DNA from: Polyporus tsugae
Lineage: Eukaryota > Basidiomycota > Agaricomycetes > Polyporales > Polyporaceae
Length of the DNA: 64,000 nucleotides
Direction of reading: 5' to 3'
NCBI GenBank assembly: GCA_024305745.1
Contig: JAHRBS010000013.1
Span: forward strand, 62,001-126,000
The first letter of the stretch is position 1, and every line of letters starts with the position of its first letter. The position numbers and the translations under genes were made by a program. Under the pieces are notes generated by a model that searched no databases, was not told the DNA's origin, and was given only the letters and a program-made list of their open reading frames with translations. Below, piece by piece: positions 1 through 64,000 of the stretch.

Positions 1-139
1 TCACGTGGATTAGCTGTCACCGGAGGTCACACAGTCACCGTGTCTTGGCCCGCGGGCGGAGCGGACTGCTGGAGACGAACGTCGGTTGCCAACAGCCAGC
101 TTGGAGCTGTTCCCCTCGAGTTGCTCACTGCCCGCAAAC

Positions 140-3100
140 ATGCCCCCCGCATCCACAGCGTTTGCCATGAACATCTGCCAGCCCGACGCAGGCGGCAGAG
201 GCTACATCCCCCTCGCAGACCATGGCCTGTCAGTCTCCCTCCTTAGCAACCCCGCCCCATGCCTTGACCTCACTCACCATCCATCCACGCCCGTTCACAG
301 CATTGGGAACCTCCACACTGCCGCTCTTGTATGTCGACAGACACCCCTGACGTCGTAAACGACTCTTGACTTCCTCCTCCTCAGATTAGCATTGATGGCT
401 CTGGTGAGTGATTCGTACATGTATGCGTTGCTGTTTGAATCCGCAATCCACAACCTGCCTACCTCCCCCGCCATAATGCCCTCCGAGGCGATCCTCGCAT
501 CTTCTCTCTCCCATGTCTTCCTATGACGTATGCGCTTATTCAGGCGCTTAGTCGAGAGCTACTGCGTCCCAAACTTCGACTCTCCCTCCGTCTTCGCCCG
601 CATCCTCGACAAGGACAAGGTACCCTCCGCTTTCTCTCACTTACTTCTTCCTATTCACCATTTCTCCCCAGGGCGGCCACTTCTCCATCACTCCCACCGT
701 CCCCTTCACAACCAAGCAGAGCTATTTGCCTAATTCAAACGTGCGCACATCCACCAAATACTCACGCTGCCATATTCTTATCCAAATCAAATCAAATAAT
801 TGCTGTAGATCCTTCAAACAAAGTAGTTACATTCATTATTGATTTATTGCAAATAGCATCTTACCTATATCGTCCCTGCAGGTACCTCAATGAAGACGGC
901 GTAGCAGCAGTCACCGGTGCGCCATTACCCTCTCCTACCCTAACTCGTAACCTCATACTATAACACCAGATTACCTTCCCCGTCAGCCAACCAGCGCCAC
1001 CGCTCGCCCCCTTCTCGCATGGCTCATCCGCCGCGTCGAAGTCATCCGCGGCTCCATGCCCATCCGCGTCGAGTGTGCCCCCGCCTTCAACTACGCCCGT
1101 TCTCCTCACACGACATCCATCGAGGTCGATACCTCCGTCGCCGCACCCGAGCCCTCCGACTCGCCGATTTCCCCCCACCTCAAGGCCGTCTTCGACTCCC
1201 CGGACGCCAAGCTCAAGCTCGACCTCCGCTACGTCGCCGAGTTCGCCCTCGACGACATCGGTGACCCAGAGGTGAAGCTCAACTACCTCGACCTCGACAA
1301 CAAGGGACACAAAGGTCGGGGTGTCTGGACCGAGATCCTGTTGCGCGAGGGCCAGGTCGTCACGTTCGTGCTCAGGACTCCGCCCGACGTGTCCCTCCCG
1401 CCCCAGGCAAACCCGACGCACCAGGCGGCAAGGGAGCTCGGGATTTCGTATGACAGTGGGTGTTCTCGTTTCTTTTTGGTTGCAAGTTTGAGAAACGTTG
1501 GTCTTCAGAACTCGTCGCGGGTGCATCGAACCTTCGCCCGCCCGATGACCCGATCTTGACCAAGGTGCGTCCTAGACTGCATCCAAGTTGACGACTGGTT
1601 TCACATCGTTGACTCTACTTTGGTATGGTAGTCCCTCTTGCGCGAATGCCTCGAGGTGCGTCAATCCCTCTTTCGAATGACGACAAGCGTGCGAAGGCTA
1701 ACTCGTATCCGTACGTGATCTCGACACAGCAAACGAGCAAGTATTGGACAGCGTGGATCGGCCGCTCGACCTACAACGGCGCCTGGAAGGAGGCCGTCAA
1801 CCGCAGCGCGCTCGCGCTCAAGCTCCTCATCTTCGAGCCCACCGGCGCGGTCGTCGCGAGCCCCACGTTCAGCCTGCCCGAGTACATCGGCGGGACGCGC
1901 AACTGGGACTACCGCGCGTCCTGGATCCGCGACTCGTCCTTCACGCTCTACGCGCTCATCCGGCTCGGGTTCACCTACGAGGCGAACGGTGCGCCCCTCC
2001 TTTCCCTTTTCTCATCCGCCGTCTGCTCGCCCGGCAGTTGTTGCCGACGTTGACTTCGATATATTGGATCGCCAGCTTACATGGAGTTCATCTTCGAGCG
2101 CGTGCGCACGCGGGACCCGGACGGCTCGCTCAAGATCATGTACGGAATTGAGTCTTGTTCGGACCGTGTGGACTCCCGCTCACGCTCGCACTTGACTTGC
2201 CCCAAATGCTCGCCGCCCCATAGGTATACCATCCACGGTGAGTTCGTCCGCGAGTCGGAGAGGCGCGAAGGGGCTGACGCTGGGACGGCGTGCTCGGGCG
2301 TGCAGGGGACAAGGACTTCCCGGAGGAGGAGCTGTGGCACCTCGATGGGCACAAGGGCTCTAAACCTGTTAGGTGCGGTTCAGTGGCTCTATCGTGGGGA
2401 TATCGAATTGATTTGGCTGCTGACTTGTTTCTCCCTGCCGTAGAATTGGGAACGGGGCGATAGATCACGTGCAGATGGTGCGTTCTTCGTCCGGCTTTTC
2501 GTGCGGGAGTTGGAGGGTTGACGTTTGCCTTGCTCTGTTTTTAAGGATATTTATGGTGAATTGTACGTCGGTCTCTCTTGTTTATTGGTTTATGCTGACG
2601 GTGCCGGTGAAGGATGGATTGTATCTACCTATCGCAGAAGGTGCGCATACGCCCTCTTCGCTTTCTGAGTGGTCCTATTCTAATGTAATCAATCGCAGTT
2701 CGGACGTCCTCTGGTACGTGGCCTACTATCAATCCTGTAGCCTGTCGCTGACGCCCTCGGTGACAAAGGGATACGACACTTGGTGAGAGCTCAGAATAGG
2801 GTAGATTCATCATCGTTGACGCTGACGTCTGTCGCCCCAGGGTCGCTGTCCGCGACATGTGCGTGCGGTTCAATTGCCTAGCTGCTTGAAAGAGTGCTAA
2901 TGACAGCGTCGCCTTTGTAGTGTGGAATGTGGGTAGTCTGCCTATTCACTGAGGATCTGCGTTGCTAAGAACAATTTGGAACCAGTCGTCATCGCACATG
3001 TCCAGGAGCCTGACTTGTACGTCTTACAATCCTCATTGGTGTTTCTTTGCCGTGGTGCTAATGAAAGCGTAACAGGTCCATCTGGTTCGTGCGTTTCGAC

Positions 3101-4410
3101 TGTCGGTGTCAGACAAATGATATAAACTTGTCGTGGTGATATTAGGGAAGTGCGAAACCGTCACAGGCACTTTGTGGTATGTTGGTCTAGTGAGCGTTTC
3201 GACGATGTGCTAATGGGTTCACCACACTCCCCAGTACTCCAAGGTAGGCTTGCCACGAACAGATTCATTCTCTCATATCGTGACCATACTTATCTAGGTC
3301 ATGATGTGGGTTGCGATCGACCGCGGTGCGTCCCTGCTTTCCCTGGCTTCTGAGCATCTGCACTGACCTCGTCTATGCACATTCTTCTCTAGGCATCCGA
3401 CTCGCAGAGAAAAGATCCCTCCCTTGCCCCCGACGTAACGAGTGGTACGCGGCGCGGGACACGCTGTACGAGGAGATCATGGCGAAGGGGTACAACAAGA
3501 AGAAGCAGTTCTTCGCGCAGAGTTACGAGGACCAGGACATCCTCGACTCGTCGCTGCTCATCATGCCGCTCGTGTTCTTCTCGACTCCCGCGAGTGGTCC
3601 TTTCGGCGCGGTCGGGTCGGAGTCGCATGCTGACTGTCTACTTACTGATTTGCAGGCGGACCCGCGTTTCCTGAACACGCTCAAGGCCATCCTGCAGTCG
3701 CCCGAGCGAGGCGGTTTAACGTCGAACGTAAGTCGAGCCTCCCTGCTCGTCCCTCGCCGTGACGACTCACGGTTGGGCTACTCGTGCGTGCTGGCTCTTT
3801 AGGGCTTGGTATACCGGTACGACGTGTCCAAGACGGACGACGGCGTCGGCGGTGAGGAAGGCACCTTCTGTCTGTGCACGCTCTGGTGAGCTGCCTGCCT
3901 CCTCGGAGCGTTTCGCTGCGTAGGCGGTCGCGTTTTTCTGAATTGGACTTGGACCTGCGCAGGTGCATCGAGGCTCTCGGCCGCGCCGGTGGATACGACA
4001 AGGCGATGCTCAACAAGGCGATCGCGATGTTCGAGGTGCGTCTTCCTGGGCTGTGGGCTGGATCGCCGTTCTCGCAGCAGGGACTCGGGAGGGACCAGGT
4101 GTACTGACTGACCCCGGCGTCGCGAATGCGAATTTATGCCCACAGGACTTTTTGCAATACAGCAACCACCTCGGGCTGTGTACGGAGGAGATCTCGGACG
4201 CGGGCGAGGCGCTGGGCAACGCCGTACAGGGGTTCACGTACGTCGTCTTTATCAACTGTAACTGTTTGCCTGCGGTTTGGGTTTGGCTGGAGGCCGGAAC
4301 TGTTCGCTGCATGCTGATGATGCTTTCGTGCGTTCGGGGGTCTCAGACACGTCACGCTCATCTCGGCGGCGTACAACCTGTCGAGGATGATCTCGAAGAG
4401 GTCAGCGTAA
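140..4410 (+). CDS. GH15 glucoamylase-like glycoside hydrolase, many introns
   Basis: Spliced gene with at least 15 short introns. The first exon reads YIPLADHGL, then a GT-AG intron (229-300), then [10 protein letters not shown], which is the N-terminal signature of intracellular GH15 enzymes (glucoamylase/trehalase-type). Next come [20 protein letters not shown], then [39 protein letters not shown] and [17 protein letters not shown], the (alpha/alpha)6-barrel core. Late exons carry [20 protein letters not shown] and [22 protein letters not shown], where the second carboxylate region of the family lies. The end reads [12 protein letters not shown] followed by SA and TAA at 4408-4410. ATG 140 is preferred because it shortly precedes the first conserved motif; an in-frame ATG at 86 is possible. 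No signal peptide is seen, so a cytosolic enzyme acting on alpha-glucosides is inferred. Exact substrate (maltodextrin or trehalose) cannot be told. No frame break was noticed. Confidence 0.88.
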
Positions 4411-4799
4411 GTAGTGGAAGGAAACATGGAAGGAACCGTGCTCCGAGTCATGTAGGGAAGCATCATGATGTCGAACGAGTGTACAAGTACTAGGAAGGGG
4501 ATCAATAGTTGTAGCCTTTGCCTGAATGTATAGATAACCTTCCCCGATGCGCGGCCCAAGTCTGTTAGGTCACAGTGGTGTGCAGGGGCGGCCTCCGCCT
4601 TCTAGATCTCAGAAAATGATTCCGGGTGTAGAGGACTCGTCCGATTCCAGGACGCCGTTGACAAGCTCGGTGGGCCATTAAATTTCTGCCCCAAGCGCTA
4701 GAACTTCCAAACTACTTCTTTCTTTGTGGGGAAGTCCCCTGGAGATCTTCGACCTTGGTAAGCAAAAACATGCAGTGACACATATGGCCATTGGCTAGT
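4411..4799. other. Intergenic, no gene seen
   Basis: This is the 3' flank of the GH15 gene up to the tRNA. No open reading frame with a recognisable motif and no clear repeat is visible. Confidence 0.6.
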
Positions 4800-4869
4800 G
4801 CATTAAGAGGGAATCGAACCCCCGGCGGGTCGATGGCAACGACCCAGGTTACCACTACCCCATTAATGC
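4800..4869 (-). tRNA. tRNA-Gly (anticodon GCC)
   Basis: The reverse strand folds as a 70-nt cloverleaf. The acceptor stem GCATTAA pairs perfectly with TTAATGC. The D arm contains GGTAGTGGTAACC. The anticodon stem GGGTCG/CGACCC carries the loop TTGCCAT, giving anticodon GCC. The T arm is GGGGG-TTCGATT-CCCTC with one G-T pair. No intron is needed. It lies alone between the GH15 and SDR genes and would be transcribed by Pol III from its internal boxes. Confidence 0.93.
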
Positions 4870-5238
4870 TTATGATTTTTGAATTGACTTGTTACATTAC
4901 GTAATTGGCATGACCCTTATAAGCAGGGACTGGTCTGGTCCGCGGACTGCCTTCATTCACCACACCATGACTAGTGATTACTGTATATCTGCTCTACTGG
5001 CCTTGGCGAGCTCCATGCTTTGGGAATTCAAGTTGCTGACCTTTGCTGACCGGTGACTACGGTATTAGCACATGTCGGTCTCCGAATCACTGTCGAGGCT
5101 TCGTATTCCCAAGGCCATGGCCACACACCAGTATATGAGACCTTGCGGAGGCCTCGAAAGCCTATCGTCGTGGCCCTCCTGATAACCCTCCCTCTGCGCA
5201 CGCTACAGTACATTCCCGGCATCCAGTATCCTTTCAGC
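4870..5238. other. Intergenic, 5' flank of SDR gene
   Basis: This is moderately AT-rich DNA with a TATAAG at 4918-4923, about 315 bases before the SDR start. No gene is recognised. Confidence 0.5.
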
Positions 5239-6506
5239 ATGAGCGCGTCGCCGTCTACGGAGAAGAAGCGGGTCGCCATCATCACCGGGGCGGCGGAGGG
5301 CATCGGGCGAGGTGTCGCCTTGCGACTCGCGAAGGACGGGTTCGACTTGGGGCTGTTCGACCTGCTTCGGGCAAAGGGCAGGCTGGACGATCTCGCCGAT
5401 ACGGTCAGGAAGGAGCATGGGACGCGGGTCGTGACGGTGTACGGGGACGTGTCGAAGGAGGAGGAGGTCCAGGGCTTGGTCGGGACGGTCGTGCAGGAGT
5501 TCGGGGGGCTCTACGCGGTACGTCCATAGTTCTAATTTCTGTATTACCAATAGGGGTGGTGACGATACTGATACTTACTCGCGCTTGCAGATGATCGCGA
5601 ATGCAGGCGTGGCCATCAACCGCGTTCTCCACGAAAGTAAGTACATTCGTATGCTCTCGTCTCTGCTCACGCACTCGAGCTTAACACACCTGTTGGCTTG
5701 TCAGCGTCGACGGAAGAGATCGATAGGCTGATCGGCATCAACTTCAAAAGGCGTCTTCTTCTCGTACAAGTACGCGGCCATCCAGCTCATCGAACAAGGC
5801 AGCGGCGGGCGCATCGTCGGCGCCGCGTCCATAGCGAGCAAGAAAGGTCGGCCTCGGGCCTCCCGTTGCTTCTCTGGCTCCTGTCCCGCTGACTGACCTA
5901 CATCCGCTCCGTCCCAGGGTTCCCGCAGCATGCGCTGTACTGCGCGACGAAGTTCGCAGTGCGCGGCTTGACCCAGTGCGCGGCGATGGACTACGGCAAG
6001 TACGGGATCACCGTGAACGCGTACGCGCCCGGCGCGATCGAAACCCCTCTCCGTGAGTGAATGGTGGCATTAAACCATGTCCTTCCTTGCGAATTGCTCG
6101 TCGTTGTGGCAGTGAACCACCTGGATGAATACAACACTGGTGTGAGCGGACAGTCCATGGGTACATGGAAGAACTCAGTAAGCATCCCAAGTCACGGTGG
6201 CGGCCGGGGTCCGCGAAGCGAGCTGACACCTCCCGCGTTCAGTTCCAGGGCACACTAGGACGTAACGGGCAGCCTGAGGACGTCGCGAACCTGGTGTCGT
6301 TCCTCGTCTCTGACGACGCCTCGTTCATCACCGGTGAGTTTTGGATGCGTCAAACGAGCGGATGAGTTTGGAGTTCTGATTGAAACGCCTTCCCGTTTGC
6401 AGGACAGTCGGTAAGCATCACCCCCGCTGCACTCCGGATAGTGTACGAGCTGACTGCTCCTCCTGTTTCATAGTACCTTGTCGACGGAGGGATGCTCTTC
6501 GACTAA
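5239..6506 (+). CDS. Short-chain dehydrogenase/reductase (diacetyl/acetoin reductase-like) with a one-base frameshift
   Basis: Classical SDR of about 265 residues in eight or so exons. ATG 5239 starts [23 protein letters not shown], with the TGxxxGIG cofactor motif. Then come MIANAGV (NAG motif), [10 protein letters not shown] (catalytic Ser), YCATK (YxxxK catalytic Tyr and Lys), [12 protein letters not shown], and the C-terminal end [10 protein letters not shown] before TAA at 6504-6506. An 8-nt micro-exon GACAGTCG (6403-6410) supplies part of GQS. Family knowledge: NAD(P)-dependent oxidoreduction of a small carbonyl or alcohol; the dinucleotide preference is not evident here. Oddity: after INFK the frame breaks. 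The run of four A at 5746-5749 is one base too long to continue into [17 protein letters not shown]. Everything before and after is well conserved, so this is either a sequencing slip or a very young loss of function. Confidence 0.85.
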
Positions 6507-7721
6507 GGCGAAAGACGCACGGCTCGCAGCCCGAAACGCGAGACCCAAGACATCCGTTACCCTCCGAGTTACCCTCCTATCGCGGTATCGGATGTTGCAC
6601 TACTGTATGTTTGCGTGCCACCCCATTAGTTTACCTCCGCAAGTGCTCCCGCGAAGTGCACAAGATCGGCGTTTCAAATCATCTGTACGCGCTGTAAGGA
6701 AAGACACTCTCACCGGGGGCATGGACTTGTGAGGCACTGTGTCACATTCTGAATAAACCGTGATCTTTGGCCACTTGGGACAAGGGGATTTCTTTGTGCC
6801 TCATGCTTGTTGCATGCTTGTTACATGCGACGATATCGATGTAACAAGTATGTAACGCGATTCCTACGATACATCTAAAATGTGATTACAATGCGACGCT
6901 GCGAAAGACCGTTATCAAAGGTTGCCTCTGGTCACGATGCGACAACGATGCGACACGGTGTCCCACAGGTCGATGCCCCCGGTGTCTAAGTCGTTGACTA
7001 TTACGGTCGCAGAAAACGTTTCACCAAGGCTCTCCTTACGACTTGTAGCTCGAAGTCAGTCGTTGCGCCGCTCCACGCAGTGCCCGGCGCAACCGCGGCA
7101 TGAGCGTTCTCTCGACTACGGCCTTTGGCCTTCCAGATGAGTGACATCGTACGCGTCGAGTGGGGGAAATTCCATGCATGTCATGATCAGCGATGTAAAC
7201 TCCAAGTTTGTTCCGAATCGTGGTGGGTGCAAAGTCGAGTCTGACGTGATGGGTCCGCATGGCAATCCCAAGTCGACAAGGGCACTTCCTCCTGGGTCCA
7301 AGTGTGACGCTCTCGATGGCCGCAAGTGGGGGACGGCACATGCGTTTTTCGCTGCCGGGATCCAGTACGTACGAGCGAGGGGTGAGGGGAGTGACGGATG
7401 CGAATCGCGACGGATGCAGGTCATGCGCGGAAGCAACAAGCGGACGCGCATACAGTGACGGTTATGATCAGACCTCCTCCCTCCCCGGACACGGTAGAAA
7501 TCACAGGCCGCTCCGCTCTGAAGGCACTGATCCGAATCGGTACATGCCCTTGAATTGATATATCCGCCGCTCTCCAAGACTCTCCCTTCCACTCGCCTAG
7601 CTAGTCGCAAAGCAAACACTCTGCACTCGTTGACTTGCAAACGTATCGCTCGGTCGTCGACAAGCAGCCGCCGCCGCCCAACAACCAACCCGATCTTATA
7701 GATTGCCACCAGCCGGCTCCG
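6507..7721. other. Intergenic, no gene recognised
   Basis: This is the 3' flank of the SDR gene and the 5' flank of the P450 gene. It contains short direct repeats of the type TGCTTGTTGCA/TGCTTGTTACA near 6800. Open frames here show no family motif. Confidence 0.5.
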
Positions 7722-10459
7722 ATGCGTCTCCCGCCCGGTCCGCGCTATCTCCTCCAGCTGATCCCCCAGCTCGCCCTTCCCCCGCTGCTCGTCCTTGTCT
7801 TCCTCCACGTCCTATCCATCAACCTCTCCACTCCCCCACCACTTTACCTTCGTATTCTCACCTTTGCGCTCTCCTGGCCTCTGGCATTCGTCATCCTCGT
7901 CCAATGGCGCTGGTGGACGAACAAGTGGAACGCAGCCGCGAGGGGGGCGGTTATGCCGGAGGAGCTCGAGCACAAGCTGCCGGGCAGCTTGGACCTCATC
8001 ATGAAGATGTTTGAGACCGACAAGTCGTCGTACCTCGGTGAGTCGCCCTCGCCTGCCCTTCGTTGTCGTGTGTCGTGTGTCGTATGCCGTACGCGCTTCC
8101 TATGGATGCGAGATAACCGTTGGGTCTACTCAGCCGCGAACCTGTTCAAGAACACCGAGAAGTTAGGTAACACGTTCAACTTCAGGGTTATGTTCGAGGA
8201 CAGGGTGCGTACTGCCATCTTGCCGCCGATCTCGTCCATGTATCACCGGTCCACCCCTCGCGGGAACGATCGGGCTCCGGATCGAGGCTTGGCGTGAAAC
8301 CTGGAGCTGATGTCGGTCCTGATGTAGATCTTCACTTGCGAGCCCGAGTATATCAAGGTGCGTAGTCGTCAAGTGGAGGCTGTGGACGGGGAGAGGACGG
8401 TAGGATGAATGATCCGTCTCGGCGTGCGCAGACGATTCTCGCGACGGACTTCAACAGCTATGAAAAGGGCGAGTGACCCGACCGTTTGCACTGTAGGGGT
8501 GGCCGAGTTGATGGACTGGGATGGCAGGCCCGATGCTATACAAGCAGCTGAACACACTCCTCGGGTCGGGCGTGTTCAACTCTGATGGTGCGTTCGCTTT
8601 TGTGGCTGTCTTTAGAAAGAGAACAAGCAGAGAGGCTGATTCAGCCTGGGTATGAAGGCGACATGTGGAAGTAAGCGTCACGCGAGCTCGGAAGGTTTGA
8701 AGGCTGGACTGAAGCGTGCATTAGGTTCCATCGGACCATGACCCGGCCCTTCTTCAGCAAAGACCGGATCACGCACTTCGATATCTTCGACCGGTACGTT
8801 CATTCCGTCCCTTCTCTCGCACACAACCAACCCTCGTCGCAGGCACGCGGAGCACGCGCTCGACAAGGTCGCCTCGCGCCTCAAGGAAGGCGTCGCCGTA
8901 GACTGGCAGGACATCGTCTCGCGCTTCACGATGGACTCCGCGACCGAGTTCCTCTTCGGCAAAGACGTACGCTCGCTCGACGCCCCTATCCCTTACCCCT
9001 CCACGTCCCCGCACCATGCCGTTGTTACTAAGGTTCACCCGGCCGACCGGTTCGTGCGCTCGTTCCAGGACGGGCTCGAGGCGACGGCGATGCGCGGGCG
9101 GTTCCTGCAGTCGTACCCGCTCTTCGAGTTCTGGGGCGACAAGGTGGAGAAGCACCTGGGCGAGGTGCACCAGTTCATCGACCCGATCGTCGGGGAGGCG
9201 CTCCGGCGGAAGGCGGAAAGACAGCGCGCGGGGGAGGACATCGAGAAGGATGTAAGGGACGACGAGACGCTGCTGGAGCATTTGGTCAAATTCACGGACG
9301 GTACGTCCCACTTAGTGGCACATAGGGAGAGAGGGAGCGCGCTGACGGACGGACAGACGGGAAGATGCTCAAGGACGAAACGCTGAACATCCTGCTCGCG
9401 GGGCGGGACACGACGGCGTGCACGCTGACGTTCTCTGTGTTTGCCCTGGCGGAACATCCTGCTGTGCTGGAGCGGCTGCGGAAGGAGGTGCTGGACGTGG
9501 TTGGCCCTACAAGGCGCCCGACGTACGAGGACATCCGCCATATGAAGTATATGCGCGCGTTCATCAACGAGGTCCTCCGCCTCTACCCTCCTGTGTACGT
9601 CATTTTTTCTCTCCTCCTCACCCAGAGTTCATACTCATGCAGGAAATGCACAGACCGGTTAACTCGCGGTAAGCATGACGAAAGGACATAGGGTGTGACA
9701 GAGCTGACAACAAGCTCAGGTGCTCGATCAAGGGCATGACGTGGAAGAGCAACCAACCGGACCGGCCCGACTTCTACATCCCGCCCCGCACCCGGTGCCT
9801 CTACTCCGTCCTCCTCATGCACCGCAGGAAGGACCTCTGGGGGCCAGATGGTGCGTACAGTGTCTCCCTCAACGCACGTCCTCGCCACAGTATGGCTAAC
9901 GCTTTTCGCCACGCAGCGCTGTCGTTTGATCCCGATCGGTTCATCGACCAACGCGTGCAGAAGTACCTCGTCCCGAACCCATTCATCTTCCTCCCCTTCA
10001 ACGCCGGGCCTCGTATTTGCCTCGGCCAACAGGTGCGTCGCCACAGCTCTCTTCGCAGCGCCCCGTGTTCTTCCGTCGCTATGTGCGGTTCGCGTCGCCA
10101 CGGCTCTTCAACCCTTCATATGGGGTGCCTCTCGTCTACGATCTCCGATCCCGCCGCTGACGCGTCTCTGTTTTCGCAGTTCGCGTACAACGAGATATCA
10201 TTCATGCTCGTCCGCCTCCTGCAGCGCTTTGCGACCATCAAGCTTCGCCAGGACGCCCACCCCGCGTCGATGGCTCCGCCGGGCGTCGAACGGAGCCCGT
10301 ATGCGGTTGATGGGCTCGAGCGTGTGTGGATGCGGAGCCATCTGACGACGTATGCGAAGGTGAGTTTCAGTCTAAGTTATGATGGGTAGAAGGGTGCTGA
10401 TACGATACGTGTTTCAGAATGGACTGTGGGTAGAGATGGGGGAAGGAACACCTATCTAA
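7722..10459 (+). CDS. Cytochrome P450, CYP63-like
   Basis: Microsomal P450 of about 600 residues in more than ten exons. ATG 7722 gives [15 protein letters not shown], followed by two hydrophobic stretches ([17 protein letters not shown] and [20 protein letters not shown]) that act as membrane anchor. An in-frame ATG at 7635 would add a proline-rich leader and is less likely. Motifs in order: [22 protein letters not shown] C helix region, I helix LLAGRDTTA, ExxR as [14 protein letters not shown]-like FDPDRF, and heme loop [17 protein letters not shown] with the ligand Cys. The end reads [12 protein letters not shown]. The start and overall layout resemble the CYP63 group described from white-rot fungi, which oxidise hydrocarbons and xenobiotics; the subfamily is inferred. 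One intron has a GC donor at 8469-8470. No frame break is seen. Confidence 0.9.
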
Positions 10460-11242
10460 GTGTTCGATAGGTAGATTGTTGTGATGCCAGTGTACTCGAA
10501 GACTGTCGTTCGCGTAAGCGTCTCCAGAGACCAAAGGGACACACAAGAGACAAGGGGTACCATGCACACCGTCCATGTTCTCGCTAGTATTGTGCACAAC
10601 AGAACCGAAAAGAGGGCGTCGCCTCCGTCCTCTACAGTAGTAGCAGCATGGCGATCTCGCCAGCGGGAGGCCCCGTTCCCACAACGCCTCCCGCCACATT
10701 TCCCACTCGAGGATCGTCCGATGGCCACACATCTGACGTGCCGCCCCTTGGTAGCAATCTTGGTAACAACCAGCATTGGCAGCTGTACGCCACGGTGTCT
10801 GCATTCTGCCACTCATAATCAGGACGCTCCGTTTCATGCACTTCTCCTTATGGTGGAAGAATGGAGCCCACAGTCGTCCCTGCCTCGAGCGCGTTGCTAC
10901 GTGGAATATGTTTACGATCCGAGGTTGAATGGTAACCAGAATCGTCGGGTTTAGTGGCGTTAATTGATCTGTCTCTCTTCGACTCGCCGTCCGTAACGCA
11001 GTTGCGGCCCATAGGTTTTGTCCTAGGCAGTAGGAACATGGACTATAGGATCCCTGTCTCACAATAGTGCTACGATCGTGACATGATTAGATTGTTTCAC
11101 AACATCGCAACCCTGTGAATTGTTGCACTGTTACGATGAGGCCGAATATTGGGAGCGCTGGTCCGAGTCCATATAAATCAGCACTGAGCGAGCACTGAGC
11201 ATTAACATCTACCCAGAACTCGAACCCACAGTCCACTACACT
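10460..11242. other. Intergenic between P450 and HET-like gene
   Basis: No gene motif is visible on either strand. The right end holds the promoter of the next gene. Confidence 0.5.
11171..11178 (+). promoter_or_regulatory. Probable TATA box of the HET-like gene
   Basis: ATATAAAT lies about 70 bases before ATG 11243. It is followed by a near-perfect 11-base direct repeat around AGCACTGAGC. Position and spacing fit a TATA element. Confidence 0.45.
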
Positions 11243-13261
11243 ATGTCTACTACCACATCATTCAGCTACACCACCGACGATCAGAGCCGCTCGAGGTCTT
11301 CTGTAACCACCGACTACTCCGTCACGGGCGCTCCTATCCCCATCAGGCCGCCACAACTCAGTGAATTTCTGGAGCATGGTTCTTACATTGACCCCACCAC
11401 GGATTTAAACTATCACCTCGACCCTCACGTTCCCTCCGAAGGCCCAATCCCATGCCAGAACATCTATAATATCTTGGAGTGCACTTTTCAAGTTGGCGAA
11501 GGCGGAAGGCCAGAGGAGACACTGCCAAATTCCTCTACACTCACTATCCACTCCAACCAGCCGCCGCGCAAAAACCGGTTCCGCCTGGTACACTGCCCGA
11601 AGGTCCTCTCCTCGCGGGGAACAGATATTCGCATAATTGAATATAAGCTTCGAGGCGTTTCCGAGGCAAGGATGGTCCCATCGGCCTGGGTGTCAGTGCC
11701 AGCGGGAAGTCCGATGCCAACTGAGACTGCACGCTGGGCGGTGGTGAATCACGAAGGAGACACCGAACTCCGTCGCGACATGTTGTACGTGGCCTGTGTC
11801 GCAGCTAAACAGCGAGGGCTGTCGTGGCTATGGCTTGACAAGCTTTGTGTCATGCCGTGCGATACGTCACCGAATTCGGAGTCCCTCCGGGAAGCCTACA
11901 TGGATGCATCCGCGGTCCTCAGTTTTCCGGGACCTCGTGGTCTGGAGAGTCTTGCGAGTTTTGCCAAAGCTCGGGGCAATGGTTATTTCCTCCAGCGTCC
12001 ATCCACTTTTCTTTCGCTTTTCGCAAGAGGTGGGGACCGTAATCATTGGGTCGTCCACAGATGGAGCAAAGGTCTCTCTGTACCGGCCAACCACCCCACA
12101 CGTCTGCGTGGCCCGACTCACAACCTGGAAAGGGACTTTTGGCTCACCGCAGGGCGCCACCCGGAATCACAGGAATTGGAGACCACGGAGCTCATCTACC
12201 TCACACCTGAGGCTTCGGGCACCACAAACTTGGAGTCGGCCATGACAAATATCCGAATTTTACTGCCTGCAGATGCATATAGAAGCCATGGCCATGGGTT
12301 CGATGCTATACCAGGCCTTTCCCTTTACCGGGGTATACAAGAAGTTAAAAGTACTAGAACGGAGCTGGTCAAGCTGTCGGTCAATATAAGGGCCCCCAAA
12401 ATCATCGGAGAACCCTGGGATGTGAAGAGACAGGACCCGCATCGCCTGCGGTGCGCTGATATGGTTCTCAAGATCAACTCCATTCTTGAATCGCGGTCTT
12501 CTCTTCCTCTTCCTGTCGAGCACCTACATGCCTCCGAAACTGCACACGACCTGGCAGAGAAGATCTGGAAGGCCATCACCCTCCTTCAACCGGATGACGC
12601 TACGTCAGTCACGCAGGTGTTCGCCTGGGCTCTTGACTACATCCATGGAGATACGTCCATCAGCGCCCGTGTGCTCTCCGACCTGGCAGCGAAGAAGTTG
12701 GGGGATGCCACATGGTCTATCAATGGGCCACCTCTCGTCTTCCGTCATTGGCTGGACAAATTCATCCCGGCATTCACAGGCGAGAACAGAGGGTCCTACG
12801 ACATCCCGGTTTATATCAAAGGACTGGATGATAAGGCGGGTCATACGAGACGCAGCGACTTTCAATATACCCTCGAGCTCAACACTGGCATGGATGATTC
12901 TGGCGACCCAAAATCGAAGCCTCACCTTCGATGGGTGATAAAAGGACGTACGACGAGCATCCGGCACGAATCCGGGACAGAATCGACCGGAGACCGTGGG
13001 ACGGAGAAGCGAACGTGGCACATTGGGCCTAAATGGGACCCCGAAGCCGAAAGAATGGCCGTTTTTGCGGGCCATTACACAGTGGGCGGTACGCAACATG
13101 AACGCTTTGTCATCCTCCGGCGAAACAGAAAGACGAGTCCGACACCGACATCCTGGTATAACGAGGGCGTTGGCACTTGCTTGGTGACTCGGCGCGGGGA
13201 GGCCGAGGCTGAAGTTTGTGTGGAGAGGCTGTCATTGATGAAGTTTGATATATACGTCTGA
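11243..13261 (+). CDS. HET-like (heterokaryon incompatibility-related) protein, intronless
   Basis: A single 672-residue open frame. Residues about 170-230 read WAVVNHEGDTELRRDMLYVA, CVAAKQRGLSWLWLDKLCVM and LREAYMDASAVLSFPG. This matches the basidiomycete branch of the HET domain, where a WLDKLC core replaces the ascomycete WIDxLCI core. The usual downstream block with an R-x-WTLQEA motif is not visible. Instead residues 240-300 (around FLSLFARGGDRNHWVVHRW) look unrelated, so the domain is incomplete or diverged. The C-terminal half shows no recognised fold. The N-terminal 50 residues are rich in Ser/Thr. The lack of introns contrasts with all neighbours. HET proteins trigger non-self recognition and cell death in other fungi; a role here is inference only. 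Confidence 0.6.
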   Translation: MSTTTSFSYTTDDQSRSRSSVTTDYSVTGAPIPIRPPQLSEFLEHGSYIDPTTDLNYHLDPHVPSEGPIPCQNIYNILECTFQVGEGGRPEETLPNSSTLTIHSNQPPRKNRFRLVHCPKVLSSRGTDIRIIEYKLRGVSEARMVPSAWVSVPAGSPMPTETARWAVVNHEGDTELRRDMLYVACVAAKQRGLSWLWLDKLCVMPCDTSPNSESLREAYMDASAVLSFPGPRGLESLASFAKARGNGYFLQRPSTFLSLFARGGDRNHWVVHRWSKGLSVPANHPTRLRGPTHNLERDFWLTAGRHPESQELETTELIYLTPEASGTTNLESAMTNIRILLPADAYRSHGHGFDAIPGLSLYRGIQEVKSTRTELVKLSVNIRAPKIIGEPWDVKRQDPHRLRCADMVLKINSILESRSSLPLPVEHLHASETAHDLAEKIWKAITLLQPDDATSVTQVFAWALDYIHGDTSISARVLSDLAAKKLGDATWSINGPPLVFRHWLDKFIPAFTGENRGSYDIPVYIKGLDDKAGHTRRSDFQYTLELNTGMDDSGDPKSKPHLRWVIKGRTTSIRHESGTESTGDRGTEKRTWHIGPKWDPEAERMAVFAGHYTVGGTQHERFVILRRNRKTSPTPTSWYNEGVGTCLVTRRGEAEAEVCVERLSLMKFDIYV

Positions 13262-14035
13262 GTCTGAGTATGGCGGGGAGAGGGCGCTTGCATGTTGAAC
13301 CAATATCTGGACACAGTACGGCGATGGAATAGCCACCCACATTGATTGCCATGAATGCAGGAACAGTAAGAATGGGATATCGGCCGGTGGCCAACAACAC
13401 GACATGAAGAAAGGAATGTTTGAGACTCGAGAGTGTCCCCCATCTTGTACATCCATACACAGGCATCAACACTACAGGTTGCACACTGTTGCACATGAGC
13501 CTTCGGTGTAGGCGAATCCGGAATTCGCTCACGACTTCCTAGTTACTACGGCGGGACACCGTGTAGTCGCAGCAAAAGCGAAAGCAACCTAGTAAGAGTT
13601 ACGACGAACAATATGTAAGATCATCCGGCAACATAACCACATGTGCGCGCTGGACGGAAAAGCCTCTACATCATCGCCATGCTCACAAGCAAAACACCCC
13701 ATTCGAAGTTCCACATCTGCTCCGAGAATATGGAGCACCAGTACCAAAGCAGCTTTTCGCTGTATCTCCACGAAGTTCTCGGATACAACATCAACCATGA
13801 TAACCGGAGGACATAAGAAAGCGACGAATGCGACATATGACGGCCACGAGCACACGAGCTCAAGCCTTGAGGTTTGAACGGGTGGTGCGCACCGTGAACG
13901 GACCACGGACTACACTGTACGTATGCAGCGCACGGGTTCATGTATAGCGTGATACTCTGCGCACTGAGACGACAGAGATACGCACGACACAGACCGGCGG
14001 GAGTAGGCGGAGTTCCTCGAGCCTAGGCTAAATGC
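13262..14035. other. Intergenic, no gene recognised
   Basis: Open frames on the minus strand (for example 13589-13906) lack motifs, introns or codon patterns that would support a gene. Confidence 0.45.
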
Positions 14036-14039
14036 CTCA

Positions 14040-14850
14040 AGAGCTTAAGTTTGACGACAAGATTAACGTCGTCTCGGTCCCAGGCGACAAATATAGCAAT
14101 CTAGGGTCGGAGACAGGAGAGATTGGATCGGTTCTGGGGTACTCACTGTATTGTTGTTCGAAAGCGGGATGTAGGGGGTGGAACCGAAGCGAGACCGGGC
14201 GAGGCCCGGATGTGCTTGCCAGCAGCTGTTCAAGAAGACGAGAGGAGCATGGCAGAGGACCTGTGATGCTGCAAGGAGGGGCAGTGAAGGCGTAATCTCC
14301 GAAGACGGAAGACGGATGGAGGCGGGGTAGGAATGGATGGCAGGGCACGTACGTTGGTTTCTCGAGGTTCAGCAGAACCTATGAGCGGGACGATGTCGAT
14401 CCGCAAGCTTTGCTAGTGAGGTCTGCAAGATATTGCGAAAGGGCTTTGAGGCGGGACTCGGATTGAACATTTGAGAGGCTCAAGCCAGAAAACGATCGAG
14501 AATATTGGATACGGTCGACATTTGGATGCAAGACAGAGAAATGACGCAAGTATGTCGACGACAGGCGGAACGGAGTACTATGACATATACAGGGACTTAT
14601 AATCAGCGCATCAAAAGCATACCAAGGCTAGAACGATAGTACGTGCTCAGAATGGGCCTTGGTTGAAGTGGTGACAGCAGAGATTGTCTGACGATAGAGT
14701 GAGAGCGTGTGAGAGGCGGAGGAGGGGAGGGGGAAGAGCGGCGAGGACCGATCGGTGCTGCCTTGTGTGGAGAGAGGTCGGAAGAGAGGGTTAGCGGGGC
14801 TGCAGCAAGGGACTGCGGCAGAGGAAGGCCAAGGACAGCAACTTGGAGGA
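14040..14850 (-). repeat. Diverged dispersed repeat, copy 1
   Basis: The reverse complement of this stretch aligns with 27,690-28,570. Shared blocks include GTCCCTTGCT, CTCTCTCC-CACAA, TCCGCCTCTCACACG, AGCTTGCGGATCGAC, a TCCGTCTTCCGTCTTC-type block and CCTCGCCCG-TCTCGCTTC. Identity is roughly 65-75 percent by eye. It is C/T-rich on the sense strand. No coding domain or terminal structure is recognised; it could be a decayed transposon end or an old pseudogene. Confidence 0.6.
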
Positions 14851-15423
14851 GCAGACAACGGCAGGCCGAGTCGGCGCGGTCATTCTAGGGTACGCCCACG
14901 TGGTCCCAGATTCAGACTTCGCTCTCATCCCAGTCTTGAATCCGTCACCCACCATCTCCTCCAATTTACCACCATGGCCAGTCTTCGAGCGGCTTCACAT
15001 TGCGAGTATCCCAGAACATTTTCTTTTCACACGTACTCTCTTGCTCTCCATGCCCTCCCACTAGGCCCATCTCCCAGTCTGACGTCCGAACTGTGGTCGG
15101 TTCAACACCCGCGGTAGAACCGTTAGAAAATCAGTGTAGAAGCATGGCAGGGTAATCGGCTGCGCGGGAAGACCGGGATTACGGACGGTGGAGGTCATAC
15201 GCCATGGTCACTATGGTAGTCCTCTCGGTGCGTGACCGCGCTTCCTCATCGCGCCTTGCATCTGCCTTGGTCTCGAAACCATGGTCGATGCGGCCGGTCC
15301 GCTTTCTCAATTCAATCTGTACACGTTGTGGTACTGAGAACGAAGAGCTTCTCTTCCGCGATCGCGTGGTCTGTCTCCGTACCTATATATCTGCTATGTT
15401 GTCGAGCCAATCGACGAGGCGTC
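14851..15423. other. Intergenic, 5' flank of GH35-1
   Basis: No independent gene is seen. An open frame runs into GH35-1 from 15232 but its N-terminal part is not hydrophobic or conserved. A TATATAT occurs at 15384-15390. Confidence 0.4.
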
Positions 15424-18400
15424 ATGTTCCCACCTCTACATGTTCGCTGGACGCGTTTGCGGTACGTCTGCCTTGGGTTGGCTCTACTCAGCTGGCCGGC
15501 AATCCTTCTCTGCAATGCGTCTTTGAATGTCTCAGAGGGGAGTTTTGCAATCGCTGCTGACCCTCCCCGTCAATCCACGGGGCTCACTGACGTAGTTCAG
15601 TGGGACAACTACACCTTGTTCTTGCACGACCAACGTCTGTTTCTCCAGTGAGAAGTCTGGTATCTCTGGGTATTTGATGATCATGCTTACAATGTTTCAC
15701 AGTGCTGGAGAGTTCCATACCTTCAGATTGCCGGTGCCCGAGCTTTGGCTCGATATTTTCCAGAAGATGGTTGCCGCGGGTTTGAACGGGGCAAGGTCCG
15801 TGAACGTTCTCCCGTAAAAGTCTCAGTGGATCGAGACTGACTGTGACCCTGCAGCATCTATATCCACAGTACGTATCCGCATGTCCGGGATGCTGGCGCC
15901 ACCTGACCAGGTGGCGTTTCTAGTGGGTGTAACGAACCCATCACCTGGAGTCCTCGATTTTAATCACTGGCGGTCATTGCAACCGATATATGATGCTGCC
16001 AAGCTAGCTGGCATCTTCGTCGTCTTGCGTGCTGGTGAGTTAGGTTAACGTCTATCCTTCTGCGAGCACGTGTACTGATACTCCGCTGTCCTGGAGGGCC
16101 CTATGTAAGGTTTCTCGTTACATGAATAGCGCCTATCACCATTTCGACGTTGCGTCTACTGCAGATGAACGGCGAAGCTACATCAGGAGGCATCTCGCAC
16201 TGGATCACTAGTCAGCTCGCAGGCACCGTGAGGACAAACGACACAGACTGGACGGCCGCATACCGGCCCTATGTATCGGGCATCATCAACCAGAGTGTGC
16301 ACAATCAAGTGACGGAAGGCGGACCCCTACTAGCCATCCAAATTGGTGAGCGAACTGGGGGTTGACGCAGAGAGCACCATCGTACCAATGAACATCACTG
16401 TAGACAATGAGAATCGAAACTCTCAAGACCCCAGGACCCAGGAGTACTTCCAACAACTCGAAGACCAGTACAGAGAAGGAGGTATCGCGATCCCGCTGTA
16501 CGTCTTTCCTTAGCCTCGTACAAGTCCAGACTCGTGACCATAACCTCAGTACATACAATGACCCCGGCATGCGCTCGGGGTTCATCAACGGCACTGGTCA
16601 CGTCGACATCTACGGCCTGGTGAGTACTATTACGCCTCGGTGGAATGGCAACTTATCTGATTCGCGTAGGACGCATACCCTCAAGGCTTCAACTGCTCGA
16701 CCCCGCGCACCTGGTCGGGCGTCACAAACAACTACCACCAGTACCACGAGGCCAATAACCCGAGCGAACCATGGTTCATGCCCGAATTTCAGGGCGGGGC
16801 ATTCGACCCGTGGGGTGGGCCGGGCTACGACTCTTGTGAGCTGCTGACGGGCCCAGACTTCCAGGACGTGTTCTACAAGCACAACTGGGCGGCGAACGTC
16901 AAACTCGTGAGCTACTACATGTTTTATGGGTGCGTGCTCCGTACTATGTCGCCCAACTGTGAAACACGGGCTGACGTTGGTTGGATTGGTAGAGGGACGA
17001 GCTGGGGCGGTCTTCCTTTCCCTGGCGTGTACACGAGTTATGACTACGGCTCGTCAATCCGCGAGAATCGCGCGCTTACGGACAAGTTCGACGAGGTGAA
17101 GCGTCAGGGGATCTTCATCCGTTCCTCACCCCAATTCTTGAAGACCGATTGGATGGGAAACTCGAGCTTGGGTATTCCTGGTGTCACGCTGAACGGGAGT
17201 GCTGCCTTCGTCACGTCGTTGAGGAACCCCGATAGTGGAACGTGGTTCCATGTGACGCGACAGGCCGACTCGACTTCGACGTAGGTCTCTTCCCTTCGCC
17301 CTCAACTCGGTACTGATGGCCCTAACGATAGGGCGAACATATCCTTCTCGCTCACAGTGCCTACTTCTCAAGGAAGCCTGACACTCCCACAGACCACTGA
17401 GAGCATTGCGCTTAACGGCCGGCAGAGCAAGCTCGTCATCACCGACTACACATTCGGCACCCACGGAGCCCTCCTGTACACAACCGCCTCCGTCTTCTTT
17501 GCAGGCACGATCGGAACCAGGGACGTCCTGTTCCTCTACGGCTCCGCCGACCAGTCCCACGAGTTCGCATTCAAGGCGACAGGGACAGGCACGCGAACCA
17601 CGTCCTCGCGCATACAATTCCCCCCGTCCACCACGACCGGTGACTTCACCACCGTGGCTGTCCTCCCCGAATCCGGCCCCGGCTCCGCAGGGCTTCTCAC
17701 CATCTGGGACTCGGACGAGCAGCTCGTCCTCTTCGCGGACCCCGTCACCGCCGCGACGTTCTGGGCGCCCGCCATCCGCCTCCCGACGCCGACGCGGAAC
17801 CCCGTGCGGGGCCTGGAGAGCTACTGGCGGTTCGGCACGAACACGACAGTGCTCGTCGGCGGGCCGCACCTCGTGCGCAACGCGACGCTCTCGCGCGACC
17901 AGGACGGCATGACGCTCGTGCTCCGCGGGGACCTCAACGCGTCCGTCCCGCTCACCGTCATCGCACCGCCCAGCGTGCGCGCGGTGTCGTGGAATGGGAA
18001 ACTAGTTGTGGTCCGGAGCGATGGGAGGGGTGTTCTGAGCGGGCGGTTGTTGAGGAGCGTCGACGTGGAGAGCGTGAGGGTGCCGAAGTTGGAGGGGTGG
18101 AGGTTCAAGGATAGCTTGCCTGAGGTCCAGCGGGGATTTGACGACTCGGAGTGGGTGGTGGCGAACCATACGACGACGAACATCTTCCTGAAGCCGGTGT
18201 TTGGGGACGGGCGAGTGCTGTATGGTGCGTCGTTTGACGGTTTGCGTCTCCACGATGTACCCGGTGCTTACCAAGGGGCGCTCTCGACAGGCTGTGATTA
18301 CGGATAGTGAGTCGACGTGCGCAGACGATGGATGAGAATAGTGCTGAACGAACGTCAGTTGCGAGAACACGGTGCTGTGGCGCGGACACTTCAACGCGAC

Positions 18401-19429
18401 TGGCTCCGAGACGTCGGCCAACCTCACCGTCTACGGCGGCACTTGTAAGCCGATCCGTCCCCCCTTTTTTTGCGCCAAGACTACTGTACTGACCGTCCAA
18501 CCTAGTCTTCGCGTCGTCCGTATGGATCAACGACAAGTTTATTAGCACTGTGAGCAGCAGCGCCGACCACGTCAATGCCCTGTTCCCCTTCCCCGAAGGC
18601 GCCGTCATTCCCGGCCAGGATAACGTCGTCACCGTCATACAGGAGAATATGGGAAACGACGAACAGGCGAACATCAAGCCGGCCCGTGGAATCGCCGGGT
18701 TCCAGCTCAACGACGGGACCTTCACAACGTGGAAGGTCCAGGGCAAGATCGGCGGATACACAAAGTAAGCGAAACATCCGGGCGGCTCGCGGTCCTCTGT
18801 TGACACCGGATGGGATTCGCAGCTTCCCGGATAAGGTGCGCGGCGTGCTAAACGAAGGCGGCCTCTTCGGCGAGCGGCAGGGGTGGCACCTGCCCGGCTT
18901 CGACACCTCACACTGGACCGCGCGCGACCTGTCCGAAGGCCTTCCTGGAGGGACCGCCGGGGTCGGGTTCTTCGTGACGACGTTCGACCTCGCGTTCTCG
19001 AGAGATGCGGACGTGCTGATGAACTTCCAATTCGAGACGGAGAACACGCAGCCGTACAGGGCGCTCCTGTTCGTGAATGGGTGGATGTTTGGAAAGGTAC
19101 GTCGCTCGTTCGCTCGCGTGTGGTGGGATACGACTTTGGGCCCTGACGTCGACCGTCCGCGTGTAGCGTGTGGCGAACTTGGGCCCGCAGACGAAGTTCC
19201 CTGTTCCGCCGGGCATCTTGAATTACAACGGAAAGAAGTAAGTCGGATGTGATACGTTACGCTCTATCCGGTTCGCTGAGGTTATTGTGTATAAAGCACT
19301 GTGGCCGTCTCTCTCTGGGCCCTTAACAACACCGCCGTGTCGCCGGCCCTTGAGCTCGGGATCGATGATATATTGGACGGAGGAGTGGGCCCTGTCGCCG
19401 TGAACAACCCCCAGTGGGAACCGCGCTAA
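15424..19429 (+). CDS. GH35 beta-galactosidase, copy 1 (membrane-anchored)
   Basis: Large multi-exon GH35 enzyme of about 1,000 residues. The N-terminus [14 protein letters not shown] precedes one hydrophobic segment ([16 protein letters not shown]), read as a signal anchor. The catalytic barrel follows: [19 protein letters not shown], then [20 protein letters not shown], then [16 protein letters not shown] with the acid/base Glu (codon 16174-16176), and [16 protein letters not shown] with the nucleophile Glu (codon 16784-16786). [20 protein letters not shown] is the usual barrel end. C-terminal beta domains continue to [39 protein letters not shown] and [12 protein letters not shown], and the protein ends [12 protein letters not shown] is encoded by an 8-nt micro-exon (16097-16104). 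It hydrolyses terminal beta-galactosides, probably from plant cell-wall polymers, outside or at the cell surface. It is a paralogue of the GH35 array at 32-64 kb. Confidence 0.9.
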
Positions 19430-19766
19430 ACCGTCGTGGCTCGTGCGCGTGAAAGGTGAGCATCTGTGGTGTTGTAAAATGCTCTCATTTTTTTTTCGAT
19501 GCTGAATCCGCTAACAATTTGCCTTGCGGGGGCGACTTTGATGAGCATAGGTTGAACCATTTGCTTTGAAGTCGAGTTGTTAGGGATCATGTGAGTAGAG
19601 ACGGAAGGGAATGAGAGAGCAGTTTTGTGCTCACGATATAAAACGTCGATATCATTCGGTGCTGTGGATATATTTTTGAAAGTGTCTCATGGCCACGGAA
19701 CTTGTCTGAACTTCGCTTCAGACGAGAGAGTGTAGCGCCGAATGGGCGAACTCGGGCCGGGTAGGG

Positions 19767-20790
19767 ATGCTGTTTACGAGTATTTGCTTACGGTGGCTCA
19801 AGTTGGCAACGGATACTGCTCCCGCCACCGCTCCTTCTTCTCAGTCCACAACGACGCCCTCAGCTCCCAACGTTCCAGACTGGCTGAGCGAACTGCAACG
19901 GAGGGACATAACACTTCATCAGGCAATCAAAGCAGTCAGTCGTTCACACTTTGTCATCCTCGCAGTTCTAAATCTCATTTCAGTTTGGCAGTCTCTATTA
20001 CACCGCGAGAGAGGTTGGTAGCACCATCCCACAATATGTCATCAAAGTTCTGGATCCTGCTACGGAAGCAAGTTCGATATGTGAGCGCTCACAGGGGAAC
20101 TCACCACGTCGTACACTCTGAGATCATCCCATCTGTGCTTCGCTTGCTCGTGATGCCGTTCATTGGAGATTTCGGTTGCATCCTGTTCACCAATCGCCCA
20201 CAAAGTTTCTTTCTGGACATCTTTCATAAGATCATCGAAGTGCGTCACTCAGTTTCCGCATGTCAAAAGCATCGACACTAACGCCGGGACGAGTACAGGG
20301 CGTCGGTTGGAGATCGCACACCTAGTGAGTGGGTCAGGCGGTCGTGGCTGAACTCGCTGACGATCTACATCGATATAGGACATACGTGTCGACAACGTCT
20401 TATATACGTTACCGTACCAAGCAGCAACTGATTCTCGTTTAGTCGAGGGGAAGGTATACATCATCGACTTCCATACTTCCCGACAACTCGCTCTAGAACC
20501 TAGCCGTCAGCCTCCTATCGTCCTGCCCCCCAAGCCTGGAGAAGAAACTCTTGGGTCTGGCTTCGCTAGAACCGTATCGAACATGATCACTGATGTCACA
20601 TTCGTTCAGGAACCTGCTCTCCCTTGGATCGCTCGCCAATTGCGCAGTGGCCAGCTAGCGACTTGGGTGGGTGCACGTCTATCTGTCCTTGTCGTCCAAC
20701 CGCTCGTAGAGCCCGTCAAGTGCTGACCATCCTCGGAGTTTGTTGGCAAAGGCTTCGTATTCGCGTGACGTCTTTTCGGTCTTGGTCTCT
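19767..20790 (+). pseudogene. Decayed fungal-type protein kinase (paralogue of the 30.2-31.6 kb gene)
   Basis: Pieces of a kinase follow GH35-1 on the same strand: VPDWLSELQRRDITLHQAIK, intron, FGSLYYTAREVG, then PQYVIKVLD with the ATP-binding Lys. Next are HSEIIPSVLRLLVMPFI, EIAHLDIRVDNVLY with catalytic Asp and Asn, VYIIDFHTSR at the DFG position, WIARQLRSGQLA, and CPCRPTARRARQVLTI. The order matches the intact gene on the minus strand. The pieces are not in one frame: breaks lie near 20,085-20,110, near 20,300-20,320 (a stretch equivalent to EYLH is also missing) and near 20,660. No intron rearrangement that I tried restores them. It is therefore read as a pseudogene; an alternative is heavy assembly error. 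Confidence 0.7.
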
Positions 20791-22253
20791 GCTTTTCACC
20801 ACTGACTCGGGCTCGGTCACCCTCCCTCGCAATATAGAAGGCGCTCCGGGCCATAGCTTGGGGGCGAAAGGCTTACTTCCGGGGCTTGGCAGCTCGAATC
20901 CTGGCTTTCTCATCTCTATTTTCTGATCAGGGCCTTCATTTCCTTTCCACTTTGTCGCAAGACCCTCTAACGCGATTTGTATGGGGAGCCCCACCTCTGG
21001 ATCACAATGCGGCGCAACCCAAAATACCATCCGCTATCACTTCAGAACATCTACATGCCGGTCCCCGTTTGTCACCTTGCACCTCGGATCTCGCACGCTT
21101 CAATCACCCGATCTCAACGGCGTCCTTATTCCATTTGGCGCTGTTGGACCGTCGTCGTTCTATCTATTGCCCAACATACCCGTACTTTCCCTGCGCTCCA
21201 CATACCCGTACTTCCCCTGCGCTGCACCACCTTACCTCGTACCTTTCCCAGGTACCTGTGGATTTCGTCTCTCATTGGAACGGTCCATGTCTTAACTGCC
21301 CTCAGCCAATGAACGATGAGGTTTGTATGTACCCGAACTGGTATCCCACGGTCATGCTTGGAGCGTGTGCTCCTCTCATCTTCCGCAGCTAGACGATCCC
21401 TGCATGCTTCCTTTCCTCATCTTCCCAAAGTACCGGCAACCGAGATCCCCATTTGCGTTTGACTTCGCGAAGCCGGGCGTGCCTTGGCCGCCCGGTCTTC
21501 CGGCTAGGCATCTCGCTCGAGGCACACGTCCACTATCTCCGTTGCTCATCTGTGGCGGTCCCGTAGGAAGTGCTCGGCCCTCCATCCAATGGCTCCCGCT
21601 TCCTATCCACGATGCCACCGCGATCTACCGCACCCGTCCCCCCCTCCTGTGCCTAGGGTGATTGATTATCGACTACAGGTCGACATGGTGCATTCAGATG
21701 CTGACCACGATTGTGGATCCTTTGGCGATGCTACCCTGTTTTCTCCTACGCTGGTCTGTTGACCCCAAGCCCGCCCTCACGCCATTGGTTCTGATTCCCA
21801 TCCATCTGACAATGCTCGACAATCCGGCATTGTTTCCGTACCAGCACACAAACGACTCTACGGCTTTACGCCTGGACCTGGTCTCACCACGACCCGCAAA
21901 ACACAAACTCTTCTCTTACGTGTGGCAGCGTCTCGGATCACCATCATCTGTATCGGTCGCGTGATAGATAGCCTTGCACTATTAGTATCGCCGCCTGTTC
22001 AGTGTCTATAGTAAGCAGTATTCGCTCTACTTGCGTTGCGCATCAGGAACTCACTCTTGCTTCTTTCAGACACGAGAGCTCCACGTTGCTCGCGAAGCGT
22101 AATACGACCCGTGCAGAAGCCGTGCCCACCACGGTCCCTGGTATTACGGTGACGATGAGGTCAATGTCAAACAGGGCACCGAAATGCATCGGATACGGGC
22201 GGCCCCGCGACGTTTTTCGCTTCCGACGTTGAACAAGGTGCGTCAGGCGACTC
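20791..22253. other. Stretch without recognised gene
   Basis: Several open frames of 60-170 codons lie on the plus strand, but none shows a domain, conserved motif or consistent splice pattern. It could include the decayed 3' end of the kinase or a lost gene. Confidence 0.35.
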
Positions 22254-22760
22254 GTGTCCATACCCAGGCTGAAACCTACTCAGCAGCCAGAAGTTTGGAT
22301 TCGCCACCGCATCTTTTCCCCCGCCAATTCATCCGTATCGAGCGTCACGTATCACATCCGTTTATCTCCAGACAAACATCCCAGCTATCATATGCCAGCG
22401 AACTTTGTCCCCATCGACCATCTCACGCGCGCGATCTCCGTCTTCCTGTCCCACCCCTTGCCCTCGCGCACGCATCAGGAGCGCTTCGCCTCGGCTTTCT
22501 GCCCTAAACAAACCTTCTTCTCTCCCCGGCACTCGCTTGTTCCCGTGCCTGACCTGCGGAGTTCTTGCCGCTCTGGCCCTGCTCGACGAGCTTCTTCGGA
22601 ATCCGAATGGATGGACCGCCTCTATAACCCTCCGAAGCGCGGCTCTGTCCTTTCCCCCGGTTCAATTGTGATCGAGACCCTCCCCGAGCACGCGGACGTC
22701 ATTCATTTCGTTCGTTCCGTCCGCTCCATTCATGCGTGGACTTACAACGTCGGGGTGTGA
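22254..22760 (+). CDS. Hypothetical 168-residue open frame
   Basis: An uninterrupted frame encodes a basic, Ser/Pro/Arg-rich protein with phrases such as VPIDHLTRAISVFLSHPLP and VIETLPEHADVIHFVRSVRS. No family is recognised. No introns, signal peptide or membrane segment are evident. It may be an exon of a larger gene or chance coding in GC-rich DNA. Confidence 0.2.
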   Translation: MSIPRLKPTQQPEVWIRHRIFSPANSSVSSVTYHIRLSPDKHPSYHMPANFVPIDHLTRAISVFLSHPLPSRTHQERFASAFCPKQTFFSPRHSLVPVPDLRSSCRSGPARRASSESEWMDRLYNPPKRGSVLSPGSIVIETLPEHADVIHFVRSVRSIHAWTYNVGV

Positions 22761-25700
22761 CCCCGCGGCGATACTGACGCACCTTTCAAAGCAGAACAAC
22801 GCAGACGGCGTGGTGCGTCATCGGGCCGACTTCCACTCCGCCGTGTCCATGCGCGTGCGCGGAGCGATGCTCGGAGTCTCGAGTGCCGCCTAGGGATGTG
22901 CGCGGCGCCTGTCGGCCGACGTCCCAGACCCGACCCGCGCTCGGGAACGCGGTGCTTGTGTAGGTATCGCCGCGATGCGTTTCCCCGCATTCGCCCAAGA
23001 TTGCCCTGCGGCGAGGATCTCGGGCGTTATTGCAGCGTGCCTGGCCCCGAGCTTCATATTAACTAGCTGCATGTAACTTACTTATCCCCGCCCTTGCTCC
23101 CACACCCACATCAATCAAGGCGCGCGACGTCCTTCGAGCCCCTGGACCTGGCATCATGGCACACATAGCATAACCACCCGTGATGAACGCCAGCCACTCC
23201 GCCGACGGCGCGCCGGGGACCTGCCTGACAGATGGATGGACGACACGAGCGACTTGGGTATGGAACGCCATGCGGTCCTTGGGTGGTCTATCGCGGGGTA
23301 ATGCGAGCCGTCAATAATGGCCGGTTATGGATGATCGTTTGGCCACCAATGGTGCGTTATGCATTTTATCCCCGTACGCCAACCTCTTACGTGTTTCGGC
23401 CACACACACTCCCGTCTTCTCAATGACGTGGCATGCAGAAGACAGCAAGCGTGCATCACAGCCCGTTCTTACTTGACGGTGAGCAGTCCCCTGACGCGCA
23501 AGACATACAGTAAGTACTTACGTCGGACTGCACGCGCGCGAGCGCCAACTTTGATGCCCCATTCCGAAACTTTGATTATATATTGACTAACACACACAGG
23601 ACACGCGCCTTGTTCCGCTTCGAGCTCAAAGCTAAGTGGCTGGAGCCAATCCGCCAGAAGCTACCACGCCGCGCGCCCGGCCCGCCGAATACGAAGACGG
23701 CCGTGTTTCCCGTGCCACATGGCTATGTAAATCGTCACAATCGCAATAACCGCACGAGCTCGCACCTGGCTCGCACGATTGCACGTCCGTGTGCCCGTGG
23801 CACTCAGTGCCAGCCATACAGCGCGTCGCGGCCAACCGAACACCCGGCACAAGTCTGTAGGTTTTTTCAGTTCGAAAAACCCTGGGGGGGGGCCTCGATC
23901 GTTACTACTACTAGCTGCTCGTGTCTCGTATCTCAGCGCAGTCATTCGACCAGACACTCACTGCAAGCGCGCTTTTGCTCGAACGAGCGGCGATGATGAT
24001 GGTGGATTCCCTCGAGTCGAGACTCGGCGAGAGACACCGTCTGGCAGTGGATTCATCGTCATCGTGATGACCGATCAACTCAAACGACCCGTCCGCTCCC
24101 ACTCCACTTCAACCACGCGTACGTTTCTCTGCCATCCCGGCATTCATCCGAACCGGGGGTCGATGGCAGGTGAACAAGATTCATCTTCGATATTCGATAT
24201 TGAATATTTCACCGCTCGCGCGCCATATTCATCGCTATCGTCTACTAAGTATATATATGTACATGCACGCACACACGAACGCTGCGCGTGCGTGCGTCTC
24301 GAAAGGCCTTGTACTCAGAGTCACCGCGGCGGCGCCGGCCTTCAAGAAGTACGAACGCAACCTATAGGCTGACGTAGTGTGCTAAGGCTGATGTCCACGC
24401 ACCGACAGTGGCGGCAGGCCGGCCAATCGGGCAAGGCTCAAGTACTTACTCAGTACTTGGTCTGCAGAACTTGAACGTGTGTTCACGTAAAAGGTAGGCT
24501 GGTGGTGGAAGGCTGGGGGGAGCTCGAGGACCTTTGGATGACAAGCGCGACTCGGACGGACTCCTCGGATCCGGCGGACTCACTGGCAATATTAATGCCA
24601 TGCCGGGGCAAACCTACTCCGCGTGCGAGCCTGAGAGAGAGAGAGAGAGAGACGCGGATAAAGAAAAGAAAGAACTTGCAGCCGACTGCCACTGGCCCGA
24701 AGCCCTCCCGGCCCCTGGCAATTGAATATCGGAATATCCATCTAGGCTCGAGTGATCAGCACGCTCTGTGCCAAACGGTAGTACACGCACGTGCACGGAC
24801 TAAGTACCGTACTGTACGACTTGTACTCCTAGGACGTCCTAGCGGCCGCCGTTGGTGGCAGGCGTCAGCAGCCAAGTTCGACCCCTCGGACGTCGACGTT
24901 CCGACCGTCGACGTCTAGACTCTGAATCTTTCAAGTTAGTCCCATATGAACATGATGTACGGCATTCATTGACGGACTCGCCTGTGCAGTAACCCGCGGT
25001 ACAATTTCAAAAAGCCCTTTATCCCCGGGCCGGTGACCTGACGCCACAAGGCTGACCGTAGGGAAGGTCTCCCTCAGCTCGAAGACTCTGAGAGTTTGCG
25101 CGCGCACTGAGCCCCGATGCACGCTAGACAGGCCGAGGGCGTTCCCCTGCCGTCACGTAACGTATATATATATATACCGCCAGTATACTAAGACGAGAAG
25201 TAGTCATACTACTTGTTGGACTCCTGGAGCATGGACGTCCTACTCTATAGAAGTCTGGAGACTCGGAGACGGTACTGCCAGTGTAGTATGCTTCCCCGGG
25301 CGGCTCTGCCAGTGACTCAGGATCACGGTCGCCGCCAGCTGCAGAGCAAACGCCGACTCGGGCAGTGTGTGTGCACAAGGGCTGCCAGTGCCAACCATTC
25401 CTCGGAGGGATGACTCAGCTTGAGAAGCGAAGCAGAGCGCTATCGAGATGGCTATTCTGGGAACCAGGACAAGACTCCGCGCTCGAAAGAACAAGAGATA
25501 CAGTCGTAATTATAAAGCCAAGGGTACCGGCCCGGGTAGTAGAACGCGCCCCGCAAAACCGAAAGCGTCGGCCATCAAAAAAGATATAGTCGGGCTGTAC
25601 ATGTACGTAACGCGTCCGAGTCAGTAACTTACTTGTCCCGGGGCCCATGTCGACCGCGCAAGAATATGTACCACCACACTGCGAAGCGGTGAGAAGTGAA

Positions 25701-26774
25701 GTAAAGTTGAGCGTGGCAGAACGTGTTACCGTTACGTACAGTAATATGTATATATGTCGGGGCGGCGCGGGGCTCCCGGGTCGAAGAAAACGGAAGGATC
25801 CAAACTTGGAGGAACTTAAGGGCCCAAGGGGAAGGCTCGACTCTGCCGAGAAGGAGACTCTAGACGGACTCGGATCGGGCGAACCTCAGGGGGGATGACG
25901 AATTCGAATATTCAATCCATGCACTGGTCACACTGCAGTGTCGGGCGATGGCTGCTGGTGGCAGGCCGGCGTTCGCAAACGTGGTAAAAGACGCGATTGC
26001 GGGGATAAGACTGTCTCGGATGTGTCGCGGGATGACAATTGACAGTTTGTTTTAAAAGATTGGTAGGGTATGTATGGCACGAGGGCGCTACAACATAGGT
26101 ACGTGACAGTTGACAGTACTAGTCCTGAGAGCGGGTTTGGGAGAGCTAAGTAATAGAGGCTGGGTAGTAGCTAGCAATTACGAATTCCGTGGAGAGAGAG
26201 AGAGAGAGAGGATATGTGTACTATAGGTACGATACAAGAAACCCGACGCGAGGGTCGGCGGGCGAGCGCGAGACCGAGACCGAGAAGAGGCACATTCTAT
26301 GATGCTGTGTAGTCTTAGTCTTTTTTTTGAGATTTTTACAGTGGAGCGATCGGGTTCAAGAGGTGAGCGGGTATATGCCGGGCAGGCGATGGGAAGAACG
26401 ATCAAGAAAGAACGCGGACGACGGGGCGAACGGAGGCCGGACGCAGCGCGAGCACGATGGTGGGACCTGGGAGGAAGCGCGCGGAGGAGTGTGGAGGCGG
26501 GCGAACGTAGGAGCGACAGCGCGCGCAAGCGTACCATTCAGCCTGAAACTGAAACGGAAGTGCTCGTTCGGATGGATGGCGCGCGCGGGGGAAAGGGATG
26601 GCGGAGGAAGGTGGGAATGGGACAAACGGGTGTGGGGCCGACGAACCTGGTCTGCCACCGTTCGTCTCCTCGCTTCGGACGCGGTCGCGGTTGAGGACAT
26701 GCGCCTGCGCTCATGTAGGAGCAGGGGGTAGGAGACGGAGCGGAGACGGTGGGCGGAAGCTGGGGCGGAGCGCG
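22761..26774. other. Gene-poor stretch with simple repeats
   Basis: No gene is recognised over 4 kb. Visible simple sequence includes (GA)n at about 24,633-24,652 and 26,192-26,210, (TA)n at about 25,162-25,175 and a G-run near 23,885. AGTACTTACT-like and GTACGTA-like words recur. Confidence 0.45.
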
Positions 26775-27442
26775 TCATGTCGGGGTGGTGTTCGCGCGGC
26801 GCACGCCGGGGCGGTTCGGAGAGGCGCGCCACTGCCGCTCCCAGTCCTGGAGGCAGCGGACGAAGCCCGAGTTGGGCTTGATGCAGGGGCGCTTGCGCTT
26901 GACGAGGTCGAAGGCGGCGTCGTAGGTCATGCCGTGAGCGTATATGAGGTACGCGATGACGACTGCGGCGGAGCGGGACACGCCCTGGAGGACGCGAGGA
27001 CGATGGAGGAAGAAGAGGAAGATGAAGGAAAGAAGCGACGCGTCAGGGACGCGTTCGGAGACGGGCCAAGGGGTGTACGTACCTGCTGGCAATGAACGAG
27101 GACGTTGATGCCGCGACGGAGCCTTTCGTCTATCCAGCGCACGGTGGCTTCGAGGTGTGGGCGGAGATCCGCGGAGGTGCTGTCAAGGATGTCGAGGCGG
27201 TAGCACTCGAGCTTGTTTCCCTGTGCGGCATGGGCGTCGACGGAGGGGAGCCAGGGGGCGTCGAGGACCTGGACGAGGGCGGCGATGTTGTTTGAGGAGA
27301 GGAGGGCGGGGTCGAGGATGGCGGAGAAGGAGCCGAGGAAGAGAGCGCCGGTGTGCTGTTGTGGGGACGCGGGGAGAATAAGGTGCATAGGCGTGCACAT
27401 GGCCTGCATCACCTCGGGTGGAAGGTTGTCGAAGCGGATCAT
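26775..27442 (-). CDS. Dual-specificity protein phosphatase
   Basis: Two exons (27442-27083 and 26984-26775) encode 189 residues. The P-loop HCQQGVSRS is split by the intron exactly after HCQQ: Cys118 is the nucleophile and Arg124 binds phosphate. GALFLGSFSAI (residues 32-42) is the usual early strand of atypical DSPs, and SAAVVIAYLIY plus YDAAFDLVKRKRPCIKPNSGF is the helix and IKPN-type loop after the active site. Asp84 or Asp87 in YRLDILDSTSADL is the likely general acid. It should remove phosphate from Ser/Thr/Tyr residues. The length is typical of small DSPs with no extra domain. Confidence 0.93.
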
Positions 27443-27517
27443 GGCTCGCGGTTGGGTTGTGTGTGTGCTGGGAGTGCTGGGGCTCTTGTCTGGCGACTCT
27501 GGACGACAAACGGCGCG

Positions 27518-27523
27518 TATATA
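27518..27523 (-). promoter_or_regulatory. Probable TATA box of the phosphatase gene
   Basis: TATATA lies 76 bases upstream of the phosphatase ATG at 27442, the expected place for a TATA element with a short leader. Confidence 0.45.
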
Positions 27524-27689
27524 AGTTTTGGGAGTGCTAGCACTGCAGACCGCGACTTACTGTAATGGCCGGGCACGTGCACGCTCCTTGACCGCGTCGG
27601 GGCGTGGGAGAGGGCTCTAGGCCCCTGGGCGTGCCTGTTGGTTTGGGAGCCGTCGAGATCGGATCGTTTCGTCTGAGTCTGTGCCATCT

Positions 27690-28570
27690 CTGCCAACCGA
27701 CGGCTGCTGTCTTCGAACGCGTTCTTGTCCCTTGCTCTCCCTCCTCTCTCATCCGCCCTCTCTCCCCACAATCCACCTCGGATCGATTCTCGCCCGCTCT
27801 CGCCCCGTCCTCCGCCTCTCACACGTCACCTCATGCGCTCGCTCTATCCTCCGACTCTTTCTGCCGCCTCCCCGACTGCTCGGCCTCTCACCACCCCAAC
27901 CCCGCCCATTCCGAGCATGTATCAATGTTCATCTCGTTTTGATACGCCGATAGCACCACGCATATGTCATCCTCGGCGCCTTCCATGGCCCCGGCACCCT
28001 TGCGTCATTGGTCCATCCCCGGCCCAAAATTCTCAGTCCACAAGCATCCACCAGTCTCGATCATAATCTCTGTCTCCAAGTCTGCTCGCGGCCTGAGCAA
28101 GGCCTGAGGCCCTTTCGCTACCGGCCCCGTACTCCAGCACGTCTCCATCTGTAGACCCCACCGGCACAGCTTGCGGATCGACGTCGTACCCCTCCTGTGC
28201 TCCAGCCAACACTCAAGTACAACTCTGCCCCTGCCCGCATTCATTTCGACCCCGCCTCCGCCCGTCTTCCGTCTTCCTCTTCGGAGATTAAGCTTTCATT
28301 GTCCCTTCCTCGCAGCCTATCATACCTCCTCTTCCACGCTCCCCTCGTCCTCAATTAACAGCTGCCGCCCCCCCCCCCATGTCAGCCATGTCAGGCACCT
28401 CGCCCGCTCTCGCTTCACTCCCACCCACCACCTCCTGCACCGCTTTCCTTCATCCAGCAATACAGCAGCACTTACTCACAGTGCACACACCACAGCCAAT
28501 CCGATCCCGCCCGCCTTCGTCCGTCAGATCGCAATCTTACCCAGTTGGCACTTATCCCCGGGCGGCCGCT
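27690..28570 (+). repeat. Diverged dispersed repeat, copy 2
   Basis: This is the partner of the inverted copy at 14,040-14,850, with shared blocks in the same order. It holds a run of C at 28,366-28,378. Its open frames differ from those of copy 1 by indels, so neither copy looks protein-coding now. Confidence 0.6.
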
Positions 28571-30196
28571 GGATCTCGAGGCGTCCAGACTCCACGCCCA
28601 AGAGTAACTCCGCGTAACCCCCCCCGCCGCCGCCATCTTGTGTTTCGTCCGTACATAATACGTACCTGCCTGCCCACCCGCGCGCAGAATCAGAATACAG
28701 TACAGTAACGCCACGCAGGAAACCCGCGCGCACCAAGTACACATAGTGCACGCGCGGAGCGGTTCGTTCATGACGCGCAACACACCGCCCGTCGCCCAAG
28801 CTTCAGCCTTTCGGCTCGCCCCGCCGCCCCTTGCGTTCTCGCTCGCTCGCACCCACACGGAACCTATGCTTCGTTGCCGGTTGGTGGAGTCTTGCCTTTT
28901 GCTCTCAGTTCCTCTCAGCGGCACGTCGGTGTACGTCCTCGGAGTCGGACGCTGGGAATTTCATTGGGATGACGTTCGTATGGCAGTTCCGTCCTGTCGC
29001 GCGAGGTTCCTTCCATTGGTCCTGCCCCCTCCCTTCGTACGGTCCGGCGCGTTCCTCGCCATGTTCCCCCAAAGCGGACCAAATTGTAATCAACCCTGGG
29101 TTCCGTGCCAGTGCGCACGTACTATGTTACTGATTCATAACGCGATAACTCCGTGCGGTGCCTGCAGGTCCGGTCGAACATTCCCAGTTCCTCGAGGCTC
29201 GAGCCGAGAAGCGTACTTGACAACTTCCCTGCAGGGATGTCGGGTGGAATTGCGTCAAGTAGTAAGCAGTAGCTTATGATCAACCGATCTGCCGAAACAG
29301 ACGCCGCCGACGCGCCGGCACACACACGGACATGGGCGCTTCTATTGCCTTTTTCTGCACCGACCCTCGTTGGGGTGGCGCCGGGCCGGGCCGGCTGCTG
29401 AAAGTGCCACAGCGAACACACGGTACGATACAGTCAAGTACGACGGTAGTGAATCCTGAGCATTTTCGCCCTCGCGAACAAATGTATGTATGTTCTATAT
29501 GTCCTGGTACGTACACCGCGCTGTCCCTCTCAAGCTCTCCGCATTCCAGGTCACTCATATTACTTTTAATGTCCCTAGCCTCTCCCCCCGGCCTCAGGTC
29601 CAGGCGTGGACGCCACATTCGTCTCCGGACGTGCGGCACAAAGCACCCGTCTCCGTGCATGCGTGCCGGAGGTGCCACTGGTCGGGCGCGCGAATGTCGG
29701 CGACCGTCTAATCACCGCAGGAACGGCGTTCGAGTCCTCCCGGGCTCGCCCTAGGGTCAGACCTGCCTGCCTTTCACTGGAGGAGGCTAGAGCGGTGCCA
29801 AGATGATGATGATGACGGAAGTGAGCTCTCCGCCGGCATGTCTTCGCGCGAGGTACGTCTGCTCATTCCATATTCCATATTCCACCCTGCCACCCGACGC
29901 GTCCCTTAGTGTCCCTTTTCGGGATTAGAGAGCCCTGCCTGAGCGTGCAGTGAATAAACGCCGTTCATGTCTTTTTTTTACGCGTGCAACGGCTTCGTGT
30001 CGACAGTGCTATGATCACGCCCTGAGCCTGCCAGAATCAGCATGTTACATGTACATGTACATATACAGTTAATCGTCCTCTATGATCATCTATGCATCTA
30101 CATCTATCTACCGCGGTTATACATGTACTATTTTCTACCAGAGTCCATCGATACGATACCGATACCAGAATATAATGATAACGCCCAAGCCCCAAG
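28571..30196. other. Gene-poor stretch
   Basis: No recognisable gene on either strand. Open frames on both strands are short and lack motifs. A T-run lies near 29,971-29,979 and ACATGTACATGTACATATACA-like repeats near 30,045. Confidence 0.4.
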
Positions 30197-31569
30197 TCAA
30201 GAACGGATTGAACCGAAGCCGAAGCGTGGCACCAGCAAATCCTTCACGAACCCGAACGCGCCCCCGCACAGGTCAGCCGCATACACGCACCACCGGATGA
30301 TCGACACGGCCTGCAGCGCCCGTCGTGCTGTGGGCCGGCAGCGGCACACGCCCGCGCACCCTCGCTCGTTGCCTTTGAGCCACAGCGTGAGCTGCTCTGC
30401 GACCCAAGAAGCAGCCTCATCCGGTCTGCTGCTCTAGCAGGTTCGAGTCAGTGACAGACGAGAACGACGACGACGACGACGACGTTATGCCCATGCCCGC
30501 CCGGGTGGCAGTCGAACGTGCTCGTACTTACCTTTGCAAGAAACGTCTCGAGCACCCGCCCGACGCAGTACACGTCCCACGCATACGGGTCGAGGTGCGT
30601 GAGCCCATCACGAGGCGGCGCAAACTGGGCCGGGGGCAGAAGGACGGCCCCCTGCGTCCCCGGGCCGTGCGCGAGCCGGCGAGACCTGTCGAAGTCGATG
30701 ATGTACACCTTCCCCGCGGTGACTCGGAGGCGTCCGTCGAACGCGGCGGCCTCGCGCGACGTCGCGGCGAGAAGGTTCCCGGGGCAGATGTCCTGCAGTG
30801 TGCATCAAGAAGAATAAGGACGACGGTCAGCGCGTACGCCGCCGCCGCCGCCGCCGCCGCCTGGCAGCCACGGGCGACTCGTCGGGTACGCATACGGTAC
30901 TAGTAGTATGTAATGAGCAGTGGGACGCACCATGTGCGCGATGCGCTTGCGGTGCAGATAATCCACGCCCTATGATACGTACGGAATGTGCACGTCGATC
31001 AGCGTGGAACGTGCGGTGAACCGAACAAGACCCCGAGCCCGGGCCTGGACCGAGGCACCGTATACATACATACCTCCAACAGCTGACAGGCGGCATCCAA
31101 GAAAGAGTCCAGCCAGCGGCGGCTGTCCGAGTCAACGGTGGGCGGGGGTGCCTTCATAGAGGGCAAATACGGCATGACGAGCACGGTCTTCTCGGAACGC
31201 ACGACGTCGCACGGGATCGTGTGGTCATCCGGCGAGGCCAAGGTCTGCTGGAGGTCACGGAGGTATTCGCATATAGCCACCTCCTGCTTCAACTCCGCGC
31301 CCGGGTCCGGGTCGTCGACGATCTTGACGACGTGCTGCGGGGTGGTGAACCAGCTCGTGCAGAACACCGTCGGCTAAAGCACAAGCAACGTTAATGAGGC
31401 GCTAGCACTACCAGGAGACGGCTGGAACGCTGAGCACTGAAGCTGAAGTACTGACCGGCCGCAAGCACTCGACGAGCGTGATGCCCCGCCTCCGCAGTTC
31501 TGAGTCGTCCGCCAACCAGCCAGGGACCGCGAGCGAGTCGGGAGGGCGGGGACCCTCGAGCACCTTCAT
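30197..31569 (-). CDS. Fungal-type protein kinase, intact copy
   Basis: Five exons on the minus strand join in frame to 316 residues: 31569-31456, 31373-31074, 30969-30931, 30792-30532 and 30433-30197. The start MKVLEGPRPPDSLAVPGWLA leads to HVVKIVDD with the ATP-binding Lys55. VLVMPYLPSM is the hinge region, GVDYLHRKRIAHM-DICPGNLL holds catalytic Asp152 and Asn157, and VYIIDFDRSRRL has DFD (184-186) in place of DFG. THLDPYAWDVYCVGRVLETF matches the APE/F-helix region. The C-terminal tail has a Cys-rich stretch GCAGVCRCRPTARRAL shared with the decayed copy near 20.7 kb. Intron 3 contains a (GCC)n tract (about 30,837-30,862) and intron 4 a (GAC)n tract (about 30,463-30,483). Family members are agaricomycete kinases of unknown substrate; activity with DFD is possible but unproven. 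It lies 3' of GH35-A on the same strand. Confidence 0.85.
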
Positions 31570-32041
31570 CCAGGTGGTGGTTGAGGGTAGGCAGCGCGAT
31601 GACGTCGGCGCACAAACCCCTAACGCAGTCGCTGATCACATGACCGAGACCGCCGAAGGATGTGATGTTGCCGACTCTGGACGACTGGCTAACGTGTTAT
31701 AAAGTGAGCTCGAGTGAATTTTATCTGACAGTCCGCGGTGTTTCAAATGACGGCCGTACGCGGTCGCAAGCAACGGCACACTGCGATCGCGCCTGTGACG
31801 CTGGCAAGATCGCAATTCGCGCCCCCCCAAACGCGATCGATATGCTTGCGGCCGCCGGGCGAGCGACAGGTTGTGGCACCGCGGGTGGCGTACGACGTGA
31901 AACTGTATGTATATGATCGACGTGCATTTCCTCATTTCACTAAGCTAGCACGTCAGTACCTGATCAAGACTCGTGTGCAAAAGTCAATGTCCGAACAGCC
32001 CAAAGTCAAAAATGTCCAGGCCTCAGCACAAACCAAAACGT
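31570..32041. other. Intergenic between kinase and GH35-A
   Basis: No gene is seen. It should hold the kinase promoter and the GH35-A terminator; no clear element can be named. Confidence 0.4.
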
Positions 32042-35000
32042 TCAACCACAGGCTCTCAGCGCGGTCCAACCAGGGTTGTTCAACGCGATCGGCCCCACAC
32101 CTCCCTCGAGCACAGCATCGACCTCAAGCTTGAGTGTCGGCGAGACCGCCGTGTCGTTGAGTGCCCAGACGGCCACGGCCACGGTGCTGTGCGTTCGCAC
32201 AGAAAACAAAACATCAGCGCCAAAACGGACAAACGCAAAAGCCCGAGAGACAGAGACGAGACGCACTTCTTCCCGTTATAATCCAAGATGCCCTGCGGGA
32301 CGGGGAATCTGGTTTGCGGCCCGACATTCGCCGCGCGCTGCCAAATCCGTCAGCACGCTAAAACCTCACAAACTCCAACACCCGGCCACGCACCTTCCCG
32401 AACTGCCACCCGTTCACGAACAGCAGCGCGCGGTACGGCTGGTCGTTCGTCTCTTCGAACTGGAAGCTGACTGGGGTGTCCGTGTAGCTGGGGATGTCCA
32501 GCTCGAACGTCGTCACGAAGAACCCGACCCCCGCCCTGCCCCCCGGCAGGCCGTCCGCCAGTTCGCGCGCGGTCCACCCAGAGTCGGCGCCGGACGTGTC
32601 GAACCCGGGGAGATGCCACCCCTCGCGCTCGCCGTGCAGGCCGCCCTCGTTCAGCAGCCCGCGCACCTTGTCCGGGTAGCTACACGCACGCGTTTGCGGT
32701 CAGCACGCCGTCACCCAGGAGCGGACGGGGGATGGAGAGAAGAAGGAACATACTTGAGGTACCCTCCGAGCTTGCCCTGGACCTTCCACGTGCCGAACGT
32801 CCCGCCGACGAGCTCGAACCCGCCGATGCCCCGCGCGGACTTCTCGTTCGAGTCCTCGTCGAGCCCCATGTTGTCCTGGACAACAGTCACGACGTTATCC
32901 TCGCCCGCAACAACGGCGCCGGCTGAGAACGTGAAGAGCTGGTTGACGTGGTCCGTCGTGCTGTAGACGGAGGCGATGAACTTGTCGTTGATCCACACCG
33001 AGGCCGCGAAGACTGCGCGAGCGTGTTCCGTCAGCACAGCGCACACCCACGGAATAATAAGGTACAGGACTTACACTGGCCTCCGTAGATAGTCAGGTTC
33101 GCCGCGGTCTCCGAGCCAGTCGCGTTGAAGTGCCCGCGCCAGAGCACGATGTTCTCGCAGCTATATGCATGGACTCGTCAGCCTTCGCCTCCCCCTCCTC
33201 CCCCCAAACACCCTCCCGCAGGAAAGTGGCACTCACAAGCCATAATCACACCCATACAACACCCGCCCATCGCCAAACGCCGGCTTCGTCGGGATGTTCG
33301 TACTCCTCTTATCCGCGACGACCCACCCCGCATCGTCGTACCCCCTCCCCACCTCCGGCAAGCTGTCCGCATACCGCCACCCCCTCAGCTCCGGCACACC
33401 CACGCCCCTCACCCCGACCATCTCGCTCTTCAGCGCAAGCTCCGCGCGCATCCCACTCGCGCCCAGCTGCGCCATCGTCCCGACCGGCTCCCCGTTCCAC
33501 GTCACCCGCACCACCTCGGGCGGGGCGAACACCGTCAGCGGCACGCTCGCGTTCAGGTCCCCGACCAGCGCCAGCGTCTTCGTCCTAGTCTTCCCGTCGT
33601 CTGCATCCGCCGCGACGAGCGACGCGTTGCGCACCAAGTACGGCCCGCCCACGAGCACGCTCACGTTCGTCCCGAACTGCCAGAACGCCTCGAGCCCCGG
33701 AACGGTGTCGGCTTTGGGTGTCTCGGAGCGGATGGCGGGCGGTGCCCAGAACGTCGCGGCGGTCGTGACGTCTGCGTACAGCACCAGCTGCGCCGCCGAC
33801 TCCCATACCGTGATCAGCCCGTCAACCCCGGGGAGGACCGTCACCGTCGTCACGCTGTTTGTCGCCGCGGACTGGAACTGGACGAGAGACGATGACGCGC
33901 GGACGCCGCTGTGCCCGGCGGGGGTGAACGCGAACTCGTGCGACTGGTCGGCGTGGCCGTAGAGGAAGAGGACGTCCCGCGCGCCGATCGTGCCCGCGAA
34001 GAAGACAGAGGCGGTCGTGTAGAGGAGCGCGCCGCGTGCGCCGAACGTGTAGTCGGTGATGATGAGCTTGGACTGGCGGCCGTTGAGCGCGATGCCGTCC
34101 GTCGTCGTGGGGATCGTGAGCGTGCCCTGCGATGTGCGGAGGGAGACCGTGAACGCGATGTTTGCCCTGTTGACAAGTGAGATGAGCGAAGGCAATGGAG
34201 AAAAGAACATACGTCGATGTGGAATCATTCTGGCGGGTGATGAGGAAGCCAGTGCCAGAGTCCGGGTTCCTGAGGTACGTGCCGTACGCCAGGCTGTTGT
34301 TGATCGCGATACCGGGAATGCCGGTCGCAGACTCTCCAACCCAATCGGTCTTGCGGAATTGAGGAGAGGAGCGCAGGAAGATGCCCTGACGCTTCACCTC
34401 GTCGTACTTGTCCGTCAGCAGACGAGTCTCCCGGATCGGCGACCCGTAGTCGTAGCTACGAACGTAATCAGACAACTTCCGAAGAGATCCCGATCGACGC
34501 ATACACGCATACCTTGTATACACCCCTGGGAAAGCGATGCCGCCCCAATTCGTCCCTCTGCGCATTCTGGTCAACATACTAACCCAGTAGATCAAACACA
34601 ACTCACCCATAAAACATGTAATAGCTAATCAGCTTCGCGTTACCCGCCCAATTGTGCTTGTAAAACACGTCCTCAAAGTCCGGGCCCGTCAGGACAGCGC
34701 ACGCGTCGTAGCCAGGGCCCGCCCAAGGGTCAAACGCGCCGCCCTGGAACTCGGGCATGTACCACGGCTGGCTCGGATTCACCTTCGCGTGGTATTGGTG
34801 GAAGTTCGTCGATACGTTCTTCCACACGTGCGGGTTCGAGCAGTCGAATGCCTGCGGGTATGCGTCCTGCGTGTCGGGTGAGACATCCGTGTGTATGACA
34901 AACGAAAAGGGGGACGTACGAGGCCGTAGATGTCAACGGAACCGGTGCCGTTGACAAAGGCCTGGCGTTCATTGGGGTCGTTGTATGTTCTACAAGCGCA

Positions 35001-37388
35001 GCGCGTTAGTATGATGCGCGTACAGAGACAACCCGGTGAAAAGCTCACAGAGGGATGACGATACCGCCTTCATGGTACTGATCCTCGAGCTGCTGGAAGT
35101 AGAGCTGGTGCGTGATGCTCTGGGAATACTCATTATCTGGCCAATCTTCAGCTCGTATTCCAAATCGAGGATCCTCGACGTGCACTCACCGATCTGGATA
35201 GCTGCACGGAGAAACGAGGCGCATCGCGTGAATACCGAGTGGAAGCGACCCAAGACTGCGATACGTACCGATCACTGGCCCGCCTTTGGTGACCTGATAG
35301 TCGACAGTCTCCTTGATGACTCCGTCGATGTAAGGCTCGTACACCTCAGTCCAGTCAGTCGCGTTCGTCCTGACCGTGCCCGCAGTCTCGGTCGTGATCC
35401 AGTGGGCGATGCCGCCTGCAGACGTCTCCGCGTTGATCTGCCGCAGCGAGCACGATGCCGTCAGTCCTCGCACTGGCGCGCCTGAGCGAACGACACGACC
35501 GGAAAGGCGGGTGTTTCGGGAGGAGGGCAACAGTGTGGAAACTTCAAGTTTCTTGGAACGGGTTGGGGTGTGTGAGTCCATAAAGGGGAAATCTTGGGAA
35601 AACTGGCTGGAAACGGGAGACATTGTCCCGATACCCCATAGACTCGTAACCAGCCCTTTTGGAACGCGTCCCGAAAAAGAAAACAGCCTGAGGACAAGGG
35701 GACGGTTCCAAAAGGTCTGGTGAATTTCGTAGAGACGGGTGCCAGTGGGGGATTGTCACGCCCACGTGAGTTGAGGCGCGCCGTGCCCACCTTTTTCCCT
35801 GCCAATCCAGGCTGCTACATCCGAAAGAGGACATGAACAGCAGGGTCAGAACACGATAGCCTCCTGCTCAGAACTAGCGACGCGCGCGCGCGGTGTCCCA
35901 ATAGTTTAGAGCAGGGTCGTGCCAGTGCTTCCCACTCGTTGCCCAATTGCGCGCATACATCTGCTGGCTTCGAGGCCTGTAACCTCCGCCACTATACCCT
36001 GATATATGCGCGGGATCGTGCCCACCCTTTCCCCTGAGACAACGGCGCGGTCTGGCGCGAGTTGCATCTCGCGCATATCCTCCTCAGCCGCCCGCTAGCG
36101 TTTGGGTGCGAGCGACGTCGGCGTTCAACGTACACTCATACGCGAACCCGCTAAACCTGCCGGCTCGCACGCACATCCACCCAGAACGTCGTCCCAATTT
36201 GGCGTAGTGCTGCCTTGCCTGCAGGGGCAAGCAGAGGACGCGTGTGTCACGCAAAGTGACAATCCCCCTCTACAAAAGTCACCAGACGTTATAGGGTGTG
36301 TCTCTGCTCGGGTTTTCGCTCTCCGCCCGAAAATCTGACCCGGGCAGAGACACACGCTATGACGGATGGTTTCGAGACTAGGAAAAGACATGTTTCCCGA
36401 ACCCCGAAACGCCCTAGAAACTATCAAGAAACTTGAAATTTCCAAAGCAGTTTCCCCCCTAATCCCAAGACACCCTGCCGTGCCGGTCGTGCTATTCGTA
36501 TGAGCATTCATCGTGCACTTACGTAAGGACCTGCCCCGAGGACTGTCAGCGACGAAGACATGGAAGCGAAAGAGGCCGTTTACCTGGGCGCAGGACGACG
36601 AAGATGCCTGCCTCGCTGGCCGCCTCATAGATAGGCTTGAGAGCACGCCAGTCGTCGAAGTCGACCACCCCGCGGGAGGGGTTGGTGAGGCCCACTATGA
36701 CGGCGTCAGTGCTTCCGAGTCGCACCCAGGTTCAAGTTCATGGAGGACGCACTGTGGACGTATATGCTGCATCCAGGAGTGATTCAGCCCGCATACAATC
36801 GTATCAATTGCGCATGTACGAACCTGACACCGTTGAGGCCAGCGGCGACCATCTTCTGGAAGATGTCGAGCCAGAGCTCGCGCACGGGAAGCCGGAACGT
36901 GTGGAATTCGCCCGAGCTGATCGTGCACGGTCAGCGCAAGCATCACGTCGAGCTGTAACTCAACACACTCACTGTAGGAAGATGCGCTGATCGTGGATCC
37001 ATAGGGTGTAGTTGTCCCATTGGACGACATCAGAATAACCGGTGGACTGGCGAGGCGGGTCGACTGCTCTGGAGGGCGTAGTCAAGGGCCACGTGAGGAG
37101 GACGAGACAGAAGGTGAGGATGGCGGGCAGTGCCCAGGACGGGTAGCGACGCCAGAGGAGCATGTCGGACAAGACCTGCTTCCACGTCCTCTCGGGCTGG
37201 AGGAAGCCATGGTGTGCGGCTTTATGGTGGTCCGAGGGGGCTCCAAGTCCAGCTTTGCAATTGCCATCATGGTGTGCTGGAAGAGAAGTATATGATGATG
37301 GAAGAGGTTGTTTTCCGCCCCTCGCTATGTCGGCATACGCGAGGCGAGGGTCATAAGTTTGTTGTGGGCGCGGACCGGGGGGATCCAT
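32042..37388 (-). CDS. GH35 beta-galactosidase A, complete copy of the tandem array
   Basis: Complete multi-exon GH35 gene of about 1,100 residues. The preferred ATG 37388 gives [20 protein letters not shown]; an in-frame ATG at 37505 adds 39 residues. A basic cytosolic N-terminus precedes one membrane segment, [18 protein letters not shown], so a type II surface protein is inferred. The barrel has [42 protein letters not shown] from micro-exon 36523-36530, [13 protein letters not shown] with the acid/base Glu (codon 35428-35426), and [14 protein letters not shown] with the nucleophile Glu (codon 34752-34750). C-terminal domains run to [22 protein letters not shown] and [13 protein letters not shown]. 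The intron after GPY is swollen to about 1.1 kb by an insertion (35,488-36,500). No frame break was noticed. It would release galactose from beta-galactosides at the cell surface. Confidence 0.88.
35488..36500. mobile_element. Non-autonomous TIR element inside a GH35-A intron
   Basis: About 1.0 kb with imperfect inverted ends. The left end reads GAACGACACGACCGG and continues to GGAAACTTCAAGTTTCTTGG. The reverse complement of the right end reads TACGAATAGCACGACCGG and continues to GGAAATTTCAAGTTTCTTG. The similarity runs about 65-70 bases. TGAGC flanks both sides (35,483-35,487 and 36,501-36,505) as a candidate 5 bp target duplication. It carries no recognisable transposase. It sits in the intron after the GPY micro-exon, which in GH35-1 is only about 60 bases. 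The same insertion is present in GH35-B, so it predates that duplication. Confidence 0.65.
36287..36364. repeat. Strong hairpin (nested inverted repeat) in the intronic element
   Basis: Arms of about 26 bases begin CGTTATAGGGTGTGTCTCTG and, on the other strand, CGTCATAGCGTGTGTCTCTG. They differ at only three or four positions, and TTTTCG/CGAAAA forms an inner stem. It resembles a small MITE nested in the larger element, or its central hairpin. Confidence 0.65.
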
Positions 37389-37590
37389 CGCATTCTCGAG
37401 TGGTCGTCCACGGTGGAGGACAACAACAGGTTCACGACCCGGGACACCGGATCTGGATCCGGGGACATATCGGGATACACGGTCACATGGGACGGCGCCT
37501 TCCAACGTCGACGCGTCAAGCGCCGTCCTTCAGCTTCAGCCTTCCCAACGCCTTCCCCAGCCCCGGTTTCACAGGCGATCGCAGGCGTGG

Positions 37591-37597
37591 ATTCACC
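37591..37597. repeat. Left 7 bp target-site duplication (ATTCACC)
   Basis: Direct repeat with 44,099-44,105, immediately outside the inverted termini of the 6.5 kb element. Confidence 0.75.
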
Positions 37598-38166
37598 CTA
37601 GTCTCCGTAGCCGACCATATCCTGATATAGATGACAGTCGATCTATTAGTATATGGTCTGCTCCCCTACACGTCGGTTACCCCCCCTATGACACTTGGAG
37701 ACCAGCCTTGGCGCTTAGTCAGTCGTGAACCAATCAAATTGTTTGTTGGGTCATCGTAATGACCTACATCATGTCATCAGCATTACATGTATCCCTCTGC
37801 TAGCTTGGGGCAATGTCTTACAGCTAGGAACAAAAATTGAATCCTTCCGTGCACCATGGAAAACTCGTCACACCATGCAGAGGTGGCCGAATGGACAGTA
37901 CTTCGCCAAATGTACGGAGTATTGCAAGATGAGCAAGTACACACATCTCGCGCATGCAGTGACTCGGACCTATCGCCCTTCACAACCTCAGCCACTACTA
38001 CCCTCCATCCCCTCCACCCTCGCACACCTATTCGTGAACTCAGCATCTTCAGCACGCCATCCCACCGCATGCCCCGAAACTCGAGCGAGGATGTGCAGAA
38101 TGACAGTGCGTAGGCCGATTCAAATGACATCATATAATCAAGCCTGGTATATTAAATGCCACCCGG

Positions 38167-41100
38167 ATGGCAGATGGCGAAGCTTCCGATTCCATCTTGA
38201 AGTCATCTCAAAATGCAGCGCAGGCGAGTCCAGCCAGAGAAAATCAACACATGCCTACCGAGCCTGGCCCTCAACCGCGAGGCCAAAAGCGCCCTCGCCG
38301 GCCGAAGAAGACACCAGAGGAGAAGATGGAGGCCACATTCAAATTTCTGCGGTCAATGCGTTGGTCAATCGGAGACTTCCTCTACCAAACCTTTCGGACA
38401 CACGATGAGGAGGGTGCGAGGGTCCACAGAACCGTCAGCCATGGATCATTGGTTGCCAATTTTCTCTCCGGAAACAACACGCACACAGCCATCAAAATCG
38501 TTGATTTCTGGTTGCAGGACACTGTTGGTCGTCCTACACGGACAGACCCGGAGTTCTCACATATGTACTCCCCTTCCAAACCATACCACGAGATTTCTCA
38601 TGCGCGCGTGGCAATCACAGCAATGTGCGTCCAGCTTTCGGCGAAGCAAATGCACCTCGAACGCAAACGGGCTGTCCGTGGAACAAGCGGCTTGCATGGA
38701 AGTGCCTCGGGGAAGCGTGGGCGCAAGGTGCTATCCTGGGACGATATCGGAAGCCACACCATTCGCACTGTCCAACATGTGCTAAGAAAACACCAACCAA
38801 TCACGCTGCACCTCCTCGAACAACTTGCATCACCTACAGCCTACAAAAACGAGCACGGGGTAATAGTTGTGCGCAAAACACGACCACCCAGTATCGTGAG
38901 TAAGCAGCTTGCAGTTGGACTCAATGCCCGACTCACTAAGTGTACAGGTTGCGGCGGAGGTCCTCAGCATGCTCAACTTCTCACATACGAAGTGGGCACG
39001 TCTCCTGCCAGCCGCCCGGTCTGTCCTGTTCTTCGCCTGCGGTGTACCTCGGGCAGTCTTCGACTATGCAAGTCGGATTGGGCTTTCACAGAGCTGGCAT
39101 GCGACATTCAATCTCCTTCGTCGTTTCGCCGAGAAAGATGCAGCTTACGTGAAGGAATGTGGACGCTCATTCATCCGTTGGCTCATCCTTCGCTTCGACA
39201 ACGTCCAACAGTATCTCAAGCAACGCGAGCATCGCTTCGGTCGAGAGAACACGATGAAGGTCGGCATGGCTGCATACGTCGCTGAGGCATTCGACTTCGA
39301 TCCGGACGCTGCAGACCTAGAAGATCACCTCCGGCGCGTTCGTGAGAGCAAGCGAGAAGAGCTCACAGTAGCAGAACTCACAAAGCTCGTGGACTGGGAT
39401 CACGCCGAGGTTGTTGCTGGCCTCCATTGGTTACAGGCCCTGGTCAACAATGTTCCTGCCCTTGCACACTACAAGCCAGCCGTCGCGAAGCTGTGGACCA
39501 CGGATGGAGCAAAGCTGCGCGTCCCGGACCGGAAGACGAAGATCTTCCCCTTGGGTACCAGTGCCAAGAATGAGGCCATCACAACGGAGTTGCGGGAGGG
39601 GCTGATTGATTTTCTGGAGCAGATGGGTCAGCGCGAGGAGGATTACATTCCCCGCATCATCCCTGCAGGTGGCGATGGCCTCACCTTCGAGAAGCTCGTA
39701 CAGATCAAGAACTACTTACAGTTCGAAACAGACGAGTTTCGACGCCTCGACATCCTCTGGCCATTCCTGGAGGTGTGGCATACTATTTGGACGTTCCTCA
39801 GCGCTATCTTCGAAACACACTTCGGGGACTCACTCACTCGCGACCCCTCCGCTCTCGGCCACAGTGCCACTCAAATTGATCAGAAAGCTCCTCCAAACTT
39901 GAAGAAGGTCGACTACTATCCATCGCTGCATGTCGCCCTGCTCATCCTTGATGCGCGTGTGCTTGACTGTTGGAGGTGTGTCTAAACCGGATCCGGTTCA
40001 ACAGTATGTCAGCCCTGACGTTTAGGCATGGCGGTAGAATTCGGTTGGGATGTAAGGATCTCACCACTCACTTTGCGGGTCTCGCGGCCGAGGAGAAACT
40101 GCCCACACTTGAAGAGCTCCGTGCAATCACATGCGAGCTCCATCGACGCTACTCAACTTCAAGTGCATGGGAGGCCGCAATGGCGGGCGGAGAAACAGCG
40201 AAGGCTGCAGGCTGGGCCGAGAGTAGCGTGCCATGGAGAGAGAGGGAAGGGGAGGAGCAGGTGACAGCGGGAACACACACAACCGAGGGTCCCAGTGGTG
40301 AGGCGCAGACTCGGAAGGGGCCGTCGGCGGATGGGTCCGGGGAAGACACTGATCGAGACGCTCAGGAAGACGTGCTTCCTTCGACTCCGGTCGCGGACAT
40401 GGAAGATTTGCCAGGGCATAGAACACCAGACATTGACGAGGGGGAGGAAGCAGCGGCCAAGGAGGATGGGGCTAGCGAAGGATCAGGTCCAGAGGATGCA
40501 TCGTCAGAGAGCAACTCGGACTCCGAGAGTGACAGCGAGCCGAGACTGTTCTGTGGTGACCAGACACTTGCCCAGTCGATCTCGTTCATGAGCGATGCCT
40601 TGCTCTTGCGAGACCTGTCACAGGCAGTTGCTGACGGGGATATTGGCCGTGTCTGGAATGACATGAAGGCAAGTCAGCATGTCTGCCATCCCCCCCCGCT
40701 AGCCATGAATTGACACAACACATTTCACCAGATCCTCATCTTCCGCTTTGCCGGAACAGGTCATTCAAAGTACACGACCTACCTCTTAGAGATGACGTGT
40801 ATCCTCGAGCTCGAGGCCAGTCCGGTCCTTCGGGAGACGTTCTTGAAGAACTGGCTGGTGAATCCCTCGGGCGAGCCGGGTAGACATTCAGAGGGTGACC
40901 TGGTTGGGGAACATCTCAATCTGGTGCTCGAAGAGGCATTGTCTCGGAAAGGCACAGAGTGGGATAGTCCCTTGCTGCGTGAAGTGCACGCTCCGAACGC
41001 TGCAAGGTTTTTGGACCTGAAGAATGAATGGGGGACAGGGGTTGGCCTTGCGAAGCGGAGAGGAAACCATCCGGAACCCCATAGCCGCCCCGAGATTCGC

Positions 41101-41586
41101 ACGCTGCTCCGTGCGTACCAAGAGACCGAGCTCCACTCTTTCTGCGCCGGTCGTTCATACAGTTCAAAACCTGGCAAGAATCTCATGCATGAGGGTCTGA
41201 CCAACCTCCTGGCCAAGAAATTGAGGTCGTTCTGTCAGCAGTCAACACGAGCACGGGTTCGCGCAACCGAGCACAAACGGCACCAGTCCCTGCAAGAACT
41301 GGTGGCACAGGCATTAGCGGAGGTAGATGGAGAATCGTCGGATTCCGAGTCTGACTCGAATTCAGAACGGAGTTCCCAGATGCATGGTGAGGACTCAGAG
41401 TCGAGAGAAGCAGGACCACGCCAGACAGCTTATGACATTAGATGGGAGGATGGGGAGATGATGCTCGATGAACGGGAATCATGGGACTACGACACGATTC
41501 TGGATACGTACAACGATATATATGACTCGACCGAGGAGTATGTAGAGGACGACGATGTCCATACGGAACTGGATGACGATGAGTAA
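38167..41586 (+). CDS. DUF6589-family protein (probable transposon-encoded)
   Basis: Four exons (38167-38895, 38948-39975, 40026-40668, 40732-41586) join to exactly 1,085 codons. The N-terminus has a basic stretch, RGQKRPRRPKKTPEEK. The DUF6589 core follows: FDNVQQYLKQREHRFGREN, LTVAELTKLVDWDHAEVVAG, LWTTDGAKLRVPDRKTKIF, IPAGGDGLTFEKLVQIKNYL, and FLEVWHTIWTFLSAIFETHF then LKKVDYYPSLHVALLILDARVLDCWR. Residues about 680-790 are acidic and Ser/Glu-rich, and the C-terminus is very acidic (EEYVEDDDVHTELDDDE). The third intron has a GC donor (40,669-40,670). DUF6589 proteins are abundant in Agaricomycetes and their biochemical role is unknown to me. Conserved Asp residues (GGDG, FDNVQ) could form a nuclease-type site, but that is a guess. 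The intact frame suggests a recent or active element. Confidence 0.9.
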
Positions 41587-43935
41587 CTCTATACATGTGG
41601 CGGGACATTCTCTTTATTGTGCTTCTATAAATGCCAGTGGCATGTGTGTCAGTTGTCGGAAAAGTTCCGCTATGTTGAATAACCCAATCACTCACCGAAC
41701 TGAGGCACTGTCTATTGCGTGGGCGTGGATTGATTGTTGAATTCGTGCTTGAACGTTTCCTCCCACCCTGAGATACATCCGCATCAGTGACCGACAGGGC
41801 ACCGTCGACGAGGTTCCACTCGACATTGACGGGGTCCATGTCATAATTTGCGCTAATTCTAAGTGTAAGTCCAGGATGGACCGATTCACACTCGGAGGAC
41901 GTACCTATGTTGCATCTCCGCGAGTGCATTGCCCGTAACCTCGACTTGGAAACTCACACAGCACTCCTCCAACGAGCCCGACTGCACGGCACTGAACTCA
42001 CCAGTAGGCCCTCCGGCCGTCCCTTCGCCCTTCCTCCCATTCTCCGCAGCCTTCTTCTTTGCTGCCTCCCGCCCTTTCTTCTCGGCCTGCTTCTCCCGCA
42101 TAGCCGAGAATTTCCCCCTGAGCTCGGTGATCTTCGTCCATAGAGCATCTGCATGAGGCAAGATGTAAAGGTCTTGAGCGATGACCTTGTGCAGGGTGGC
42201 CGGTGTGTCGAGCAATGCGAACTGGTCGAGGATAGCCTTGATTGTAGAGTCGGGTAGGAATAGGACAGGACTGAGTGCCCTAGCGGCCGCGGAAGTGGCG
42301 GTACTCGTGCGATATACAGATGTACGAAAGTCTTGGAGTTGTTTCGTGCCTTCCGCTCGCATTGGCCGCGTGAGACGCTGCCTACGGGGGACCGGATTCG
42401 GTGCTGTGCGTCTATGAGATTGGAGTGGCACGGCTACCTCTTCAGGTTGGCATCCGCTGCACTTGCCGCATCCATTGGGGTCGTCGGAGACCAGGGGAGA
42501 GGGGAGAGAGGAACAGCGAGGACAGGAGCAGGGAGGATCGACGAGAGGGTTGCCGTAGAGAAGGTTTTGCTCGGCAGTCACACACCGTGCGAGCATAAGC
42601 CGAGCCATATTGGTCTCCAACTGTACCGGAGCAGCCTTCTTCCCGGAAGTCTTCTTCGGCGCGTTCCCATCCACCAGGGCGCGGGCTATCTTCCATGTCT
42701 TCTTCGTTACGTACGTAATGCACCGTGCGTCTTGTACGTGGGTGGGATCTCTCCCTGGCCGGCCTTCCCACTGCACATGCTCGTCTGCTGACACAACATT
42801 CCCGAGGATTACGACGTCCGCGATGTTTGGCAAGTCGATGCCGACCATGAAGGATGCAGTAGCGACGATGATCTGTGCGCCTGGGTCATTTTGCATCAGA
42901 CGACGAGTCTCGGCATTGTAGGAAGGCCAAGACAGGGCGTTGTACATCCGCACACGCTTCGTGGGGTCCGAGCCAGGTGGGCAGCGGTGCCAAAGGTATA
43001 TGGCGACACGGAAGCCAATTGCTATTGTTCGACAGTGAATGACAGTCTTGCGGCCATCCCGAAGAACCCATTTAAGGTCTGGGAAAGACCATCCACCCAG
43101 CCCGCGCGAGAGAGTGCGAAAAATTGTCTGAACATTGGCACGAATGTTTGAGCGTCGAAGGAGGTGGAAATCTCCTTCGCGAAGACCGACAAAAGACAGG
43201 ATCGTCTTCTGCGGCAGGCCGATAAGGAGGGTTGCGGTGGTTCCGAGGAGACGCGTACCGAGGGGAAATCGAGCCCGCGCAAAGCCTAGCTGACGGAACG
43301 ACTTCCGGAAACTCTGCCCCCACGAGTATAGGAGATGGATCTCATCAATGCCCAACGCACACACGCGAGATTGAAACGCAGCATTTTGAAGGAGACCATC
43401 AAATCGGGGAGAACTCAAGAGTTCGGGTGACAAGAGAATGAGGGTGATGTCCGTGCGTGCTACAACCCACAAATCCGTCCCAGCCTTCCTGCCGTTCTCC
43501 AATGTTGTCGCATTGATGACCAGGGTGGCGAGTCCAGCTTTCTCAAAGACGGTGGCCTACTCGGGACGTCAGTAACAGCGGATGCACACAACCATAAGCA
43601 AGTACAACACATACCTGTTCCTCCTCGAGTCCATTCGTCGGATATACGATCACCATGCACGGATCTTTCGGGACCGCCGGATAACGCGATTGGCAGAGTG
43701 CGGGGTTTTTGGAAAGCTCGAGAAGCATGAGCGCATAGATCAAGTAGTAGCCGGTCTTTCCAGAGCCAGTAGCGAGTACGGCGACCAGATCTTTGCCGTC
43801 AAGCAGTTGCCCGACTCCTTCGAGTTGGTAGTCATGAGGAACATAGGGAAGTCGGGAGCGAAGTGTCTTCTTGATGAGCTCGTAGCCTTCTGGTGAAGCG
43901 AAGCGATACCGCGGCGAGGTGGCGAGCAAGGGCAT
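41438..43935 (-). CDS. RecQ-like DNA helicase of the transposon
   Basis: Exons 43935-43615, 43556-41905 and 41858 onward, stop most likely at 41438. Helicase motifs: VPHDYQLEGVGQLLDGKDL (Q motif region), ATGSGKT (residues 55-61, Walker A), DEIH (178-181, DExH box), TTATLL (motif III, about 213), IIVATASFMVGIDLPN (motif V) and QWEGRPGRD (motif VI, about 369-377). A Cys cluster CSCPRCSS...CGKCSGCQ follows and may bind zinc. Next come a Lys/Glu coiled stretch (AEKKGREAAKKKAAENGRKG) and a short third exon. It should unwind DNA 3'-5' using ATP. The last exon frame overlaps the antisense 3' end of the DUF6589 gene by about 150 bases; a further intron would shorten it, so the stop is uncertain. Starts 163 bases inside the right terminus. 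Confidence 0.88.
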
Positions 43936-44098
43936 GATGCCCAGACGGAAGGATGTTAGCGCCCTATGGCTCAGTTGAAAGTTGCGAGCGCGTTGTTTGT
44001 CTTTGTTGACGTGTAGACGTGATGAGAATCAGCATGTGACTCGGGGAGTTCCGAAGTGTCATAGGTGGGGGTAAGTGGTCTGTAGGGACCAAGACTAG

Positions 44099-44105
44099 AT
44101 TCACC
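44099..44105. repeat. Right 7 bp target-site duplication (ATTCACC)
   Basis: Direct repeat with 37,591-37,597. Immediately after it the Y1 block begins and is colinear with Y2. Confidence 0.75.
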
Positions 44106-44895
44106 CCGTCAAGTGCTCCCTCCGACCGACCTTCCGCCTCAGTCAAACTCCTTCCCCCTCGTTTTTGCCTTCAACGCTCTTCGCAACAAGTGTTTTCCCT
44201 GTCGGGATCCCTATGCGAGCCTCAAACAACGCTCACCACGGCTGCAAGTATGCCGTACAAGTCCCTCGCTCCGCATCGCTCTCACTGGCATACGCGACTT
44301 GCCTTCTCGCACCTCAGACCTCTCGCTTCCGAGTCTCGGTCTGGCCGGCGAAACGGCACAGTGCACGCCGCCGCGCTGCTCCCTTCGCCCTCTGGTGAGC
44401 CCCACTCCACCTGCCTCTGGCCATCGCGCGCTCATACCGCCTATGAACCGGGTGTTCTCAAACGTCCACTCAAGCACCGGAGACCCGTGCGCGTGGACAA
44501 CCATCAAGACAACTGTCAGCACTGTGTAGAGCACAGGAAGCGTCGATGTTGCGAACGCACGGGTACCTCTGTGATCGAGCGAGGTACGTGAAATCTCGGC
44601 TCTCTGGCGCCACCGAGCCTCGTACTGACCCGCTTAACCTCCAGCATCACAAAACCAGCATGCGGGCCGGTGGAGATGCAAACACGGCCCACGGCCCCGT
44701 CCGCTGCAACATGCTGCCTCCCCCGCTCTGGATACGAACGGCACGGACTTAAAGCGACACCCTGGAGACATTATGTACGTGCCTCCCCACAATGGGGCTG
44801 GCGCGTCCGAGGGGTGAAACCCTTTGTAACGTTCGCGGCCGGTTTGCCAGCGAACAGCGCTCGTTCAGCTGAAAACCGGCGCAACTGTCGATTTC

Positions 44896-45118
44896 ATGGG
44901 CACACCGCCACTGGTCACCCGATGCCGCCCCGTCACGACCAGGTTGTCTGGAAGGTATGTCCGTGGCGTTCTTATGGACCTGAGCGAACCTCAAAGCTAC
45001 CAGGACGATCGTGGAAGCCGTGCGCAAAGGTCTGCGCGACCCTTTGCCCGCAATGGGCAGGTAAGTCGCCTGCTACTCGTCTCCAAGGCGCCGCACCGTG
45101 TTCTAACCGACCCAATAT
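44896..45118 (+). other. Exon-like segment at the start of Y1 (better preserved in Y2)
   Basis: In Y2 the matching frame (about 56,900-57,082) reads GDIVDFMGTPPPVTRCRPAT, then VRGVHLGLSEPHKTARTIVE and AVHDILRDPLPAMR, ending at a GTAAGT donor. The intron ends AATATAG just before repeat R1. Y1 keeps the same layout but its frame is interrupted. No family is recognised. Confidence 0.3.
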
Positions 45119-45720
45119 AGTCTCTGATCACTTACGCAATGAACACCGACGGCTCTGCGAAGATCCAACCCCGGAAATCGCGTTTGAGGCGATTTCGTCG
45201 CACTCGAAAAGTGCGGTCGGTAAACCACACTCCCCACGCCCGGTGCGGCCGGACAACCACTTCAAACGACGTGTATGGCTCTTGGATGGGCCGTACAGAC
45301 GGGTTTGGACGGCCTCAATCGCGGTCTCACAATCGCTTTGGACGACCGCCGTAGACGCGCCGACACCGGGACCAGCATATCTCCTCCCAAACACATCGGG
45401 GCGACGCAGCAGCTGGTCGACCCTGCCGTCCGTAGCTCTGATGGTCAGGACGCCGTGGATGGTGGCCGGCGAGAGCGAGGACCGCACCGCCGGCAGCATA
45501 AGTGTCCCAGAGTGATACCAGGACACGCGGCGCGCGACAAGTGTTCGTCGGCCGTCAGCCACGACGACGGCCGCCAGACAACATGCCGGCGCGATGATAG
45601 GGACACCCGACGAGTCCGAAGTCACTGCCGTCGCGTCGGGATTGGCGGTGTGGGGAACAATGGGTCGCGTCTCATGCGCGCTGGGTTAGTAAACTGCGAA
45701 TATCTCCCGTGTTGGGTGTC
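45119..45720 (+). repeat. Y1 internal repeat R1, exon-like
   Basis: First of three diverged tandem repeats, each placed just after a splice-acceptor-like site. It opens SDHLRNEHRRLCEDP in one frame, and the frame stays open about 130 codons. The same segment is at 57,142-57,740 in Y2. Confidence 0.45.
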
Positions 45721-45764
45721 AGAACTCATGTTACCACCCACAGGACGACCGGCGACCATCTCCG

Positions 45765-46150
45765 CATCCAACGCCGCCGGTTTGGGGACGACCGGACAAG
45801 ATCTCAAGAATCGCGTTTTCGAACACGCTCGGAAGGTGCGGTCAGCAAACCCGACTCCCCCACGCTCGGTACGGCCGACCGAACACTTCCAATGAAGTGT
45901 CTAGTCCATGGACGTGCCGTACGAACGGTTCTGGACCGCCAGAGATGCCTTCTCAAGTTCGGCATGTAGGCGGGCAATGGGACGCGCACCGAAGACCGGA
46001 GGCTGTCGGTCACGACAGCGATGCCGGCCGCCCTCGACATCTCAGACATGAACGAGGCAAGCACGGACGACGTCCGTGGAGAACGGCCGTCGCCACGCCC
46101 GGAGCAGCCGTCGATGAAGAGACGGTTTACGTATTGTCGACGCGGGGTGA
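45765..46150 (+). repeat. Y1 internal repeat R2, exon-like
   Basis: It follows an intron-like stretch ending CACAG; in Y2 the donor is a good GTGAGT but in Y1 it is mutated to GTTAGT. It opens DHLRIQRRRFGDD. Aligned to R1 over about 150 bases, identity is near 70-75 percent with indels. Confidence 0.45.
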
Positions 46151-46210
46151 GTAAATGGCACTTAGCTCCCGCGCCGTGCGGCAGAGCGCATGCTGACAAC
46201 TCGTACAACA

Positions 46211-46458
46211 GTCTGTGGTCACTTCCGTAACGAACACTGCCGGTTTGGCGAAGATCCACCGCGATTCAACAAATTGCGATCAGCGCAATTTCGATGCACT
46301 CGGAGAGCGCGGCCAGCGAACCCGGGCCCACACGGTCCACGCTACCGGGGGAACACTTCGAACGAAATGCCCGGTGCTCAGCGGCACCATCCGGACGATC
46401 TGCCCCGGCCGGCGGACGTACCCCGCCATCCACGGGGGCTGGCGGGTGAGTGGGAGAC
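46211..46458 (+). repeat. Y1 internal repeat R3, exon-like
   Basis: It follows an intron-like GTGAGT...ACAACAG. It opens CGHFRNEHCRFGEDP, the closest match to R1. It ends GGCTGGCGG at a GTGAGT donor. Confidence 0.45.
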
Positions 46459-46499
46459 ACGCCACCCCATTCGACTCTACTCCGGCTACGTCGACAGGA

Positions 46500-46857
46500 T
46501 CCACTGCGTTTCACTGCGGAGGAATCTCGGGAGCTCATCTGGCGGCACTTCAGCGCGAACCTCGACCCCACGAACAACAACGTCGTGGGATACAACAAGC
46601 GAGCGATCCCGGCTGCGCGACCTCATCAGGCACACCGTCAACTCCGGTTGTGCGGTACTCTGGACCATCGGGAAACGACGGATGGAGGGACGTGCCAGGT
46701 GAGTTAACCGACACCGTCTTCTCGAGGCTGACATATGCTCAGTGCGGGAGACACGCCGCCACCGTCGAGTCCGTTGGACAAATGGAGAGCGTGCGCGATC
46801 GGCGCCGGGAAACACGAGTATACTCACCTGTTAGATACCGCATCGTCTTGTCTATAG
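46500..46857 (+). CDS. Possible C-terminal exons of an unknown Y1 gene
   Basis: After an intron ending CGACAG the frame reads DPLRFTAEESRELIWRHFSA then NLDPTNNNVVGYNKR. A second frame then continues RLRDLIRHTVNSGCAVLWTI and GKRRMEGRA. A GTGAGT...GCTCAG intron (46,699-46,742) joins it to SAGDTPPPSSPLDKWRACAI, GAGKHEYTHLLDTASSCL and a stop at about 46,857. The frame change near 46,585-46,605 is present in Y2 too, so it is an old break or a missed intron. No domain is recognised. Confidence 0.25.
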
Positions 46858-47719
46858 ATTTCTCGACTAGCCCGCTGCGCCGTTACTGGTGGTCAATATA
46901 TTTTTGCCGCGCAGAAGAGCTTGGCTGGGTGACGTACCACACTTGCACCACTTGCCGGCGAGCCGACTGGGACCGATGTCACGATGATCAGCATGTGGTT
47001 TCGCTCCAGGAGACCGTGTACGTATACTTACATACTTCTTTTGGGCGCGTCTAGGCACATCACGAAAAGCCGGGACAAGCGAGATCGCACCGCTGAAACT
47101 TGGATGATCAGGTCCAGACCGTGCGTATCTCGTACTGAGTCCTGACGTACACAAGTATCATGGCCGTCCAACCGATGCCCGCCGCACCAGGGACTGCGAA
47201 GTTTGAACCCGGACAGTGAGTTAGCCGCGTCCTTGTCAGCGTCGATAACCAAGTTGACGCACCGTTGAACAACAGCTCCGACAATCGTATCCGAGGTGCG
47301 CTGCGGAAGGACATTGTCAGCACCATTCAACGATACACATATCGGATCTGAAACGAGTGGCGGAACTCGGTGACAAGGCACGGGCCCCACGTCGCCAGTT
47401 TCAGACGGCCGCAAGGGATTGAAAGTTAAAACCTAGCTCACCGACAGCGACCCGGAGATCAAACCAGTTTCTCGGGCTGCTCTCGCAACTTGAAGGTGTG
47501 CGCCGATTGGCCCGTGGAGGGACTCGCGAGTGCGGGGCAGGCACGAAACGCAAGCGGTCGATTAGTAGGTTGCGGGGAGTAAGGAGGGTAGCAGACAGCA
47601 GATCGGGCTGTGTCGACGACGACTCGGAGTGGATGGTGAGTGGACTTGAACAGCGCTGCACTTGCAATTACTTATGCATTTTTCGCCATGGCCCGTGCAC
47701 GAAGTTCCACACGCACAGA

Positions 47720-48560
47720 CCCTCCGATGGGGCCCCGAAATCAGAGCCTGACGGACGTGGCCTCGACTGCTTGGGCTTGCGGACGAGGCGGGCGGGACAA
47801 GTGGCATACGGACGGACGGAACACCGGCGCTGCGATGCGTGGTTATGCGCAAGGTTCTGGGCGCGCTTGTGATCGGGCGCGGTTCAACAAGCGGTCCGCA
47901 AATTACATCCCCCAGCCGATATTGGGAGCTCTGATCGGATGCTGTCTGGATCGTGGGGTCAGCGAATGCGCTTCCGGGTAAGTTCAAGTTAGTCATTTGT
48001 TCGGCGGCGGTGGCGACGGACTCCGATGCCAGTGTAGCTAACTAACAAACGGTTGGCCCGGGATGATGCTGAGCTCACGGTGGTCGGCGGCGACCACTGG
48101 CACGACCCAGCAGGACACCAGGAATGTTTCAAGAGCCATGGAAATCCGGGGTGTAAAATTGCAGCAGGACAAGGACAAGTCGTCTTTGTCTGCACTAACA
48201 GAGACGTCGATGGGTAAGTTCCACAGAATACGTACCAGTATCTTCCACTCACAGCACACGCATCCTCTATTATTTTCCCACTGGTCGCTTCTCCGTCTGA
48301 TGCAATTTTCGCTTGAGCATTCGCTGGCAGATAATAATAGTTGAATATTGGCCGCGATTCTTGACTTGCCCGTTGTGTGAAGATCGGGCCGAGTGGCACC
48401 ATGCCCGAAGTTATGTGTCCAGTTCGCACACACGGCAAGCCCGGATGCCGATCGCCTTGTGCAGCTCCAACGACAACTGCAATTATCGATGTTTGGCTGG
48501 CGAACCATTTGTCGCGAGCGTGAAACAATGTAGCCTAATAACATTCACTGATGTATGCTA
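47720..48560. other. Y1 open segments of undecided strand
   Basis: On the plus strand a frame reads LTVVGGDHWHDPAGHQECFK, SHGNPGCKIAAGQGQVVFVC and TNRDVDG before a GTAAGT. On the minus strand 48544-48038 is open for 168 codons, ending VVAADHRELSIIPGQPFVS. Splice-like sites exist for the plus reading. Neither shows a known family, and the few Y1/Y2 differences do not favour one strand. The Y2 equivalent is 59,742-60,583. Confidence 0.25.
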
Positions 48561-48715
48561 ATCTATAGTAGCATGACAGAACAACCACCGTGATTAACAA
48601 CAACAGCAAGCAGTCAAAGACCTCTGTGACCGACGTCCCCTAGTAGTAGCTTCGGATGCACTCGCCATAGACAAGCCAGGCCGAGGTGGAATGACGGTCC
48701 AAACCCGCCTGCAAC

Positions 48716-49207
48716 CTAGTTGTCCCACTCAACAGGGACGTACCATGGCATCGTCGGGCCAGTCTCGGAGTGGCCGCGGAGAGCGAGGTTGTACGGGTTT
48801 GTCTTGTAGCGGTAGCGGCCGCGCCCGATGTCCGACTCTCGGCCACCTGGACGCTTGCGATGCCACGCACTTTGGAGCTGGAGCGAGGTGTTTGGCATCA
48901 AGCGAAGCTGCAATTTCCGCTTGGTGTCCGTGATTGGGACGAACCTCACTACGCCGGTGACCCCAGAGGTGCTCGAGGTGCGTGAGGACTGGAGTTCCAC
49001 CACGGATATGTGCGCTGTGCACGGAACATGAAACATATCACGACAGCCCTGAAGATAATCTGTTGGGAAGTGCTGTCCACTGCTCGACTCCAAAACACAC
49101 CTTGGGATAAGGTTTGTGTTTGCGGCTCGGTGTGGCACCGAATAACAATGTTTTTGGAATGGTGAGACATATTGGTAAGAAGCGAGCGGCGGAGGGATAT
49201 GAAACAC
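48716..49207 (-). CDS. Hypothetical 163-residue open frame in Y1
   Basis: The frame is identical in Y2 (60,738-61,229). It reads HISVVELQSSRTSSTSGVTG, then FVPITDTKRKLQLRLMPN and ends LRGHSETGPTMPWYVPVEWD-N. The C-terminal half looks protein-like; the antisense strand is also open. No family is recognised. Confidence 0.25.
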   Translation of the reverse strand: MFHIPPPLASYQYVSPFQKHCYSVPHRAANTNLIPRCVLESSSGQHFPTDYLQGCRDMFHVPCTAHISVVELQSSRTSSTSGVTGVVRFVPITDTKRKLQLRLMPNTSLQLQSAWHRKRPGGRESDIGRGRYRYKTNPYNLALRGHSETGPTMPWYVPVEWDN

Positions 49208-50650
49208 GCGCTCGGACCATGCCCGGCACTTTCAAATTGCGATCGCGCATGGTGGCCATGAATCGAAGGTTAGGTGATTCACACTGCTTCCATGACCTTG
49301 GCTCGTCCGACTCCGGCTGCATGTACCCTATATCTACACTGTGACAAGCCCTGGTTTACATGAGGTGCAGAGAATTGCGGTGAGAAGTGAATGCGAGAGG
49401 AATCCCTGGGCAAGCAGTGAACCACTGCATGCCCCCGGGTTCCTCCCACACTCACTTGTCGGAACACGGAAGTCGCTGTAAGAAACCAATAAATGGCTGG
49501 GCACGTAAGAGTCCAGACTTTGGGTGAAAAAGCAAGTCAAGCGAAATATGCGAGTAGAGGGAAATTCTTGATCCGTGTGAGATAGTATCTGTGAAGAAGG
49601 TTAGCCGGAAGTCGAGGCGCTGCAACTGCGGCCTCGCCAACTGCGGATGTATCTGCACTTGATTATTACAAGCGGACGGAGCTCTCCACTCGGCTCCTTG
49701 GTGATGTGCGAGTTAAGTGTTTCGGACTATATCTATCGTGTTCCAAGCTCTGTGACCCCCTTCTACCTCTCTTCCGACACCCCCATCCATGCACGATCAC
49801 TGCCTCAGGCCGGCCGCCTCCCATCCGGCCCATGCAGCTGACGGCGATGGAGTCGCAGCAAGTCCACTATCACAAGCATTGGGTGAGTCCCATGTCTGCG
49901 GTGTCTTTCATGCCATTGATAACTGACCTTGCCACTCGCACACTGGCAGACCGCCCTCTTTGACTTGCGGTTGAAGGTAGGCCGGGGTGTCAACGTTTCA
50001 ACTGCCACAGCGCGGATACTTTGCAGTACGTTGCTTGTTCGATTGGACAAACATTCTCACGCCAATGCTCGATTTACAGACCAGATCCAGCGCTGATGCG
50101 TGGCTGAGCCGCGACCCACGATGTGATTCTACGCGGATTTGATGAAGGTCCTAGCGCTGTCTGGGTGGTGGCGGATATGTCAGGCATGGCGGGCACTCGA
50201 TCACTCGCCAATTATGGTACGTGCTTTGAACCGCGCTCGAGCTTAACGTCTCCGACTTATTGTTATTCCAATACGTCTAAACCCACACCCCTCAACCCCC
50301 CGAATGCACGGAATTTATTCACAGCTGGCAGGATGTTGCCCCTGGGCCCAAGTGCCTGACAAGGGGCCGGTGTTCAATTTCCACACGAAGACAAGTTAGC
50401 TGGCTGCGGCGGCAAGCGGGACTTGGGGCGGATGCATTGGCGGTAAGTCGAGTTTCACGCATTCAGGGGCGGCAGGTGCTCATTAAGCAGTCTCACGAGC
50501 ACTTGGAACGGTATGTACGTTACAATCACATTGTATATGTCGACACTGACTGAGGAGGTTGCCAGATGCTGCAAGTTCACACAGCGCGAGTCACCGCTGG
50601 CAATCTACGTTCGTCGGCAGAAGGACTCAACAATCGCACGCACGCGGCCG

Positions 50651-50985
50651 GACGGACCAGGCTCGAGATAGTGACGGGAAGTGGGTAGTTGGAGTAGGAC
50701 ACGGACGAGGTGGTCCTTGGCGCTCCGCCGGCCCGGAAAGATGTTCGCGAGTTCGAGCCTCGCAGAGACACGATATCCTGCATAAGTATTTACACGCACG
50801 CAGCTCGACAGACCAGGCTCAAGACAGAGACGGGAAGAAGAGGCTGTTGCTTCGACCAGTACGTCCACTATGTGGTTGGAGTAGGACTGGCGAGCGATAG
50901 TCGTTGGCGCTCCGCCGGCCCGGAAAGGTGTTCGCGGATTCGAGCCTCACGGAGACACTATCCTGCATGGATATGAAAGAGAAAA
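50651..50985. repeat. Tandem pair of about 156 and 179 bp repeats in Y1
   Basis: Each unit starts near GACGGACCAGGCTCGAGA/GACAGACCAGGCTCAAGA. Each contains GCTCCGCCGGCCCGGAAAG followed by TTCGAGCCTC and a TATCCTGCAT-like end. In unit 1, GCGAG-TTCGAGC-CTCGC could form a tRNA-like T arm. The Y2 copy is at 62,673-63,007. It might be SINE-like; no full tRNA fold is found. Confidence 0.5.
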
Positions 50986-51716
50986 GTACGTACCCTGTAA
51001 TCTGAGCACTCGGGGCGAGTCTGACGTCTTGGCAGCGTCCATGCCTGAGTTCATGCGGGGCAGGGATGACTTGGGGCTCACCTAGAGAAGACTTGACCGG
51101 TGGCGGAAGGGGATTGCACTCGTGCGCTCCGCCGGCCTCGTTCCATTTGCGGCTCAAGGTTCGCGACTCGCGTGCGGCACTCATGCGGGATGCGACTCGC
51201 GAAGACCGACTCGCTGCGTTCAAGGACTCACCTGGGACACATCGTCACGGAGGGCTCGCCGGCGTCGACATCGTGTCTGCCAGTCCATCCACGGACACTG
51301 ACAGGCGCAACAATCTGGTATCAGGTACGTACCAGTGTGATAGCTTTACTCCCTAGACCAGAGAGAACCACTGCGCGTGGCAGCGCGCGCTCCGAGTGCT
51401 CTGAAGGCAGATCCGGCGGGTGAACTGTGTTGAGGGGGATGTGGTGCATGTAGCAGACGGGATTCGAAGTGGGCATTGCACGTAGCACGGACACCGAATC
51501 CACGAGCGAGGCGGGGGTAGTTGTGCAGAGCAGAGAGACGTGTCAAGCGAGACGCGAGGCGGGACCGGAAGAGCGGAATAGGCGCTCACGGACCTGGTGC
51601 TCCGTCTTCTGTGCTGTACGCCGACACTACCGTACTATACCGACACCACTGTACTGTACCCACTGTACTGTAGCCCACTGTACTGTAGCCCCCAAAGCTG
51701 CACAAGTCCACCATTA

Positions 51717-54700
51717 TCAACGGCCCTTTTCGTGTCTTCGTCTCTGCCCGCACACCGGCGCAGCCTCAGGTGTCGCCATCACAGCCAAGAAGTCCGGGTG
51801 CATAAAATATATTCCTCCATGCTGTGTACATGCTACACCGCCACTGTCCCCATCCCCCACCTCCGGCAAGCTGTCCGCATACCGCCACCCCCTCAGCTCC
51901 GGCACACCCACGCCCCTCACCCCGACCATCTCGCTCTTCAGCGCAAGCTCCGCGCACATCCCACTCGCCCCCAGCTGCGCCATCGTCCCGACCGGCTCCC
52001 CGTTCCACGTCACCCGCACCACCTCGGGCGGGGCGAACACCATCAGCGGCACGCTCGCGTTCAGGTCCCCGACCAGCGCCAGCGTCTTCGTCCTAGTCTT
52101 CCCGTCGTCTGCATCCGCCGCGACGAGCGACGCGTTGCGCACCAAGTACGGCCCGCCCACGAGCACGCTCACGTTCGTCCCGAACTGCCAGAACCCCTCG
52201 AGCCCCGGAACGGTGTCGGCTTTGGGTGTCTCGGAGCGGATGGCGGGCGGTGCCCAGAACATCGCGGCGGTCGTGGCGTCTGCGTACAGCACCAGCTGCA
52301 CCGCCGACTCCCATACCGTGATCAGCCCGTCAACCCCGGGGAGGACCGTCACCGTCGTCACGCTGTTCGTCGCGGCGGACTGGAACTGGACGAGAGACGA
52401 TGACGCGCGGACGCCGCTGTGCCCGGCGGGGGTGAACGCGAACTCGTGCGACTGGTCGGCATGGCCGTAGAGGAAGAGGACGTCCCGCGCGCCGATCGTG
52501 CCCGCGAAGAAGACAGAGGCGGTCGTGTAGAGGAGCGCGCCGCGTGCGCCGAACGTGTAGTCGGTGATGATGAGCTTGGACTGGCGGCCGTTGAGCGCGA
52601 TGCCGCCCGTCGTCGTGGGGATCGTCAGCGTGCCCTGCGATGTGCGGAGGGAGACCGTGAATGCGATGTTTGCCCTGTTGACAAGTGAGATGAGCGAAGG
52701 CAATGGAGAAAAGAACATACGTCGATGTAGAATCATTCTGGCGGGTGATGAGGAAGCCAGTGCTGGAGTCCGGGTTCCTGAGGTACGTGCCGTACGCCAG
52801 GCTGTTGTTGATCGTGATTCCAGGAATGCCGGTCGCAGACTCTCCAACCCAATCGGTCTTGCAGAATTGAGGAGAGGAGCGCAGGAAGATGCCCTGATGC
52901 TTCACCTCGTCGTACTTGTCCGTGAGCAGACGAGTCTCCCGGATCGGCGACCCGTAGTCGTAGCTACGAACGTAATCAGACAACTTCCGAAGAGATCCCG
53001 GTCGACGCATACACGCATACCTTGTATACACCCCTGGGAAAGCGATGCCGCCCCAATTCGTCCCTCTGCGCATTCTGGTCAACATACTAACCCAGTAGAT
53101 CAAACACAACTCACCCATAAAACATGTAATAGCTAATCAGCTTCGCGTTACCCGCCCAATTGTGCTTGTAAAACACGTCCTCAAAGTACGGGCCCGTCAG
53201 GACAGCGCACGCGTCGTAGCCAGGGCCCGCCCAAGGGTCAAACGCACCGCCCTGGAACTCGGGCATGTACCACGGCTGGCTCGGATTCACCTTCGCGTGG
53301 TATTGGTGGAAGTTCGTCGATACGTTCTTCCACACGTGCGGGTTCGAGCAGTCGAATGCCTGCGGGTATGCGTCCTGCGTGTCGGGTGAGACATCCGTGT
53401 GTATGACAAACGAAAAGGGGGACGTACGAGGCCGTAGATGTCAACGGAACCGGTGCCGTTGACAAAGGCCTGGCGTTCATTGGGGTCGTTGTATGTTCTA
53501 CAAGCGCAGCGCGTTAGTATGATGCGCGTACAGAGACAACCCGGTGAAAAGCTCACAGAGGGATGACGATACCGCCTTCATGGTACTGATCCTCGAGCTG
53601 CTGGAAGTAGAGCTGGTGCGTGATGCTCTGAGAATACTCATTATCTGGCCAATCTTCAGCTCGTATTCCAAATCGAGGATCCTCGACGTGCACTCACCAA
53701 TCTGGATAGCTGCACGGAGAAACGAGGCGCATCGCGTGAATACCGAGTGGAAGCGACCCAAGACTGCGATACGTACCGATCACTGGCCCGCCTTTGGTGA
53801 CCTGATAGTCGACAGTCTCCTTGATGACTCCGTCGATGTAAGGCTCGTACGCCTCAGTCCAGTCAGTCGCGTTCGTCCTGACGGTGCCCGCAGTCTCGGT
53901 CGTGATCCAGTGGGCGATGCCGCCTGCAGACGTCTCCGCGTTGATCTGCCGCAGCGAGCACGATGCCGTCAGTCCTCGCACTGGCGTGCCTGAGCGAACG
54001 ACACGACCGGAAAGGCGGGTGTTTCGGGAGGAGGGCGACAGTGTGGAAACTTCAAGTTTCTTGGAACGGGTTGGGGTGTGTGAGTCCATAAAGGGGAAAT
54101 CTTGGGAAAACTGGCTGGAAACGGGAGACATTGTCCCGATACCCCATAGACTCGTAACCAGCCCTTTTGGAACGCGTCCCGAAAAAGAAAACAGCCTGAG
54201 GACAAGGGGACGGTTCCAAAAGGTCTGGTGAATTTTGTAGAGACGGGTGCCAGTGGGGGATTGTCACGCCCACGTGAGTTGAGGCGCGCTGTGCCCACCT
54301 TTTTCCCTGCCAATCCAGGCTGCTACATCCGAAAGAGGACATGAACAGCAGGGTCAGAACACGATAGCCTCCTGCTCAGAACTAGCGACGCGCGCGCGCG
54401 GTGTCCCAATAGTTTAGAGCAGTGTCGTGCCAGTGCTTCCCGCTCGTTGCCCAATTGCGCGCATACATCTGCTGGCTTTGAGGCCAGTCACCTCCGCCAC
54501 TATACCCTGATATATGCGCATGCGGGTTAGAGGGATCGCGCCCACCCTTTCCCCCTGAGACAACGGCGCGGTCTGGCACGAGTTGCATCTCGCGCATATC
54601 CTCCTCAGCCGCCCGCTAGCGTTTGGGTGCGAGCGACGTCGGCGTTCAACGTACACTCATACGCGAACCCACTAAACCTGCCGGCTCGCACGCACATCCA

Positions 54701-55921
54701 CCCAAAACGTCGTCCCAATTTGGCGTAGTGCTGCCTTGCCTGCAGGGGCAAGGAGCAGAGGACGCGTGTGTCACGCAAAGTGACAATCCCCCTCTACAAA
54801 AGTCACCAGACGTTATAGGGTGTGTCTCTGCTCGGGTTTTTCGCTCTCCGCCCGAAACTCTGACCCGGGCAGAGACACACGCTATGACGGATGCAGTTTC
54901 GAGACTAGGAAACGACATGTTTCCCGAACCCCGAAACGCCCTAGAAACTATCAAGAAACTTGAAATGTCCAAAGCAGTTTCCCCCCTAATCCCAAGACAC
55001 GGGCCTGCCGTGCCGGTCGTGCTATTAGCATGAGCATTCATTGTACACTTACGTAAGGACCTGCCCCGAGGACTGTCAGCGACGAAGACACGGAATGGAA
55101 ACAGGCCGTTCACCTGGGCGCAGGACGACGAAGATGCCTGCCTCGCTGGCCGCCTCATAGATGGGCTTGAGAGCCCGCCAGTCGTCGAAGTCGACTACCC
55201 CGCGGGAGGGGTTGGTGAGGCCCACTATGACGGCGTCAGTGCTTCCGAGTCGCACCCAGGTTCAAGTTCATGGAGGACGCACTGTGGACGTATATGCTGC
55301 ATCCAGGAGTGACTCAGCCCGCATACATAGCACTAATTGCGCATGTACGAACCTGACGCCGTTGAGGCCAGCGGCGACCATCTTCTGGAAGATGTCGAGC
55401 CAGAGCTCGCGCACGGGAAGCCGGAACGTGTGGAATTCGCCCGAGCTGATCGTGCACGGTCAGCGCAAGCGCAAGCATGACGTCGATCTGTAACTCAACA
55501 CTCACTGGAGGAAGACGCGCTGATCGTGGATCCATAGGGTGTAGTTGTCCCATTGGACGACATCAGAATAACCGGTGGACTGGCGAGGCGGGTCGACTGC
55601 TGTTGAGGGCGTAGTCAAGGGCCACGTGAGGAGGACGAGACAGAAGGTGAGAATGGCGGGCAGTGCCCAGGACGGGTAGCGACGCAAGAGGAGCATGTCG
55701 GACAGAGTCTGCTTCCACGTCCTCTCGGGCTGGAGGAAGCCATGGTGTGCGGCTTTATAGTGGTCCGAGGGGGCTCCAAGTCCAGCCTTGCAGTTGCCGT
55801 CATGGTGTGCTGGAAGAGGAGCATATGATGATGGAAGAGGTTGTTTTTCGCATGTCGCTATGTGGGCATACGCGAGGCGAGGGTCATGAGTTTGTTGTGG
55901 GCGCGGACCGGGGGGATCCAT
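51717..55921 (-). CDS. GH35 beta-galactosidase B, 3'-truncated, chimeric C-terminus
   Basis: Near-identical to GH35-A from the N-terminus ([20 protein letters not shown], membrane segment, [27 protein letters not shown]) through the central beta domain to [10 protein letters not shown]. There homology to GH35-A stops (near 51,855) and the frame runs into Y1-derived DNA. It adds about 45 unrelated residues beginning [14 protein letters not shown] and ending QRRRHEKGR, with a stop at 51,717. Roughly the last third of the enzyme (the KVQGKLGG and GWHLPGFDT domains) is missing. Both catalytic Glu regions remain and no frame break was seen, so a shortened product is possible. The intron insertion and the GPY micro-exon (55,053-55,060) are kept. 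Confidence 0.8.
53996..55030. mobile_element. Intronic TIR element, GH35-B copy
   Basis: It has the same position, ends and flanking TGAGC (53,991-53,995 and 55,031-55,035) as the element at 35,488-36,500, and is about 20 bases longer through small indels. Its hairpin is at 54,811-54,889. Confidence 0.65.
54811..54889. repeat. Hairpin in the intronic element, GH35-B copy
   Basis: The arms match those at 36,287-36,364, with small changes only in the loop. Confidence 0.6.
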
Positions 55922-58528
55922 CGCATTCTCGAGTGGTCGTCCACGGCGGAGGACAACCACACGTTCGCGACCCGGGACACCGGATCTGGATCCGGGGACA
56001 TATCGGGATACACGGTCACATGGGACGGCGCCTTCCAACGTCGACGCGTCAAGCGCCGTCCTTCAGCTTCAGCCTTGCCAACGCCTTCCCCAGCCCCGGT
56101 TTCACAGGCGATCGCAGGCGTGGATAGTGCTCCCTCCGACCGACCTTCCGCCTCTGTCAGACTCTTTCCCCCTCATGTTCGCCTTCGACGCTCTTCCGAA
56201 CAATTATTTTTGCCTGTCGGGATCCCTATGCGAGCCTCAAACCACGCTCACCACGGCTGCAAGTATGCCGTACAAGTTCCTCGCTCCGCACTGCTCTCAC
56301 TGGCATACGCGACTCGCCTTCTCGCACCTCAGACCTCTCGCTTCCGAGTCTCGGTCTGGCCGGCGAAACGGCACAGTGCGCGCCGCCGCGCTGCTCCCTT
56401 CGCCCTCTGGTGAGCCCCACTCCACCTCCCTCTGGCCATCGCGCGTTCACACCGCCTATGAACCGGGTGTTCTCAAACGTCCACTCAGGTACAGGAGACA
56501 CGTGAACAGCCATCAAGACGGTTGTCAGCGCTGTGCAGAGCACGGGAAGCGTCGATGTTGCGCACGCACGGGTACCTCTGTAATCGTGCGAGGTACGTGA
56601 AATCTCGGCTCTCTGGCGCCACCGAGCCTCGTACTGACCCGCCTAACCTCCAGCATCACAAAACCAGCAACCTGGACACAACGCAGGCCGGTGGAGATGC
56701 GAACACCGCCCACGGCCCCGTCCGCTGGAACATGTCGCCTCCCCCGCTCTGGATACGAACGGCACGGCCTCAAAGCGACGGCGCCCTGGACGCATTATGT
56801 ACGTGCCTCCCCACAATCGAGCGGGTGGGCCCCAGGGGTGGAACCCTTTGTAACGTTCACGGCCGGTTTGCCAGCGAACAGCGCTCGTTCTGAAAACCGG
56901 CGACATCGTCGATTTCATGGGCACGCCGCCACCAGTCACCCGCTGCCGCCCCGCCACGACCAGGTTGTCTGGAAGGTATGTCCGCGGCGTTCATCTGGGC
57001 CTGAGCGAACCTCACAAAACTGCCAGGACGATCGTGGAAGCCGTGCACGATATTCTGCGGGACCCTTTGCCCGCAATGCGCCGGTAAGTCGTCTGCTACT
57101 CGTCTCCAAGGCGCCGCACCGTGTTCTAACCGACTCAATATAGTCTCTGATCACTTACGCAATGAACACCGACGGCTCTGCGAAGATCCAACCCCGGAAA
57201 TCGCGTTTGAGGCGATTTCGTCGCACTCAAAAAGTGCGGTCGGTAAACCACACTCCCCACGCCCGGTGCGGCCGGACAACCACTTCAAACGACGTGTATG
57301 GCTCTTGGATGGGCCGTACAGACGGGTTTGGACGGCCTCAATCGCGGTCTCACAATCGCTTCAAACGACCGCCGTAGACGCGCCGACACCGGGACCAGCA
57401 TATCTCCTCCCAAACACATCGGGGCGACGCAGCAGCTGGTCGACCCTGCCGTCCGTAGCTCTGATGGTCAGGATGCCGTGGATGGTGGCCGGCGAGAGCG
57501 AGGACCGCACCGCCGCCAGCATAAGTGTCCCAGAGTGATACCAGGACACGCGGCGCGCGACAAGTGTTCGTCGGCCGTCAGCCACGACGACGGCCGCCAG
57601 ACAACATGCCGGCGCGATGATAGGGACACCCGACGAGTCCGAAGTCACTGCCGTCGCGTCGGGATTGGCGGTGTGGGGAACAACCGGTCGTGTCTCGTGC
57701 GCGCCGGGTGAGTAAACTGCGAATATCTCCCGTGTCGGGTGTCAGAACTCATGTTACCACCCTCAGGACGACCAGCGACTATCTCCGCATCCAACGCCGC
57801 CGGTTTGGGGACGACGGTACAAGATCTCAAGAATCGCGTTTTCGAACACGCTCGGAAGGCGCGGTCAGCAAACCCGACTCCCCCACGCTCGGTACGGCCG
57901 ACCGAACACTTCCAATGAAGTGTCTAGTCCATGGACGTGCCGTACGAACGGTTCTGGACCGCCAGAGATGCCTTCTCAAGTTCGGCATGTAGGCGGGCAA
58001 TGGGACGCGCACCGAAGACCGGAGCCTGTCGGTCACGACAGCGATGCCGGCTGCCCTCGACATCTCAGACATGAACGAGGCAAGCACGGACGACGTCCGT
58101 GGAGAACAGCCGTCGCCACGCCCGGAGCAGCCGTCGATGAAGAGACGGTTTACATATCGTCGACGCGGGGTGAGTAAATGTAAATGGCACTTAACTCCCG
58201 CGCCGTGCGGCAGAGCGCATGCTGACAACTCGTACAACAGTCTGTGGTCACTTCCGTAACGAACACTGCCGGTTTGGCGAAGATCCACCGCGATTCAACA
58301 AATTGCGATCAGCGCAATTTCGATGCACTCGGAGAGCGCGGCCAGCGAACTCGGGCCCACGCGCTCCAAGCTGCCGGAGGAACGCTTCGAACGAAATGCC
58401 CGGTGCTCAGCGGCACCATCCGGACGATCTGCCCCGGCCGGCGGACGTACCCCGCCATCCACGCAGGCTGGCGGGTGAGTGGGAGACACGCCACCCCATT
58501 CGATTCTACGCCGGCTACGTCGACAGGA

Positions 58529-58886
58529 TCCACTGCGTTTCACTGCGGAGGAATCTCGGGAGCTCATCTGGCGGCACTTCAGCGCGAACCTCGACCCCAC
58601 GAACAACAACGTCGTGGGATACAACAAGCGAGCGATCCCGGCTGCGCGACCTCATCAGGCACACCGTCAACTCCGGTTGTGCGGTACTCTGGACCATCGG
58701 GAAACGACGGATGGAGGGACGTGCCAGGTGAGTTAACCGACACCGTCTTCTCGAGGCTGACATATGCTCAGTGCGGGAGACACGCCGCCACCGTTGAGTC
58801 CGTTGGACAAATGGAGAGTGTGCGCGATCGGCGCCGGGAAACACGAGTATACTCACCTGTTAGATACCGCATCGTCTTGTCTATAG
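58529..58886 (+). CDS. Possible C-terminal exons of an unknown gene, Y2 copy
   Basis: Y2 copy of the Y1 segment at 46,500-46,857, with the same introns and the same frame change. Y1/Y2 differences here are very few. Confidence 0.25.
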
Positions 58887-60737
58887 ATTTCTCGACTAGC
58901 CCGCTGCGCCGTTACTGGTGGTCAATATATTTTTGCCGCGCAGAAGAGCTTGGCTGGGTGACGTACCACACTTGCACCACTTGCCGGCGAGCCGACTGGG
59001 ACCGATGTCACGATGATCAGCATGTGGTTTCGCTCCAGGAGACCGTGTACGTATACTTACATACCTCTTTTGGGCGCGTCTAGGCACATCACGAAAAGCC
59101 GGGACAAGCGAGATCGCACCGCTGAAACTTGGATGATCAGGTCCAGACCGTGCGTATCTCGTACTGACGTACACAAGTATCATGGCCGTCCAACCGATGC
59201 CCGCCGCACCAGGGACTGCGAAGTTTGAACCCGGACAGTGAGTTAGCCGCGTCCTTGTCAGCGTCGATAACCAAGTTGACGCACCGTTGAACAACAGCTC
59301 CGACAATCGTATCCGAGGTGCGCTGCGGAAGGACATTGTCAGCACCATTCAACGATACACATATCGGATCTGAAACGAGTGGCGGAACTCGGTGACAAGG
59401 CACGGGCCCCACGTCGCCAGTTTCAGACGGCCGCAAGGGATTGAAAGTTAAAACCTAGCTCACCGACAGCGACCCGGAGATCAAACCAGTTTCTCGGGCT
59501 GCTCTCGCAACTTGAAGGTGTGCGCCGATTGGCCCGTGGAGGGACTCGCGAGTGCGGGGCAGGCACGAAACGCAAGCGGTCGATTAGTAGGTTGCGGGGA
59601 GTAAGGAGGGTAGCAGACAGCAGATCGGGCTGTGTCGACGACGACTCGGAGTGGATGGTGAGTGGACTTGAACAGCGCTGCACTTGCAATTACTTATGCA
59701 TTTTTCGCCATGGCCCGTGCACGAAGTTCCACACGCACAGACCCTCCGATGGGGCCCCGAAATCAGAGCCTGACGGACGTGGCCTCGACTGCTTGGGCTT
59801 GCGGACGAGGCGGGCGGGACAAGTGGCATACGGACGGACGGAACACCGGCGCTGCGATGCGTGGTTATGCGCAAGGTTCTGGGCGCGCTTGTGATCGGGC
59901 GCGGTTCAACAAGCGGTCCGCAAATTACATCCCCCAGCCGATATTGGGAGCTCTGATCGGATGCTGTCTGGATCGTGGGGTCAGCGAATGCGCTTCCGGG
60001 TAAGTTCAAGTTAGTCATTTGTTCGGCGGCGGCGGCGACGGACTCCGATGCCAGTGTAGCTAACTAACAAACGGTTGGCCCGGGATGATGCTGAGCTCAC
60101 GGTGGTCGGCGGCGACCACTGGCACGACCCAGCAGGACACCAGGAATGTTTCAAGAGCCATGGAAATCCGGGGTGTAAAATTGCAGCAGGACAAGGACGA
60201 GTTGTCTTTGTCTGCACTAACAGAGACGTCGATGGGTAAGTTCCACAGAATACGTACCAGTATCTTCCACTCACAGCACACGCATCCTCTATTATTTTCC
60301 CACTGGTCGCTTCTCCGTCTGATGCAATTTTCGCTTGAGCATTCGCTGGCGGATAATAATAGTTGAATATTGGCCGCGATTCTTGACTTGCCCGTTGTGT
60401 GAAGATCGGGCCGAGTGGCACCATGCCCGAAGTTATGTGTCCAGTTTGCACACACGGCAAGCCCGGATGCCGATTGCCTTGTGCAGCTCCAACGACAACT
60501 GCAATTATCGATGTTTGGCTGGCGAACCATTTGTCGCGAGCGTGAAACAATGTAGCCTAATAACATTCACTGATGTATGCTAATCTATAGTAGCATGACA
60601 GAACAACCACCGTGATTAACAACAACAGCAAGCAGTCAAAGACCTCTGTGACCGACGTCCCCTAGTAGTAGCTTCGGATGCACTCGCCATAGACAAGCCA
60701 GGCCGAGGTGGAATGACGGTCCAAACCCGCCTGCAAC

Positions 60738-61229
60738 CTAGTTGTCCCACTCAACAGGGACGTACCATGGCATCGTCGGGCCAGTCTCGGAGTGGCCGCG
60801 GAGAGCGAGGTTGTACGGGTTTGTCTTGTAGCGGTAGCGGCCGCGCCCGATGTCCGACTCTCGGCCACCTGGACGCTTGCGATGCCACGCACTTTGGAGC
60901 TGGAGCGAGGTGTTTGGCATCAAGCGAAGCTGCAATTTCCGCTTGGTGTCCGTGATTGGGACGAACCTCACTACGCCGGTGACCCCAGAGGTGCTCGAGG
61001 TGCGTGAGGACTGGAGTTCCACCACGGATATGTGCGCTGTGCACGGAACATGAAACATATCACGACAGCCCTGAAGATAATCTGTTGGGAAGTGCTGTCC
61101 ACTGCTCGACTCCAAAACACACCTTGGGATAAGGTTTGTGTTTGCGGCTCGGTGTGGCACCGAATAACAATGTTTTTGGAATGGTGAGACATATTGGTAA
61201 GAAGCGAGCGGCGGAGGGATATGAAACAC
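60738..61229 (-). CDS. Hypothetical 163-residue open frame in Y2
   Basis: Translation identical to the Y1 frame at 48,716-49,207. No family is recognised. Confidence 0.25.
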   Translation of the reverse strand: MFHIPPPLASYQYVSPFQKHCYSVPHRAANTNLIPRCVLESSSGQHFPTDYLQGCRDMFHVPCTAHISVVELQSSRTSSTSGVTGVVRFVPITDTKRKLQLRLMPNTSLQLQSAWHRKRPGGRESDIGRGRYRYKTNPYNLALRGHSETGPTMPWYVPVEWDN

Positions 61230-62672
61230 GCGCTCGGACCATGCCCGGCACTTTCAAATTGCGATCGCGCATGGTGGCCATGAATCGAAGGTTAGGTGAT
61301 TCACACTGCTTCCATGACCTTGGCTCGTCCGACTCCGGCTGCATGTACCCTATATCTACACTGTGACAAGCCCTGGTTTACATGAGGTGCAGAGAATTGC
61401 GGTGAGAAGTGAATGCGAGAGGAATCCCTGGGCAAGCAGTGAACCACTGCATGCCCCCGGGTTCCTCCCACACTCACTTGTCGGAACACGGAAGTCGCTG
61501 TAAGAAACCAATAAATGGCTGGGCACGTAAGAGTCCAGACTTTGGGTGAAAAAGCAAGTCAAGCGAAATATGCGAGTAGAGGGAAATTCTTGATCCGTGT
61601 GAGATAGTATCTGTGAAGAAGGTTAGCCGGAAGTCGAGGCGCTGCAACTGCGGCCTCGCCAACTGCGGATGTATCTGCACTTGATTATTACAAGCGGACG
61701 GAGCTCTCCACTCGGCTCCTCGGTGATGTGCGAGTTAAGTGTTTCGGACTATATCTATCGTGTTCCAAGCTCTGTGACCCCCTTCTACCTCTCTTCCGAC
61801 ACCCCCATCCATGCACGATCACTGCCTCAGGCCGGCCGCCTCCCATCCGGCCCATGCAGCTGACGGCGATGGAGTCGCAGCAAGTCCACTATCACAAGCA
61901 TTGGGTGAGTCCCATGTCTGCGGTGTCTTTCATGCCATTGATAACTGACCTTGCCACTCGCACACTGGCAGACCGCCCTCTTTGACTTGCGGTTGAAGGT
62001 AGGCCGGGGTGTCAACGTTTCAACTGCCACAGCGCGGATACTTTGCAGTACGTTGCTTGTTCGATTGGACAAACATTCTCACGCCAATGCTCGATTTACA
62101 GACCAGATCCAGCGCTGATGCGTGGCTGAGCCGCGACCCACGATGTGATTCTACGCGGATTTGATGAAGGTCCTAGCGCTGTCTGGGTGGTGGCGGATAT
62201 GTCAGGCATGGCGGGCACTCGATCACTCGCCAATTATGGTACGTGCTTTGAACCGCGCTCGAGCTTAACGTCTCCGACTTATTGTTATTCCAATACGTCT
62301 AAACCCACACCCCTCAACCCCCCGAATGCACGGAATTTATTCACAGCCGGCAGGATGTTGCCCCTGGGCCCAAGTGCCTGACAAGGGGCCGGTGTTCAAT
62401 TTCCACACGAAGACAAGTTAGCTGGCTGCGGCGGCAAGCGGGACTTGGGGCGGATGCATTGGCGGTAAGTCGAGTTTCACGCATTCAGGGGCGGCAGGTG
62501 CTCATTAAGCAGTCTCACGAGCACTTGGAACGGTATGTACGTTACAATCACATTGTATATGTCGACACTGACTGAGGAGGTTGCCAGATGCTGCAAGTTC
62601 ACACAGCGCGAGTCACCGCTGGCAATCTACGTTCGTCGGCAGAAGGACTCAACAATCGCACGCACGCGGCCG

Positions 62673-63007
62673 GACGGACCAGGCTCGAGATAGTGACGGG
62701 AAGTGGGTAGTTGGAGTAGGACACGGACGAGGTGGTCCTTGGCGCTCCGCCGGCCCGGAAAGATGTTCGCGAGTTCGAGCCTCGCAGAGACACGATATCC
62801 TGCATAAGTATTTACACGCACGCAGCTCGACAGACCAGGCTCAAGACAGAGACGGGAAGAAGAGGCTGTTGCTTCGACCAGTACGTCCACTATGTGGTTG
62901 GAGTAGGACTGGCGAGCGATAGTCGTTGGCGCTCCGCCGGCCCGGAAAGGTGTTCGCGGATTCGAGCCTCACGGAGACACTATCCTGCATGGATATGAAA
63001 GAGAAAA
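62673..63007. repeat. Tandem pair of about 156 and 179 bp repeats in Y2
   Basis: Same as 50,651-50,985 in Y1. Confidence 0.5.
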
Positions 63008-63757
63008 GTACGTACCCTGTAATCCGAGCACTCGGGGCGAGTCTGACGTCTTGGCAGCGTCCATGCCTGAGTTCATGCGGGGCAGGGATGACTTGGGGCT
63101 CACCTAGAGAAGACTTGACCGGCGGCGGAAGGGGATTGCACTCGTGCGCTCCGCCGGCCTCGTTCCATTTGCGGCTCAAGGTTCGCGACTCGCGTGCGGC
63201 ACTCATGCGGGATGCGACTCGCGAAGACCGACTCGCTGCGTTCAAGGACTCACCTGGGACACATCGTCACGGAGGGCTCGCCGGCGTCGACATCGTGTCT
63301 GCCAGTCCATCCACGGACACTGACAGGCGCAACAATCTGGTATCAGGTACGTACCAGTGTGATAGCTTTACTCCCTAGACCAGAGAGAACCACTGCGCGT
63401 GGCAGCGCGCGCTCCGAGTGCTCTGAAGGCAGATCCGGCGGGTGAACTGTGTTGAGGCGAATGTGGTGTATGTAGTAGACGGGATTTGAAGCGGGCATTG
63501 CATGTAGCACGGACACCGAATGCACGAGCGAGGCGGACGTAGTGGTGCAGAACAGAGAGATGTGTCAAGCGAGACACGAAGCGGGACCGGAAGAGCAGAA
63601 TAGGCGCTCGTGGACCTGGTGTTTGAGTCGTCCCCTGCGTGGCTCCGAGTCTCCGCTGTCTTCTGTGCTGTACACCGATACCACTGTACTGTATCTACAA
63701 GACTGTACTGTACCCACAAGACTACTGTATCTACAAGACTGCCCAAGTCCACCATTA

Positions 63758-64000
63758 TCAACGGCCCTTTTCGCGTCTTCGTCTCTGCGTCCGGAGTGCA
63801 TAAATTATATTCCGAGTCCGCACTAACGCTACACTGCCACTGTCTCCAGCCCCGTTCGTCCTCCTCTTATCCGCGACGACCCACCCCGCATCGTCGTACC
63901 CCCTCCCCACCTCCGGCAAGCTGTCCGCATACCGCCACCCCCTCAGCTCCGGCACACCCACGCCCCTCACCCCGACCATCTCGCTCTTCAGCGCAAGCTC
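63758..64000 (-). CDS. GH35 beta-galactosidase C, partial, cut by window edge, chimeric tail
   Basis: The C-terminal part of a third GH35 copy reads [20 protein letters not shown] then [13 protein letters not shown] as in GH35-A. It leaves homology near 63,853, about 60 bases further into the GH35 3' region than copy B. It then reads a Y2-derived tail ending QRRRREKGR, with a stop at 63,758. Its 5' part lies beyond the right edge. It shows that the array continues. Confidence 0.75.
   Translation of the reverse strand, partial: ELALKSEMVGVRGVGVPELRGWRYADSLPEVGRGYDDAGWVVADKRRTNGAGDSGSVALVRTRNIIYALRTQRRRREKGR

Follow-up and report, generated by a model that had tools for sequence, protein, structure and literature searches.

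Which protein moves a transposon that pairs a DUF6589 gene with a helicase gene, and why does one end of that transposon recur so often by itself? We address both questions from the DNA of a single genome (43.2 Mb in 18 contigs), taking as the point of reference a window of 64,000 nucleotides (C2:62001-126000), to which positions refer unless a contig is named. The transposon spans 6499 bp of this window and has the ends TAGTCT...AGACTA. An earlier note had described a complete mobile element here, with inverted ends CTAGTCT/AGACTAG and a 7-bp direct repeat, ATTCACC. The element is real, and related copies elsewhere carry their own duplications, which demonstrates its mobility. Inverted ends and a flanking direct repeat are indeed present, but their limits needed correction. 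When the left 303 bp were used as a BLAST query against the genome, 38 places matched, and in 29 of these 38 the match begins one base into the query, at TAGTCT. The element therefore ends one base further in than proposed, and the duplication is the 9-bp sequence GATTCACCC; a duplication of 7 bp was rejected, as other genomic copies fix the length at 9 bp. The subterminal inverted repeat was correctly recognised, with TTACCCCC adjoining CCTATGACACTT. The boundary features are as follows.

37590-37598, no strand: left copy of the target duplication GATTCACCC
37599-44097, plus strand: complete DUF6589 and helicase transposon, its terminus set by other genomic copies
37599-37616, plus strand: left terminus TAGTCTCCGTAGCCGACC, a pattern present at 83 genomic places with at most one mismatch
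37685-37696, plus strand: left copy of the subterminal inverted repeat, CCTATGACACTT
44054-44065, minus strand: right copy of the subterminal inverted repeat
44098-44106, no strand: right copy of the target duplication GATTCACCC

The transposon lies in the first of several tandem units that occupy window positions 33296-64000, begin at about 33.3 k, 51.8 k and 63.85 k, and are 85-100% alike in most repeat families found. The second unit had been thought to hold the same flanks joined without the element.

56104-56145, plus strand: element-free paralogous site in tandem unit 2, short of 11 bp at its junction

Element-free flanks do exist there, but the site is not a pristine empty one. At 56104 the junction reads GCGTGGAT followed directly by AGTGCTCC, where a clean empty site would be GTGGATTCACCCCGTCAAGTGC. 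The paralogue thus lacks 11 bp, most of the target included, and its reading as a clean empty site was rejected.

Two convergent open genes fill the interval between the ends, as had been noted.

38167-41586, plus strand: DUF6589 gene, 1084 amino acids, predicted exons 38167-38895, 38948-39975, 40026-40668 and 40732-41586
39197, 39674 and 40789: candidate DDE residues D327, D486 and E820 of the DUF6589 protein
41886-43935, minus strand: RecQ-like SF2 helicase gene, 663 amino acids, predicted exons 43935-43615 and 43556-41886

The last predicted intron of the DUF6589 gene requires a GC donor. Its protein matches DUF6589 in Pfam at E 2e-120, and its closest homologue, from Ganoderma sinense, is 65% identical; all 36 matches carry the names of mushroom-forming fungi, which we take to be Agaricomycetes, and a polypore is therefore the probable host. 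At least 110 profile matches to DUF6589 are all listed with that domain, and the name DUF6589 was not found in the literature searched. The suggestion that DUF6589 is the transposase, and that structure prediction might reveal a nuclease fold, has gained ground. A predicted model of a DUF6589 homologue adopts an RNase H/DDE-type fold, its best structural neighbours among the matches listed are the transposases of Hermes (hAT), the P element and RAG1/Transib, and DUF6589 proteins share a conserved D, D and E. On the strength of this model and these residues, DUF6589 is very probably the transposase of the element. Alternatively, DUF6589 might be an accessory protein, with cutting performed by another enzyme. 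The fold matches of the model are moderate, which leaves some room for such a reading. We consider it improbable, given the transposase-like fold and the conserved triad, and given that the other predicted protein, the helicase, resembles SF2/RecQ proteins alone.

That helicase matches the Pfam DEAD family at E 5e-12, with Helicase_C under the cut-off (20.5 vs 23.5 bits), and RecQ1 and RecQ were the best matches in a PDB sequence search. Its exon borders are predicted, and an extra intron near the 3′ end is possible. The pairing of the two genes extends across the genome: 17 DUF6589 matches resolve into nine loci, and a helicase match, convergent in every case, lies near eight of the nine. Thus the expectation that DUF6589 genes regularly sit beside this helicase is borne out, with two of the eight matches weak. 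As a query, the window helicase identified clear partners at C2, C5 and C13 and a weak one at C3:0.83M. Pieces of the C3-element helicase identified partners at C3:0.83M, C15, C6, C1:~4.65M (E 2e-11, 25% identity) and C3:~2.14M (E 3e-6, 23% identity), the last two being the weak matches. The matches to this second query led us to reject a helicase-free DUF6589 lineage. The C14 locus gave no helicase match with either query at that sensitivity.

Helicase matches also occur elsewhere in the genome. Two, at C7:636288-637418 and C13:1393418-1394548, are 43% identical to the window helicase and have no adjacent DUF6589 match. Five further RecQ-like matches have near-identical scores (C1:4996816, C5:2120961, C7:4007075, C9:3280755 and C11:2453796). 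Three of the five lie within 17 kb of a contig end, in which they resemble telomere-linked helicases. Three of the five also have the left end of an approximately 1-kb element derivative some 15 kb away.

Six elements with the two genes could be delimited at both ends, and five of them have an exact 9-bp duplication. The prediction of paired termini with duplications at other DUF6589 loci therefore stands for these five, but the duplications measure 9 bp rather than 7, and there is more than one family of termini. The six elements fall into a TAGTCT family and a CAGGCTCC family. Comparison of the C3:0.83M and C15 elements defines the latter: they are 97.7% identical over 6346 bp, have the ends CAGGCTCC...GGAGCCTG, and are flanked by the exact 9-bp duplications CCGGAGGGC and GGAGTAACG. 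The C6 element (141983-148040) has a perfect inverted repeat of at least 60 bp and the duplication GTCACGCGT, and the C13 element has the duplication GGTCGAGTG. For the C5 element, with both ends and both genes, no duplication was found. The ends of the C3:~2.14M locus were not found in the stretches examined, and a duplication scan in the stretches around the C1:~4.65M and C14 loci found nothing.

The genome also contains nine non-autonomous copies of approximately 1 kb that retain both ends. Four have an exact 9-bp duplication (C14, C15, C2:3.06M and C9). One (L030, C1:2.14M) has an 8-bp duplication, or 9 bp if a terminal A is shared, another (L045) has flanking 9-mers alike at seven of nine bases, and L040 and the duplicated L023/L024 have none at their flanks. 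The remaining copy, L022, is a composite; at this locus (C1:5494594-5497738) an inverted solo left end directly follows the right border of the ~1-kb copy. In the BLAST output the C14 copy is 100% identical to the window element over the outermost 303 and 298 bp, although its bit scores fall a little short of those of the self-match; this near-identity points to recent movement. At C1:5600818-5601750, two CAGGCTCCGTCCCACCGCT matches in opposite orientation lie about 0.93 kb apart, and may be a non-autonomous element related to the CAGGCTCC family.

The second question concerns the left end. Its 18-base terminus has 83 genomic matches with at most one mismatch, and none in a reversed control. 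We read 81 distinct sites, a set that includes two-mismatch sites and a few segmental duplicates and omits some of the 83, which were either not read or the same as another site. At 30 of these 81 sites the terminus begins an insertion of only 22-63 bp, in that the preceding 9 bp recur downstream, exactly in 23 cases, when distances of 19-89 bp from the terminus are scanned. Random positions in the same loci gave 9 exact recurrences, and 74 with at most one mismatch, of 4500. Further, at 23 of the 81 sites an exact 9-bp repeat directly abuts the terminus, compared with 0-5 exact repeats at each of eight shifted positions. Where the scan was extended to 1.4 kb (39 sites), exact repeats of at least 9 bp were found at distances of up to 63 bp, at 466 bp and near 1 kb. 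The 466-bp case (L081, C6:1471762) has the solo left-end layout with a small inverted-repeat element nested in it (GAATGGCCCAGCGCACTTT ends), and its outer 9-bp duplication is exact. Among the sites read, solo insertions of the TAGTCT family outnumber its two-ended copies by 30 to 12. A comparable burst of solo CAGGCTCC termini was not seen in a genome pattern search. Separately, four terminus-like matches on one strand at C13:393424-427248, spaced by about 11.2-11.3 kb, suggest a large tandem array.

Right ends show no such excess. A BLAST search with the right end, which may miss remnants under about 30 bp, returned 10 matches, of which nine are true right ends, and eight of these nine belong to copies that also have a left end; for the other, at C1:338341, no partner left end was found. 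With 38 left-end and nine right-end places, the excess is therefore one of left ends, within these searches. A right-end pattern search gave 14 matches, against five in the reversed control, and nine of the 14 belong to left-ended copies; the sites read do not include the matches at C3:987772, C8 and C17. A candidate solo right end on C7, a 16-base match, was dismissed as chance, having neither another end nor a duplication in the 1.5 kb read.

The tiny insertions share a distinctive layout. Each has a fixed left end, part or whole of a subterminal hairpin and a ragged right end. The right terminus AGACTA was not found in those at the sites read, and right ends differ even between copies of the same subfamily (for example L038, L039, L041 and L075). 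There is nevertheless an excess of TA at the right ends: among the 24 scorable solo insertions of at least 49 bp, 13 end in TA, compared with 23% of the dinucleotide steps in these arms, whose sequence was drawn from the insertions (p 0.0009). TA is also the terminal dinucleotide of the complete element.

37613-37658, plus strand: subterminal hairpin formed by GACCATAT...ATATGGTC, its inner stem being ATAGAT/ATCTAT; the right ends of solo insertions fall within or at this hairpin

To judge from seven related left ends, hand-chosen from different subfamilies, the hairpin has an outer and an inner stem, and 93.8% of the cells in the consensus pair. In five of its 16 pairs both partners are altered in one or more sequences. 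The covariation score was 0.277, against 0.098 in shuffles (none of the 500 reached the observed score) and no more than 0.068 when the structure was slid, while the number of both-side-changed pairs (41 of 500 shuffles) and of further pair types (116 of 500) was not outstanding. Base-pair changes in these seven related sequences thus give the proposed hairpin good but not final support.

Ordinary two-ended cut-and-paste transposition offers no explanation for left-end-only, hairpin-bearing insertions. In the complete element, DUF6589 would bind and cut both ends and join them to the target with a 9-bp stagger. The probable task of the RecQ-like helicase is either to unwind the DNA at the ends or in the subterminal hairpin, or to power strand displacement. 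In a solo insertion, the partner of the true left end would instead be a degenerate end that lies within the hairpin, frequently at TA, so that the left end and hairpin would be inserted alone, as 22-63 bp with a normal 9-bp duplication. We favour this one-ended, or pseudo-ended, route only tentatively. By extension, we speculate that a eukaryotic DDE transposase-helicase pair may repeatedly integrate a one-ended, hairpin-bounded module of 22-63 bp. The hairpin, kept by compensatory changes, would serve as a surrogate second end, and a single left end would have become a mobile unit outnumbering the two-ended copies; this is a serious possibility that falls somewhat short of probable.

The strongest competing explanation is that a full element once occupied each solo site and was excised, whereupon gap repair copied the left end of a sister copy and halted at the hairpin, and the break was closed against the intact right duplication. 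Such remnants would account for the exact duplications, the fixed left end and the hairpin-limited, ragged right end; visual inspection also suggested added or lost bases close to some right junctions, which would be compatible with such remnants. Internal loss is itself shown by the ~1-kb copies, including the C14 copy with its identical outer 303 and 298 bp. Yet if repair also started from the right, remnants of the right end would be expected, whereas eight of nine right ends sit in left-ended copies. Copying would also be expected to give broad lengths, against the repeats found, at the 39 sites scanned to 1.4 kb, only at up to 63 bp, at 466 bp in the nested L081 and near 1 kb, and the excess of TA at the right ends of solo insertions likewise argues against it. 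We regard this explanation as somewhat unlikely.

Alternatively, the tiny insertions could be self-standing, MITE-like elements of 50-60 bp mobilised in trans, and not arise anew from longer copies by one-ended movement. Some subfamilies, such as the type with the CCAGATATAG hairpin and the CCATGATAAATCATGG type, do comprise several tiny and no longer copies among the sites read. The tiny insertions have no inverted right terminus, though, and same-subfamily copies stop at different bases, as in the four named above, so we judge trans-mobilised miniatures to be unlikely. An intron-like length of about 50-63 bp, together with the duplications, raises the further idea that they are introners, new introns created by insertion, for which duplications of 3-9 bp are described in an excerpt of PMC9860276. 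In a crude test, a donor-like GTRNG and a suitably placed YAG occurred on one strand in only 2 of the 30 tiny insertions. The introner reading finds no support here, and we consider it highly improbable.

With the solo hairpin insertions, one-ended transposition becomes open to testing in a eukaryote. They also hint at ways in which transposition might turn out differently under the influence of a helicase partner and a terminal hairpin. For DUF6589, a mushroom protein family so far named as unknown, the analysis provides a likely function and a link to helicase-encoding DNA transposons, together with exactly defined end sequences for their annotation.

Among known systems, AcademH is the closest. 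Its elements encode a helicase and have target duplications of 9 or 10 bp (excerpt of PMC10045372; originally Kojima 2020), and are low-copy in Basidiomycota (excerpt of PMC10799480). Our element encodes an SF2 helicase (DEAD E 5e-12, with a helicase match at eight of nine DUF6589 loci) and has an exact 9-bp duplication in five of six two-ended elements. Because of this helicase and the 9-bp duplication, it is very probably a member of the known AcademH lineage, an assignment set by the published description and not by transposase sequence. The joint reading, an AcademH-type DNA transposon with DUF6589 as its DDE transposase, we consider probable, inferring both catalysis and membership. It differs from AcademH as described in its solo left-end hairpin insertions, of which no description was found among the literature matches listed for one-ended, introner and Academ topics.

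The nuclease of AcademX elements is of the XPG type, and no nuclease family matched either predicted protein at E <= 1. AcademX elements, described as nuclease-encoding in an excerpt of PMC10045372, have duplications of 3 or 4 bp, unlike the 9 bp here. The same length separates our element from the KDZ group (Kyakuja/Dileera/Zisupton), with 7-8 bp (excerpt of PMC12730594).

Hermes (hAT), the P element and RAG1/Transib provide the nearest solved folds to the DUF6589 model among the matches listed, at 5-11% identity in the aligned rows, but a helicase partner is a feature of the DUF6589 element. Their families also have target duplications of lengths that differ from the 9 bp found here. The tiny insertions resemble MITEs in being short, non-autonomous and flanked by target duplications; MITEs have an inverted terminus at both ends, whereas these have ragged right ends without AGACTA. 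For one-ended transposition itself, bacterial Tn21 provides a precedent with variable endpoints (Avila et al. 1988, by its title in the reference list of PMC3952818), while the inserts here are fungal, 22-63 bp long and bounded by a hairpin. Mobilisation of a single end has also been reported for piggyBac, although its authors state, in an excerpt of PMC3952818, that a convincing demonstration of true single-ended events was lacking. The piggyBac observations come from plasmid assays, whereas the feature of the present system is tiny, hairpin-limited insertions in the genome itself.
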